Below, piece after piece: positions 1-64,000 of a stretch of 64,000 nucleotides of DNA. The notes under the pieces were generated by a model. That model was not told where the DNA came from, searched no databases, and saw only the letters and a program-made list of their open reading frames with translations. Position numbers and translations under genes: made by a program. The stretch comes from Hydractinia symbiolongicarpus. Lineage: Eukaryota > Cnidaria > Hydrozoa > Anthoathecata > Hydractiniidae. Location: positions 33,629,851 to 33,693,850 of the forward strand of contig NC_079877.1 of assembly GCF_029227915.1 (NCBI RefSeq). Direction: 5' to 3'. Positions within the stretch are counted from its first letter, which is position 1; the number at the start of each line of letters is the position of its first letter.

Positions 1-927
1 TTATTCAAACAAGAATCCCTGAATATCCCTGAATAGGGAACAGATTCTATCACTATTTTTGGAGATACTTTGAAGCAAACTCAGACTCAAAAGTGTGTTA
101 GTTTCATGAATATCCGTGTTTTGAAATATTTGTCACAACGCCTATTGAAAACAAATGAATCCACAAAGGTAAAATTGGTAGATGAGACGGATGTGGGAGA
201 CACGAAGATTTAACTGATTCTTCACAAAAACTGTGTTTGATACAATTGTCAGCAGGACAAAATGTCTTTAAAAAAATTGCTTCACAATAAATTCAAAGCG
301 CTGGTAGAGTTGGAAGAGGACATTGCGGTCTGCCATGAATGTGAGAACTTTTCCATAAAAAAAGAATGTCTAGTGGAATCGAACATGGTTTTTTCACAAT
401 TATGGGAAACTCGAAAAATGAATTCTATTTCCTGGCTTCCTTTTCTATAGTAGAAAGGTATTTTAAAAATACCATTAATCGACAAGATGCTTGTTGCTCA
501 CACGTTACTAAAAGCTGAACTTTTTACGATTTATCAAATTGCCGATAATGTGGCCGTTGCAATGGCAAAGAATTCTGGTGAGTAAACTAAGCCACACACC
601 TGCTTGTTCAGCTAATCGTCAGATGATTTTATTTCTATTTTGTTCGATACCAGACGCTCACACTGTCATATACATCATTTTATTGTCATTTCCATAATGT
701 TCATATTATAGTATCTTCTTTTATACTTCTATCGAACAAACTTTCACAGGAGAAAGTTCATCAGCATTTCTTAAACTCGAAAGTTTTATAAATTTTTTCA
801 TCGCGATAGATTCTTCGATCAAAGTAATCTTAATTGCTCAAAATACGTTGAAAGTTACTTAGACACTTACTTAACTATAAGTAGAATTTTTTCATTTCTA
901 AAACCACGTCGTTCTCACTGGCTTTCG
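1..927. other. no gene recognised
   Basis: AT-rich sequence with only short open frames, none of which I recognise. A short direct duplication (ATCCCTGAAT) lies near position 20. The 5' untranslated part of the following LINE may start near the right edge. Confidence 0.4.
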
Positions 928-1066
928 TTGTTCCTCAATGTTCCCTTGACCGCGCGCTTATTGCCTATTCATAAAACATTTTACTGCGTTTACAGACCAG
1001 CTTGGCCAAGGAGGGTACTGTTAACGAGTGTAAAAGGCATAATTCTAACAAAGATCAATAATAATA

Positions 1067-2084
1067 ATGGCGGCGAAGAGATCGCACGCGTTTTTTCTAG
1101 CTGGTTTGATTGTTGGAATTTATTGTTGTTTTTGTGTATTCAAACAAAGATTTGTGAAACCAGATAGAATAAGTTTAACACTTAATGTTCAAGACTACTA
1201 CGACGAGATTGGAGAAACGTTTACTTTCAGTTTAATCCATGCTTGTAAACAAAAACCTCGACCAACAGTAAGTTGTACAAGACGCAAAAGTTTGTTTATA
1301 GTTTTACTACTCTTGTGTGGTGACATAGAAGCATGTCCTGGACCGGAAATCCTTGGTGAATTTTGTGGTAAGAGAGGTCTGAAATGTGTTCATCAAAATA
1401 TTCGTGGGTTACTTTCAAACTTTGCTCACTTGGAAGCGTTAGTACACAAGCATTTTAGTGACAATGATGCTCTTTATGAACTGTCTGGTTACACTTTGGT
1501 TAAAAGAAACAGAACATCTGGAAAAGGAAGAGGCGTGGCTGTTTATGTCCAAAACAATATTAATTTTAAGCAAAGGCTGGATTTAGAAAATTCAACTTTA
1601 GAGTCTCTGTCGCTTGAAATTTTTATTAAAAAATCGAAATCAATTTTAGTAGGGTGTTTCTATCGCCCATCGAGGGTTCAAAGTACTTACCATCTAAATA
1701 TAACGAAACATTTGACGATCAAATTGTATCAATCAAGAAAATAAGGAAACTATACTCATGGGAGATTTCAATGTGGACTATAATGTTACAAACGTCAATA
1801 AAGGTTTTAAATCTAGAATTAATGTCCATGGTTTTAAACAACTTATCAATAAACCCACGAGAACGTCTGCTACGTCATCAACGACAATTGCTTTATTTTT
1901 CACTAATTCTCCCGACAATGTTCACTGCACTGACGTATTCCCTACTTCGCTGAGCGATCACGATATGATTGGTGGAATACGTAGGATACACAACATCAAG
2001 CATCCTATGCGAACTCTGAAGTGCCGTAATTACACTAACTACGTTCCTGAAAATCTTTTTAATGACGTCCCCGAAATTGACTGA
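1067..2084 (+). pseudogene. LINE endonuclease (EEP fold), frameshifted
   Basis: Apurinic-type endonuclease that would nick target DNA for target-primed reverse transcription. Start chosen at 1067, where ATG has A at -3 and G at +4. The N-terminus is hydrophobic (about residues 9-25 and again 78-90) and runs into GDIEACPGP, a 2A-like motif. Catalytic-type motifs follow: HQNIRGLL, then after a frameshift near 1745 MGDFN and LSDHD. The segment that normally carries the catalytic Glu (the SETWL-type motif) is missing between HFSDNDA and LYELSGY, so the domain would be dead even with frames repaired. Confidence 0.8.
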
Positions 2085-2549
2085 CGCCCTGTATACGACG
2101 CCAGTGATGTAAATTCTGCAGTTACGTATTTTAACTGAAGCTAAGAGATGCTTTTGATAAACACGCCCCGTTAGTCGAAAAAAGAGTTAAATCACGAATT
2201 TGTAAATGGGTAACTTCAAAAATAAAATCTAAAATGAACAACCCTGACAAACTTCATCGCAAGGCTAGCAAACCAGGTAAAACAGAAGATGCAGAGAAAT
2301 ATAAAAAGATTAGAAATAGTTGCAACAATAATATACTGAAAGCAAAGGCTAACCACCAGCGTGATCTTTTTAACGAAAATCTGTCAAATCCAAGAAAGTT
2401 TTGGAATGCAATAAAATCAGTATTCCCAAGCAAACCGAAAAAAAGTGTGTCAAATGTCAAAAGATAGTGAAAGCAGAAGTAAAGTAAGCAACTTCAGCAA
2501 GTTTTTTAGTACAGCTGTTCACTCCCTTAAATTCTAGTCAATTCAACTT

Positions 2550-4030
2550 ATGAATTTTACATGGAGATACGTACCACCTTTTTCTTTACGAACAAATAAA
2601 ATTTTCATGACAGGTTATATTTCTAAGATTTTTGTAGAGAAAGAACTCCGATCACTCAAACGAAATAAAGCAACCGGTATAGACGAGTTACCACCCGGAA
2701 TGTTAAAAGACTGCGCTATTTTAATTTCAAAACCTCTAAGTCACATAAAAAACCTTTCGATAAACACCTCAACTGTACCATCAGCCTGGAAAGTTGCAAA
2801 GGTTGCACCTATATTTAAATCTGGGGATTCTTCTCTTCCCGAAAACTATCGCCCGATTTCAATTTTACCGGTGCTATCTAAAATTCTTGAGAAAGCTATT
2901 CATAACGAACTCATGAACTATCTCGAAAAAGAGAAATTACTGAACGACTGTCAATATGGTTTTCGAAGTAAACGCTCCACGAAACTTGCTTCTACTTTAT
3001 TTTGCGACAGTATTCGTCGCGAAATAGATGACGGTAAGTTAGTTGGAGCAGTTTATATACATTTATTGAAAGCCTTTGATACGATCGGACACTTATTATT
3101 ATTAAACAAGCTACACACGTACGGAAGACATTAACAATATTCTATCTAGCTACGAGCCAATTTACTGCTGTGTTCCACAAGGTTCCATTTTGGGACCACT
3201 GCTTTTTATAATTTTTTATGATGATTTTGTAGACCATATCTCAAATTCTAAAGGTATAATGTACGCAGATGACACCGTCATATACGTTGCTCATAAAGGT
3301 GTTACTACAATTGAACAACTTCTCAGTCAAGACCTTGAGAGGCTATCAGTATATTTCCGTGAAAATGAGTTAATTATAAATCTAAAGAAAGGGAAAACAG
3401 AAGTCATGTTGTTCGGAACGGCTAAACGCTTGAAACACATGGCAAGGCTCTACAAGTTGTATATCAAGAAAATCCGATAAATTTCGTTTCTCAGTATAAG
3501 TATCTGGTAACAGTAATCGACAGCAAGTTAATGCTTAATGACAACTTCGACCGGTCATATAAAAGCGCCAGCAGCCGTTTACGCCTACTACAAAGATTAC
3601 GACCGTACCTTACCGCTGAAGCCGCACACAATGTTTTCTTGATGATGATTGTACCTTTAATCACTTATAGTAGTGCATTGAGAGTACCTTTCACATTTAC
3701 ACAGCTCAACAAATTAAAATCGCTTAAGAACCGTGCTAGATCGATTGTTCTGAGTGATAATATTCCATCCATCACAGGACTCGTCAACCGTAATATTTGT
3801 GTACTCGTTAAGAAGTGTCTACTAAATGAACTAACATCTGAAAATTTTGACACTTATTTTGTCAGCCAACAACATGACAATAACACACGAAATAACGGCT
3901 GCATTGTCAGGTTACCTCGGGTCAAACTAGAAATCGCCCGGCAGAGTCTCTATTTTGCAGGGGGTAAACTGTTCGAAAAATCGATAATATGTCTCTTTTT
4001 ATGAAGGCGCTCAGAGGGTACTTCTCTTAA
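2550..4030 (+). pseudogene. LINE reverse transcriptase, broken
   Basis: Reverse transcriptase domain. Visible motifs in order: NYRPISILPVLSKILEK, QYGFRSKRSTKLA, AVYIHLLKAFDT, VPQGSILGPLLF and MYADDTVIYV, then the C-terminal thumb region ending in a KALRGYFS-type terminus. In the first catalytic motif the usual Asp (IDLSKAFD) is His. Between LHTYGR and VPQG about 30 residues are missing, and the frame changes there and near 3500. Clearly a decayed copy. The stretch 2234-2467 just upstream (NHQRDLFNENLSNPRKFWNAI) is the linker between endonuclease and RT. Confidence 0.85.
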
Positions 4031-4955
4031 CAGACGATAAAAAGTAAAAGAAAGAACCGAGAACCTAGCTAGCTATTAGGTATTATTTCTTTTGCAGCTA
4101 ACTAGTTTAATAGCTGTTATCATAGTCTATACTATAAACTATAAGCTAAAAGAAAATCTCATATTGTGTTATTTCAAAATTTCATATTAACTTATTTCAT
4201 ATAATCAGCAGGATGTAGCCCAGATTTAACCAGCTACAATCGTGGTCACAATATGTTGGCACAAGACAACGAATTTCGAAGTTCGCCACCACAAGTAATT
4301 GCGTAGGCTCATTCTATATTACGTTCACACATCTTGAACTTGTCAAAGTTCACTTATCAATGTTCAGAGTGGACTTAGGACTTATTTGGTAAATACAAAA
4401 TTCTTAAAGTGTGCTAATTGTTGCTGACGTAATCAAGTCTATTAATCACGAATTTCGGGGCCTTCGTGGTCCCCGACGTGAATTATTTCGGTTTGCGGGC
4501 GTGCTAAAGAATGTGACTAGCAAATTTTCAACCCTCTCTGCCTGGCCTACTTGTGTGCAAAAGTAGCGACTTTGCAGCCTGACGGCTGCAGAGTATTGAC
4601 TATTTGACTGTTTTGTCCATGTTTGGATAACGAGTAAAAAAACTGCCTTAGTCTCAATATTTTTGTCCTCGATTGTAGTATTGTTTTCCTCAGTTTTATC
4701 TGAATAATTTAGTTATAAAAAAATATGTATCGTATTAAAGTACACGATTTCCAACACATAGCTTCAATTTTTATTGATTGGACTTCATTACATTGCACAA
4801 CTTGGAGTGCTTTAAAGTGAAATTTTTGTCCTGGCTACGAAGAATACTTTGTATCAGGCCGTGCATAGATCATGTTAATACTATATTTGTGTTCGTTAAC
4901 AATAAACACAAAGCATTCCTATTGGTTCCTCAAAAAAACACAATTTTTAAGGCCC
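4031..4955. other. no gene recognised; possible LINE 3' UTR
   Basis: The first 150-200 bases may be LINE 3' UTR, but no microsatellite tail or target-site duplication is evident. A small GC-rich hairpin (CGGGGCC-TTCGT-GGTCCCCG) sits near 4457-4480. Nothing else is recognised. Confidence 0.35.
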
Positions 4956-5160
4956 CGGGTGAATGGAAAACCAATCTTACGCCTCTAGGCTCCGGGCTGT
5001 GTCTAGCTCTCTTTATCAGGTGACGATGATTCCGCCTCGTGCGGCGACGGCGGAAATCAATTAAAAAAAGTGAAACAATATGAACGACAGCACTTGAACC
5101 GAGCTCTCTCTCTGCTGTCTAAGAAAGAGATCACTTCCACCGGCGTGGTAAATTTAAAAC
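4956..5160 (-). repeat. SINE-like repeat with tRNA-like head
   Basis: Read on the minus strand from 5160, a tRNA-like head ends in a box B-like GGTTCAAGTGC. It is followed by a GC-rich hairpin, GATTTCCGCC...GGCGGAATC, then a CTAGACACAGCCCGG segment. A second copy of the hairpin and the following segment lies near 20.76-20.84 kb. Box A is weak. Both features suggest an old tRNA-derived SINE; no precise ends or duplications were found. Confidence 0.4.
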
Positions 5161-8100
5161 ATTTCTAAATATCCAATTTTTTAAAATCGTGTAATTTCTT
5201 TAAATGCTCAACTTAGGTGATAAACCATGATGAAAGTATGACCCGCCCCTTGATGTTGGATTTGATTGTTAACATTTCTAACACCATGTAAAAAAGAAAA
5301 GATTTTTTATTTACATCTTTGATAAAATAAATAACAATGGCCCAGTCCCAAGTCGCTTCTTAACGTACGCCTCTTTTAATTTTTGCACCCGTGAGCAATA
5401 GCTCAAAACTTATTAAATTCAGCCCGCTGCGATCTACTAAACAAGGGAGGACTTTACGACCTAAAATTTTAAAAGATTTTTATTGAAGTTAAAGGAAGCA
5501 AATTTGTGTAAACTCCCAAACATTAACTTTTTAAGATATCCAGATATATACCACGCTATTTTTTTCAAGGCCACCGAGAGATCATGCTGCTATTCAGGTG
5601 TCCACACTGATTTTTCCACGTTTTTTCCAAAAAAAAAATATTTTATAAGGACTCTTATTGTTTTTATAGGTGCTAGAGAAAAAACAAATGGTAAAACTGT
5701 GAAGACGAAGTGCTTTTTCTTTCCTCCTTTGACCCATGAAAATATATATGTGATGATTTTTTTGTTTTAGATCCTCAAGTTTAACTTTCTCTTTGTAAAT
5801 GTGTTGGTTTTTATACCTTAAATCGAAAATAAGCTTAATTTTTCTCCTTTCGTACTGACGAAAAGGGGATTTACAACATGTGGTGTAGAAGACACTTCTT
5901 TAATTCGACCTGTGTCAAGAAGCTCTTGTACCGCCTCGTTGACAAATTCGCAATTTTTTATAGCAGATTGATTATGTCAAACAAACCGGTTTGGTGGTGG
6001 CGCGAAAAAAGGAATAGTATAACCTTCCTTGGTAATTTAAGGAACAGTCGCATTACAGCCGATAGTCTTCCGATATTTCAACTTTTCCTTGAGCATACCC
6101 TTAACTGGAATTACTGACGTATTTTACCTAAGACAAAATCAATGTTTCCCCTATCTAACATTGTTCAACGATTGGGAAGTCTTTCTCCCAGTGTCGAGTC
6201 CAGTCAGTTTCCAAACCTGTACATTGATCTGTATACTCTGATGTACGCTGATTGGCTAGAATAGCGCGTGGTATGGTTGTCAATACTCCGTGAAGATTAG
6301 GTTGTTTTTCTTAGAATTCCACATTTTGTGATTGGACATGATTTGACATAGGTGACAAGTGTTCATAGGGTTAGAACAGGGTTGATAAAAGGGTTTTGGA
6401 TTTGTTTTTGCCTTCATTTTGCCAGTGCTTTTGACTTAGACGTTTTATTCCCTTTTTGTCACCTGAATCGCTTGCTGATTCATTGGGCAAGCATTCTTTT
6501 GACTATTCTGGAACCTTCATGTTTTTCGACTTACTCTGTTGTTGCAGTTTTATTTAGAATTCTTGTTTCTGTTCGATAAATCTTTGGTCCAAGTAGCTTC
6601 TGACTACGTCAAACTGTTTAACTCCGTTTAACGTTGGCGGAGGAGACTGGCTGTTGCTAGCAGTTTCTTCCAGGTTATTGTTAAAAACCTCGTTCATTTT
6701 TAAGATTCAATGCAATTGCGTTACCTTAAGTACCGAAAAGTTAATCGATGTGTTATTAAATTTCTAAAAATTCCGCCCTTTTGCATGAAAATTAAGCGAC
6801 ACTGTGATATTTAGGTTATTTCTGTAAGGCTCCTTTTACACTGAAAATAAATTCTCAGATGTTTTAATGCTTTACACAAAGATTTATTTAATTTTTAGTT
6901 TTAGTTTTTGGGCTTTAAAAATTCGTCGTTGGCGGCGTAGCATTTGTACTAAAAAATGCCTTGGAGTGGCCGCCATAGAAAGGTGACTGTCTTCTGGATA
7001 GTAGTAGCCAGGAAGGCAAGTTCAGCAAAATAGCGAATGTTAAATACAAACACATTTTACTTTTTCTCAAATTTCACTCCCCGAATAATTACATAATATA
7101 ACTTACCGCAACAAACTTATTTTTAAGATTGGACATCGCTGCCCTTATATGAATGCTTGGTTCATGCCACTATCTGGTTCGGTAAAAATGCCAAATCTTG
7201 TTAAATTATATCTTTAGATTGTGGTTTAAAGTGTACTTTTTCTTATTGAGAAAAAAAGACAACATTGTACGCATCTGCTTGTACTACGTGATCTGTTGAA
7301 AGAAATTCTTTCTTTCCGGGAATGTGACTATTGTGTGTTTTAAAATAGAAGTGTACCATATAATCTTTCAATTATATCTTGGAGTTTCTTTGCCAATATA
7401 CATTTTTTATGAATACAAAAAAATATCAAACGTTTTTGCACCACTGTTAAAAAATATAATAACGCAATTTGAACAGAGCCAGGAAACTAATTTTATAACA
7501 TTACCATCTTCAACAATCTGAAGCAATCCATCTTAAAGTATAGCACATAACGATACAATCACGCCACATTTTTCCCCCTATATTCTTACATAAAAGTACA
7601 CAATTTTAATCAAAAAAAAATCCAAAGTAAATATCAACATTTTGATAAAGTTGTTCGCCATGCCTGGCTTTCTTAACAAAAGATGTTCTTTCGGCCATTC
7701 TTGAAACTATGGCCAAAATTACGCGGTGCTTGCAAAATAACCAATGATTTCTTGCTATTTATGTTTTATTATCTTTAAACAAAGCATAAAAAACCTTTGA
7801 CCTTGTTTTTTCTACGTTTATGCACTGAGTTTTCTTGTCGTCGCTATTCTAGCGACGACCAAGAACAGTCCACGGTTGTATACATTTTTGTACAGTAGCA
7901 ACGACGAGCCTATTTTGGAAAAAAGCTGTCGAACATTTTTATTCTCTGTACTTTATGTTTATCTCTATATTATTGTGTTTGTATGTCAGCAACATGGTAG
8001 ATCCAATCTTTGATATTGCGCGAATTCATTGTAAAAGTGGGGTTCGATTTGCTTTATTTTAATATATTTTAGTATATTATATTTTTTTATTGTATTTTAT

Positions 8101-9278
8101 TTAACACCCAATGCAATAATTATTATCGAAATTGAAAAAAACAATTATTCCCTATTTAAAAACTGCAATTAAAAGTATTTACTGGTGGGCTGATGTACCT
8201 TCCTTTTCCAGTCAAATTTATCACCCCAAACCAGTCAAGTTTGTCAGTATGGGATGGGACAAATGAAGTTAATTAAAGTCTGCCTTTTTAACACTTAAAT
8301 TATTTTGCAAGGATAAGCAATCTATAGATGCCCAGTTGGTCATGGAAACACTACAGCAGTGGCATATGTACTGAAAATGGAAGCATACACTCATCATCTT
8401 GCCATCGCTGTACAAATGTGGTAATAGACAATTAATAGAGACTAGTCGATAAGGACCGTTAAAATCCACTTAGGCAAGATGTCACTGGAAAAGAAAACCG
8501 TCACTTAAATTTTGATTACATTAGCAAGGACCTGTCAATACACTTTTTTTAAAAAAAATTGTTTCCTGTTGCTTTTATAGTGTAGAGGTTTAAACGTTGC
8601 CTCTGTGTGTAAAGCTTGAAACGCTGATAAAAATAATGTATGAGGACATTAAAGAGAAAGGGGTGTTTATTAGAGGATTCACGGTACAAATTATTTTTTT
8701 GTTTAAAATTTTTATACTCCTTGCCTATTGTAAAGAGCTTGTAACACTCTTTATAGTACAGGCTATAGTTTAGGATAATGTCCCTGTAACGAATGGTTAC
8801 AAAAATGTTGGGGTTTAAAGGTATATTGATGACGTCATGAATCCGCCTGTTCCAAAACGGATGGGTGACCCAGCTTTAGAAAATTAGTCCTGTTTTTGAC
8901 CCTACGAAGGAGATGACGTCAGTTATCAGTATCCGAATTATTTCGCTTCAAACTAAATTGCACTGCAATAGCGTCACCAACTTTAATAATATTATTGACG
9001 TTAGTCTTTGTAATTACGTAGTGTTTAAATATCAGATAAACAAACTGGACTTATTTTTTTCGAATTTCCGCATTCCTTAGAAGAAAAAAAACGCTCCTAT
9101 GGAAATCCGAATTTTTGCTTGATTCGGTATTCTCAGTCGCAGGTAACTTTTCCTATTAAGAAGAGATACATGACTTTCGGCTAATTATATGCCTGGTGTT
9201 GAAAACATAATAACTAATTTAAATCCAGGAAATTTGAAGTTAACATAGAATTAGCACTAAATCCGAGCATTTTTAACA
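5161..9278. other. long intergenic stretch, no gene recognised
   Basis: AT-rich, with short open frames that resemble no family I know. Two items stand out: a strong hairpin at 7832-7865, and two GATGACGTCA (CRE-type) sites near 8828 and 8911. No exons with convincing splice sites or domain motifs were seen. Confidence 0.5.
7832..7865. repeat. hairpin, 14-15 bp arms
   Basis: TTCTTGTCGTCGCT, loop ATTCT, AGCGACGACCAAGAA. The arms pair along their length apart from one bulged base. No surrounding gene explains it; it could be the core of a small palindromic repeat. Confidence 0.6.
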
Positions 9279-9422
9279 CAGTCTGTCAGAATGTATGCAG
9301 TCTGTCAGAATGTATACAGTCTGCCATCATGTATGTAGTGTGTCATCATGTATGCAGTCTGTCAGCATGTATTCAGTCTGCCAGCATGTGTGCAGTCTGT
9401 CAGCATGAATGCAGTCTGTCAG
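9279..9422. repeat. 19-bp minisatellite, about 7.5 copies
   Basis: Tandem units with consensus CAGTCTGTCAGCATGTATG, each 19 bp, diverged at a few positions. The array directly abuts the ATT-rich 3' tail of the minus-strand LINE, so the LINE may have inserted at or in the array. Confidence 0.9.
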
Positions 9423-9737
9423 ATTATTATTATTATTATTATTATTAAGCAATATTTATACAGGATTTTTTACACTTCAGTAAAATGAACTACTGCTATC
9501 ATCGTGTGTCCTGTCAGTAAAAATATATAAAAGAAAGAAAAATATAAGCAAAAACTATTATCTACTAAATAACCACTCATGAGTTAGCTAACAAATGAAT
9601 ATAAAACGCATGTACGTACCAAGAAAAAAGAAAAAGAGAAAAAAGAAAAATGTGAAACTAGAATGCGCAAAAGTTAGAAACAGAAGCTACTTTAATAATT
9701 ACTAAAAACATATAAAACATATTTTAAAAGCGAATAT

Positions 9738-10816
9738 TTACATAAAATGTTGATAAACTAATTTTTTGAACTGAAATAAGTTATCACAACAACGTATTTT
9801 TAATGGTAAGTCATTGTATAATGCTGCACCAAGATATTTGAAGGATCTTTTTCCGAACTCTAATTTTATACGTGGTAATTTCACTAACATATTTCGATTC
9901 CGTGTGTTAATTGAATACTCGTTGATAACAAAATACTTATTGAAATTTTCGCAGACAGTGCTCGTCAGACAGCTTTTTACCAAAACGCATGCCCGTCCTT
10001 TCATCTTTCCTTCAATACTCCCAATCGTATTTTTTCCTCCAACTATTTGTCCGGCTCGATTTTCTATTGATTGTAACTTTTTTCGTTGGGTCATCGTTAA
10101 TTTTAAATTTAAAAGAGAACTATACAACAAAATGGGTTCAATTACCATCTGATAGATTTTATAAGCAGCTTCAAAACTCAGAAATGGTCGCATTTTTCTA
10201 AGAAGGTTCAATCTTCCGGCTGCTTTCTTATATGACTTCTCGAAATTATCAACCAGGGTTAGTGACGAATCCAGTTCGTTTCCCAAATATATGTAAGACG
10301 TGGAATGATGAATAGGTTGACCCTGCATTGCCAATTGGATTGTATTTTTGGTATTTTTACGGGATAATCTTTTAGATGTTCCAAATAGCACAGTTTCTGT
10401 TTTTCCTTTCTTTAGATTCAGTATGAGTTCGTTATCGTTCAAATAAGTGGATACGTTTTCTAATTCATCGTTCAATGTTGTTTCTATTATATAGGGGTCA
10501 GCATTTGCAACATAGATGACGGTATCGTCAGCAAATTGAATACACTTACTTTTCTCAAGGTGTTCCGAGAAGTCATTAAAAAATAAGTGGATACGTTTTC
10601 TAATTCATCGTTCAATGTTGTTTCTATTATATAGGGGTCAGCATTTGCAACATAGATGACGGTATCGTCAGCAAATTGAATACACTTACTTTTCTCAAGG
10701 TGTTCCGAGAAGTCATTAAAAAATATCAAAAATAGTATAGGACCGAGTATCGATCCTTGCGGCACTCCACTTACAACATTAAAACTTGCTGATGTTCGAT
10801 TGGCACACAAATACAA
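9738..10816 (-). pseudogene. LINE reverse transcriptase C-terminal half, split by internal duplication
   Basis: Two frames, 10816-10487 and 10475-9738. The first contains VSGVPQGSILGPILFLIFF and FADDT; the second runs from the thumb region (NDNELILNLKKGKTE) to the natural C-terminus (FKKLVYQHFM). They are separated because a 140-bp segment (10441-10580) is duplicated in tandem (10581-10720). 140 is not a multiple of three, so the reading frame is lost. The RT active-site DD is retained but the N-terminal RT domain is absent. Confidence 0.85.
10441..10720. repeat. 140-bp perfect or near-perfect tandem duplication
   Basis: Positions 10441-10580 recur at 10581-10720, starting AAATAAGTGGATACG in each. 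It lies inside the LINE RT and includes the FADDT motif twice. The near-identity implies a recent event, or an assembly artefact. Confidence 0.9.
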
Positions 10817-10820
10817 AGTT

Positions 10821-12174
10821 TAATGAATATTTTTCTTATATGCTATTGCAATTGATGTCTTTTCTCAATGTTGGTAAAAATGACACTTTTATGCGTTTAA
10901 TTTTGTTGGCAGACTGTTGACAAAAATTTCCAAGAAATTGCACTCTTGATTGTGCCATTTTGTGCTACACAGATATGGTTCGGTCAGCTTCTAGGATTGC
11001 TATATGCACCAACTTTGTTGTTCTCATCTAACCAGGAACGGAGAAAGTGCACCATCTTCACAAGCACTTAGTTATGATGGCAGCTCCTTTATCCGACATG
11101 TGATCCAAACTCTTAGAGTTGCACATGCAGTTGCTGATATCATTAAGGCTTTATGAAGGATTGAAATGCAGACGCGATACTCAACTCCTGTACGACGATG
11201 GGTCCAGTATTGTTTTGAACAGGGAATCAATCCCATTCGGCTTCTCTCGTTTAGGTATTGGAATACTTGACTTTCTTGTATCATACAGGAGTTGGTTATA
11301 GTGTAATACGTACTACTAGAAGCGCCTTAGAATTTATTATAACGATACCAGGGTTCAGGAGTCTTTCAGACCAACCTGTAATAAGCAAATTTGTCAGGGG
11401 TGTGTTTATATTAAGACCGAGTACTCCTCGCTACACTTGTATGTGGGATGTGAATATACGTCTTAACTGTTTGAAGTCATATTGGGAAAGAATGGACTAA
11501 TAGGTTTAAGATTCATTGTTTTAAATTAGCTTATCTTTTTTCTTATCAGCAGGACAGAGAATACACAGTGTTTTTAGCATTAGGACTACACACATGGACT
11601 TCTGTGGAGACACCCTGATTTTTCCAATTCATGTTGAATTTATTCTGTTAAATATGAGTTCATAACCCAATGGAATTCTACTACAACCTTCGGTTTTGCA
11701 ACAGGAAAATTCAGAAACCCGTTTTTTGTAGATTTCATTTTTTATACAGATGCAATCACTTCTTTAGCGGAGTCTATAAAACACTTCAACAATTTGAAAG
11801 AAATTATTCCGTTATCTACCTTGCAAAATTAATTTTCCCACCAAATGCTATTTTTGATTTCCATTATTGTTACTTTGGTCAGAATTTTTTAAATCGCCTA
11901 ATGGAAGATAGAGACAAGGCAGGGCCGAGACGGTATTAAGTTGTTAGTATCCAAGCTAAAACATTTCGTGGTTAAATTCCAGTCATAAACCAAAAGTACT
12001 TATTATTCACTCTTTTGCTGGTTGGTGGTAGTTACTTTTGGCAGGTGAAACAGAGCTGGATATTATCTTTTTAAAGTTATGTAATTATCAGCTAGCTACT
12101 TAGCTGCACATCCTTTAGTGGAATCAATTTTCCCGGCCCCTTGGATTTGCACTAACCTCTCTTGTTTTATTCGG
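10821..12174. other. no gene recognised
   Basis: Short open frames on both strands (for example 11072-11284 minus, 11258-11500 plus) overlap in a somewhat less AT-rich patch. They match no family I recognise and could be a decayed coding relic. Confidence 0.4.
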
Positions 12175-12699
12175 ATAGGTGGAACCCTCGATAAGTGGAA
12201 CTTTCGATAAGTGGATCCATTTTTTGGTCCCTTCAGCAATATTTTTTTATATATTCATAATTCGATTTCTATCAAGTAATGACATAAAAAAAAAAAATTC
12301 TCGGTCAACATTTTGAGCAACATGTTGATACGATTTGCTATACCCTCGTCAACATAAAAAAGTTAATAAATGTTGATCAACATTTTTAGAGGTTTTTTTT
12401 CTTCGTCAACATTTGATACCCATAGCAAATCGAGTCAACATGTTCATCAACAAATGCTGACGGGTAATGTTGCTCAAAAAGGTGCCTCTATTTGCCCCGG
12501 CCTTAAAATGTAACTTTAGTCGACAAGTACAAGGCATTAAAATAATATTCTCGGTCTCCTGAGATTTCAAATAAAAGAGAAGTTCAAAAAGTGGAACTTT
12601 TGGTTGGTTTCATAGAGGTTCGACTTTCGAGCAATTCGGATATGTGGAAACTTCGATTAGTGGAACCATTTTTTTCGTTCCCGTGGAGGTTCCACTTAT
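12175..12699. mobile_element. non-autonomous DNA transposon relic with inverted ends and palindromic core
   Basis: The ends form an inverted pair, ATAGGTGGAACC at 12175 and the complement of ATAAGTGGAACC at 12688-12699 (11 of 12 match). GTGGAAC and CGATAAGTGG words repeat inside both ends. The core, 12311-12480, is an imperfect palindrome: TTTTGAGCAACAT on one side, ATGTTGCTCAAAA on the other, with ATTTGCTAT and ATAGCAAAT inside. No coding capacity. A pogo/Tigger-like affiliation is only a guess from the GATAAGTGGA-type ends. Confidence 0.55.
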
Positions 12700-13551
12700 C
12701 TACATTCATTGACATTGTATCTAAGAAGTGATCCGTAATCTAAAATATATTGCCCGTATTTTAAAGTTGTGAATCAGTGATGTTAGAAGGCGTATTAAAC
12801 CAATGGAAAACGTGCTCATAACAGAATTTTCAGCACTAGTAGATATGAACAAATGAGCAGGATTGTGATAACAATTTAAGACCGAATTTGATAGTTAGGG
12901 GAACAAATATTTCATTATTCTGTAACAAGATCTTTCTGTTTATTTCTTTAAAAGCAATTTTTATAAACCCTTGCCATTCATTAGATTCAATGGTCTCAGC
13001 TACCTAACAACCACCTTTTTGACCTGCCCATAGTTGATTATGCGCAGTAGTTCCCAAGATATCAGGTTTTACAATGGCTGCTACTGCTTTATCTACGATA
13101 AGACTTCCCATCCTACTGCCATAGGCCTTATTGCAGGAGATTTGTCCAATGGAATAAGATAGCACGCCATCAATGATTGGATGGTAACTTAATCATTAAT
13201 TTTTATAATCGCAAAGTGTTCTTGTCATGAGTACGATAACATGACACAGCTTCTTTTTTTTTCGAATATCAGCATCCGCACAAGAAGGTCCAGGCAATCT
13301 TTTAGTTTTTACAACGCGTTTATTAATTAATTCTGCATTGATCTCATCAAAGGCTAGCGTGATTGATCTTCTTTGAAAAACCAAAACAAAGGAATTCTTT
13401 TAGCAGTTTCAGCTAGTAGCCATATAGCTGGGTTAATTTTTTTGAGACAAACTTGTATTGTAGAACATTTGAATACCATCTCCTCTATTAGCTGATTTTT
13501 CCACTGTAACAAGAAGTTATTTAATTTTCGATGATTTGGACCTTATTGATG
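12700..13551. other. no gene recognised
   Basis: Short open frames only. No domain motifs or clear splice structure were found. Confidence 0.4.
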
Positions 13552-14030
13552 CAGGGGCGGATTTAGCTATGATGTACTAATGCAAATACATCAGCAAAAA
13601 TTCTGATAAAAAAATTAAGGTGTATCTCTGTGAGCCTTTTGCTTTCTGATTTTTACGCCCATTATTAAAATGAACTAGAATAACGGCCGCCAACGTCCAT
13701 TGCGTATAAAACTGACTTTCGGGGTCGCACCCCCCGCCTTTTGGTGGTGCTGTTTTTGTGTCAATTTAGTCGATTGCGCCTGTTCATGCTGCGAAATTTT
13801 TGATATCCTAATCGGTACCGGCTTTACTATTTACACAAGTTTAACTGGTGTAAGATGCGCATTCTTCTGGGCAAAAAATATCCTGGTGTATTTTTCTGGT
13901 GTAGCCAACTGGTGTGAAATGAAAATTATATGGCATGACGATCCAGGACATATGTTCAGGTGAGTGATCTAAAAACTTTCTCTCTTACGATCGCTGCGTA
14001 ACACGTCGGTGTTTTTTACTTGCTTTTTAG

Positions 14031-14239
14031 GATGGATGTCTTGAAGAGTGTTGAAGTGGCGCAGTTAATATCAGATAAATAACTGAAATTAATCGAAGAT
14101 TTGGAGCGAGATGTAAAGCACCGTGTTTCGACATGTATTGGAGAAGTAGGAGAAGATCAAAGTTGGACTGAATCTTACAGACATTAATGAATGCTCACTT
14201 GGCAGAATTTCCTACAGAGTCTTTTTGTAGATGTTTAAG
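14031..14239 (+). pseudogene. exon-like relic with one stop and one frameshift
   Basis: Flanked by a good acceptor (TTGCTTTTTAG) and a consensus donor (TTTAAG/GTAAGA). Reading from the ATG at 14032 gives MDVLKSVEVAQLISDK, an in-frame TAA, then LKLIEDLERDVKHRVSTCI. A frameshift leads into LTDINECSLGRISYRVFL. I do not recognise the protein firmly. Position and decay suggest it is the 5' exon of the relic at 17.3-17.8 kb, separated by the PLE insertion. Confidence 0.4.
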
Positions 14240-14714
14240 GTAAGAAATTTTATTTGTTTGCTTGTGTATTTTTCAATATAAATTTTAAATACAAAAATGG
14301 TTACTAACTGCCAAGCTATTCCAAAGATATGTTCAAATACCAGCAAGTAAAATTTCCAGCATAATTTTTATAAACAGTTTGTTTTGTTTATATTTCAACC
14401 TTTTATCTTCAATAAATACGTCTAATCAATAATCTATATAGACTTATTTATTAAGTCAGAAACATTGTGGTTCCATGTAATATTGAAATCAAAATGACCA
14501 ACAATGATTATATTTATTAAACAATATATTTCGGAAATTTATTCCATCTTCAGGTCTAAAATATAAAAAACATGTTCAGTAAAAACTGTTAAAAACATTA
14601 AAATAATAAAGTTTTTTTATCATACATATCATACATAGCATCATACACTGTACACAAATCAGAAAAAAAAGCTGATGGTAATTAAATCGTAATTACCCAC
14701 GTCATAATTAAAAT

Positions 14715-15580
14715 TTAAAATTTAATCACCAGCGGCCTGAATCTATATTCATCCTTTGTATTCAAAGATGGTTTCAATTGATTGATGAAAAGAGCCTCTA
14801 AAGTCATTAAATGATACGTTGATTTTGAGTTTGAGCACAAGATCGTTACGTCATCAATCGACAATTCACGTTCGCATTCTTTCCAATGATCCGCAACCGG
14901 GCCATTTCGTCGATGTTCTTTGAAACGACATATCAAATGACGGCTTGTTTGACCGACATAGCAAGACGAACATCTTGGACATGAAAATTTATATACTACG
15001 CCACTTTTCAAAGATTTTTCGACTGTTGGCTTTAGTGATGGTAGACAGCTTTTCAGTTTATTCAGCGTGAATATAATTCTGCACGGAGCTTTGATGTTGT
15101 TAAGCGTTCGTTTGAAATTACCCGAAACTTTACCACGATACTGAATAAATAACAATTTTTCTTCTGTTTCCTCTTCTTCTTTTTTCTTTTTCTTTTTCGT
15201 CCTGATCAGTTTGTGGAATCGGCTTTTCAATGATTTTTCTCAATGTGTCTGAAATAATGGGGTCGTAGAATTCAGCGGGATATTGGTTGTTATCTAGAAT
15301 TCCTTTAGCCTTTTTCAGACTTTCATGAAATGTTTCCCAACTGCTACAAGCTCTATAGACTCTATGTACAAGTCCAGACACAACCGATCTCTTATATTGT
15401 TTTGGTGCAAGGGCGTGGAAATTTAGTGTTAAACCAGTGTCAGTTGGTTTTGTATACCACTTTGAGACAAGGTTTCCGTGTGTTCTTTTTATAGACATGT
15501 CTAGAAATGCAATTTCTCCATTGTTTTCACGCTCGATAGTAAACTTTAGTGATGGGTGAATATTATTAATCTCATTCAAC
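14715..15580 (-). pseudogene. PLE RT C-terminus plus GIY-YIG nuclease, frameshifted
   Basis: Truncated copy of the PLE ORF. It begins inside the RT (LNEINNIHPSLKFTIEREN), continues through the RT thumb, and shifts frame at an A/GA-rich run near 15185 where one extra A is present relative to the right copy. It then reads the GIY-YIG endonuclease: VVYKFSCPRCSSCYVGQTSR, RFKEHRR and EALFINQL. The C-terminus (KDEYRFRPLVIKF) looks like the normal family ending, whereas the right copy is frameshifted there. No catalytic RT motifs are present in this copy. Confidence 0.85.
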
Positions 15581-17001
15581 TAAAGCCAATAGGAAGTCAA
15601 CCACCTAGAATCTACGGACTTGCTAAAGTACACAAAAATAACACACCAATGAGACCAGTTTTATCGATGCCAGGTTCTCCATATTACAAACTAGCAAACC
15701 AGGTAGCAAAGTGGCTGTCAGTAGTAGATGAATGCAACATCAATTCTTCCACGAAACAAATATCCGATCTAATTACACATCTCCAACTTGCAGAAAATGA
15801 GGAACTTGTGAGTTTTGACGTCACATCCCTATATACAAATGTACCACTGAACGAAGCAATTGATGATTGTACCAGTCTTTTATATTCTGGAAAATACGAA
15901 AAACCTCCAGTAGATCGAGAAACTTTTCATAAATTAACCTTACTATGTAGTAGCAATGTAGTTATGTCGACTCATGATGGATATTACCAACAAGTCGATG
16001 GATTGGCAATGGGGAGCCCACCAGCTCCAATGCTTGCTAATGGTTGGCTCAGTAAATTTGACGATATTATCAAGGGAGATGCAGATTTATTCGCGAGATA
16101 TATGGACGATATTATCAGAAATATCAACAAAGATAAGATCCAGGAAAAGTTGAATGAGATTAATAATATTCACCCATCACTAAAGTTTACTATCGAGCGT
16201 GAAAACAATAGAGAAATTGCATTTCTAGACATGTCTATAAAAAGAACACACGGAAACCTTGTCTCAAAGTGGTATACAAAACCAACTGACACTGGTTTAA
16301 CACTAAATTTCCACGCCCTTGCACCAAAACAATATAAGAGATCGGTTGTGTCTGGACTTGTACATAGAGTCTATAGAGCTTGTAGCAGTTGGGAAACATT
16401 TCATGAAAGTCTGAAAAAGGCTAAAGGAATTCTAGATAACAACCAATATCCCGCTGAATTCTACGACCCCATTATTTCAGACACATTGAGAAAAATCATT
16501 GAAAAGCCGATTCCACAAACTGATCAGGACGAAAAAGAAAAAGAAAAAGAAGAAGAGGAAACAGAAGAAAAATTGTTATTTATTCAGTATCGTGGTAAAG
16601 TTTCGGGTAATTTCAAACGAACGCTTAACAACATCAAAGCTCCGTGCAGAATTATATTCACGCTGAATAAACTGAAAAGCTGTCTACCATCACTAAAGCC
16701 AACAGTCGAAAAATCTTTGAAAAGTGGCGTAGTATATAAATTTTCATGTCCAAGATGTTCGTCTTGCTATGTCGGTCAAACAAGCCGTCATTTGATATGT
16801 CGTTTCAAAGAACATCGACGAAATGGCCCGGTTGCGGATCATTGGAAAGAATGCGAACGTGAATTGTCGATTGATGACGTAACGATCTTGTGCTCAAACT
16901 CAAAATCAACGTATCATTTAATGACTTTAGAGGCTCTTTTCATCAATCAATTGAAACCATCTTTGAATACAAAGGATGAACAAGATTCAGGCCGCTGGTG
17001 A
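15581..17001 (+). CDS. Penelope-like RT with GIY-YIG endonuclease, N-truncated
   Basis: A long open frame that would copy RNA into DNA and nick the target. RT motifs in order: PRIYGLAKVHK, RPVLSMPGSPYYKLANQVAK, LVSFDVTSLYTNVPL (first catalytic Asp), VDGLAMGSPPAPMLAN and FARYMDDIIRNI (catalytic DD), then FLDMSIKR and WYTKPTDT. After an acidic/lysine-rich linker comes the GIY-YIG domain with its Cys pair (CPRC), CYVGQTSR, RFKEH and the late Glu in LEALFINQL. The frame is about 470 codons; full PLE proteins are longer and start upstream of the RT, so roughly 150-250 residues are missing. The open frame formally starts at 15556 in the other arm, so that start is artificial. The last few residues are frameshifted relative to the left copy. 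Probably inactive but recently so. Confidence 0.9.
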
Positions 17002-17280
17002 TTAAATTTTAAATTTTAATTATGACGTGGGTAATTACGATTTAATTACCATCAGCTTTTTTTTCTGATTTGTGTACAGTGTATGATGCTATGTATGATA
17101 TGTATGATAAAATGACTTATTTATTATAGTTTATTTTTAATTTTTTAATTTTTTAATTTTAACATTTTGTTTTTGCAGAAAACTTTGTAGCTAACCATCG
17201 TCTATAAAAAATAAAATAAACATTTTTATTTAAATCTACTGGAAACCGCAATTGTTTATACAATTCTGTTTCCATATTAA

Positions 17281-17775
17281 TTGATGGAAATGAGATCATT
17301 TGCTATCTACTTTGAGCTGCTGTCTCGATTAAGCTGCGTTTACATTCAAACTTCTATGCTTTACAAAATGTTGATAAAAAGATTATGGAGAACTTTCCTC
17401 GTAATAAAGGAGGACGTTTTGCGTAAATATTTCCTCATGATGTTGCTGATGAATTTACAGGAAATAAAAACTTAGATAGGAAGTCATGTGTCATTAAGGA
17501 AGCCATTTATAATCCTAAAAACACAAGATTCTGTTCTTTAATGAATATGCTTGCTCTTGCAATAATTATTGGGAAAAATATTAAAACCATATACCCTCAT
17601 GATATAGATGACATTCATGGAAGTTTTAATAATGGGTTGATTCCCCAAGAGAAAGTACAGAATCTACGAGCGAATGTATAACCATTATGTGTTCAAGAAT
17701 GGGTAAGGTGAGAAAAATACCATCTGAATTATTTGAACCAAATCACTTTGTATACGCCTGTTATTTTTGAAACGG
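17281..17775 (+). pseudogene. decayed OTU/vertnin-like coding relic
   Basis: Fragments across frames read as one protein. EMRSFAIYFELL joins, after a one-base shift near 17320, AVSIKLRLHSNFYALQNVDK and IMENFPRNKGGRFA, then a stop. The longest run follows: DVADEFTGNKNLDRK, IKEAIYNPKNTRFCSLMNML, ALAIIIGKNIKTIYPHDIDD. A final piece contains FEPNHFV. The order, with a CSLMNMLALA block, an IxxIYP strand and a late PNHFV, resembles OTU-type cysteine-protease-like or vertnin-like proteins found in invertebrate genomes. I am not certain of the family. Several stops make it a pseudogene. Confidence 0.35.
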
Positions 17776-18732
17776 ATATTTTGCAAACACCTCCAACCAC
17801 CATGAAAAAGACAAAACGTCAGCAACAATGACTTTAAATGGCAGAGGTGTAAGAGGTAACAAGTAATTTATTGCTTGCGTTTTTAAAATAATGCATTAGC
17901 TGCACATATTTTTATGTACCTAAACATCCTCAAGATTTTACTTATTCTTGCTGAAGTGTCAGTAACGACATGTTCCTGTGAGAGATCTATATCAACGCTA
18001 CGACAAGTAAAGACATCCTTAAGAAGCTCGATGATCCAGGTATGTTTTTACAATATAAATCGTTACGTATTAAGGAAAATGTGACTTTTTTAATCTTTTC
18101 GTATATATCTTGTTTAATTTATTTAATTAATTTATTGAATTATCTGTTTTGATTGTGAAACACCACATTAAATACATTTAATTATATTATTTTGAAACTA
18201 TTGTTCAGGGTCAATTTAATGGCTCGGTGTTGCTAAATATCCAAAACGGGATGAAAATAAATTTAAATGATGTAAGCGATATGCTGGCAATAAAATATCC
18301 AAAAAGACTTAAAATGTTAGATATCCTGAACGACGATTAAAAGTGTAACAGTCTTGATAAAAAAAGGAATAAATCTTGTATATTATTATCTGTTGCTTAA
18401 TTGTCCCCATATATAAATCCCCTAGAAGTAATAAGGCATGACACCAAAATTTTTAAAAACAACATTTTAATTACTCATGTTGTACAAAAAACATTCAAAA
18501 ATATAATCTTCGTCAGCTAAAAAAAATTCAAAAATGTAATCTTCGTCAGCTGAAAAACTAAAATAACTATCAAAGATGAGTCTGAAAGATGATTTTAATC
18601 TTTTTTAGCCGTTTAAGGGCGTTTAAGAGTGTTGGTTTCTCCCCAAACCACCAGTTGTAAAATTACAGCCCTAGCGGGCGATGAAGCCTCTTTGAGGCTT
18701 TGTTACACCAGTAAATCCTAGGTCCACCCCTG

Positions 18733-20755
18733 TGATGTGATTGAAATGTTTAAAATGCTATTTTATATAATTCACAACCTTTCTGTTTGAGACATTATTT
18801 TAGTCACTACATTAATGTAGTCCTGCATATGGATGATCCTTTAAATCATTAGATATATATTTTTCTTTCAAAGTACAATTCTCAAAAGCATCGAGAACCA
18901 TGTTCTCGAAAGAGTGTGCAATGGATTGTTCTTTTTGTCCTTCATGAGTTATTTTAAATGTGACAAAAACATCTGCGACTATGCTTACTTGAGGCTGTGT
19001 TTAACATCTTCGTTTAACATGTTTGTTTTTTGTGATATTGTAAGATTATGAAGCTAATATCATAAATTGCTGATGCGTATGACAATTGATATGTCTGGTA
19101 AAATGTTGAAAGATTAGCAAGTCAATTTAATTGATTCCCTTTGCTCTCAGTTTTGATGTGTAATTAAAGTTAACTCCCAGTAGCTGGAAATAAAAGGCAA
19201 TGTTGGCGATGCATGTGGCATGCAGTCCCGGAAAAAAATAGTTTGAGATATTAAAATTTTAAGTTAACTGCTGTTCGAGTTAATGGGAATTTTTTTTTTT
19301 TTTTTTTTCGCGTCAGCCTTCTTTTTTTCTAAAAACAGAGGACCTTCATAGATATACATCTTATTGTTGCATTGACACAGATAACAAAATTGTGTAATGA
19401 CACCCCAGAAGGAGGAGAGTGGCCTTTGTTTACCAAAAATTTCTATAGATGTATACGAAAAGAGTATTAGAGGATAGAGAATTAGTATATCTATGGTATT
19501 TCATAGTTAGATTTGATCAGAATTTAAAGGTGCATTAACAAAAGTTTTATTGCAAATTTACTCCAGTAATACTTTAACATAACACAAAAATTGGTAGCTT
19601 AAGATTCCTGTGTAGGACATGAGGCCTACTCGTAATCAATGCAGGAACAAAGACTAAGACAAAATTAAAACTGCTTGTGAAAATACTTGATTTTTTTAGT
19701 TATACTTCTTCAAGTACAACATCGGCGAACGATAATAAATTTTTTATAAGAACGTTTAAATTTCAGCAAATACTGGATGTTTTTTTACGTTTTTTCAGCC
19801 TCAAGTGTTCTTTTATTGTATTATATATATCAATTGTAGACTCATTATTTTTATGTTATAGTCTATGAAGGTATTCAGGCTCTGTACGTTCTTATCATGT
19901 TCTTAATTTTTGGAAAAATCATAAAAATCGTGTACCCAAATAAACCCTAATATAAAGTCAAATGTCAGCCTTTCTAATTCAATTTATTTCCTGTCAGCAA
20001 AAAAATGCCAATATGAACTACTATTTGCCTCCTCTAAGTTGACAAACTTGTGTTTCACGTCGGTAATTTATATCTTGTTTGTGATTTTATTCTGCCATAC
20101 ACAAATCGCAGTTACATTTAAAGAGAATGTTATGAAAAAATGAGAAGAAAACTGTTATAAGCTTCATTCAAATCTAACTGCAATAAAAACCATGTCGGCG
20201 AATACACGCCAACGTGAATCAAGAATTTTGTGAACACCTCAGTATACCCCATCGCCCAATTGCAGTGTGTGGACGTGAATTAGAAAGGCTAAACGCATCC
20301 AACCGAAGTCTGGAAAATATTTTATGAATGCTTTTGGTGGGTCAGGGAATTTACCAACAAGCAGGTTTGACAAAGTGGCCAAGCTTTCAGATAAAAAACT
20401 GAAAGTCACCGAAATAGATAATTTAAACCCTATTTAAAACTAAAGAAAAAGGGGCACCTACGTCCAGTTGCCTAACTATGAAGCGAAATGAAAAACTTTG
20501 CTTTTCTGGTATTTTTATAGCTTGGTGATTAGACAAACACATGCACAGGTCAGCTAAAAAGAAATTTTCCAAAGGCAGAGTACTTTTGGTCATAGTCCAA
20601 ACCAAGTATGATTTGGCCAAGGAACGTAGAATACTAAAAGGTCGTGAAGAACAGATTATTTACAATCTGTATTCTTGTTAGTTGAAACCTTTTTATTAGT
20701 TGTCCAAGCTAGCTGCTTTGTCTCTATCTCTATCTCTCTATCTCCCTCAAAGCGA
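18733..20755. other. no gene recognised
   Basis: AT-rich, with a poly-T tract near 19290-19308. Short open frames have no recognisable motifs. Confidence 0.45.
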
Positions 20756-20845
20756 TTTTAGAGATTCCACCTCGCGTAGCGGTCGGCGGGAATCAATAAT
20801 AGCATGTATCTCCAGACACTGGGCCGTGCTAATGGTTGGTTTTAA
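20756..20845 (+). repeat. SINE-like fragment, second copy
   Basis: Shares the GATTCCACCTCGCG...CGGCGGGAATCAAT hairpin and the following CAGACACTGGGCC segment with the minus-strand repeat at 4956-5160. Only the body is recognisable; no tRNA-like head is seen here. Confidence 0.35.
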
Positions 20846-21254
20846 CAGATCGAGTTTCTCATTTAGTCGCATGTTAATATTTATTTTTAAATTTATTTAA
20901 AAAAAAACGTTATACCTTAATTCGTACTTACGTTAATACTTTTAGCTTCGACTTTGTTCCTATATTTTTGTTTTGAGTTACTGTTTTAGCTGTTGAAGTA
21001 TCCAACATGACTGCTAATTGGCTAGACTCATTTAATGTTGTGGTGATTTGAACTTTTCTTCGCCATATATTTAACAATAAAAGACGTATTTTTATTTTGA
21101 AATTCATTTATTTAAATACGAAGCCTTTCGGGTAAACAAATCATTAGCCTAAAATTTGGAATCTACCTAATATGCAACTTTTCTATATATACACAAATAT
21201 ACGACAATTAAAAAAGTTCAAAACTAAAAAGATCTAATGCAATTCCATTTCTAA

Positions 21255-21440
21255 GTACAGTATACTCTCGTTAAGTCGGAAACCGGATAAGAAAGGACGC
21301 CCGCTAAGCAGTACAATTTCCTTTCGTCTCTTAAAGCAAAAACCCCGCTTAAAAAGACATCCAATGGAATGACTTCATAATTGTATATAGGGCACTTTTT
21401 CTCGGTCCATTGAGTGTCCCATTTAACGTGGGTCTGTTAA
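21255..21440. mobile_element. small DNA-transposon relic
   Basis: The left end contains CTCGTTAAGTCGGA and the right end, complemented, CACGTTAAATGGGACA. These are degenerate inverted ends resembling short pogo/Tc-like non-autonomous elements. No coding content. Weak support. Confidence 0.3.
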
Positions 21441-24140
21441 TTTTGTAAAAATCGCTTTTGTAATTTCCCTTTTGAAGTTTTTTCTAGGGACAACGCAAAT
21501 GTCCCATGTTTTTAACTAGATGTTGTACAGGTTATGGTTTTTAATTTATTATATCATTTTAAGTTCAACTGACGGATGCATTGCAAACAGTGTCGCCTGT
21601 GTGATGATTGGTTTTCTTCGATCCCCTCTAGAAAAGTATGTACAGAAAGATAATGTTATGCCATCGTTTTTGCTGACAACAAGCTTATATCAACTCAACG
21701 CACAACTACTCTACCATTATGAAAAGCAAAAAAGTTAGGCGGCCTCAATCCCTCCCTGTGATATCTTTCGGGTGTTGGTTTAGTCTTTCTCCTTGCGAAG
21801 AGAAGGATGGATGCAGACTCAAAATAAATTTTCAAATTTAGTTTTCTTCATGGTTGTAGCTTAGCTGGCATATATTTTACCCTTTTTGTCACACCGCCAC
21901 TACCATTACCTGATTTTATAAAACTGCCAGTTAGATACTGTAAAAGTAAATATTTTGTTGATACCTCATTGTAAACAACTAGCATCCCAAAGAATTGTTC
22001 CTAACTAATCTCGTTTTTATGTTGTTCTGTATTTTTGGTACGTAGCTATATTTCGCGAAACAAAAACGGGTGTGCACTTATTCCCAGGAAGACCTTAAGT
22101 CCTTATATCTTCAGCTCTTGTATATATAAAAGAATATTAACCTTGTTTAAACCTGCTTGTTTTGGAACATTTTAGTAACGATATATCTGGGCGCTAATTC
22201 TGTAATTCTACTAATTCAGTGTGCTAAGTAATACTACAAGTACTAGCTGTTTGCTCGTGGAAGAATTCACTTTTTTTTTTTTTAATTCGTGTAACGGACA
22301 CGTAAACACACAGCAGTTCCAATTTTACAATCTGTTTTATTTAAAAAGCATAACCTGTACATGGTAAAAAGCTAAATTGTAAAACTATATACTTGCTTTG
22401 TCAAAAGTACATCAGGGAAAAAAAGTATATGAAAGACAATTAAAACCCCTAATATGTTTCGTTTGCAGAATTTCTTAAATTTTTCGAAATTTTGTCACGA
22501 ATATACAGTCTGCAACACATGCCAAAATCAGCTATTTATTGTATTGCTTACAATAAAGTGAAAGAAATCAACAGTTAACGATGCAGAAAAGAAATATAAG
22601 AAAATAAAAACATTAATTTTTTCGGTATATTACATGCTGACCTCTATCGCAATATTTTGATCCGAAATATTAGAAAAAACAGCTTTCTTTTAAACCCAAC
22701 CCCAAAATTAACAAAAGTCAATTATTTTGTTTCTACACATAATATCTTACACAAAATGTAAAATGTCAAAAAATCAATTTAAATATAAAAAATCGCTCAT
22801 TTCGGTCTCAGCTCAATCTCTCCCATAAACGTTTATACAAAATTTCTAACCTAATTGTACAAAAAAATAGTTTTTTGGTAACAATGCATTTTGTCTTCTC
22901 TAACAAAAGTTGATCACACAATGTTAAAGTATAAAGTAACTTATTTTCGTAGTAATCGAGGCAAGTTACGTATGTGCCTGATAACGCATGCTTAAATAGA
23001 ACTTTCCCATCCATTTGTACGCACAAGTCAATTCTATTCGTACGGGCTAGACGACCCGTTCACCCTCCCCTGTAAGTTGAGGAAATTACTCAGAAAGTAT
23101 ATTAAGATTGGTTGAGTGACACAGAATCTTATACCTATCTATACGGTTTCTTCCGGTAAAATAGACGAAGTCAATCTACTTTGGCTCGGAGTAAATTTTA
23201 GCGTAACGCCACGCTTTGGGGACACAAGCATGAGAAATAAAAAATGACCCGTATATTTTTGTCCTTGGTCACACCGTGTGCACACACAAGGCGTATTAAT
23301 ATATAGATATGTCCAAATGTTTTTAAATAAGCATGATGAAATGTGTCTTGATTGGTATTGGATGAAATATTTCTGAAATTCGCTAAAATATCAATATTTG
23401 TTTTGCGTAATTTAATGACTAAATGCACTTGTATTAAAGGTTGATTAAAAGTATAGCCTGCAAACAGAACTGTTGAAATATTCTCTTTAAATTTAGATGT
23501 AAAACCACATGTCAAGACAAGTTTGCGGGACAAGATAAAAGCTTGATAGCACAGGTGAGATCGTGCACAAATGTTCTTGTGGCAATTGATATTGAAGCGC
23601 TGGGCATAAAATTTAACTTAAACGTTCATTCGTCTGTATCTGAGCCGATACCAGGATTTTCATATCGTTGCATATAGCAGGTGTATTTGTCATAAATGAT
23701 TTCAATGATGTTGGTGGTACTATCGAATTGAAGGTAATCTTTTTACTTCTAAGGGTAACTTTGTTGCTTTTATTAAAATTTTGAAAGATCAAATAAGTAC
23801 TATCTCGTTTTTAAAAAGGTGCAACTAAAATACATTCATAATAGTGACACTCCCAATTCTGTTGTTTAATTTACATTTGGGAAAACCAAAGTGGTGTATG
23901 CTACTTGGCCTGTGACCACAACCTATGCTAGCCTTTGAAGCCTCTTAAATGACTTCTGTAAGTTGCTAAAAAAACATTTTAGACACAATAAAAACTTAGG
24001 ACGTCTAGATGTAGTCATGACGTCTAGATATAGTTGCACAAATTTAAAGCAGCTACATGGAGCGACTAGGGATATTTTTTTAAAGTGTATTTTTTTTGAG
24101 GAATGAATTTCAAAAATGTGATGGTTAACGGTACACACAC
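21441..24140. other. no gene recognised
   Basis: Short open frames on both strands; none shows a domain or signal I recognise. The interval carries no obvious tandem repeat. Confidence 0.45.
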
Positions 24141-24240
24141 TTTTTTATAAGAATATCAAAATTCAAACCGGGTCTGGTCATTATTTTATTTCTCTATTGT
24201 TTTTAATTTCTCTTTATTTTTCTAAACAATAGGCTACTTT
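24141..24240. repeat. partial copy of palindromic MITE family
   Basis: Contains TTTATAAGAATATCAAAA followed by GGTCTGGTCATTATT and TTTCTCTATTGTTTTT. The same words flank the more complete element at 24442-24572. Confidence 0.45.
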
Positions 24241-24441
24241 TTAACCCGAGATAACAGCAAACAAACCAGATTCTGATAAAATCGTGATGCATTATAACCA
24301 AGATAAACAAAGGGGGATGCGGTGGTTATGCGGACGAGTGTTAAGGGTTGCTAAAAAAAAGCAAAACGAGGAAAACGGTTGTGTAGGAAAATCTTAAAAA
24401 AGTGAGAACAGTGTACACCTACATGCTTTTTATTTTGTAAG

Positions 24442-24572
24442 AACATGCTTTATAAGAATATCAGGCTGGAATTTTTGGTTAATCACAATTGGTTTATTTG
24501 TTTAAACAACAGAGACATAAGAATAATGACCAGCCTGGTTAGAATTTTTATATTCTTGTACATAAGCATGTT
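24442..24572. mobile_element. palindromic MITE, about 130 bp
   Basis: Terminal inverted repeats: AACATGCTTTATAAGAATAT and CAGGCTGG on the left, matched by the complement of CCAGCCTGG...ATATTCTTGTACATAAGCATGTT on the right. The centre holds ACAGAGACATAAGAATAATG. Related fragments lie at 24141, 25318, 27700 and 50040-50250, so this is a dispersed family in this genome. Confidence 0.6.
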
Positions 24573-27500
24573 ATAGATTTCAAATTAAATATATACGGCG
24601 AGTTGATTTACTTCGTCTATGCTTTGCATTGGCTGGTATAAAGAAGGGAAGCTGGGAAATTTAAGACCTTAATGCACCCAGTCAATGACCTGGACGTTGT
24701 GTTCAGTATTTTGAAGAAAAAAATAACACTTGGTTGAGAAGTGGTAATCCACATGCGAAAGAATTGTGTGTTGTCAGACACCGCGATCATTAATCAACGC
24801 GAACATAATCCATGTGAGGTATATTTTTTACAATTAGGTAAAAATACCTTTTGCAAAACCAAAGTGATGCTAATGTATACTTACAGAAGCTTGTAATCCA
24901 TTCACGAAAACGTTTTCACCACAAGCAATAATATGTATTAAATTAAAAGTTCTGCACGTTAAATTACTTTGTGCTAATTTCCCAAGTTGTTGTTTCTATT
25001 GTCTGCGCAACAGAATCGTCATTCTTTTTTAATTTTGCATATAGGAATTTCATTGCATTTTAAAAATGCTGAGATAGGCGAATACGCAACTGGACAGTAC
25101 TTAGAGTGCTTTTCAATCGCCTATTTTTTATGAAAAAAAATGCATGGGTTTTGCTTTGCTTATCAACAAAAGAAATTTTCCTGAATGACATTGCAATTAA
25201 CTATTTGGGACATAGTTAGTTACGAGTTGGAAACCAATACTATCCTCGCAGGGGAGATAGTAATAGCATTTGCGATAGTCATTGTGTACCACTGTCCGCC
25301 TGGAAAATATATCCAAAGCGTATGTTTATAAGTGTTAGAAAAACTTAACCAGACTGGCCATTATTCTTGTTTCTCTATTATTTCTCACTGTAATCCCAGC
25401 TTGGTATTTCTATAAATTAAGTTCTTATATGAAAGCGTGGAGCACCAATCAGGTGGAGCACTAAAACATAAACAATTTATAACAAAAGATGTATTGCCCG
25501 TAGAAAAACAAAAATGCATCCCGACGGTCTTGAGGCGTTACTACAGGTGTTACTACAAAAACGTTTATCGATGAGTTTACAGGCGACGACTGTATACTAA
25601 AATTATCACTTTTATCTTCCACTCAAAGCCGAGATTCCCAGAAAATATTTAAAATAGATAGGATTATGAAAATTCGTTTAATCAAAGGAGATAAGTTAAA
25701 AATGCTAGTCTTGACGGAAACATAAATGTATTTTGTGGCAACATTTGTCATAACAATAATAATAATTGAATATAACCACACCTGTTTGGCAAACATGTAA
25801 AATATTGAACAATAAAATGATTCAGCAGTGTTTTACGGCTTTACGTGAAAGGTAAATTTCACCTTCTATTAAACAAATGACTATGATACATCTTTAACAT
25901 AAAAACATCTTCTTTGTGTAAAATTATTCTCCCTTGGTCTTATAAACTAGTTAACAGACATACTAAGCAATAGCATGTACGTCACAGGAATTTTATACTA
26001 TCGGGTCAGGTCTGTAATATTAAATTTGACATCATAAATTTTCAATCAGCAGCTGTGTGTGCAGCCGTTCACCCCTCTTTCAAAGAAAGCTGAAAACGCC
26101 TTGTGACCCTTCACTAATTTCGAACTGAACTTAGTGGCAGCTGAAATGTGTGAGAATATGTATATCAGTAAGATGTGTTTCTTGTCTGCTTTTGGAAAAC
26201 GAAATCTTCAACTTGCTTGATGATTTATGTAAGAGCAATCGTGCTTCAGACAAAAAGTCATTTTACTTCTTAAAAAACTGTACTACTCCTTTCACGTATT
26301 ACGAAAACCAAGTATCATCAGCTTATACTTGTGTCAATATCGGGAATTTTCATTACGTTGAGAGCAGGCACAAACAAGTTTTTGTTGCTATTTTGTTGCA
26401 TGTTTATTGTTTTAGATAAAGCTTGCTGCAAAATTTCTTTTCTACCATGTTTCAACCACAGTTCTGCATGAGAGATTACCACTTAAGTGCAATAGTATAT
26501 GCGTGGATCTAACTACTAGGATTCTCCTTTTTAATACTTCCTTGTAGCAAAATAATTAATTTTGTGTGTTTTTTCTAAATCCATGCAGTTTGTTCGATTA
26601 TCACCAGGTTACTTTCTGTTAGCCTGTAAAAGAGTTTTGATAGTAGGATACATATTTTTATTTAGTACCAGTGAAAAAGTTTTCGAATGCAAGTATTACT
26701 TCTGGCGGTGTTACTGCTATTGTTACTGCACTATTCTTGCATTACAATTTTCTATACTGACTGCTGTCAATAACTTTATATTCCATTTTTTTAAGACAAA
26801 TAGATTGTGTAGGTTGTGGTTAGCTAACCCATTTCTCTAAAATCTACAAAAAGCACATTCTGTACTCGATTTTGCATTAATTTTCGAAAATTTTCAAATC
26901 TGTTTTTCGAAGGTTTATAACGTGAAGAAGAAAAAGAAATCTAAACAGAGGAACATCCTCTCTCCCATGTTAGAATTACTTATGTTAGTTGTAATTTTTA
27001 TGATGTTTCGAATAATTTTGTAAGTGCACTTTTTTCAATTATTGTTACGGTAAAAAAAAATTAAAAAAAATAAAAATTGTTATGATAAAGTAATCCAAGT
27101 GATGCTGTAATTATTATCTGTTTTTGAGTTATAAACAGAAGTCGATTGATATCTTTGTTGACACAGAAATTATATTTTAAGATTAACATTTAAAGATAAC
27201 AAACCATGTCAAATCTAGATAGCAATTCTGCAGTGTCAGCATCAAAGTATTGTAGATCCGCATGTTCAACCTTTCCTTATTAAATATCACTCAAATCTTG
27301 GATAAAATGCAAAAAAGATTCGACCAGGACCTATTTTAGTTTTGAAAAGAATTAAAACATGGCGAAAAATGCACATAAGATGACACAAAGTCAAAACAAA
27401 ACTCATTGAGCAAAATTAAAAAAAGATTGAATGGAAGAAAACATATATAATGTTAGTGAAGAATATTTAAACATGAAAGTTGTATTTACTGGAGTTTGTC

Positions 27501-28390
27501 ACAAGGTGATTTGAAGTAGCCCTGATAAAAAAAATCCCAAAGTTTGTTGACTATAACACATCAAAGTGGTTAAAGAAACATAATCCAAATTATGAAAGCT
27601 GTTTCGTATCCATGGCTGTCCAAATAACCTGGTTAGTGCGTGTACCCTCAGGGCCGTTGGATTTTCAACTTAATTGAAGTATAAATAGGCCAGTATAAAT
27701 AGGGTTAAGACTTTTATATTCTTTCATGTAAGCGTGTATTAGCTGTTGTTCCTGCAATATGCTTATTCTTTTGCTTGCTTGCTTGTTGTCGTTCATTGAA
27801 AAGATGATTGACTCTCAGACCGCGAGAGAAGAAAGGGGCGTCGCAGCAAGGACGAAATGATCGCATAACGTTTAATGGACATAACTTGTGATCAATCGGG
27901 TTTGAGATATCCTAATGCAGGCCAATATGGCCACCAACTTTCAGGAAGTAGGTGGTAAGAAATCGGGTTCTAAGACGGAAAAATATCGAAAAATAACAAT
28001 GAAAATAACAGTTGTGAAGTTGAAGGGCACACGACCTGTCTAGAGCCAATTCAATGTGTTTACTGAGGTCTCGCGTGTTTTAATACTACTGCTTTTAATT
28101 TATTTCATAATCACCTTAGCATATAAACTTATTTTTTGTTTTGAATGACAACAGCTTAAGTGTTATTACGAAGATGTAGTCGTTGCACCCGTTCCGTGAA
28201 GTTCACTTGATTCTTAAATATTTCCCGTAGCATCATTGAAAGCGGCTGACCTTTCTAATGACATCAAAAGTACCGAAGACAACGCTTTTATATATTTTTT
28301 ACACAGTCATTTATTAGTGGTGTTAAAATTTTGTTATGATTTTTCTTAACATAACAGTGTTTGTTTGTGAACACTGCTCATGATAAGCTT
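24573..28390. other. intergenic, no gene recognised; MITE fragments
   Basis: AT-rich sequence with short open frames (for example 26150-26419 and 26562-26840) that match nothing I know. Fragments of the MITE family occur at about 25318-25440 (AACCAGACTGGCCATTATTC) and 27700-27745 (TTATATTCTTTCATGTAAGC). Confidence 0.45.
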
Positions 28391-28396
28391 CAACAA

Positions 28397-28405
28397 TATA
28401 AAAAG
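28397..28405 (+). promoter_or_regulatory. TATA box of the methyltransferase gene
   Basis: TATAAAAAG lies 73-81 bases before the ATG. A start site about 30 bases downstream, near 28430, would give a 5' UTR of about 50 bases. Inferred from position and sequence only. Confidence 0.5.
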
Positions 28406-28477
28406 TAGGTAGAAAATAAATAAGGTGATAGTAACAACACGTTCAACATAACTTAGCTAAAACGTTATCTAACAAAG

Positions 28478-29245
28478 ATGGCGACACATAACGCTACAGA
28501 TTACAAGAATCAAAATCACCTTGTCCAGAAAGCAACGTTCTCCAAAATGGTATCAGGATTGGACATAAAACCAGGCTTTAGATGTCTTGACGTTGGTTGC
28601 GGACCTGGTAATTTTACTAAACTTTTAGTTGATCTTGTGGGAAAGAATGGATATATCCTTGGCATTGATCCTGATGAAGACAGGATTAGTCTTGCGAAAG
28701 AAACAAATTCTCATATCTCAAACTTAGATTTTTTGTGCATATCTGGTGGACATTTGCCGACTGATCTTCCAAAGTTTGATGTTGTTTATTCAAGTAGCGT
28801 TCTGCATTGGATGACAGACGAAGAAAAGTGGGAAACTTTTCAACGTATTTTCAGGTTAATGAAACCTGGAGGTACATTCGCCTTTGTTACTGTTTTGGAA
28901 TTGCCCTATGCTATAAAGGAGGTTTTTCGTTACGTTGAAGATAGGCGCACCGTTCCTCACTTTCTGTATACAGAATTCCCCAGCGTTTTAAAGTATAAAC
29001 AAAAACTAGCAGAGTATGGATTCGAAGTTGTAGATATACAAGCTTTAGAGTACGCCTCTGTTTTTCACACAACAGAACAGTTTTTATCATGGTTAACCGC
29101 AACGATGCATACTGAAATTAACTTAGGTGAACTCTGTCAGAAACATAAAATTGATTTAAAAATTCAAACCAACAAACACGGCGAATGCACTTTAAACGTC
29201 CCTCGCATTTGGGCTTATGCAAAGAAACCAAACGCATTGTTCTGA
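28478..29245 (+). CDS. class I SAM-dependent methyltransferase, intronless
   Basis: A 255-residue single-domain methyltransferase, full length for the type 11/25 class. SAM-binding motif I is CLDVGCGPGNFT (residues 37-48), with acidic residues in GIDPDEDRI (62-70). The post-II block is FDVVYSSSVLHWM (100-112), and LMKPGGTFAFV follows. This arrangement resembles the juvenile-hormone-acid/trans-aconitate methyltransferase-like proteins widespread in invertebrates; the small-molecule substrate cannot be read from sequence. It is cytosolic by default, with no signal peptide or membrane segment. The ATG at 28478 has A at -3 and G at +4, is the first in frame, and follows a TATA box. A single open exon and an AATAAA at 29380 suggest an intact intronless gene, possibly retroposed or horizontally acquired long ago. 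Confidence 0.9.
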   Translation: MATHNATDYKNQNHLVQKATFSKMVSGLDIKPGFRCLDVGCGPGNFTKLLVDLVGKNGYILGIDPDEDRISLAKETNSHISNLDFLCISGGHLPTDLPKFDVVYSSSVLHWMTDEEKWETFQRIFRLMKPGGTFAFVTVLELPYAIKEVFRYVEDRRTVPHFLYTEFPSVLKYKQKLAEYGFEVVDIQALEYASVFHTTEQFLSWLTATMHTEINLGELCQKHKIDLKIQTNKHGECTLNVPRIWAYAKKPNALF

Positions 29246-29379
29246 AGATTTAGCATTTACATCAATAGCAATTCTTATATGGAATTATTGTTTAAATATA
29301 ACTGATGGTAGGACGTTAATGAACTTTTAAATTGTGTTCATAACGTATTTTTGTCTGTAGGCGTATTTACATTTGCCTT

Positions 29380-29385
29380 AATAAA
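29380..29385 (+). terminator. polyadenylation signal AATAAA
   Basis: The first AATAAA downstream of the methyltransferase stop, 135 bases after it. It implies a 3' UTR of about 155-165 bases. Confidence 0.5.
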
Positions 29386-29582
29386 CGATGCTCGCAAAAA
29401 AAATGTTTTTAACTGCCACAGTTGTTATTTGTCTGTCCGAAAGTGGTGCCACGGGCGAAAATTTTTATATTTACACAAAATAACAAATGCGATATATTTT
29501 TACCGACTTGTGATTGCTGGCGTGGTAAATCAATCACAAAATGTCGTCTATTAATGAATAGCCAAAAAGCACGATTTTTTTA

Positions 29583-29619
29583 CATGTTGCTTCACAGCTG
29601 GCAGTTGTGAAGCAACATG
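29583..29619. repeat. perfect hairpin, 14-bp arms, 9-nt loop
   Basis: CATGTTGCTTCACA, loop GCTGGCAGT, TGTGAAGCAACATG. Perfect pairing over 14 bp. It lies about 340 bases beyond the methyltransferase stop and could be a small palindromic repeat or a structured RNA element. Confidence 0.75.
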
Positions 29620-31090
29620 AAACGACCTGAGCTAGTCAACGACAGCCATTTAGGAAGCTGTAGTGTACCCTTGCTCCTTTAAGTTTAAGGCCAAGTAACT
29701 TGGAAATGAGTTTTAACAACTAGCGTCATGAGTAACTAGGGACCACCTGTGGGCAAAATAAGACCAACTGACAGAAACTCGATCAACCCACCTGCTTTAA
29801 AATAATTCGACAGCAAGGAGGCAAAAGGGTAACGACTTTGTAGGAATAATCTTTTGCACATTTGTGAGACACTGCAGTCGTCATTTAGAAATTGTAAAAA
29901 CCCCTATCTTTTTTATTGTATCTCTGCTTTAGTGGATTTTACCACAAGTAATAATAATTAACGTTATTGACGTCAAATTGATGTACTAACGTCAAAAAGG
30001 TACTATTTAGTCGTTTCACAAACGAGACATAAAATATCCCCTTTGCAAGTGTCACAGACACACGGGCAGATAGATAGAAGTAGAGAATTAGTATATTTGA
30101 AAAAGATGAAGCCAACTTAAAATAGAATAAAAAACAACGGATAACAAAATTCTCGCAATACAACAAGTATACATATGCGTTTCAACCTCTACACATTACA
30201 GGCAACAGATAAATTAAATTTAACTAAATTTCTATTTGGATGTGCACTGCTTACGTCAGCAAAACAGCTAAAACAGCCTATTTTTCTATTGTTCTTATCT
30301 CTACGTGGATTTTCCACGGGTCTTACCCACCAGCATAATATAATATAATTTTATTAAGACTAATCACAAAAGTATGGCAATATTTACAAATCACGAAATT
30401 AAAATGTGCATTGTACGCAATTAGCACAAAATGATTAGATGCAATTGAAACCACAAAAATTCTGTCAAATTTTACTAAACATTCAGTTTATCCAGCGAAT
30501 AAATATTTTCTTGGTCCATTTTACCTAGATTCGAAAGCGCTAATATTATCATTTGTTTGAAAGCATGTAAACGCACCCTGCATAATTTATCTACATCTTG
30601 ATTAGGCACATAAAACTCTCTTAACATATAGATAGCTACAAAACAAAATCAAACTATTAAAGGCCTTTTAAAATCATTGGTATCAAAAATATCTTTTAGG
30701 TAGTTAATTATTTTGCAATTACTTGCACTTTTCCAGCTAAAAGCCTTCAATAATGAAAAAATAATATAACAGCTAAATGATGAGATATTGTTCGTCCTAT
30801 GAGCTTTCTACACACCACACAGTCAGCAACGAGCTTTCTGTGTCGCGAGAAAACGGTAGAGAATTTGGATCTTGCGAAATAAAAATTCATCATAATTCGA
30901 ATCCACTGTCTTGAAAATAGCCGCACGACTGCTGCCGAGACCGACGCCGGCGCTGCGACGCAGGGTAACCCAACAAATCGCACATCCCTGTATGTGTGAC
31001 ATTCCGGAAACTAGATCCGTGCAAATGCTGAGAAGATAATTTTACTTTAGTGCCAAAACGTTTTATCTAAAGCATTCACCACCAGATGTG
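29620..31090. other. no gene recognised
   Basis: AT-rich spacer between the convergent methyltransferase and receptor genes. A moderately GC-rich patch near 30900-30970 has a short minus-strand open frame with no recognisable motif. Confidence 0.45.
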
Positions 31091-31093
31091 GCA

Positions 31094-31099
31094 TTTATT
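31094..31099 (-). terminator. polyadenylation signal overlapping the receptor stop codon
   Basis: On the minus strand the end of the ORF reads CAATAAATG: the TAA stop lies inside AATAAA. Cleavage would be expected 10-30 bases downstream, near 31065-31085, giving an extremely short 3' UTR. Confidence 0.5.
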
Positions 31100-34000
31100 G
31101 ATTGCTGTCGTACTGGTCAAATGTCACATAGCTGTTTTCATCTCTTTCAGAATTTATATTTAAATCTTCTGGTGCAACTTCGTAATCAACACTCGCAGAT
31201 GTTAAACGTTGCAGCAGAGTGTACTCCCTTTTATTGATGTCACCTTCATCTATTTCTGTGTAACCACTGTAACGAGATTTTTCTTCAATTGATACATACT
31301 CTTCATTTTTAGTACTTTTCATATCTGTATAAGCCGTGTCAAATGTGTTTGGCCTTGGTGGCATGTAAACGTGCTTTTCGAATTTCTTACTTTTCGATTT
31401 CAGAAACATTTCCTTTTCGTTTGGATTGTTCATATCTGTATAACACGTATCAAATGCGTTTGCCTTTGGTGGCATGTAAATATGATCCAAAACTTTTTTT
31501 TTTTCGATTTAAAGAACATGTTGCATTTAACTGACGCATAGTTGTGTGAATCCTTTGATTTTAAGTTTTTACCAAAAGGAGTGAATCTTCTTAGAGATTC
31601 GTAGTATCTACCAATTTTGCTAGTGTGGCGACAATTTTGCGTCACCTCGTTTGATTCATGTGCAGGAATATTGCAGTACACAGTGTCTTGGTAATTAACG
31701 CTGATTTCGTATTGTGGTTCTTCTATATTTACAGGTTTTGCCGTATTTACTGGTAGCTTCCCTTTAATGTTCCTATTAGTAGAAGTTATTTTCTCCAAAT
31801 CATTTTCGTCCTCGTGATTGCTTGGACTTTGTTGACTTGCGTGTTCAACTAAAATAGCAAGAAAATATGATTGTGTGTGATATTCTAATGATAACAAAAA
31901 ATACATTGAATATAATTAAAGAAAAGACATTTGAATAATATTTTATACTAGTCGGGAGACTCGGCGTCGAAATGCCGGGTTAGGACACAAGTAGCTGCGT
32001 GATCCTGCGTTATGCACCAGATTATACCTTAATATGAGCCGTTAAGTATCTTTAACCCTTTGCTTTAGTACAGTTATACAATCTGTCATAAATTGAGTGA
32101 AGCGCTTGCAACATTATAGTGTTTCGGGTGTAATATACCTTTTTAAAAGTACTTCTCCTCAACGTCAGATAAAATAAAAAATGTTTTACAACCTTTTGTT
32201 ACCCTGTCATTGCAAAAAGAGTAAAAAAAAAACTTTATTGTAGCCTTGATATAAATAAAAATAATACAACAAAAATCTTGCCTTTAACACTGGACTAAGC
32301 GCTGAGTACAGGTAAACGTCACACGTATAGGGTAGTAATACCATTTTAAGAAACAACTTATAGCAACTCTGGTTACAGCCAGTCGTTACACCTCCAGTTT
32401 AAATAAAAACACATCCAAAAGCCTGTGCTATAAAACAGTAAATGGTGTAGCTAGCTACCTTATACTAAATATAGCATAAGGAAAATTATTTCAAAATTTT
32501 GTTGCAGCCTCTATATTTGGCTACTTTCACTTTTTAGCCAGAGATAGCTAACTTGCTAACTGTAGCCACCACCCAAGATACAGCTAAGTAGGAATCAGAT
32601 TGGTACAGATAACAGAAAAATAAATAAATTTGGCTAAGGTAAAAAGCTCTAATATTAAACTAAAAAACACCCTTGAATGAATAGGAATAAACAAGGCTAG
32701 TCCACCAGTTGGGTTTAGGATGCTACCTCAAAACTGGTGGTTTGAGATTTGTACTTGGGTAGAAACGTGAGAATAAATTTACCTGACACAAAAATTACAT
32801 AAATATAACGACAAAAGAGTCAAACTGAGACCTGCAAACCTTAACTGAATACGACTACTTTTCAAAATCAAAATAGCATTTGTGGCCCTGCTTTACACAT
32901 TCCTTCGTCGGCATGTCGAAGCCGCAAAAATGTCGAATTAGTTTTTCAAAAATTACTACACGTGAATTACCAAAAAAATGTCAGTAAAATTATATCGTAA
33001 TTGGTATTTCGTGCAGATATAAATATTTTGCGTGACTTCGACACGACGATTTTCTTGCGGACAGACAGACACAGCTATTATTATAGAGACTAGCCGGTAG
33101 TTCGTGGAAAAATCCACGATGTCGCCCGTCTTTTATGTATCGTCTATTTCGTGTTTCCGTAGCACAACCTTTTTCTCGCGCAAAAACAGACAGACCGAAT
33201 ATGGCTATTATTGAAGAGATTCTGGATTTCGAAAACAGCCGTCCTTTATAAAAAATATCCCGGTAAAACCTTTTGACACATATTGTCTTTCTTCAAGCAT
33301 GGAGGTAGAAATAGAAAAGGAGAATAAACTCATCTCAGTGCCCATTAAAAGGTTTATTCAAATTGTTATTGTTTCGGAATCCCTTTGATATCTATGCACG
33401 ACGTGAATTTCACTGGATTTTAGCAAAAAACATTACGTAATCCTTCAACACGCTGTTTGTTGAAATGTAAAAGAACATGATTTTTAGACAAAGTACAACT
33501 ACTCTGGAGAGGTCGTAAATATTGATTAAAAAAAGTGTTCTAAGAACTGATAATATGCTAGAAGTTTTGTTGTAATGTGACCACCACATGTTTCCACGAA
33601 ATTTTTAACACCAATACACTGTATGCTAATCTTTTCAAATCTTTGCACATGTTTGCTTACTATGTTTTGGAAACACTAATATTTGCGAATTACATGAGCG
33701 AATGCAAGTACGGATACCCAGCTGAAAAACTTAAAGGTTCACACAATCAAGGAAAAAAAATATAAATCTCAGGGGAACACAACAAGTTCTACGTTCGAAA
33801 GTGGCTCACCTTTAGTCTGCGTGATGTTTATAGCTGTTTCATGATCTTTGCTTGTCTGCCTTCGTTGCTGTGATCTCCTTACTAAATCATAAAATTGAAA
33901 AGCCCACGTGGTAATTTAGACTAGCCAAACAATCAACATATCCCAATCTCCACAAACTCCTGTAAAAAAAACAAATAAATTTTTACCTTTGATAATGATA

Positions 34001-34203
34001 GTCAGTAGAATGCATAAGATAAACACAATACCACATGAAGCGAAAATGATATAAGTTGAGTTTTGACTGAAATCTGCCTTGCGCCTAATATTATTTTGGA
34101 CAACTGTTAAGTTACTTGCATATCCAGTAGCATTGGGAGTCAGGGTGATGTTTACCATATCTGTTTTAGGAAAATCTGTGGTTCGCTGAATTTTCTGGCA
34201 GAA
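31095..34203 (-). CDS. single-pass receptor, 3' exons, ITAM-type cytoplasmic tail
   Basis: Three phase-compatible exons on the minus strand: A 34203-33987, B 33881-33810, C 31848-31095. Both introns are GT-AG and phase 1. Exon A encodes a juxtamembrane stalk with several N-glycosylation sequons (NIT, NAT, NLT, NST), then a transmembrane helix (YIIFASCGIVFILCILLTII). Exons B and C form the cytoplasmic tail, starting with basic RRSQQRRQTSK. The tail is rich in tyrosine motifs: YCNI, YESL, YASV, two YMPP (YxxP type), and YVSI-x8-YTEI-x9-YTLL, which fits the ITAM spacing rule. A segment of about 35 residues is duplicated (YMPPKANAFDTCYTDM and YMPPRPNTFDTAYTDM). An A11 run at 31494-31504 shifts the frame by one base. 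Upstream extracellular exons were not found. The layout recalls cnidarian allorecognition (Alr-type) and other immune-type receptors, but no Ig-like domain is visible here, so that is inference. Confidence 0.7.
31849..33809 (-). other. receptor intron 2 with SINE-like repeats
   Basis: The 1.96-kb intron between exons B and C. It holds two SINE-like units in head-to-tail order near 32880-33220 and otherwise AT-rich sequence. Confidence 0.6.
32880..33220 (+). repeat. two SINE-like units with GGCTATTATTA-type tails
   Basis: The first unit ends ACAGACAGACACAGCTATTA near 33085. The second starts CTAGCCGGTAGTTCGTGGAA at 33091 and ends GACAGACC...ATGGCTATTATTGAAGAGA at 33220. Related tails occur near 40850-40885, and a related head (AACCGGTGGAAGAATCCAC) near 50087. 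No Pol III boxes are clear. Confidence 0.45.
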
Positions 34204-34829
34204 CTAAAAAACAAGAAATTTAAACTTCATTTAGATTTCAGGACGCAAAATAATATTGCTCTTTTAATATTTTTTTGATCAGCAAAACTTTAAACGATGT
34301 CAACACTATTCTTGAACTGGCACAGAAAGAAATATCTATCATCTATTACTTCGTATTTAAAGTTAACTTTTGTCATCTCAATGTAGAACCCGTTGTTATG
34401 ATACTACTAAGGAAAAGCTGATAATTGATCATTTTTTTGCAGTATGTTATTTTAAACCTTCTTCAGTTTTAATAATCTATTTTGCTTAATTTATTGCTTC
34501 ATTGATGACAAAGGTTTTAATTTGCTATAGATAAACGCGTATACTAACTATTCTTAGAAGATACTTCAAAAAATTGAAGGACCCAATGATTGATATTATT
34601 CAATAATTTCATAGCAACTATACTTGGAACTCGAAACTACACCAAATCATTCTTTTGTGACGACAAATTATTTTACAAAAGTGTTGCACCAATTTACTTA
34701 ATATTAACTGTTCTCATACAGCACTTGCAGGGACAAATTTTGCCTTGTTGTTTGCTTGACTTGATAACCCAAAACAGTTTGTTTATCAATTTCCAATGCG
34801 GACTTACGACTAGGATCATTGATTAGATC
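34204..34829. other. presumed intron upstream of receptor exon A
   Basis: Directly precedes the exon A acceptor (TTGTTTTTTAG on the minus strand). No further exon was identified with confidence; a LINE lies just upstream. Confidence 0.4.
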
Positions 34830-36690
34830 AATATTTATTTTATTTATTTAAAATAATGTTTTTACAGGATGACCTATTCAGTATAACATATAAAAATACA
34901 TTCTGTACTGCTATCAATTAAGGTGCTGTTTTGGAAAAATATAAAAATAAAAATATATATGATTATATATAAGTATCAACACTTTAAAAAATGTCACGCT
35001 AAAAACTAACCGACAGAAGGGAAACAGAGAAAGTATGCACGCTATAGAAGTCGTTAAAGTGGGTGAGAAAAACTAAAACCGCAATAGACTCCGTTGAAAA
35101 GGTGAAAGCAAACGACAAGAATTTGAAAACAGTTATAAATTATGAAAACAAGTGTATATATGTTAAAAGTCAAAAAGATCCACTGGAAATAAAGGAAATC
35201 CTAGACAGCCATGGATTAAACAGTGAGTAGGACTTGTCGCAAAAAAGTTTGGAAAAAATAAATTACTTAAAATGCCCAGATAATTTTTCTTTAAAACTAC
35301 TTATATTACCATCGTTTGAAATGTCTCTTGGCAAGGTGTTATATATTTTACTTGCCATAAACTTAAATGCACGGCGGCCATATCCTGTGCGAATTGCAGG
35401 AAGCCGTAGCAACGAATTTGCATTTCTGGTGCTATGGCCGTGGTTCATGAATACAAAATAGTCATTAAAGTTCTCACATAATATACTGTCTATACTTTGT
35501 CGTACCAGATTTTTTATGGTATTCTTGATCGAACAAATGTTCACGGATGGTACAACTTTTTGTGCACAATCATCGATTGACTGATGTGAGTAAACGTCAA
35601 GTTAAGGTTAGTCATTCTGCTGTATGTCATCACAGGTACAATCATAGTCTGGTAAATTGCTTTTGCAACTTTAAATGTGAGTAATGGTCGAATTTTAAGT
35701 AGAAGACGTAATCGAGATGTTGTTTTTTTGTATGACAAGTTGAAGTCTTCATGGAGGTTGAGCGACGTATTTAATTCGGCTCCAAGGTACTTATTATGAG
35801 TAACTGTATTGACAATTTGATTACGGTATTTGATGCATAAAGGTTTCGGTTTTTGAGGTTTACCAAACAACATTGCCTCGGTTTTCCCTTTTTTATGTTA
35901 AGGATGAGTTCGTTATCATAACACCATCTCGATATTTCATCTGTGTCATGATTAGGTTCTGTTTCAAGAACGTCGAGTGTTTTTCCTCCACAGAACAAAA
36001 CAGTATCATCAGCGTATTTGATGATCTTAGAATGTTTCCAGTTGTCAGCAAGATCGTTAAAATGTAACAAAAATAACAGCGAACCTAAAATTGTACCGTG
36101 GGGTACACCAACAGTGAGGTACTCCTTTCCCGAAAGTACACCATTATAGACAACAAACTGTCCACGTCCAAACAAGTAGTCAGTAAAGTGAATAAATAAA
36201 AGATCCTTTTCCCATATACCATAAGCAATAAGCTTTGACAAGAGTTTGTTCTGGCTTAACGTATCGAAAGCTTTACTTAAATCTATGTAAACCGCTCCGA
36301 CAATTTCTCCTCTGTCTACATGATGTCTTATACTATCAGTGAAAGATATGGTTGCTAGATTGGTGGATTTTCTCGCTCTGAAACCATATTGATTACGATG
36401 GAGAAGGTTGTTCATTTCAAGATAATTAATCAATGGACTATGTACTATTTTCTCCATGATTTTTGTCACCGCTGGTATTACAGAAATGGGTCGATAGTTG
36501 TCGAAGTTACTTTTCGGTCCACTTTTGTATACAGGTATAATTTTCGCAGTTTTCCAATCTGATGGAACCAGGCCACTGAATAGTGACAAATTTATCACGT
36601 ACGTTAATGGAACTGCTTATACTCTGATACAATCTTTTAACATAAAATTAGGCCGATACCAACTGCCATTAGTAATTTATGCTCACGTCA
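34830..36690 (-). mobile_element. CR1/L2-like LINE, 5'-truncated, minus strand
   Basis: A truncated LINE with RT, a 3' UTR of about 430 bases and a (TAAA)-type tail (plus strand 34832-34850). The ORF reads upstream of 36598 with one in-frame stop (NFMLKDCIRV, stop, AVPLTYVINLSL), so homology reaches about 36690. It belongs to the same family as the LINE at 9.4-10.8 kb: the C-termini align (NTRNAN, LPRDIS) and the 3' UTRs share a TTTACAGGAT block. If receptor exons lie further upstream, this insertion is intronic. Confidence 0.85.
35263..36660 (-). pseudogene. LINE reverse transcriptase, frameshifted
   Basis: RT motifs: WKTAKIIPVYKSG, NYRPISVIPAVTKIMEKIV, QYGFRARKSTNLA, AVYIDLSKAFDTL (catalytic Asp present), VPHGTILGSLLF (Gln to His in VPQG) and KYADDTVLF. 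A frameshift near 35870 moves the thumb to another frame (35873-35541), and another near 35545 the C-terminus (35544-35263), which ends FKEKLSGHFK. The catalytic residues survive but the frame is broken at least twice, and one stop lies near 36620. Confidence 0.85.
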
Positions 36691-37079
36691 GCGCATCACA
36701 ACTCTTCACTTTCTCGAACCTTTCCAGAATGCGGAGCAGATTGTTTCATAATGCATCGCGGAAAGTCCAGCTAGCGAATGTTTGACGTTGGTTATTCGGC
36801 TCAAAACCCGAAAACTGTGAGCATCACTTGGCCAGTTTCGAGAAATAGGCAAAAACGGCGTTTTGCAAATGTTATGTCATGCTTTATCTGGACTGTCATG
36901 GCAGCAACCTTGAGATTTCTTTGACGTTTAAACCAAATTTAATTAAGAAAAGATTGGGTAATTAAAAGCATTATATATTATATATATTAAGTATCATAAA
37001 TTTGACAGTTCATATTCACACTATGATTAACAATTTGATACCAACTTGTTATCAATTGTTTTTTTTTTTCAAGGAGAGG

Positions 37080-37790
37080 CGAACAAAGAATTATTTTGTG
37101 GCAGCCAGAAAATAAATTTTAAGCGAGAAAATTTTTTTATAAATTTCGTAATCCTAAAATCTACTTAGATAACTACTTTAATAACAAGTAAATAATCATA
37201 TTTCACAACTAAGTATCTATATATCTTCCTAGCAACATTTTTACAGAAGTTTAATGGCTGTATGGGGTGAAAATAAGTATGTTTGAATGTATTTGCCAAC
37301 TGAAAACACCATAAATAAGATCTTTGGTTCGAGATAACTAAGAATATTTTACGTGCTATTGTAGTAACAGCAATATATGACCTTTGATGAAACTTCTTTG
37401 AACAAAAGAAGTATCTGCCATAACCACCAACAACACTTTTTTCATGTTGAAGTCCCTTTTCCACATGATACTACCAACTTCGAACGAAAAAGTTTGTTAT
37501 GATGAGATGGCGCAAAAATTGAATAAATATACAGACCGGACAGACTTGCTTAAATACTTTGTGTATACTTACCCGTGACCGACACGAAGAGAAATATATT
37601 CCATCGTTTCTAACTTAGCCACCCGCTTGGCAAATGTGTAAAAATACTCACTTATAAGTAATTCAACACTCACAAAGATGTAAACAAAATTGATTTATAG
37701 TGAATAGTGATTTTATGGAGCAGAAAACTAAACCAATCAGTCAGGTCTTTAAAATCAACACTCCTCATGAACTTTTATTCAGCAGCCGTG
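37080..37790. repeat. segmental duplication, copy 1
   Basis: Diverged but collinear with 38955-39930. Shared blocks include AGATAACTAC, AGCAACATTTTTACA, AAAAGAAGTATCTGCCAT against AAAGAAACATCTGTCAT, and GGTCTTTAAAATCAAC against GATCTTTAAAATTAAC. Short open frames in both copies are not conserved as protein, so it looks non-coding or decayed. Confidence 0.55.
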
Positions 37791-38630
37791 CCGCAGCGCA
37801 GTTCGCTTCTCCTTTAAAGAAAAAAATTGAGAAGAATGAAGTGAACTCAAAGAAAGTACCAAGATTAGTAAAGTTTTTAACCGACGCAATGTCCATTCGC
37901 TTATTTGTACGTTTTTATGTCGTCACGACACAGGCGGAATGTCGCTTATAAATACTTAGTTACTCCGTATTTTCTGCACCTTTTATTTGACTTTAACTTT
38001 TTTAAACTCCTGAAGCTCTTCGTCACATTGAAAGCACAGTGCGTGTGTAACAATTTGGTTCACTAGACTTCCCTGCCTTGATCAAATCACCGCTAGAAAG
38101 GATAAAATAATCTAACAAGTAAAGTTATTAGATGGTTTTCCTACCTCTTACAATTCTTCTTACACATCTAATTATGAGTAAAAACAACGACAACTGTACC
38201 AGCAAATCGTTGAAGTTCCTGGTTATTGTTGCATCGAAAACAATTGAAAATAATTACAGAGATTAAGCCACTATTCAAGAAACTGCTTGTCTTCATGTTT
38301 CCAGGGTTTTTAATCTTGTTTAAATACACACTTGATCACTTTGCTTGCCAATAGCCTGTGAGGAAATTAGAGAGAACAATGGAGATGATGTCATTTAAAT
38401 TTTAATTAAGTCAGCATTGACTTGTCGATACAAAAAAACCACTGTTTTTTAATTTGATTAGCTGCTGCCTTTATTGTGTCTAGTTTAAGACGCTGGTCAA
38501 GAAAATGTATAGAATCATGTGCTTCTAACAAATTGCTGAAGAGATATTGACGTCTAAATCCTTTCGTTAACGCACTTCATAGTTGTAAGACCACAAAGTT
38601 GCAAGTGCATTCCCACATTATTTTTCTTTT
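37791..38630. other. no gene recognised
   Basis: Spacer between the two copies of the segmental duplication. A short plus-strand open frame extends to 37951 but is not preserved in the duplicate copy. Confidence 0.4.
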
Positions 38631-38634
38631 TTAT

Positions 38635-38780
38635 GGCGCCGTAGATTAGTTGTTGTATGGCGCTGTAGCTTATCGGACCGGAACTCGATTCTCCTTGGCG
38701 GTGATTTAATATGTGCGAGTGAATATAACTGTAGTCCTGGACAGCGCTGGTTAAGTAAACCTTACCGCCAAGTCTTATAA
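38635..38780 (+). repeat. tRNA-derived SINE, degenerate copy
   Basis: Starts GGCGCCGTAGATTAGTTG, is followed by a second GGCGCTGTAGCTTATCGG, and has a box B-like GGAACTCGATTCTCC. The body contains GCGAGTGAATATAACTGTAG and GGTTAA, shared with the SINE in the satellite at 61.6-61.9 kb (GCGAGTGAATGTTACCATAG). The match of head and body in the same order establishes one SINE family. Confidence 0.65.
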
Positions 38781-38954
38781 AAAGCGGGGGTCTTATTTAT
38801 TTTTTTTCGTCATATCTTAATGTTTTATTTGGTATTTATATCAGGTACGTAAACGAAATCGCGAATTAAAAAATGAAAGAGCTATGCTCCAATTTATTAC
38901 CACCTAGTTTGGTTAAAAATTGTGCAAAAACCTGCTTGTTATTCATGTTAAAGA

Positions 38955-39930
38955 GGAGATGAGCTTGTAATTAATTTGTGGCCAAATAAATAAAAAAATA
39001 GATTTTTAAATCTTAAAGTCTGCCAAGATAACTACGCTAACAACAAATAAATAACTCTGTTTATAACTATATATCTATATTTATTAGCAGCATTTTTACA
39101 TGTGTTAAAAGAAAATAAGTAAGCTAAGAAGCTCTTACCGTAAACATCAAAAATTAATATATAACTCAAAATATTTACACAGAATCGTAGTAAAAGAATA
39201 TTGGGACAGTTTGTTATTACTCCTTGGAACTAAAGAAACATCTGTCATGGCCAATAATAATACATTTTCTCTTGATTTATATTCCTCTTCCATAACTAAT
39301 TCTCAGTTTCGAGCGATCATGTTTGTTGTGTGAAATGACGACAAACCTAAACTTTGTTTTATCTTTGTTATATAAATTTTTTCTGCGGAAATTAATAACA
39401 TAAAATCTCATCCTGGGATGAAACTCGTCCCGGGATAAGGTTATCCCTCTGCGTCTGGCCAAAGTCTTTATGCTGTTTACATGTCTCATCCCGGGGCGAG
39501 CTCATCCCGGTCAAAATGACCGAGATGAAATTTCAACCCGGAATGAAACTATGCTTAAATCTTCATGTAAACAAAAAAAAATATTTCATACCGGGGTGAA
39601 ACTACGTTTATAGTCTGATGCTCAAAAGGAGTTTTAAATAAGTTTTGCTATTTTGATCTTTAACTTTCCGTAGTGTTAATTATTTTATAAAAAAGTGTAT
39701 GATGCGTGGCAATTACAATAGAGAATTTTTTTTTGTTAATATTTTTGAATTTGCTCGTCCACTTGGTTAATGTGTAAAAATGCTGAACCATATAGCTATT
39801 ATATTCTTCATACAATTATACAAACAAAACTGGTACTTCCTAGCAAATAATATGGAATAAGGACTTCTTTAACGGAGCAGAATGGACTAGCCAATCTGAT
39901 CTTTAAAATTAACTTTGCAATTTTTTCCTT
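38955..39930. repeat. segmental duplication, copy 2
   Basis: Second copy of 37080-37790, longer because it contains a CCCGG-rich insertion (39400-39610). See the first copy for shared blocks. Confidence 0.55.
39400..39610. repeat. CATCCCGG-rich palindromic repeat
   Basis: Contains repeated CTCATCCYGGGATGA, CTCGTCCCGGGAT, CTCATCCCGGGGCGAG, CTCATCCCGGTC and CATACCGGGGTGAAAC words in both orientations, plus two CATGTAAACA/TGTTTACATG sites. It looks like a small mobile or satellite-type repeat inside the segmental duplicate. Confidence 0.5.
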
Positions 39931-40660
39931 CATCTAACTGACAGGAACTAATGACGTTCGTGTCATTTAGGTAATTAAAATAAATTTTTAAAAACAGGAG
40001 CTAAAAAGACATGATAAAGTTTTATTGTTTCTGTTTACAGACATGTTTTTATCCCGTTTTAAAAGGTAATATAAGATTTTATCAAGACTAATGAGAAAAT
40101 TACTCCGCGATGTTCACAAAAATCACCGCAATAAAACAACTATTGATAACGCGATGTGTAGTCGCTGATAAAAGAAGTATATATCAATTTTATTCTCCCT
40201 GTTCGTTGTTTTCGTCATGCCAACATGATAAATTTCTAGCTCTCAACATAAGATCACGTGATTATGACCATTGTTTAGTATTGTGATTCCCTGCTACTGA
40301 GCTGAGACTCACATTGTCATATACTTTCGATTGCTAATTTTAAATTTAATGTATGAAAGTTTCACCACTGATCACTTTTTTGTTTTATAGAAACGTGTTT
40401 TGTTTTGTTTTTCAGAAATTTTTAAGCCTAACACCTATTTTTAAACCTTAATAATACCCTCTATCAAAATCCATAGTATAACGTTTACTCCACGATTTGA
40501 GGAATCACTTGATTTTTACCGACGGGTGAATTCCTGGTTGAGGTCTTTTAAGAGCCGTGAACTGTTCCATACATTCGAGTGGAGCCTTCAAATTGAATAA
40601 AGCAAAAAAACAACTTTCCCATGACTTAAGCAAAAATAAAAACATAGTTTACAACCTGTT
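39931..40660. other. no gene recognised
   Basis: AT-rich spacer; nothing identifiable. Confidence 0.4.
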
Positions 40661-40885
40661 GTTACTCAGCCATTACAATAATAGTTGCTTCGATCTTCTC
40701 GCCAAATTTTAGACTGCTTTTGAGGGAGCGTAAAAAAAGCATTGCAATAAAGTCTAATCGATATCCAAAAATCTGCTCCTAATTGGTTCTTTATTTTAGC
40801 GGGAACTCGTTCTTGTGATACCCGAGTGCGCGGTAACACCGTTAAAAACAGACAGACGGGCAACGGCTATTATTAAAGAAATAAA
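40661..40885 (+). repeat. SINE-like unit with GGCTATTATTA tail
   Basis: Ends AAACAGACAGACGGGCAACG then GCTATTATTAAAGAAA, matching the tails of the two units in the receptor intron near 33085 and 33210. A GTGATACCCGAGTGCGCGGT stretch precedes it. Confidence 0.4.
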
Positions 40886-42055
40886 TTTGGTGATATAAAG
40901 ATAGCTGAAATATAAAGTAGCGCTCCATTTTATATCAATTTTGACGTTGGTGATCTTAACTATGCAACATTTTAAGCCATAAATAATACGCGTTCTGTGA
41001 ACATTATTAACCATAGTTAATAGACTGTACATTCATTGAAATGTCATTTAATAGAAAAAAAGTTCAATACCCTATATTTTTTTAAATTACGTATATTTTT
41101 CATTTTCCATACCAATTGGTCAAGCTTACCCACTGATTGAATTTCTATGCGTTTCTACCTTCAGCTAATCACATCCTCATCTGTTTCCGTACTTCAAAGT
41201 ACATGCCTAAGTATCACCTTGTCTAGTTAGTAATATTTCATATCCGAGTTGGTCATTCAGCACAGCTATAATAAAGGGTAAGTGCTTCCAGTGGTGAAAC
41301 ATTTTCAATTTGATGTATTTTACGAGAAAATAACTTCTTTTGCTTTTTGAAAACATTCACTCTAAATTTTTAGACATTGGATCAGAAATGGCAGTTGTAT
41401 TTTATAGCGGAATAATGAACTAGTATTCAAAGACATTTTGTTTCTACCTATGACTCTTCGAGAATGTTCATAAGAAATCATGCCTACCTGTTCAAATCAC
41501 AGTATGTGTATTTTATGAAAGCATTATAAGGAAATGTAACTTGTTCCTAGTCCCTGGTTTTCACGTACAATCAACAAGTAAAGCTAAACGTAACGGTATT
41601 TAAATTGCTGATGGTAAACAAAAAATATAAATATTTAATTCCAAAGCAATAGGACCCTTGTCATATTTGATTTTATCAGAAAATGCCAAAAAACATACGT
41701 AGATTGTTTGTTAATTAATTTTATCAAATCAAAATACCGACATGGCTTTTTGATATAACTCATGACAACTAACTCAAGACGTTTTAAGATATTTCGTTTC
41801 ATTATCGATTTACAGGGATTTTTTATAACAAAACACAAAATATGGCAAAGTTTCTATCTTTAGAGACTCAACTGTTTTTATACTTCTTGCTTTTTAACTA
41901 CCTACTCGAGAAGACAATAATTAATGTGTTTACTAGTTCTGTTAGGCTGGTGTTTCAGTCAAAGTCAAACTTTTGATTTTATCACGTATTTTAAATCAAA
42001 ATGACGAAGAGATGTTTTATAAATTATTGATGTTTTATATTCTGTGTTTAGGTCC
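40886..42055. other. no gene recognised
   Basis: AT-rich; short open frames only. Confidence 0.4.
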
Positions 42056-42715
42056 TATTTTTATTTACTAACTTCACACTGGGCGTTTTTTATATACTAA
42101 CTTCACACTGGGCGTTTTTTATACTAACTTCACACTGGGCGTTTTTTATTTACTAACTTCACACTGGGCGTTTTTTATTTACTAACTTCACACTGGGCGT
42201 TTTTTATTTATTAGCTTCACACTGAGTGTTTTTCATTTACTAACTTTACACTGGGGGTCTTTTATTTACTAACTTCACATTGGGCGATTTTTTATTTATC
42301 AGCTTCACACTGGGCGATTTTCATTTACTAACTTTACATTGGGCGTTTTTTATTTACTAACTTCACACTGGGCGTTTTTTATGTACTAACTTTACAATGG
42401 GCGATTTTTTTTTACTGATTTTACACTGGGCGTTTTTTATTTACTAACTTTACACTGGGCAATTTTTTATTTACTAACTTTACAATGGGCGATTTTTTTT
42501 TACTGATTTTACACTGGGCGTTTTTTATTTACTAACTTTACACTGGGCAATTTTTTATTTACTAACTTTACACTGGGCGTTTTTTATTTACTAACTTCAC
42601 ACTGGGCGTTTTTTATTTATTAGCTTCACACTGGGCTTTTTTTATTTACTAACTTTACACTGGGCGATTTTTTATTTACTAACTTAACACAGGGCGATTT
42701 TTTATCTACTAGATC
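42056..42715. repeat. 28-30-bp minisatellite, about 22 copies
   Basis: Unit consensus ACTAACTTCACACTGGGCG followed by TTTTTTATTT. Variants carry CTTTACACTGGGCAATTTT and CTTTACAATGGGCGATTTT. A three-unit block of about 89 bp is itself duplicated around 42390-42565, showing multi-unit expansion. The last unit is degenerate. Confidence 0.95.
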
Positions 42716-43370
42716 TATACCGGGAAATTCTTGTAGAAGTTACTTTTTGTCGCTCAATCTTGATTGCAATTGAATTGGAAAATGCGGATGGTTGTTGACG
42801 AAAGAATTAAGTCTTTTTAGTGTTTCTTATATTAAAACAATCAATGATGAATGCATCGCCACTATCATCAAAAGTCGACAATATCGAAGTAACATGCGGA
42901 GAATAGCGTTAGTAGCAACAAGAAAGAAAGCCCTGACCAAGTTCTTACCCAGTATTTTGTTGAATTGTTTGGCAATTCAGTTAAGAGTCACACTGACTGA
43001 TTTTAAACATAACAAGCCTGTATCTATCCCTGCTATCTCTAAATCACTCTTTACGACATTTGATTATATCTCCATCTTGCTTTTACAGTGGTTAGCGTTT
43101 TGATATATCGCATCAAAATCGGATAGATCTGTTGCAGATTTGGTCCTACAAATGGAAACGTTAGAGAATGTAAGCAATCAATCTGACACTGGTAGCGATA
43201 TTCATTAAAATACAATCATATATTATTCGTGTTTGTATTTGTTAAAACATCTCGTTTCTTAGGTAATGTTTTTTTATTTTACCAGCTTTACAATTTATTT
43301 TATTTTTTAGTAGATGCGCAGCCATATTTTAATTCTGTTTAACTGTATCTGATGTACGTAACTTAATTTC
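42716..43370. other. no gene recognised
   Basis: A plus-strand open frame at 42792-43103 has no recognisable domain. No further structure was seen. Confidence 0.4.
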
Positions 43371-43371
43371 G

Positions 43372-43640
43372 TTTTTATTGAACCTTTTCTTAGCATTTTA
43401 AGTTCTTTCTTATATAATAGGACCCAGCTGTACCTTAATATTGTCGAGCCGTACCTTATTTCAGCTAGCCGTACCTAACTCAATTCCCTTTTTATTGAAC
43501 GTCTTTTAGCATTTGTATTTGTTTGTTATTTAAGAAGACCCAGCCGTACTTTATTAATATCCAGCCGTAATTTATTACTATCCAGCCGTACTTTATTTTA
43601 GCTAGCTTTACCTAACTTAATATTGTTTTTATTGATAATA
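43372..43640. repeat. tandem duplication of about 116 bp with AGCCGTAC words
   Basis: The word TTTTTATTGAAC begins units near 43372 and 43488, and a diverged form begins a third near 43626. Each unit contains GACCCAGC and several AGCCGTAC-type octamers. More AGCCGTA words occur at about 43773, and the complementary GTACGGCT near 44355-44372. Confidence 0.65.
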
Positions 43641-44698
43641 TAGATACTGTTTTCGAGTGAAATATATGTCGTTTTTATTTTCCTCTCTTTTACTTACCAA
43701 TCCCCTTTATTTTACCTTATTCTATGGCGGCATTAAAATTCACCGTCCGTACTATTCACACATACTTGTTATAGCCAGCCGTATCTAATCTTTTGATTGT
43801 GGAATCGATTTCCCTCTGGTGTTTATAAAAGAAAGATGTTTCTCTAACATTTTTCGTATTTTACGGGTTCATTGAAACAGAAACAGAAATTGAGTGACAC
43901 AACAAATTTACCACTACGATTAGCTCAGTTGTTTTCATTAAAATACATTACCTCACCTTAAAAATAAAAGTGTAGTTACGTTACGGGCTCAATTGATTCT
44001 TCTAAATTGATATTGATTTTGAATAAAATTGTTGCTTTAAAACCATCTCTCCATAGACCACGTGATACCGATCCAGAGCTTAAAACAATACTGCATTGTT
44101 GCAATCTTCCTTCATGCGCTGTGACAACTTCATTTCCAGGACGCGTTGTGTAGAATGCTTTCTATAATAACGCATTAATTTTTTTTAATTTACACTGTCA
44201 ACTTTTTAAACTTGATTGTGGTTGGTGTGTTTAAATCACGTCCACGTTTTTTTCGATAACTTTACAATGTTCTTTTATTTTTTTTCTCCCAACTACCAGA
44301 GTGTGTAACTTCTATGAAACATTAGCTCATCTTAAAAAGAAAAGTGTAGTTACGTACGGCTTAGGTACGGCTAGCTTTACATAAGCATATCTTTTAGGTA
44401 GCTAGCTAAAAAATAATAATATGATTATAGATATAAGAAAACACATAGAATGAACAAAGCCATGCAACAGTAGCACTGTAGGATTGGAATCAAAACAAAA
44501 ATCAAAGTCAAAATAAAAATAAACCTTAAAAAAACAAGTCATTATCCACAGCACAGTCATGATAAGCCATGTTAGAAATGTAAGACATTATTGTTTTTAT
44601 GCTGCATAGCATGTGTAATCTGCAGAACAGATGATCTATGAAAAATATATATAAAAAAATAGGATTAATAGTCAATCTAAGGCTAAAACACAAACATA

Positions 44699-44809
44699 AA
44701 GGTGTTGTTAAGGTGTTGTTAAGGTGTTGTTAAGGTGTTGTTAAGGTGTTGTTAAGGTGCTGTTAAGGTGTTGTTAAGGTGTTGTTAAGGTGTTGTTAAG
44801 GTGTTGTTA
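44699..44809. repeat. 11-bp minisatellite, 10 copies
   Basis: AAGGTGTTGTT repeated ten times in register, with a single T-to-C variant in one unit. Confidence 0.95.
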
Positions 44810-46400
44810 CGAATTAGAAAGATGTAAAGAAAACACGTTCTAAAATGTTGATAACTCATGTCTAGCACTTTTAAGAATTAACGAATTACACCTTTTCCAC
44901 ATTTGGTTTAAAAAAAGGTAACGCTTTTTCAATTTTTATGACTCTAATAAACTTACAGGAAAAGTTCCCATTACTCTGCAGAACCATTCTTATAGATAAA
45001 ACCACATCTATAGTAAGATGTCTTTAGACTATTTATAAAAGACGTCTCGAAAACGCCTAAAACAACATGTTTTTATGTAAAATTTTCCTCGTACTTATTA
45101 CAAAATTATATCAGTCACAGACGTTTTTTTAACCGACTAATCTTAAGACGTTCTTGTGCCGCTTTGGTACCAATTTCCCTCTACCAAGATGGTTTTCACC
45201 ATTCAACAAACCAGAAAAATTTCTCTGACTACATAAATTCTCATTTTCCACAGAAGAACAGAGGGGCGTTTCCTGCAATTCAAAAGTTCAGTAATATGCA
45301 CCCCTGCAGGTCTACAAGCCTTACTTAAGCTAGAAAGTGAAAATGCTGTGACCTTACCACCAAGTTCTAGACTAAATTTCCATCCATACACAAGGAATAG
45401 ATCTGACTGAAATCATTCTTTTTTGAATTTTTTTCGCCGGGTCATAAGAACCCATAATGCCGTGAGATTTCTAGTCCAAATCCACATTAACAATTTAGCC
45501 ATTTTTTCAACCCCTTTTGTTTCCCTGAAACTTGAGAAGAACCGAGGAACATCGATAATGCCTTGAATTTATATTTTTTTAGAAAATGCCTAACAGACGC
45601 TTCTCCTAACAAGTTAATCTATATGATATAAAAATCTTTTTTGTCAGAATCCGTGCCACAAGTTTCTATACAATGAACTTGCATAATATTGCTTTATGAG
45701 ACAACGAAGAACAATAATAGACATATCTGATTTTTTTAGGAATAAATTTATAAAACTCTATCGTCGTGATAACAACCAAAGTGAGATTAAAAATGATTTT
45801 AATGAAAAGTTGGCAAGCAGAAAACGTTTCAGTTCAAGCGAGCAGCGTTCTACTAATTTTAATACAAAAGTTAGCTCATGATACAATCCATAATCCTTAA
45901 ACTTCCATGCGCCACAATTACTACCCTTTCAGTAGAAGTGGGGCTAGACAAAAAGAAGACTTTGGTAAAACCACTATTTCACAATATTTGTTTTTTGGCT
46001 CGAATCAACATATAGATAACAACACTATAAAAGTAGCTTATTTATAGATATGTCTGAACACAAGAAAATAAAAAGATTCCGAGAATGTTCAGCAAGTTTG
46101 TGTTTTTAGAAGGAATAGTATAAAGGTAGTGGTAATACCTAAGAAATATTCAAAACGTGGTTTTTAACCAGAGAAAAAACATACAGTGCTTACTTCTTCT
46201 TGATTTTAAAGGTATTGTAAGTTTATTTGCTTCAACATTTGCTTAATTCTTTTAATTTTTCTATTAACAGCTCCATGGAAAGCACAGGAGAAGGAGAGAG
46301 ACGATGGGGAGGGGCTTAGTCTTTCCAATAATCTTTCTAAAATTGTTGCTTGTAAAGAAAAAAGAGACATAGGACACAAAATTATTTACTTTTCTTTAAA
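44810..46400. other. no gene recognised
   Basis: Short open frames only, for example 45696-45881. Nothing identifiable. Confidence 0.4.
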
Positions 46401-46530
46401 TACCAAATCCATTTTACTCGCCTTCCAAAAACTGATACATATCACTCGCCTTTAAAACCCGATCCATTTCACTCGCCTTTAAAACCCGATTCATTTCACT
46501 CGCTTTCAAAAACCAATCCATTTCACTGAT
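46401..46530. repeat. 28-bp minisatellite, about 4.5 copies
   Basis: Unit CACTCGCCTTTAAAACCCGA followed by TCCATTT; the outer copies are more diverged. Confidence 0.85.
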
Positions 46531-47500
46531 TTTATTAATTTTTCATGCGTTTTCCGTCCTTCTAGAGGCTCTAGTTTTCACAATTTTACGTCTTGTGGCA
46601 CTGATTAACTACATCAACAATTTCTTGTTGTTGCGTTTCACGGATGTAATACGACGCCAAATGTGTACAACGGTTGTTTCCAAAGAGACACGAATCACAG
46701 CAATCTATTTTATCTGTTTGTTCTGTTTGAGAGAGATGTTGTTTTTTGTTGGTGACAGATAAAAGACAATTTGAAGTTTTATAAGCCCATTCTTAAAAGT
46801 ATTACAAAAAAAATAATATGCAACATGAGTTAATTGCAGCAGTGTTATATATGCTAATGACAAGAGGTTTGTGACTATAAAGCATAAAAAAAATGTCTTT
46901 GTGAAACAGCCAGGATTAACAACAACATGGTTTTGTTAATTTGTGTGTTTTATTATTTCACATGTCCCTAGGTTATTGTTTCGCTTAGTAAAAGTTACGG
47001 CTTTTTACAGAGCCTGCAACTGAGAGAAGAATTGTAACTGTCAAATGTTTTGTGTGGGTTATGTAATTTTTTTATATTTGTTTCTCTTTCTCTTGTATAC
47101 TCGTTGCAATTTAGGTGAACTGCAATCAGTGCCCACATAACAGCCCAACATTTTAGCATTCTTTGAGACAGCTACTTACATGTTGCGTAGCCTTAGCAAA
47201 GTGTGCTGTATATCTTTTGTCGCTTACAAGCCGTAAAATTTTGCATGAAATTAGGCTTCTTTTTTAATACTAACACTTGATGCAAGTGCGTTCACAACAT
47301 TACTTAATTTTCTTTTGGAAGATGTTTTCTTTTAATGTCTGAAGATATAATTGTTTATAATTTTACTCTTTAGTTCAGGGATGTTTGAAAAAGAAAGATA
47401 GATTATAGAAAGAGAAAAATAGAAGTTTTTTTTTTCATAAGAAAGGTAAAAATAAGAGGCTTAAATTTTTTAACAATGCAACTGGCGAAAAACCGCCAGG
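46531..47500. other. no gene recognised
   Basis: AT-rich sequence with no gene or repeat that I can support. Confidence 0.4.
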
Positions 47501-47745
47501 CTGAAAGTGCGTAACCCAAAAAAAGGGCAAAAACAGCGAACACACGACGTCGTACTGCCATCTATTGATAGTCGTTACTACGTGGCGACATCGGAAAAAT
47601 CGTTACAACGTAGTTTTGACGTGGTAATTTCTGACGTCGTATTTCGATCACAAACGACGTCGATCCGATGTCGGGATTTTTTCGACGTTACATGTCAACT
47701 ATGAAGCGACGTCAATCTGACGTTAGGATTTTCAGGCGTCAGAGA
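47501..47745. repeat. GACGTC-rich degenerate repeat
   Basis: CpG-dense island in AT-rich surroundings. GACGTC, GACGTT and GATGTC words recur, with a diverged tandem unit of about 58 bp (CGACGTCGATCCGATGTCGG against CGACGTCAATCTGACGTTAG). A short open frame across it has no recognisable domain. Confidence 0.5.
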
Positions 47746-50035
47746 TTTGTTTTAAGTCATTTTAAAGTAATTTAATTTCATTTTAACATCACAAAGCCTG
47801 AGCCAAAATTTTGTTTTGCGTATTAAAAATGTGTATCAATATGTTAAAAGACACTTGAATCTCTGTATTGTGATATTTTCGACTATTAAAAAAATTTACA
47901 TTTTATTCCGAAATAGTTAACGTTTAATTAACGTGGTAATTTTTGTTACAATACACGATCTTTTGAATCTCATCCCTTATTATTAACATCTCTATAAATA
48001 AGTTTAGATTGAATTTAAAAGCAAAGAAAACTTGACAGTGGCAATCCTTTTAAAAACAAAGAAAAAGATAACAATGTTTTTTTTTACCTGATAAATGATT
48101 ACTAAGTAAAGTTATGTGAAATGAACTTGATATGATAGTTTGGATCGTGTAAAAAACTGCTTGAGTTCTTAGTGAAAGTTTTTAGTAACAATTTAGCATT
48201 TAGGAGATACAGCTGCTTTATCGTTGTGCAAAGAATTAATGTAGAAAGTTATATTGGTTGAATTATTATTTGGTGCTGGTTTTGTGACTTCTCCAAAGAT
48301 ATATTTGATGTTTATAAGGTGCATAGGTATCTGTAATATTTCAAAAGTGATTAACATAGGGATGATTTTTCGTGAGTTGGTTCCGTGAATTGTATTTCCA
48401 CCACACGGGCACACTGAATAAAAATATCAGAAGTTGATGATCATTAATAATTGAGCGTGGAAGTATTAATTAAAAGTTATAAGGAAGAAGGAACTTTCTA
48501 AAGGTAAAAAGTTAAAAACGAATAACCAGATCTATTTTTTAGGTGTTATTGTTGTTTTTATAGAGAATTCTTGGTACGATTTGCACAAAAACATTTTTCT
48601 AGAAAGCGATAAATGCTTCTTTATAAAGAACATTAGAAATATCAAATTGTAAAAGAAATGACAACTGCTTTTTGTTTATTGATGTCATTCGTCTTGTCAC
48701 GGCATGTCCGAAGTACGACAGATGTCTCTGAGCCGGTGATGATGAAATGTTTCTTGAAGTGCTTAGTACGTATTACCATACACGTTGCTCTTAAAAAATG
48801 AAACTTATAATAATACAAATCAGGTGAAAAATCCTAAATCCTATTCGAATATAAATCCTTTCATCCTCACCTATAAGTCAATCACAAAGAGTAGCTTAAA
48901 TTATAACCAACTTAGCATGCTTTTTGTCTATGTCAGGAAAATTAATTTGGGCAAAAAGTACTGTAACTCTTTCTATTCGTAAAATTTGCGAATATTATTA
49001 GCCATTAACAGTACCTTCTTCTCCTAATTTACCTCGCATTTATGTAGTAAATACTTGAATTTCAATTTTAGCAGCCTTTATTCATGACACCAATAAAAAG
49101 ACAGTATAACTGAGGGAAGATTTTATGAATTTTTTTTACGAAATAATAGTTTATTTTATTTTCGCGAAAAATAATTCAGCCAAAATTTTTTTTCCTAAAA
49201 GTATCTAAAATTATTCCCTTCAGATATTTTTTTTGTTTATTTTGTCGATCGTATTGAAAAATATGCTCACTCTCGCTACAAAAGTCTTATTTACGAACAT
49301 TTTGACTCTTTAGAGAAGCGGTCTGTAATTGCCTCAAGCTGCTTTACATAGCACGAAAAAGTTAGAGTTTAAAAAGATTCATTGAATTTATTTTTATTGA
49401 TAAAAACTTTTTAAGTCAAATTATCTTTGTTCGGACTTCCAATGTTTAGGTTCAACTTTTGATGAGAGAAAAAAAGAAAGCAAACATATGGCAAACACAT
49501 TGCGATGATTTAGAGAAATTATAGACAATTTAGAATAGTCCTATCGAAAAGTTTTGACCACGTGTCTGATTGTAGAATAAACTTTTTTAAGGTTCACAAA
49601 GGTTTGGTGAGGATAAGAAAAGAGACGAAAAGTGCAGAAACAAGAAGATCAAATGTCGTGTTTTTCAACGTTTTTCAACGTTTTTTAACGTTGTTTAACG
49701 ATTTTGTTAGATAATAATATGCCTTGGTGTATGAGACGAAACTAAAACTTCACCTTCTCGACATCGTAGTTCTTGCAAACTCTAAAAAATCCAATATTGA
49801 ACTTGGTTAACATTTCATACGAATGAGTTTTAATATATAGTTATGTCAAGCTAAAAGAGTAGCTACTCTGTTATGTTTTTCGGATAGAGCTATTATCTGG
49901 ATAAATATTTTATTGTGCCTTTAGCCGTTCCAGGCAAGGTAATTCTTTACAATCAACACAAAAATTGAAGAGCCAAAGTCCTTTGATTTTGATTTTTGTA
50001 GCTAACTTACCCGCTTAAGTATGTGACAAATTTTT
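47746..50035. other. no gene recognised
   Basis: AT-rich. Contains a short tandem of 10-bp TTTTTCAACG-type units, four copies, at 49661-49700. Nothing else supported. Confidence 0.45.
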
Positions 50036-50255
50036 ATCTTTTGTATGAGTATGCCTTATAAGAATATGAGACTGGACTGGCTGATAACCGGTGGAAGAAT
50101 CCACTGAATCTTTCTTTGAGTCGATATGAGGGATTCCAAATATAAACATAAAACACAGTAATTTAAAGCTTTTTGGGATTTAAGATTAAAAACTATAGGT
50201 CTATTGTGTAGAACAATGGAGAAATAATATTAATGACCTCCTGGTTAGAAGAAAG
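50036..50255. repeat. diverged copy of palindromic MITE with SINE-like head inside
   Basis: The left part has GCCTTATAAGAATATGAGAC and the right part AATGACCTCCTGGTTAGAA, the outer words of the MITE at 24442-24572. Between them, AACCGGTGGAAGAATCCAC resembles the head of the SINE-like units at 33.1 kb. Confidence 0.4.
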
Positions 50256-50373
50256 TCTTTTCACTGGAACTAATTTGTAACTGTATTACATTAAACAACG
50301 GGAAATGTGAGACATAATAATATCGCCGATAAATTTTTATATAAAAATTTGTTTCCTATTTTTTTAAGGACAA

Positions 50374-51342
50374 TTGAAGATGTTTAACAACACGACTATT
50401 TTAAAGACCGTATCACAAGAGAACTGGTGTATTAACTACAGCGCAACATTTTTATCAACACAAGCCGGAAAAATAAACCTCATAGCTTTTTGTGTTGCAT
50501 CATTATTATGTTGTATTGTAAGTGTTGTCTTAAACACCATCTACATATGCGCAGTGTTAAAAAGCAAGACCTTACGAAAGTTGGTCAACGATTTATATCT
50601 CATGTTATCTATATGTGATCTGGTCTCTGGTTTATCGTTAATTCCTGTTTACTCTTTATGGTTGGACGGATTTTTGCATGAAAACCCTCGCTGTTTTCTT
50701 ATTAATGTATGGACAGTAATGGCGTATAGTTTTATTATGATGTCCGTAACAGCTATTGGCTTAATCACATTGGAAATATATATAGCAGTGTTCAAACCAT
50801 TTTCGTATAAGTATATAACAAAGAAGAGACTTTTATCCCTGTGTTTGTTAGGTCTATGGATACCATCTGTTGTATTTCCAACCTTGTCTGTATACGTGTT
50901 TTCCGATACAATTAGTATAATGAGAGCAGTCTCAACTGTTTATGCCTTGGTGATATTTTTAACTATGATTGTGTGTCAAAAGAGGATATATGGCTACATT
51001 AGAGCGAACGAAAGCAAATGTAGCAACCAGAGAAAGAAAGCTGCCAGAGTTGCCCTTCAGATTTTACTGGCGTACGGGTTATGCAGCGTGCCAGCAGTAA
51101 TGGCAAATGTGATTAATAGATTGTTTTTCGATTCGGTGATTATTGATAACTATGTCAATCGCTGGTGTAATTTTTTGGTACTCTCGTACTCTCTGTGGGA
51201 CACGTTCATCTATGGTTATCGTTCTTCTAGAGTTCGAAAAGAGGTTTTAAAGATGCTATTATGTGGATATGTAACCAATCCATCCATATCGCAACAAGAA
51301 AATCGAAAATCAGGAGCTTTTGTTGTATCAAATAACTTATAA
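50374..51342 (+). CDS. class A (rhodopsin-like) GPCR, intronless
   Basis: A 322-residue seven-helix receptor. The extracellular N-terminus has sequons at N5, N6 and N21. TM1 is about 35-60 with Asn54; TM2 about 72-96 with Asp82. Cys107 sits at the top of TM3, and the DRY motif is replaced by EIY at 134-136. Trp162 lies in TM4, Pro240 in TM6 (CSVP rather than CWxP), and DTFIY at 276-280 takes the place of NPxxY in TM7. The second extracellular loop lacks the usual Cys partner of Cys107. The C-tail is short. These deviations resemble lineage-specific invertebrate orphan receptors; the ligand is unknown. The ATG at 50374 follows a pyrimidine tract and AAG, which could be a splice acceptor of a 5' UTR intron or a trans-splice site; a TATATAAA lies just upstream. 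The gene looks intact. Confidence 0.9.
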   Translation: MKMFNNTTILKTVSQENWCINYSATFLSTQAGKINLIAFCVASLLCCIVSVVLNTIYICAVLKSKTLRKLVNDLYLMLSICDLVSGLSLIPVYSLWLDGFLHENPRCFLINVWTVMAYSFIMMSVTAIGLITLEIYIAVFKPFSYKYITKKRLLSLCLLGLWIPSVVFPTLSVYVFSDTISIMRAVSTVYALVIFLTMIVCQKRIYGYIRANESKCSNQRKKAARVALQILLAYGLCSVPAVMANVINRLFFDSVIIDNYVNRWCNFLVLSYSLWDTFIYGYRSSRVRKEVLKMLLCGYVTNPSISQQENRKSGAFVVSNNL

Positions 51343-51587
51343 CAGACTGCTCATAGTGATACGCACAGCCAGTAGTAAGACGAATAGGTCATTTTTATTT
51401 TTAAGATAAACAGAAGAAGTATCTACTGAAGAGAATTGCATGTATCATGTACTCTGCTGTTTGAATTGTAGCTAATGTGCATTTCTCATTGTTACATATT
51501 ATTTTTAGTAGATTTCTGTATTTAATTACCACAGAAAAATTCTACACTTGTTATTTTATACTGCTCTGTACCATGTTATAACTTAAA
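51343..51587. other. GPCR 3' flank
   Basis: AT-rich 3' flank between the GPCR stop and the TTAA-flanked element. The first clear AATAAA, near 51676, lies inside that element, so the native polyadenylation site is uncertain. Confidence 0.4.
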
Positions 51588-51736
51588 TTAAGGATACTGT
51601 AATGGTATAAACAAAAAATTTTTACATAAAAAAATTTTTTTTTCAAAAATATGTGTAGTTTGATATTCTCGACCATAATAAAAATTTTTAATGAGTTGAT
51701 TAGGCTATTGTTAAAAGATCAGGTTGCGAGAAACTC

Positions 51737-51790
51737 TTTTACGAGAAATTTAGATGTTCGTTCTTTTACGAGAAATTTAGATGTTCGTTT
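51737..51790. repeat. 27-bp tandem duplication in left inverted repeat
   Basis: CTTTTACGAGAAATTTAGAT plus GTTCGTT, twice in direct succession. It accounts for 27 of the roughly 43 extra bases in the left sub-terminal region compared with the right. Confidence 0.9.
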
Positions 51791-52069
51791 TTCACGATGT
51801 ATACATGACTTCAAATGTCCGAAACTCCCTCCACGATGGAGAAACTCAACAAAACTTTGCACACGAGGTCATCGATACCTGCTGCAAATGACTTTGTCAC
51901 TTTTTATGTATATTTTGATTATTTAAAGAAAAAGTGAGGTTAAAACACAAAAGAGCGAGCAAAAATTCATTTTTTCACTAATTTTTAAATAAAAAGCGAA
52001 CGACTTTTTCAAAAAAATGTGACAAAGTATTGTTGCTATGGTAATGCTAAAGTGCACGCTCATTCAACA

Positions 52070-52160
52070 TAGCCCGCGGCAGCGAACTTCAGAAACGCAC
52101 ATGCGCGAAAATTGGAAAACATAAATCGTAAAAATCCTAGGCGGCGATGACGTCATCACA
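52070..52160 (+). promoter_or_regulatory. candidate promoter of the RAG1-like gene
   Basis: A CpG-rich patch in AT-rich sequence holding GCCCGCGGC, an NRF1-like ACGCACATGCGCGA and the CRE palindrome GATGACGTCATC (52146-52157). It lies about 400 bases before the start codon. Purely sequence-based inference. Confidence 0.35.
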
Positions 52161-52237
52161 TTCAAAGTAATGCACTAACAGCCCAAATAAAGTCTATCAC
52201 CTACATATTAGACCCAAAATGTGTTTTATTATGGTAT

Positions 52238-52429
52238 GTGAGGCCACCGTCTCGTAGAAACAACAAAAATTGCAGCCATAGCCAGTGTTGTGGTTACGGA
52301 AATAACGAAACTATAACCGACGAGAAATCAGTGAATTTCCCCATTTTCCACGTTAAAATTACAAAAAATAAAAGTTTTTCTAGCAACATGGTATATATTC
52401 CTATAAAGGCACATCATTTAAGTTTTTAA
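52238..52429 (+). CDS. short open frame, possible upstream exon with half a zinc finger
   Basis: 63 codons containing NCSHSQCCGYGNNETI and NFPIFHV, which faintly resembles the first half of a THAP finger (Cys pair then FxxF). The second Cys/His pair is not present. An acceptor (ATTTTTTCAG) at 52465 begins a frame open through to the RAG1-like start, so splicing from this frame (for example ATG/GTATAT near 52390) is possible. It may equally be random. Confidence 0.2.
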   Translation: MRPPSRRNNKNCSHSQCCGYGNNETITDEKSVNFPIFHVKITKNKSFSSNMVYIPIKAHHLSF

Positions 52430-52543
52430 TTGTGAAAATTTCATTCTACTTACATATTTTTTCAGCTAAATATTAGGAGAAATGTAGAGCTCATATTTTG
52501 TCTAAACGCAGTTACAGCCGCTAGCCAAACGTTCCATAAAAAC

Positions 52544-53488
52544 ATGGCTGCTAAACACATGTTTGAATTGGACACACTATGTCGAATATGTGGATTTCTT
52601 CTCCCGAAAAATAAGAACAATACGTTCAAGGTTTCAAACCCTGAGGTCAGTAGAAGAATGCAGGAACATTTGTTTATAAACATTGAAAATGACACTGAGG
52701 CGCTCCACCCAACCAAAATCTGCATGAAGTGCTACTCTAGACTTGGACAATTGGACCATAGAAAAAGCACAAGTAACTTTGAGTTGTTTAAATGGACAGA
52801 GCATAGTGAGCAAAATTGCAATGTATGTGTAAACGAAATAAAGCGAAAAAAAGGGGGAAGGCCTGGAAAAAGGATGTCCACGGGACGTTATAGTGTCTCA
52901 AATTCACACTGGACCAGAAATGAGACATCAAAAATTAATGAAAAGTTAGGTGAAACAGTCGTGTTGATGAAGCAAAATTTTAAAGAAAAATTCAATGATA
53001 ACCTTCATTTATGCATATGCCAGTTATGTGAAAATTTAATGCAGAAGCCTGTGCTTTTGAATAAATGTCAACACAGCTTTTGCTTCAAATGCTTCATACC
53101 AACAGTGGAGGGTCGCCCTCTCGAGAGTACCATATGTCCCGTTTGCTTCACTTTGGTGACTCCAGAATTCGTTACACACTCTCAAACCATATCCCATTTA
53201 TTAAGTAATTTGAAAATTGATTGCGAAAAATGTGGTGAAGTTTTCAAACATGGGGAATATTGCAAAGAAAATCATCTCAGCATGTGTATCGGGCAAAAGT
53301 CGCCACTATTGAGTGATGTTTTTAAATTAAACAAGGAAAATGATATCCCGAGAGAATTTGAAAAAGCTGCTCTCCATGTGATCAAAACAAAATTGGCACA
53401 GTCAACATTACCAAATAATGGCATTAAGTTTATGACTGGTAGATCAAGAGTAAGAATAACATTATTTCAATCCAACATCACATATTAG
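52544..53488 (+). CDS. RAG1 N-terminal-like zinc/RING protein, no catalytic core
   Basis: A 314-residue open frame laid out like the N-terminal third of vertebrate RAG1. C13-x2-C16 is in LCRICG; H55, C60 and C63 are in HPTKICMKC; KWTEHSEQNCNVC (84-95) comes before a basic, Gly-rich stretch. A C3HC4 RING follows (C159, C162, C175, H177, C180, C183, C198, C201), then a C2HC finger (C227, C230, H244, C248). In RAG1 this region is a zinc-binding dimerisation and ubiquitin-ligase module upstream of the recombinase core. Here the core is absent and the protein ends with a short unfamiliar tail (FMTGRSRVRITLF). The ATG has A at -3 and G at +4; the frame is also open back to a splice acceptor at 52465. 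The uninterrupted frame suggests recent or selected activity. RAG1 N-terminal-like proteins carried by mobile elements have been reported in invertebrates (N-RAG-TP in Aplysia). Confidence 0.85.
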   Translation: MAAKHMFELDTLCRICGFLLPKNKNNTFKVSNPEVSRRMQEHLFINIENDTEALHPTKICMKCYSRLGQLDHRKSTSNFELFKWTEHSEQNCNVCVNEIKRKKGGRPGKRMSTGRYSVSNSHWTRNETSKINEKLGETVVLMKQNFKEKFNDNLHLCICQLCENLMQKPVLLNKCQHSFCFKCFIPTVEGRPLESTICPVCFTLVTPEFVTHSQTISHLLSNLKIDCEKCGEVFKHGEYCKENHLSMCIGQKSPLLSDVFKLNKENDIPREFEKAALHVIKTKLAQSTLPNNGIKFMTGRSRVRITLFQSNITY

Positions 53489-53556
53489 TTTGTCCCAAAA
53501 ACGATTAAAATTATATGTACTTTTTTTATAGCCCTTGGTCTTCACATCAACATCAA

Positions 53557-53596
53557 GCGTCATATTATCACTCACTGGTGAGTGATAATATGACGC
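53557..53596. repeat. perfect palindrome, 19-bp arms, 2-nt centre
   Basis: GCGTCATATTATCACTCAC, TG, then its exact complement. It lies between the RAG1-like stop codon and the right inverted end. It could be a cruciform or hairpin used in transposition, or a transcription terminator-like hairpin. Confidence 0.9.
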
Positions 53597-53815
53597 AGAA
53601 AAAAATAAAACGGAGGGGAGTTTCGGACGTTTTAGTGAAAAACAAAGATGTGGATTTATGACTACCTGGAAAAAAGTTAAATTTCATACTTACATTATCC
53701 TACAGACAATTTAATTTGCTTTTATATTCAATAAATAATTTTGATGAAAAAAACATATTTTTTGAGAAATAATGAATATACTGAATATGTGTCTATACCC
53801 TTACAGTATCCTTAA

Positions 53816-55080
53816 ATAAATGTAGTTCCAGTATCTCTGGCGGGGGTGCAGTTGGTGGTTTCAATATTTCGATATTTATGCTGCTTTTTGTCTGGAATTT
53901 CTCAATCTGACAAACGCAAGATTTATTATGGTTATTGTTGGTAAAATTTTCGGTCGCCAAAAGCTTGTCGGCGTTCGCAGCAAGTCATTACGATGATGTA
54001 AAGACAATACTTCTACAATTGAAATATTGCAATATAAGAAATAAAAAAAAAAATGCTTATCTGTAGTTTTTTTGTACGAATAAAATAATGCGAACAAAAA
54101 TTTTTAAAGATTTAGGAGTATATTTTTTCAATAAACATCAAAATAAACTATTTCCCTTTCAACATTTGTTTGGAACACCAAATGTCAACTTCTTGTTGCG
54201 ACAACAGGGAACGTAGCAAGTATATTTACCACCACTAACAGCAGAAGCTAGCGTATTTTCCACGAGATAAAAACAATTTTTATTTTTTTTTAAACAAAGG
54301 GTTTTCCACAAAAGAATTCAGACTGCTACCTCAACCTAATAAAAACCTTTTGAATTGATTTTCTTCGATGTACTGCACTTTTTTTAAAAATATTTAACAA
54401 AAACTTACTTATACTAAATCCTACTAAATCAGTAACCTAATACTCCTGTTGCTGAGGCGTTGACAATACAACAAAAGGATAAAGATGGCGCCATTTGTTT
54501 GAAATGTTAATAGCTAATAGTTTTTGACTTTATGAATTGTACTTCTTGGATATTTGTTTGTTTTGGATCCTGTAGATAGCCACTTGCATTATTACACAAT
54601 AACGACATGGAGGAGTACGCCAAAATTTATCTTTATTTATTTTTAATTATTAATTCAAGTTTTATTCACGGGAGGATTTAGACTCCAGCCATTTCGGCAC
54701 TTCCCTAAGTAGAATTTGCGAATTCGAAAATCCTGTGTATCTAAGACTAGTAATGTTGCCGCATTTCGGTGATTTTGTTCCTCTCGATTCCCTTATTTTC
54801 TGCCGTAAAATCAGTCGACTTCGGCGGCTGTTGAAGGGTGGACTTCTCGACCCTCTTAAAACAAAAAAAAAATTGTGACGTGAAGAAAAATCTCGCCGAA
54901 GTCGTCGAAATTTACGGTAACAGAAACAGTAATATTAGGCGATGGGTGCGTGTGAATAATTTACTCTTTCTATTCTTATTATTTTGCGGTAGCCGATCTG
55001 TTTGGTATGTTCTGCCAATTCCAGCAAGCTGTAATTCTGAATTATTGAAGAAAGTTTATCATTTTTTTTGAACATGATAG
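53816..55080. other. no gene recognised
   Basis: AT-rich. A plus-strand open frame at 54838-55071 is not recognisable. GATAAAGATGGCGCCATTTG near 54480 recurs near 57130 (GATAAAGATGGCGCCATTGG), hinting at a dispersed repeat. Confidence 0.4.
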
Positions 55081-55087
55081 TTTAGTA

Positions 55088-56545
55088 GGCGACTTTCGGG
55101 AGATCCTTCTCCCATCATCGGCCAAAGTTAAATGATGTTGAGCATGTATATATGTAATAAGCAGAGGATTGAAATTCGTAAAAAAATAACCAATCAGGAA
55201 CAAGCTGATAATTACAGTTAATTACGGTAATTAACATTACCGAAATTACCTAGATGGAGATAACTACTCCTTCTGTAGGACTGGTAACCAAATCTCAGGA
55301 AGTTGATACGAGATGCTGTTTATGTGTTTGTCACGTTCTACACTGTTGATGGTTTCTTTAATCTTCCTGGCCGTTGTTCTGGATTCTCTGTCAATGATTA
55401 TACTCTTATTCCAATTAAACTGATGACTTCTGCTCCAGCCGTGGTCCGCAATTTTGTTTTTCTTCACATCTCCGTTTCTCACTGCGCGCATATGTTTTTG
55501 AACACGTTGCTTAAACTTTCTTTTTGTTACGCCTATATGCACTGCATCACAATCTTTACACGGGAATTTGTAAATATTGCTTTCTTCTTCCGGGGTTTAT
55601 TTTGTCTTCTGCTTTAGACAAAGTGCTTCCTAGGGTGTCTTTAGAGTTAAGAATGCATTTGATCTTGTCTTGCTTGAAAAATCGACGAAGGATCTCGCTG
55701 GTATCTAGTAAAAATGGTAGGAATGCTGATGCGATGAATTCTTCGATGATTCCCTGTTGTCTCGGTTGCATCTTCTGTTCATTTTATTTTTTACTTGCGG
55801 GATGACTTTCTGACTTTATCCATTTGCGATTAATGCTTTCTTTACATGTCGAATTTCTTCTTTGCTCCCCTTTTTGTCACTGACTACGCTGTTGTCACAA
55901 TACAGTAATGAAGGTATGACACTTTCTTTGCAAGATTTCTGATGGTTTGATTCGAAATTAAGGTACTGGTCAGTGTATGTTGATTTACGATACACTGAAA
56001 CTGAAATGGAACCATTCTTGCGTTTAACCAAAGTGTCTAGGAAAGCGATACTTCCATCTTGTTCAAGCTCAACAGTAAATACTTTTGTCGATGCAGGCCG
56101 TTTATGTGTTCATGGAACTCTTCCAGATGGGATCTTTTGATTATGGCGAATACGTCGTCAACCAATCTTTTCCAAGCCTTCGGACGTCTGTTTGATGTGA
56201 CTAATGTTGTTGTCTGATGTGCTTGCATGTATATTTCTGCAACTATTGATGAAGCAGGACCTCCTATGGCAACTCCATCTGTTTTAGTGTAGAAGTTATT
56301 ATTAAATAAGTTCAATCAAATGCAGAAAATCTGGTACTAAAATCTTTGTCTTTTTGCCAAATGCAGTTTTCGATCAGGTGTTTAATGATGTTCAAGGTGT
56401 CTTTTATAGGAATATTTATGTAGAGTGATTTGACATCAAATGATACCATGCATTGTTTAAAGTTAGCAACCGTAAATCTCAAGCAAACGAATTTTAAGAT
56501 TTTGGCTACAAACGCAGATTTTGAGGGAGCATGCTTAAGTTCAGC
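55088..56545 (-). mobile_element. Penelope-like element, old degenerate copy
   Basis: Minus-strand PLE with RT and GIY-YIG pieces in several frames (56545-56320, 56315-56037, 56031-55816, 55771-55556, 55560-55264). The 3' flank carries a structured motif at 55088-55123, similar to the one beside the PLE at 14.5 kb. It is 5'-truncated in or just before RT motif 3. It belongs to a different PLE lineage from the 15-17 kb element, judging by the low residue identity. Confidence 0.8.
55264..56545 (-). pseudogene. PLE RT and GIY-YIG endonuclease, many frame breaks
   Basis: Order on the minus strand: KHAPSKSAFVAKILKF, MVSFDVKSLYINIPI (RT motif 3), DGVAIGGPASSIVAEIYMQ (motif 4), LVDDVFAI (motif 5, with V in place of the usual M/L), then KNGSISVSVYRKSTYTDQYL. 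The nuclease starts YLQIPV/KFPCKDCDAVHIGVTKR, with HIG replacing YIG, followed by KFKQRVQKHM. At least four frame changes and stops; not functional. Confidence 0.8.
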
Positions 56546-57514
56546 TTTAGCAAGCTAGCTGGTGTAATTTATTACTAATTTTTTGAGGTTTTTATTCGGT
56601 TAGGGTATAAGAGCTTCTTATCATAGCCGAAATTTTTTTTTATGTTTGGGTTTGTGGCTATGCAGCTAGCCCTTTATTTATGACTATATTTATATCTGGC
56701 TTAAAAGTGAAAGTATATTTTCGAATGCGGTTTAGCTACTCCAAAAATTCTTAATTAATAATTTTATGCTAAATGCTGTAAGGTAGCAGCTATACCTGTT
56801 ATTACTGTCATAAAAGCTTATTCTACAAATAAATTGTTGAGTTATTCTTTCACCTAGGAGAGGTAACAGCAGGCTTTTTTCCTGTATCTTATTTAAACAG
56901 AAGTAAAGTTTTTTGAAAAAGTGTATTACGCCTATACGTAAATGCAAGATGGTACCAAGCGCTTAGCCTGGTGTCACGATTAATTTTTTAACTTTCACTG
57001 GAACTTTTCCCGCAGGATGAGGTGATTGTTTAGCTGCACACTGTGTTTTTATTTAAACTAAAGTTGCGATAAAGTTTTTTGGAACAGGCAGGCCGTTCCC
57101 TGTGTTTCTATTTAACCAAAGTTGTGATAAAGATGGCGCCATTGGTTTTTTTTTTGGAAAGGGTATTTATACCTATATGGATGTGAGACATTGTTTACTT
57201 GTACTAAGCGCTCAGCCTGGAGTAAAATTCTTCTGAACATCCACCGGGAACATTTCCCGAAAAGTAAAAACGGTTTGCCAACAATTTTTGCTGTCACGGG
57301 GGTAACAATGGGTTGTGAATTGTGTTTTTATTTCGGCTAAAGTTGTGGGAAAGTTATTTTTTTGAAAAATATATTACACCGGAAAAACAATAATGTTGTG
57401 TGCGCTTCAGTCGATTTATGACATACTGCATACCTGTACTAAAGCGCCCTACCTGAATGTGTGGCACGGTTTAAGGTTCTTATTAATTGCTCCACTGGGT
57501 GTTGAACGCCTGGT
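56546..57514. repeat. degenerate tandem units of about 230 bp
   Basis: Three diverged units share TTATTTAAACTAAAGTTGCG against TCTATTTAACCAAAGTTGTG and TTTATTTCGGCTAAAGTTGT, and also AAGCGCTTAGCCTGGTGT against AAGCGCTCAGCCTGGAGT. Units begin roughly at 56880, 57095 and 57335. No coding potential was seen. Confidence 0.45.
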
Positions 57515-57625
57515 AATAGGGAGTTTCCGAAGTTCCAACGGCGACGGCGACGGCAACGTAGTAGCGGCGGTCGTCGTCCTCGTTCCGGTTGAGTGAATAG
57601 GGAGTTTCCGAAGTTCCAACGGCGC
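57515..57625. repeat. direct repeats 81 bp apart flanking a GC-rich segment
   Basis: AATAGGGAGTTTCCGAAGTT followed by CCAACGGCG occurs at 57515 and again at 57596. Between the copies is GC-rich GGCGACGGCGACGGCAACGT sequence. Could be two nested repeat starts. Confidence 0.6.
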
Positions 57626-57638
57626 TCATTTAGTGGCG

Positions 57639-58497
<859 letters not shown>

Positions 58498-58499
58498 TA

Positions 58500-59435
58500 T
58501 AAGTAGGTTAGGGTGACATGCTTTACCTTAAACACGCACATTAGGGGGACGTGAAATTAAAGGGGACATATTCGTGTCCCCTTTGATTTTCGGGCATATT
58601 TTGAACAAAGTAAGGACTATTTTGAACTGTTTATATATGACTAAAATATTCTCCATTTAGCATGCTTTAGAGTCCTGCAGTTAGTTTATTGATATATTTT
58701 TTTCTAACGGAATCATTGACCTTAAAAAATTTGGAGTATATATTTGTTGAGCGTGGTAAATGAAGTTTAAGGTGACATTTGATTTTTTTAAATAAATAGA
58801 AAATTTCAATGAATTTTGAAAATGTCTTATATATTCTATGAAGCCCTCATGTAAGTTCAGTGTTTGATGTGACATCGATATACCTGCTTTAACTTGGTAT
58901 TCATTTAAATCAATTTACATTTTATATATTAATTTTCAAGGTGATAAAGCTAGAATTCCTTCATTATTTGACTTGGACTATGTCATTTACCGATATATCG
59001 TTATAATATATCGTTATAAATAATAAAAACAGGATCTGACATTGAGATCATTTTTTAAAATTTTTGTCCCCTTTTTATGCATATCTTACATATAAATCGT
59101 GTCCCTTAATTGTGAAAAGCATTCATAAAACGCAAAAATATCCATAAATTGAAATGCCAGAAAATTGATTATTTATAGTGCCATTAGGGTAAAAAATAAC
59201 TTCACACATACAAAAGAGCCCTACAGAAGTGTTATAAACGCAGCTACACATGGTAAACATCAAATCAAATGTGCTTATATGTAATTAAGCCAGTCAACGG
59301 ACCAAGAATTGCGCCATATATGAATCAGTGAACAACTATGACAATAATGCTGAAAACAACAACTGGATGTATGGTCATAATGTAGGTGTTTTAAAAACTT
59401 TTGACGAAGATTGCAGGTAGTTAACTAGTTACGTG
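58500..59435. other. no gene recognised
   Basis: AT-rich. Contains a small duplicated ATATATCGTTATA word near 58993-59018; nothing else. Confidence 0.45.
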
Positions 59436-59555
59436 AAATTCTCCTATTCATAGATTTCAAATACTGGTAAAAGATGTTGGTAACGACTTAGCGTAAATTT
59501 CTCATATTCATAGATTTCAAATACTGGAAAAAGATGTTGGTAAGGACTTAGCGTC
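59436..59555. repeat. 60-bp tandem duplication
   Basis: TATTCATAGATTTCAAATAC, then TGG(T/A)AAAAGATGTTGGTAA, recurs at exactly 60-bp spacing with a few differences. Confidence 0.9.
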
Positions 59556-61290
59556 AAATCCTGACGTTAAAAACACATTCGTGAAGCCATAAAGGACACA
59601 GGTCGCAAAGAGAAAAATGCGTCGTGACTATGTGCAGTCACATTCGAGGTTGGGATTTCTGGTAAATGTCGGCGCATGTGAAACAAAATTTAAATAGTTT
59701 TCTTTACACTAGCCGCATATAATTTTTTTTAAATAGATGTTTTAGCAACTCTAAACATAAAGAATATGCAGATTATTGCACGGGATTGCGCATGGTGTTT
59801 GTAGCTAGCGATGTTGATTTCAAAGTGCGAACAAAAATGACTGTTTTTACTGAAACCACCTGTCATTTGTCAACGTTGTTATGGGTTGCTCACTATTTAC
59901 ACAATAGTATATAGTCAGCTACTAACATAACCACAGACCTTAGTGTACATAAACACCCCAGTATATAGAGAGACTTCGTCTTATGAAGAGGCACATTTAG
60001 CTAGTTGATACTTGTTGTTATCTGTGTCTTTTAATTCTTTAAATATCTAGCAACATATAGCCGCTCGACCATAACTGGATATAACAAACTTCAGATACTC
60101 ATATTGATATAAAAAACATTAGAAAAGGTTTTTTCACCTGTACAAGCGATAACAGAAATTCTGTGTTCAGCAGGGTCGTCGTAAACTCTGTAAAACGTCC
60201 TGCTGGATCGCGATCCCCCTTAAATGCTCAAAACAGCTTAAAATTAAGTCATATCTAATCTGCTAAGTTGGTACATGGAAGCACCACCAAAAATTTAGCA
60301 ATAAAATTTGTTTTTTTCTCAACATTTAGTATTTATTTTTTCACGGACAGTACACGTTTCCATTTTGTATTTGTTTTTGACCTGAGTCTCAATTTTCTTA
60401 GCAAAATGCCTGAATATAGGCTGAATTTTTCTTAATCATTTCTTAAATTTTATCACTCTATTTACTTTTTGATGAGACTTTCATTATTAGCAGAACAAAA
60501 ACGACTTATTTTGTTATTTTTAAGATAAAACTTTGTTTAGTATATGTGTATTTATTTACTGATAAAAAGAAACTTGATTCTGTTTTGTTTTTTACAATTA
60601 TGATGACTGTAAATTGCAGTTTAAAACGCTGAGGCTGGCGGTTTTCTCAAAATTTTATAAAGATTTTGAGGTTTTTGGGGATAGTTTCTTAAAAACACGT
60701 GAATATAACTAGTGACAGGAAATATATCACATCATAATTCAATTTACGTTTTATTTTAGTTCTTATAATATATACATCTTTATCGTAAAAAAATCTTTCT
60801 CCAGTACTTTGATCGGCGGAGTTTTTTCAGTGTAGTCTTTAGAAGATATTAAAATCCAAATTTTTTTTGTTGTAATGGAGCTAAAAAGTATAAAAATCTT
60901 TCTTGAATATATACTGCAAATGTTGCAGAATTTTGTTAATAGAGGTGTAAAATCAGAGATCAAAACAAGCACAGTTGTTTGTTAATTTAGTCACGGTTGA
61001 TTCCTATGGTATTGGTTTTAAACCCACAAGCTTCATTTTTATAGAACTTAAACCAATAAGGATAGCTTAAAGCAAAATTATTTTTAATAGGCATGGGATA
61101 GAAAAATAAAAAAACCCGAGCTTGGTGCTTATTTAAAATGGTAACATCCTTTATTGCTAAACAAATGTAAAAGATTTTGCATAAATGATATAGCGCAAGC
61201 TTTATCATTTATATCATATACTTATAACAGAATTTTATAATGAAAATAACTTGTAACGTTGAAAATAAAATGTGTGCACTAATTCTGCAA
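59556..61290. other. no gene recognised
   Basis: AT-rich spacer; short minus-strand open frames near 60.8-61.2 kb are not recognisable. Confidence 0.4.
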
Positions 61291-64000
61291 AATAGAAATA
61301 AGTCAAAAAATAAATTGTGTGCCCCATTTCTGTTAAATAGGAAAAAAAGATGCAGCCCTATTCATAACAGAGTTGCACAGAGATAATAACCAGCAATGTT
61401 TGATAAGTCAAAAAATAAATTGTGTGCCCCATTTCTATTAAATAGAAAAAAAAGTGCAGCCCTATTCATAACAGAGTTGCACAGAAATAATAACCAGCAA
61501 CGTTTTATAAGTCAAAGAATAAATTGTGTGCCCCATTTCTGTTAAATAGAAAAAAAGATGCAGCCCTATTCATAACAGATAGATAGATAGATGTGCATTT
61601 TTTACATGGCTAGCCTCACAAATATCGAGGGATATACCCTGTCTATTATTTCCAGGAGGGGCCATGGCGTAGATGGAGAGTCCTAGAGTATTTAATGCTC
61701 ATTTTGAGCTAAGCAGACCCAATTAGAGCCCGCGCTCTGCTAGACAACTCCCGGCAACATCCAACGGCCCACACAGTGTGCCATCTTCCCAATTTCCCTC
61801 ACATGGCTTGGGTTAACCCGGGGCTATGGTAACATTCACTCGCCGATGTTGAATCGCTGTCAAGAAAAATCGAACCCCGGTCTCCCGCACAGAGTACGAG
61901 AGCTATAACCACTAATCTACGGCGCCACAAAGAGTTGCACAGTGATAATAACCGGCAACGTTTTATAATTGAAAAAATAAATTGTGTGCCCCATTTCTGT
62001 TAAATAGGAAAAAAAGATGCAGCCCTATTCATAACAACAGAGTTGCACAGAGATATTAACCAGCAACGTTTTATAATTCAAAAAATAAATTGTGTGCCCA
62101 ATTTCTGTTAAATAGAAAAGAAAGATGCAGCCCTATTCATAACAGAGTTGCACAGAGATATTAACCAGCAACGTTTTATAATTCAAAAAATAAATTGTGT
62201 GCCCCATTTCTGTTAAATAGGAAAAAAAGATGCAGCCCTATTCATAACAGAGTTGCGCAGAGATAATAACCAGCAACGTTTTATAAGTCAAAAATTAAAT
62301 TGTGTGCCCCATTTCTGTTAAATAGGAAAAGAAGATGCAGCCCTATTCACAAACAGAGTTGCGCAGAGATAATAACCAGAAACATTTTATAAGTCAAAAA
62401 TTCAATTGTGTGCCCCATTTCTGTTAAATAGGAAAAAAAGATACAGCCCTATTCATAACAGAGTTGCGCAGAGATAATAACCAGCAACGTTTTATAAGTC
62501 AAAAAATAAATTGCGTGCCCCATTTCTGTTAAATAGGAAAAAAAAATGCATCCCTATTCACAAACAGAGTTGCACAGAGATAATAACCAGCAACGTTTTA
62601 TAAGTCAAAAAATCAATTGTGTGCCCCATTTCTGTTAAATACAAAAGAAAGATGCAGCCCTATTCATAACAGAGTTGCACAGAGATATTAACCAGCAACG
62701 TTTTATAATTCAAAAAATAAATTGTGTGCCCCATTTCTGTTAAATATGAAAAAAAGATGCAGCCCTATTCATAACAGAGTTGCGCAGAGATAATAACCAG
62801 CAACGTTTTATAAGTCAAAAAATAAATTGTGTGCCCCATTTCTGTTAAATAGGAAAAAAAGATACAGCCCTATTCATAACAGAGTTGCGCAGAGATAATA
62901 ACCAGCAACGTTTTATAAGTCAAAAAATAAATTGCGTGCCCCATTTCTGTTAAATAGGAAAAAAAAATGCATCCCTATTCACAAACAGAGTTGCACAGAG
63001 ATAATAACCAGCAACGTTTTATAAGTCAAAAAATCAATTGTGTGCCCCATTTCTGTTAAATAGGAAAAGAAGATGCAGCCCTATTCACAAACAGAGTTGC
63101 GCAGAGATAATAACCAGAAACATTTTATAAGTCAAAAATTCAATTGTGTGCCCCATTTCTGTTAAATAGGAAAAAAAGATACAGCCCTATTCATAACAGA
63201 GTTGCGCAGAGATAATAACCAGCAACGTTTTATAAGTCAAAAAATAAATTGCGTGCCCCATTTCTGTTAAATAGGAAAAAAAAATGCATCCCTATTCACA
63301 AACAGAGTTGCACAGAGATAATAACCAGCAACGTTTTATAAGTCAAAAAATCAATTGTGTGCCCCATTTCTGTTAAATACAAAAGAAAGATGCAGCCCTA
63401 TTCATAACAGAGTTGCACAGAGATATTAACCAGCAACGTTTTATAATTCAAAAAATAAATTGTGTGCCCCATTTCTGTTAAATATGAAAAAAAGATGCAG
63501 CCCTATTCATAACAGAGTTGCGCAGAGATAATAACCAGCAACGTTTTATAAGTCAAAAAATAAATTGTGTGCCCCATTTCTGTTAAATAGGAAAAAAAGA
63601 TACAGCCCTATTCATAACAGAGTTGCGCAGAGATAATAACCAGCAACGTTTTATAAGTCAAAAAATAAATTGCGTGCCCCATTTCTGTTAAATAGGAAAA
63701 AAAAATGCATCCCTATTCACAAACAGAGTTGCACAGAGATAATAACCAGCAACGTTTTATAAGTCAAAAAATCAATTGTGTGCCCCATTTCTGTTAAATA
63801 GGAAAAAAAGATGCAGCCCTATTCATAACAGAGTTGCGCAGAAATAATAACCAGTAACGTTTTATAAGTCAAAAAATAAATTTTTTTCCCCTATTTCTGT
63901 TAAAAAGAAAAAAAAGATGCAGCCCTATTCATAACAGAGTTGCACAGAGATAATAACCAGGAACGTTTTATAAGTCAAAGAATAAATTGTGTGCCCCATT
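61291..64000. repeat. satellite array, about 105-bp monomer, continues past window
   Basis: Around 22 monomers with core AAATTGTGTGCCCCATTTCT, then GATGCAGCCCTATTCATAAC, AGAGTTGCGCAGAGATAATA and ACCAGCAACGTTTTATAAGT. From about 62325 the monomers form a 738-bp higher-order repeat of seven units; distinctive variants recur exactly 738 bp apart (62637 and 63375; 62742 and 63480; 62373 and 63111). The left edge is diverged and interrupted by a SINE. The array runs off the right edge. Confidence 0.95.
61577..61930 (-). repeat. tRNA-derived SINE inserted in the satellite
   Basis: Read on the minus strand from 61928, the head GGCGCCGTAGATTAGTGGTT includes a box A-like element, and GGGGTTCGATTTTT supplies box B about 40 bases later. 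A body of about 270 bp and an (ATCT)n tail at 61593-61578 follow. Satellite sequence resumes on either side (CATAACAGA and AGAGTTGCAC). The same SINE family occurs near 38.65 kb. Confidence 0.85.

Follow-up and report, generated by a model that had tools for sequence, protein, structure and literature searches.

The open reading frame of 314 codons described here very probably represents exon 1, as predicted, of a gene for a Chapaev transposase. Of the Chapaev transposon that contains it, the 5'-terminal 1502 bp are present, enclosed by the left and right parts of a non-autonomous TTAA element; the other ~4 kb, catalytic exons included, was likely lost in misrepair. The window, a stretch of 64,000 nucleotides, corresponds to C3:33629851-33693850 of the genome searched (481 Mb, 76 contigs). 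The features of the composite element are listed in the table below.

Features of the composite element in the window (positions are those of the whole stretch)
Feature	Position	Strand	Basis
Left target-site copy, TTAA	51588-51591	.	Sequence
Left terminal inverted repeat (TIR) of the TTAA element, GGATACTGTAATGGTATAAACA	51592-51613	+	Sequence
Left part of the non-autonomous TTAA (Kolobok-like) element	51592-52054	+	blastn breaks; empty-site probe
43-bp stretch, with a second copy beyond the insert in L009	52012-52054	+	L009 comparison
Chapaev 5' end (1502 bp), comprising terminus CACGCTCATTCAACATAGCC, leader, exon 1, the predicted intron and the initial 25 nt of the predicted exon 2	52055-53556	+	L060-L063 alignment
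ORF of 314 aa with Chapa zinc region, RING and C2HC-like finger; its final 12 codons fall in the predicted intron	52544-53488	+	
RING finger, residues 159-201	53018-53146	+	Pfam
Predicted intron, GTAAGA...TTTTTTATAG, between ..GRSR (end of exon 1) and PLVFTSTS (putative start of exon 2)	53450-53531	+	Sequence
Palindrome at the broken end, perfect 19-bp arms	53557-53596	.	Left arm is similar, in inverted orientation, to the TTAA element immediately right of the insertion point
Right part of the TTAA element	53578-53811	+	blastn breaks; empty-site probe
Right terminal inverted repeat, reads inward GGATACTGTAAGGGTATAGACA	53790-53811	-	Sequence
Right target-site copy, TTAA	53812-53815	.	Sequence

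The outer element spans positions 51592-53811 (2220 bp) between two copies of TTAA, and its termini GGATACTGTAATGGTATAAACA and GGATACTGTAAGGGTATAGACA are identical at 20 of 22 positions. The coordinates, length, inverted termini and flanking TTAA given in the initial annotation all hold. Both ends read GG, that is, purine (RR) termini, which together with TTAA duplication are described for the Kolobok superfamily in the excerpted text of PMC6004289. A DDE transposase with a THAP domain was not found within the window TTAA element, which is at most a non-autonomous Kolobok relative.

The termini belong to a family. A genome-wide count of TTAAGGATACTGTAA gave 106 occurrences (51 forward, 55 reverse) versus 0 in the backward control, indicating that the element ends are not chance matches. 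Together with the window, 47 loci carrying a TTAAGGATACTGTAA terminus (L009-L028, L031-L057) account for 59 of the 106 termini. Ten of the 47 had been preselected for TTAA at both ends and were excluded as a test of target duplication. Among the remaining 37 loci, 20 showed no second terminus in the stretch examined (many stretches being 0.9 kb), eight offered poor candidates only (9-14 identities over 22 positions, with TTAA at one of the eight), and nine had a good second terminus (at least 15 of 22). TTAA was found at six of these nine, while the other three carry TTAT, ATAA and TTGA, each one base off TTAA. The presence of TTAA at six of nine unselected loci indicates that the family duplicates TTAA. 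For seven of ten TTAA-family elements measured, the length was 311-867 bp. Shared termini, which the initial annotation had named as a supporting result, were found in the genome, and the TTAA/GGATACTG family is real and multi-copy. At one locus (L026), THAP and TNP-like RNase H frames adjoin a TTAA-family terminus. This locus was considered as an autonomous partner of the family; a second terminus was looked for and not found, so that L026 is a candidate partner only.

Comparison of the window element with several of these TIR loci by blastn revealed similarity up to about position 467 of the element, then a gap, and similarity again from about 1991 (52054 and near 53578 in the window). A probe in which both outer parts were joined to mimic the empty site was clearly spanned in 14 of the 46 TIR loci other than L009, at 75-92% identity, with weak read-through in two further loci; these empty sites are paralogous, not orthologous. 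The other 30 loci gave no read-through match (another subfamily, damage or a short stretch) and are uninformative either way. Copies lacking only the gene, which the initial annotation had named as evidence against its own reading, therefore exist in paralogous form. The gene segment was present in none of the 46 loci in the stretches examined, of which 20 were only 0.9 kb long, such that a right-end-anchored stretch of an L009-like composite would end before the gene; L009 alone carries the segment. TTAA-element sequence, in turn, was absent from all eight Chapaev stretches searched (L058-L065, six elements).

The origin of the segment was revealed by its relatives. The four best-scoring protein-match loci besides the window and L009 (L060, L061, L062 and L063) align with window 52055-53556 at 91-98% identity, L060 from 52054 and L063 in two pieces with ~100 bp missing between 52142 and 52247. 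To the left of CACGCTC the flanks of these loci differ; past 53556 their mutual similarity continues, whereas that of the window does not. The gene segment is a Chapaev 5' piece absent from the 46 TIR loci in the stretches examined, and the proposal that the RAG1 non-core part travels alone on a TTAA element is not supported. A possible independent gene with the TTAA element as its vehicle was considered for the open frame and rejected in view of the blastn breaks and the Chapaev terminus at 52055.

The protein search of the genome yielded at least 129 matches (126 of 219 candidates were scored, and some loci give two), many of them with stops. The relative L060 is 5616 bp long, with ends CACGCTCATTTAA and TTAAATGAGCGTG and GGCG on both sides. 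Both ends were also reached in L061, which has CAC...GTG termini and AGAT on both sides. Members of a more distant, young family, L058 and L059, start with CACGGCTGTTTCAG, end with CTGAAACAGCCGTG and are flanked by duplications of TTCT and GGCT, respectively. Accordingly, 4-bp target duplications were seen in 4/4 relatives with both ends visible (L058-L061). The window copy retains the 5' terminus CACGCTC at 52055, and its 3' end is gone. CAC/GTG termini and 3-4-bp duplications are given as hallmarks of Chapaev in the excerpt of PMC4079192. In addition, a Chapa domain followed by a RING is reported in two Chapaev subgroups and in no other transposable element then known, the Chapa domain being the corresponding part of RAG1 (PMC4411706, excerpted text). 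By its termini, duplication length, Chapa plus RING and by-eye core motifs, the parent of the gene segment is, judged from sequence, a Chapaev transposon. A longer relative with a DDE transposase had been named as support in the initial annotation. Longer relatives with a catalytic-core exon were found, but those with both ends reached bear CAC...GTG ends with 4-bp duplications (4/4) instead of GGATACTG ends. Some of these elements are nearly identical. Between L058 and L059, which is 178 bp shorter, identity reaches 99.67% and 99.97% in the two aligned parts, and one Chapaev family occupies 19 places with an identical score and an exon without a stop.

A core frame of 223 aa lies downstream of the Chapa-RING frame in L058, and L059 likewise carries the core exon. 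The core exon was located by tblastn 3' of the Chapa-RING exon in 9/9 further loci (L060-L063, L073-L077). Altogether it is present in 11/11 non-composite loci with downstream sequence and in 0/2 composite loci (the window and L009). With the Chapaev core exon as the only query, tblastn at E <= 1e-3 found no match in window 52055-57000 or in L009 plus 3 kb, in agreement with the initial annotation, which had noted that the recombinase core is absent from the element. The sole Pfam match of the core exon above the cut-off is DUF1280, and no relatives were found among solved structures at E <= 10. Candidate D...D...CxxC...E motifs could be read by eye in L058 (GGDHGG, YGDYEF, CLFC and YGEQ), a reading that is not a test; a C(2)C motif is expected for the Chapaev core according to the excerpted text of PMC12730594.

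The only other gene-carrying composite found is L009, at C3:30.87 Mb. Window 48378-57160 aligns piecewise to it at 96-98%, the element's own flanks included. Comparison of 3 kb on either side showed that the L009 flanks are those of the window; therefore L009 is a segmental duplicate, and a second transposed copy was ruled out. The two copies differ at the broken end. In L009, beyond the Chapaev piece come 20 bp of the TTAA element in inverted orientation, ~0.7 kb of filler and an exact second copy of the 43-bp target stretch. The filler matches window 55570-56374 in two pieces (95% and 93%) and appears Penelope-like by eye; no Pfam match was found in it. The joint in the window has no such filler and carries the perfect palindrome instead. 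The L009 frame contains one stop and one frameshift, whereas the window frame is open.

Based on these two copies and their relatives, we propose a history of the locus. A ~0.7-kb TTAA element with GGATACTG ends (Kolobok-like), presumably movable by a transposase from elsewhere, would have occupied the site. A Chapaev of the 5.6-kb type would then have entered the TTAA element after ...GCTAAAGTG; the nested arrangement is observed, and insertion of the whole transposon is its presumed source. The Chapaev 3' part was probably lost thereafter and replaced by the inverted 20-bp target piece, the ~0.7 kb of Penelope-like sequence (by eye) and the second 43-bp target copy. This patchwork is visible in L009, and such templated filler would be consistent with faulty gap repair following attempted excision. 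The flanks demonstrate an intrachromosomal duplication of the stretch, after which the window copy may have lost the filler at the inverted piece, giving rise to the palindrome. Both the mode of repair and the chronology of these last two steps are inferred. If translated, what is left of the frame would at most yield a zinc/RING protein that lacks a catalytic core. Mobilization of the TTAA ends in trans would be conceivable in principle; an independently moved composite was not found among the loci examined, and the stand-alone form appears to be a single-locus accident.

The main rival concerns the middle step only, namely Chapaev insertion followed by 3' loss, and is compatible with a nested Chapaev. 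The insert may have arrived as one retro-copied chimera, a Chapaev 5' piece joined to a Penelope-like piece, with a 43-bp target duplication. The L009 insert indeed ends in Penelope-like sequence (by eye), after which 43 bp of the left target side are repeated exactly. However, the Chapaev piece has retained its predicted intron and starts at its terminus, as after cut-and-paste, and an inverted bit of the target separates the two pieces; we regard this variant as unlikely. Far less credible is a stand-alone RAG1-N-terminal-like gene as the regular cargo of a TTAA-specific element, moving with it: the intact frame, the TIRs with TTAA on both sides and the multi-copy TIR family agree with it, but the gene segment starts at a Chapaev terminus, is found in 0/46 other TIR loci in the stretches examined, 14 of which show a clear empty version, and recurs solely in a segmental duplicate with the same flanks.

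The 314-codon frame has no internal stop. Pfam yielded a match to RAG1_imp_bd over residues 3-125 (E 2.8e-7; bit score 30.9, cut-off 23.3), and the RAG1 zinc-finger model (zf-RAG1) gave no Pfam match at E <= 1. A profile of nine relatives searched against solved chains matched RAG1 residues 101-374 with an E value of 2.4e-18 among the best 60 of 142 matches. In that same set the two best sequences are full-length RAG1 of 1040 residues, which we take to be mouse, and the next match is a RING2/BMI-1 chimera at E 1.9e-12. The RAG1 match is colinear through the zinc region, the RING and the following finger, and the similarity to the RAG1 N-terminal region suggested earlier is therefore significant by profile. 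Used alone as the query, the window protein reached RAG1 only at E 0.066, with RING proteins ranked first. Among the nine aligned members, RAG1_imp_bd was detected in eight and a RING model in eight. The similarity in this family alignment stops at the GGSR position, after which the tails differ. In addition, PLVFTSTS after TTTTTTATAG in the window parallels PLTITPIR, the start of the exon 2 frame in L058. From the GGSR break, the GTAAGA...TTTTTTATAG boundaries and the PL parallel an intron is predicted; hence the 314-codon frame would comprise exon 1 plus 12 intron codons, and the 25 nt of putative exon 2 would be all that remains of the rest of the gene.

Searches for other relatives added little. 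The protein search with the nine relatives added P0003 only, and no Aplysia protein was among its matches; a further protein search, with padding added so as to reach full-length transposases, found none. No relatives were found in the viral collection and nothing meaningful by NCBIfam, and structure prediction from three sequences gave a mean pLDDT of 31. Among named proteins the closest is P0001 (LOC130636963 of Hydractinia symbiolongicarpus), whose sequence is readable by eye in L063 on C3. Five comparisons gave dN/dS values of 0.30-1.03, with 3-9 synonymous changes each, too few to speak of selection. A host or domesticated RAG1-N/Chapa-RING gene under selection, with the TTAA element as a bystander, could explain why the window frame is open while L009 has a stop and a frameshift, but we consider it highly improbable given so few changes, a frame that enters a predicted intron and at least 129 genome matches, many with stops, that behave like transposon copies. 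The simplest reading is that the window frame is a young dead fragment that happens to stay open.

The nested-Chapaev reading removes a false lead on RAG1 assembly, in that the 'stand-alone, TTAA-borne' gene is a broken Chapaev inside another element. The locus also illustrates how an orphan can look intact, with an exon open into a predicted intron and borrowed inverted ends. The remaining interest lies in the near-identical, multi-copy Chapaev family that bears the RING, and in a laboratory cnidarian a Chapaev with a RAG1-type RING could make the role of the RING in a transposon testable. As a speculation to which we give little weight, the orphaned Chapa-RING exon might be expressed as a ubiquitin ligase in its own right, able to curb or redirect Chapaev transposition in trans, and might move by itself by means of its TTAA shell, and N-RAG-TP-like elements might be other orphaned Chapaev first exons. 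If so, this would provide a concrete route to uncouple the RAG1 N-terminal region from one transposase core and join it to another.

In the library searched, no paper was found on Hydractinia with Chapaev, nor on Chapaev with TTAA and TSD. The gene segment is a new, truncated and nested Chapaev copy. Already in the literature are Chapaev transposases with Chapa plus RING (PMC4411706, as excerpted) and, for the stand-alone form in which the initial annotation saw novelty, N-RAG-TP of Aplysia (Panchin and Moroz 2008). The latter is said, in passages of the citing papers PMC8355894 and PMC2996935, to be a mobile sequence encoding only the RAG1 N-terminal-like part; in that description it resembles the window element. 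The RAGL transposons of cnidarians carry RAG1L/RAG2L pairs and share a RAG1-like N-terminal region, and the Aurelia RAG1L has no RING-containing domain (PMC7204232, excerpted text); RAGL elements make 5-bp duplications (PMC9885083, excerpted text). In contrast, the window family has a RING and 4-bp duplications in its relatives, and no core was detected in the window element with the Chapaev core query. Since the Aurelia RAGL, as excerpted, lacks the RING, the Chapaev elements are the RING carriers seen here. Similar to the Kolobok superfamily, the outer element and its short relatives show TTAA and GG termini, although the window element has no transposase of its own. The closest agreement is with Chapaev (Kapitonov and Jurka, as cited in the excerpt of PMC4411706): the full relatives have CAC...GTG ends and 4-bp duplications, Chapa is followed by RING and then the core exon, and the profile matches RAG1 residues 101-374, whereas the window copy consists of the 5' 1502 bp only, inside another element.

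The protein search of the source genome (G000) with the 314-aa window protein, in which 126 of 219 candidates were scored, revealed a more distant Chapaev family at 19 places, all scoring 120.5 bits and free of stops. The Chapa-RING frame in this family is intact over 347 codons. Two of its copies, L058 and L059, share 99.67-99.97% identity across their aligned parts, and judged by sequence the family looks to have been active recently. Twelve other places in the same search have an identical score of 33.1 bits and cover only query residues 7-111, within a 171-aa open frame. This set is perhaps a Chapa-only family.

Features in the window, fetched loci (L) and G000 contigs (C)
Feature	Positions	Strand	Evidence
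Penelope-like frames	window 55267-56554	minus	by eye
482-aa frame and reverse-strand frames, Penelope-like	window 14718-16998		by eye
Transposase fragment	window 57732-58229		DDE_Tnp_4, E 3.8e-10
Rhodopsin-like GPCR gene	window 50380-51342		7tm_1, E 2e-12
L058 Chapa-RING	C8:2456367-2457257
L059 Chapa-RING	C13:19776815-19777705
171-aa-frame places (examples)	C7:327570-327884; C6:18973162-18973476
L026 frames	L026:5890-8636		THAP, E 4.9e-9
L016 integrase-core fragment	L016:1181-1708		rva_4, E 5e-11

Positions 48378-57160 of the window are segmentally duplicated at C3:30.87 Mb with 96-98% identity, coordinates that delimit the aligned part of the duplication rather than its true ends; the GPCR gene falls inside it. 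The minus-strand Penelope-like frames represent the kind of sequence from which the filler of the duplicate, L009, derives, and Pfam searches of three window pieces gave no matches. The other frames, which by eye resemble a second Penelope-like element, are partly arranged as an inverted duplicate, and the DDE_Tnp_4 fragment continues into a long TA-rich simple repeat.

At locus L016, pieces of one TTAA element flank the integrase-core fragment on both sides, and this fragment is a further nested insertion. The frames at locus L026 encode a THAP domain together with TNP-like RNase H and GTP-binding insertion domains, starting about 320 bp inward of a TTAAGGATACTGTAATGG terminus. These frames may belong to an autonomous element that partners the TTAA family, or to a P-like element.
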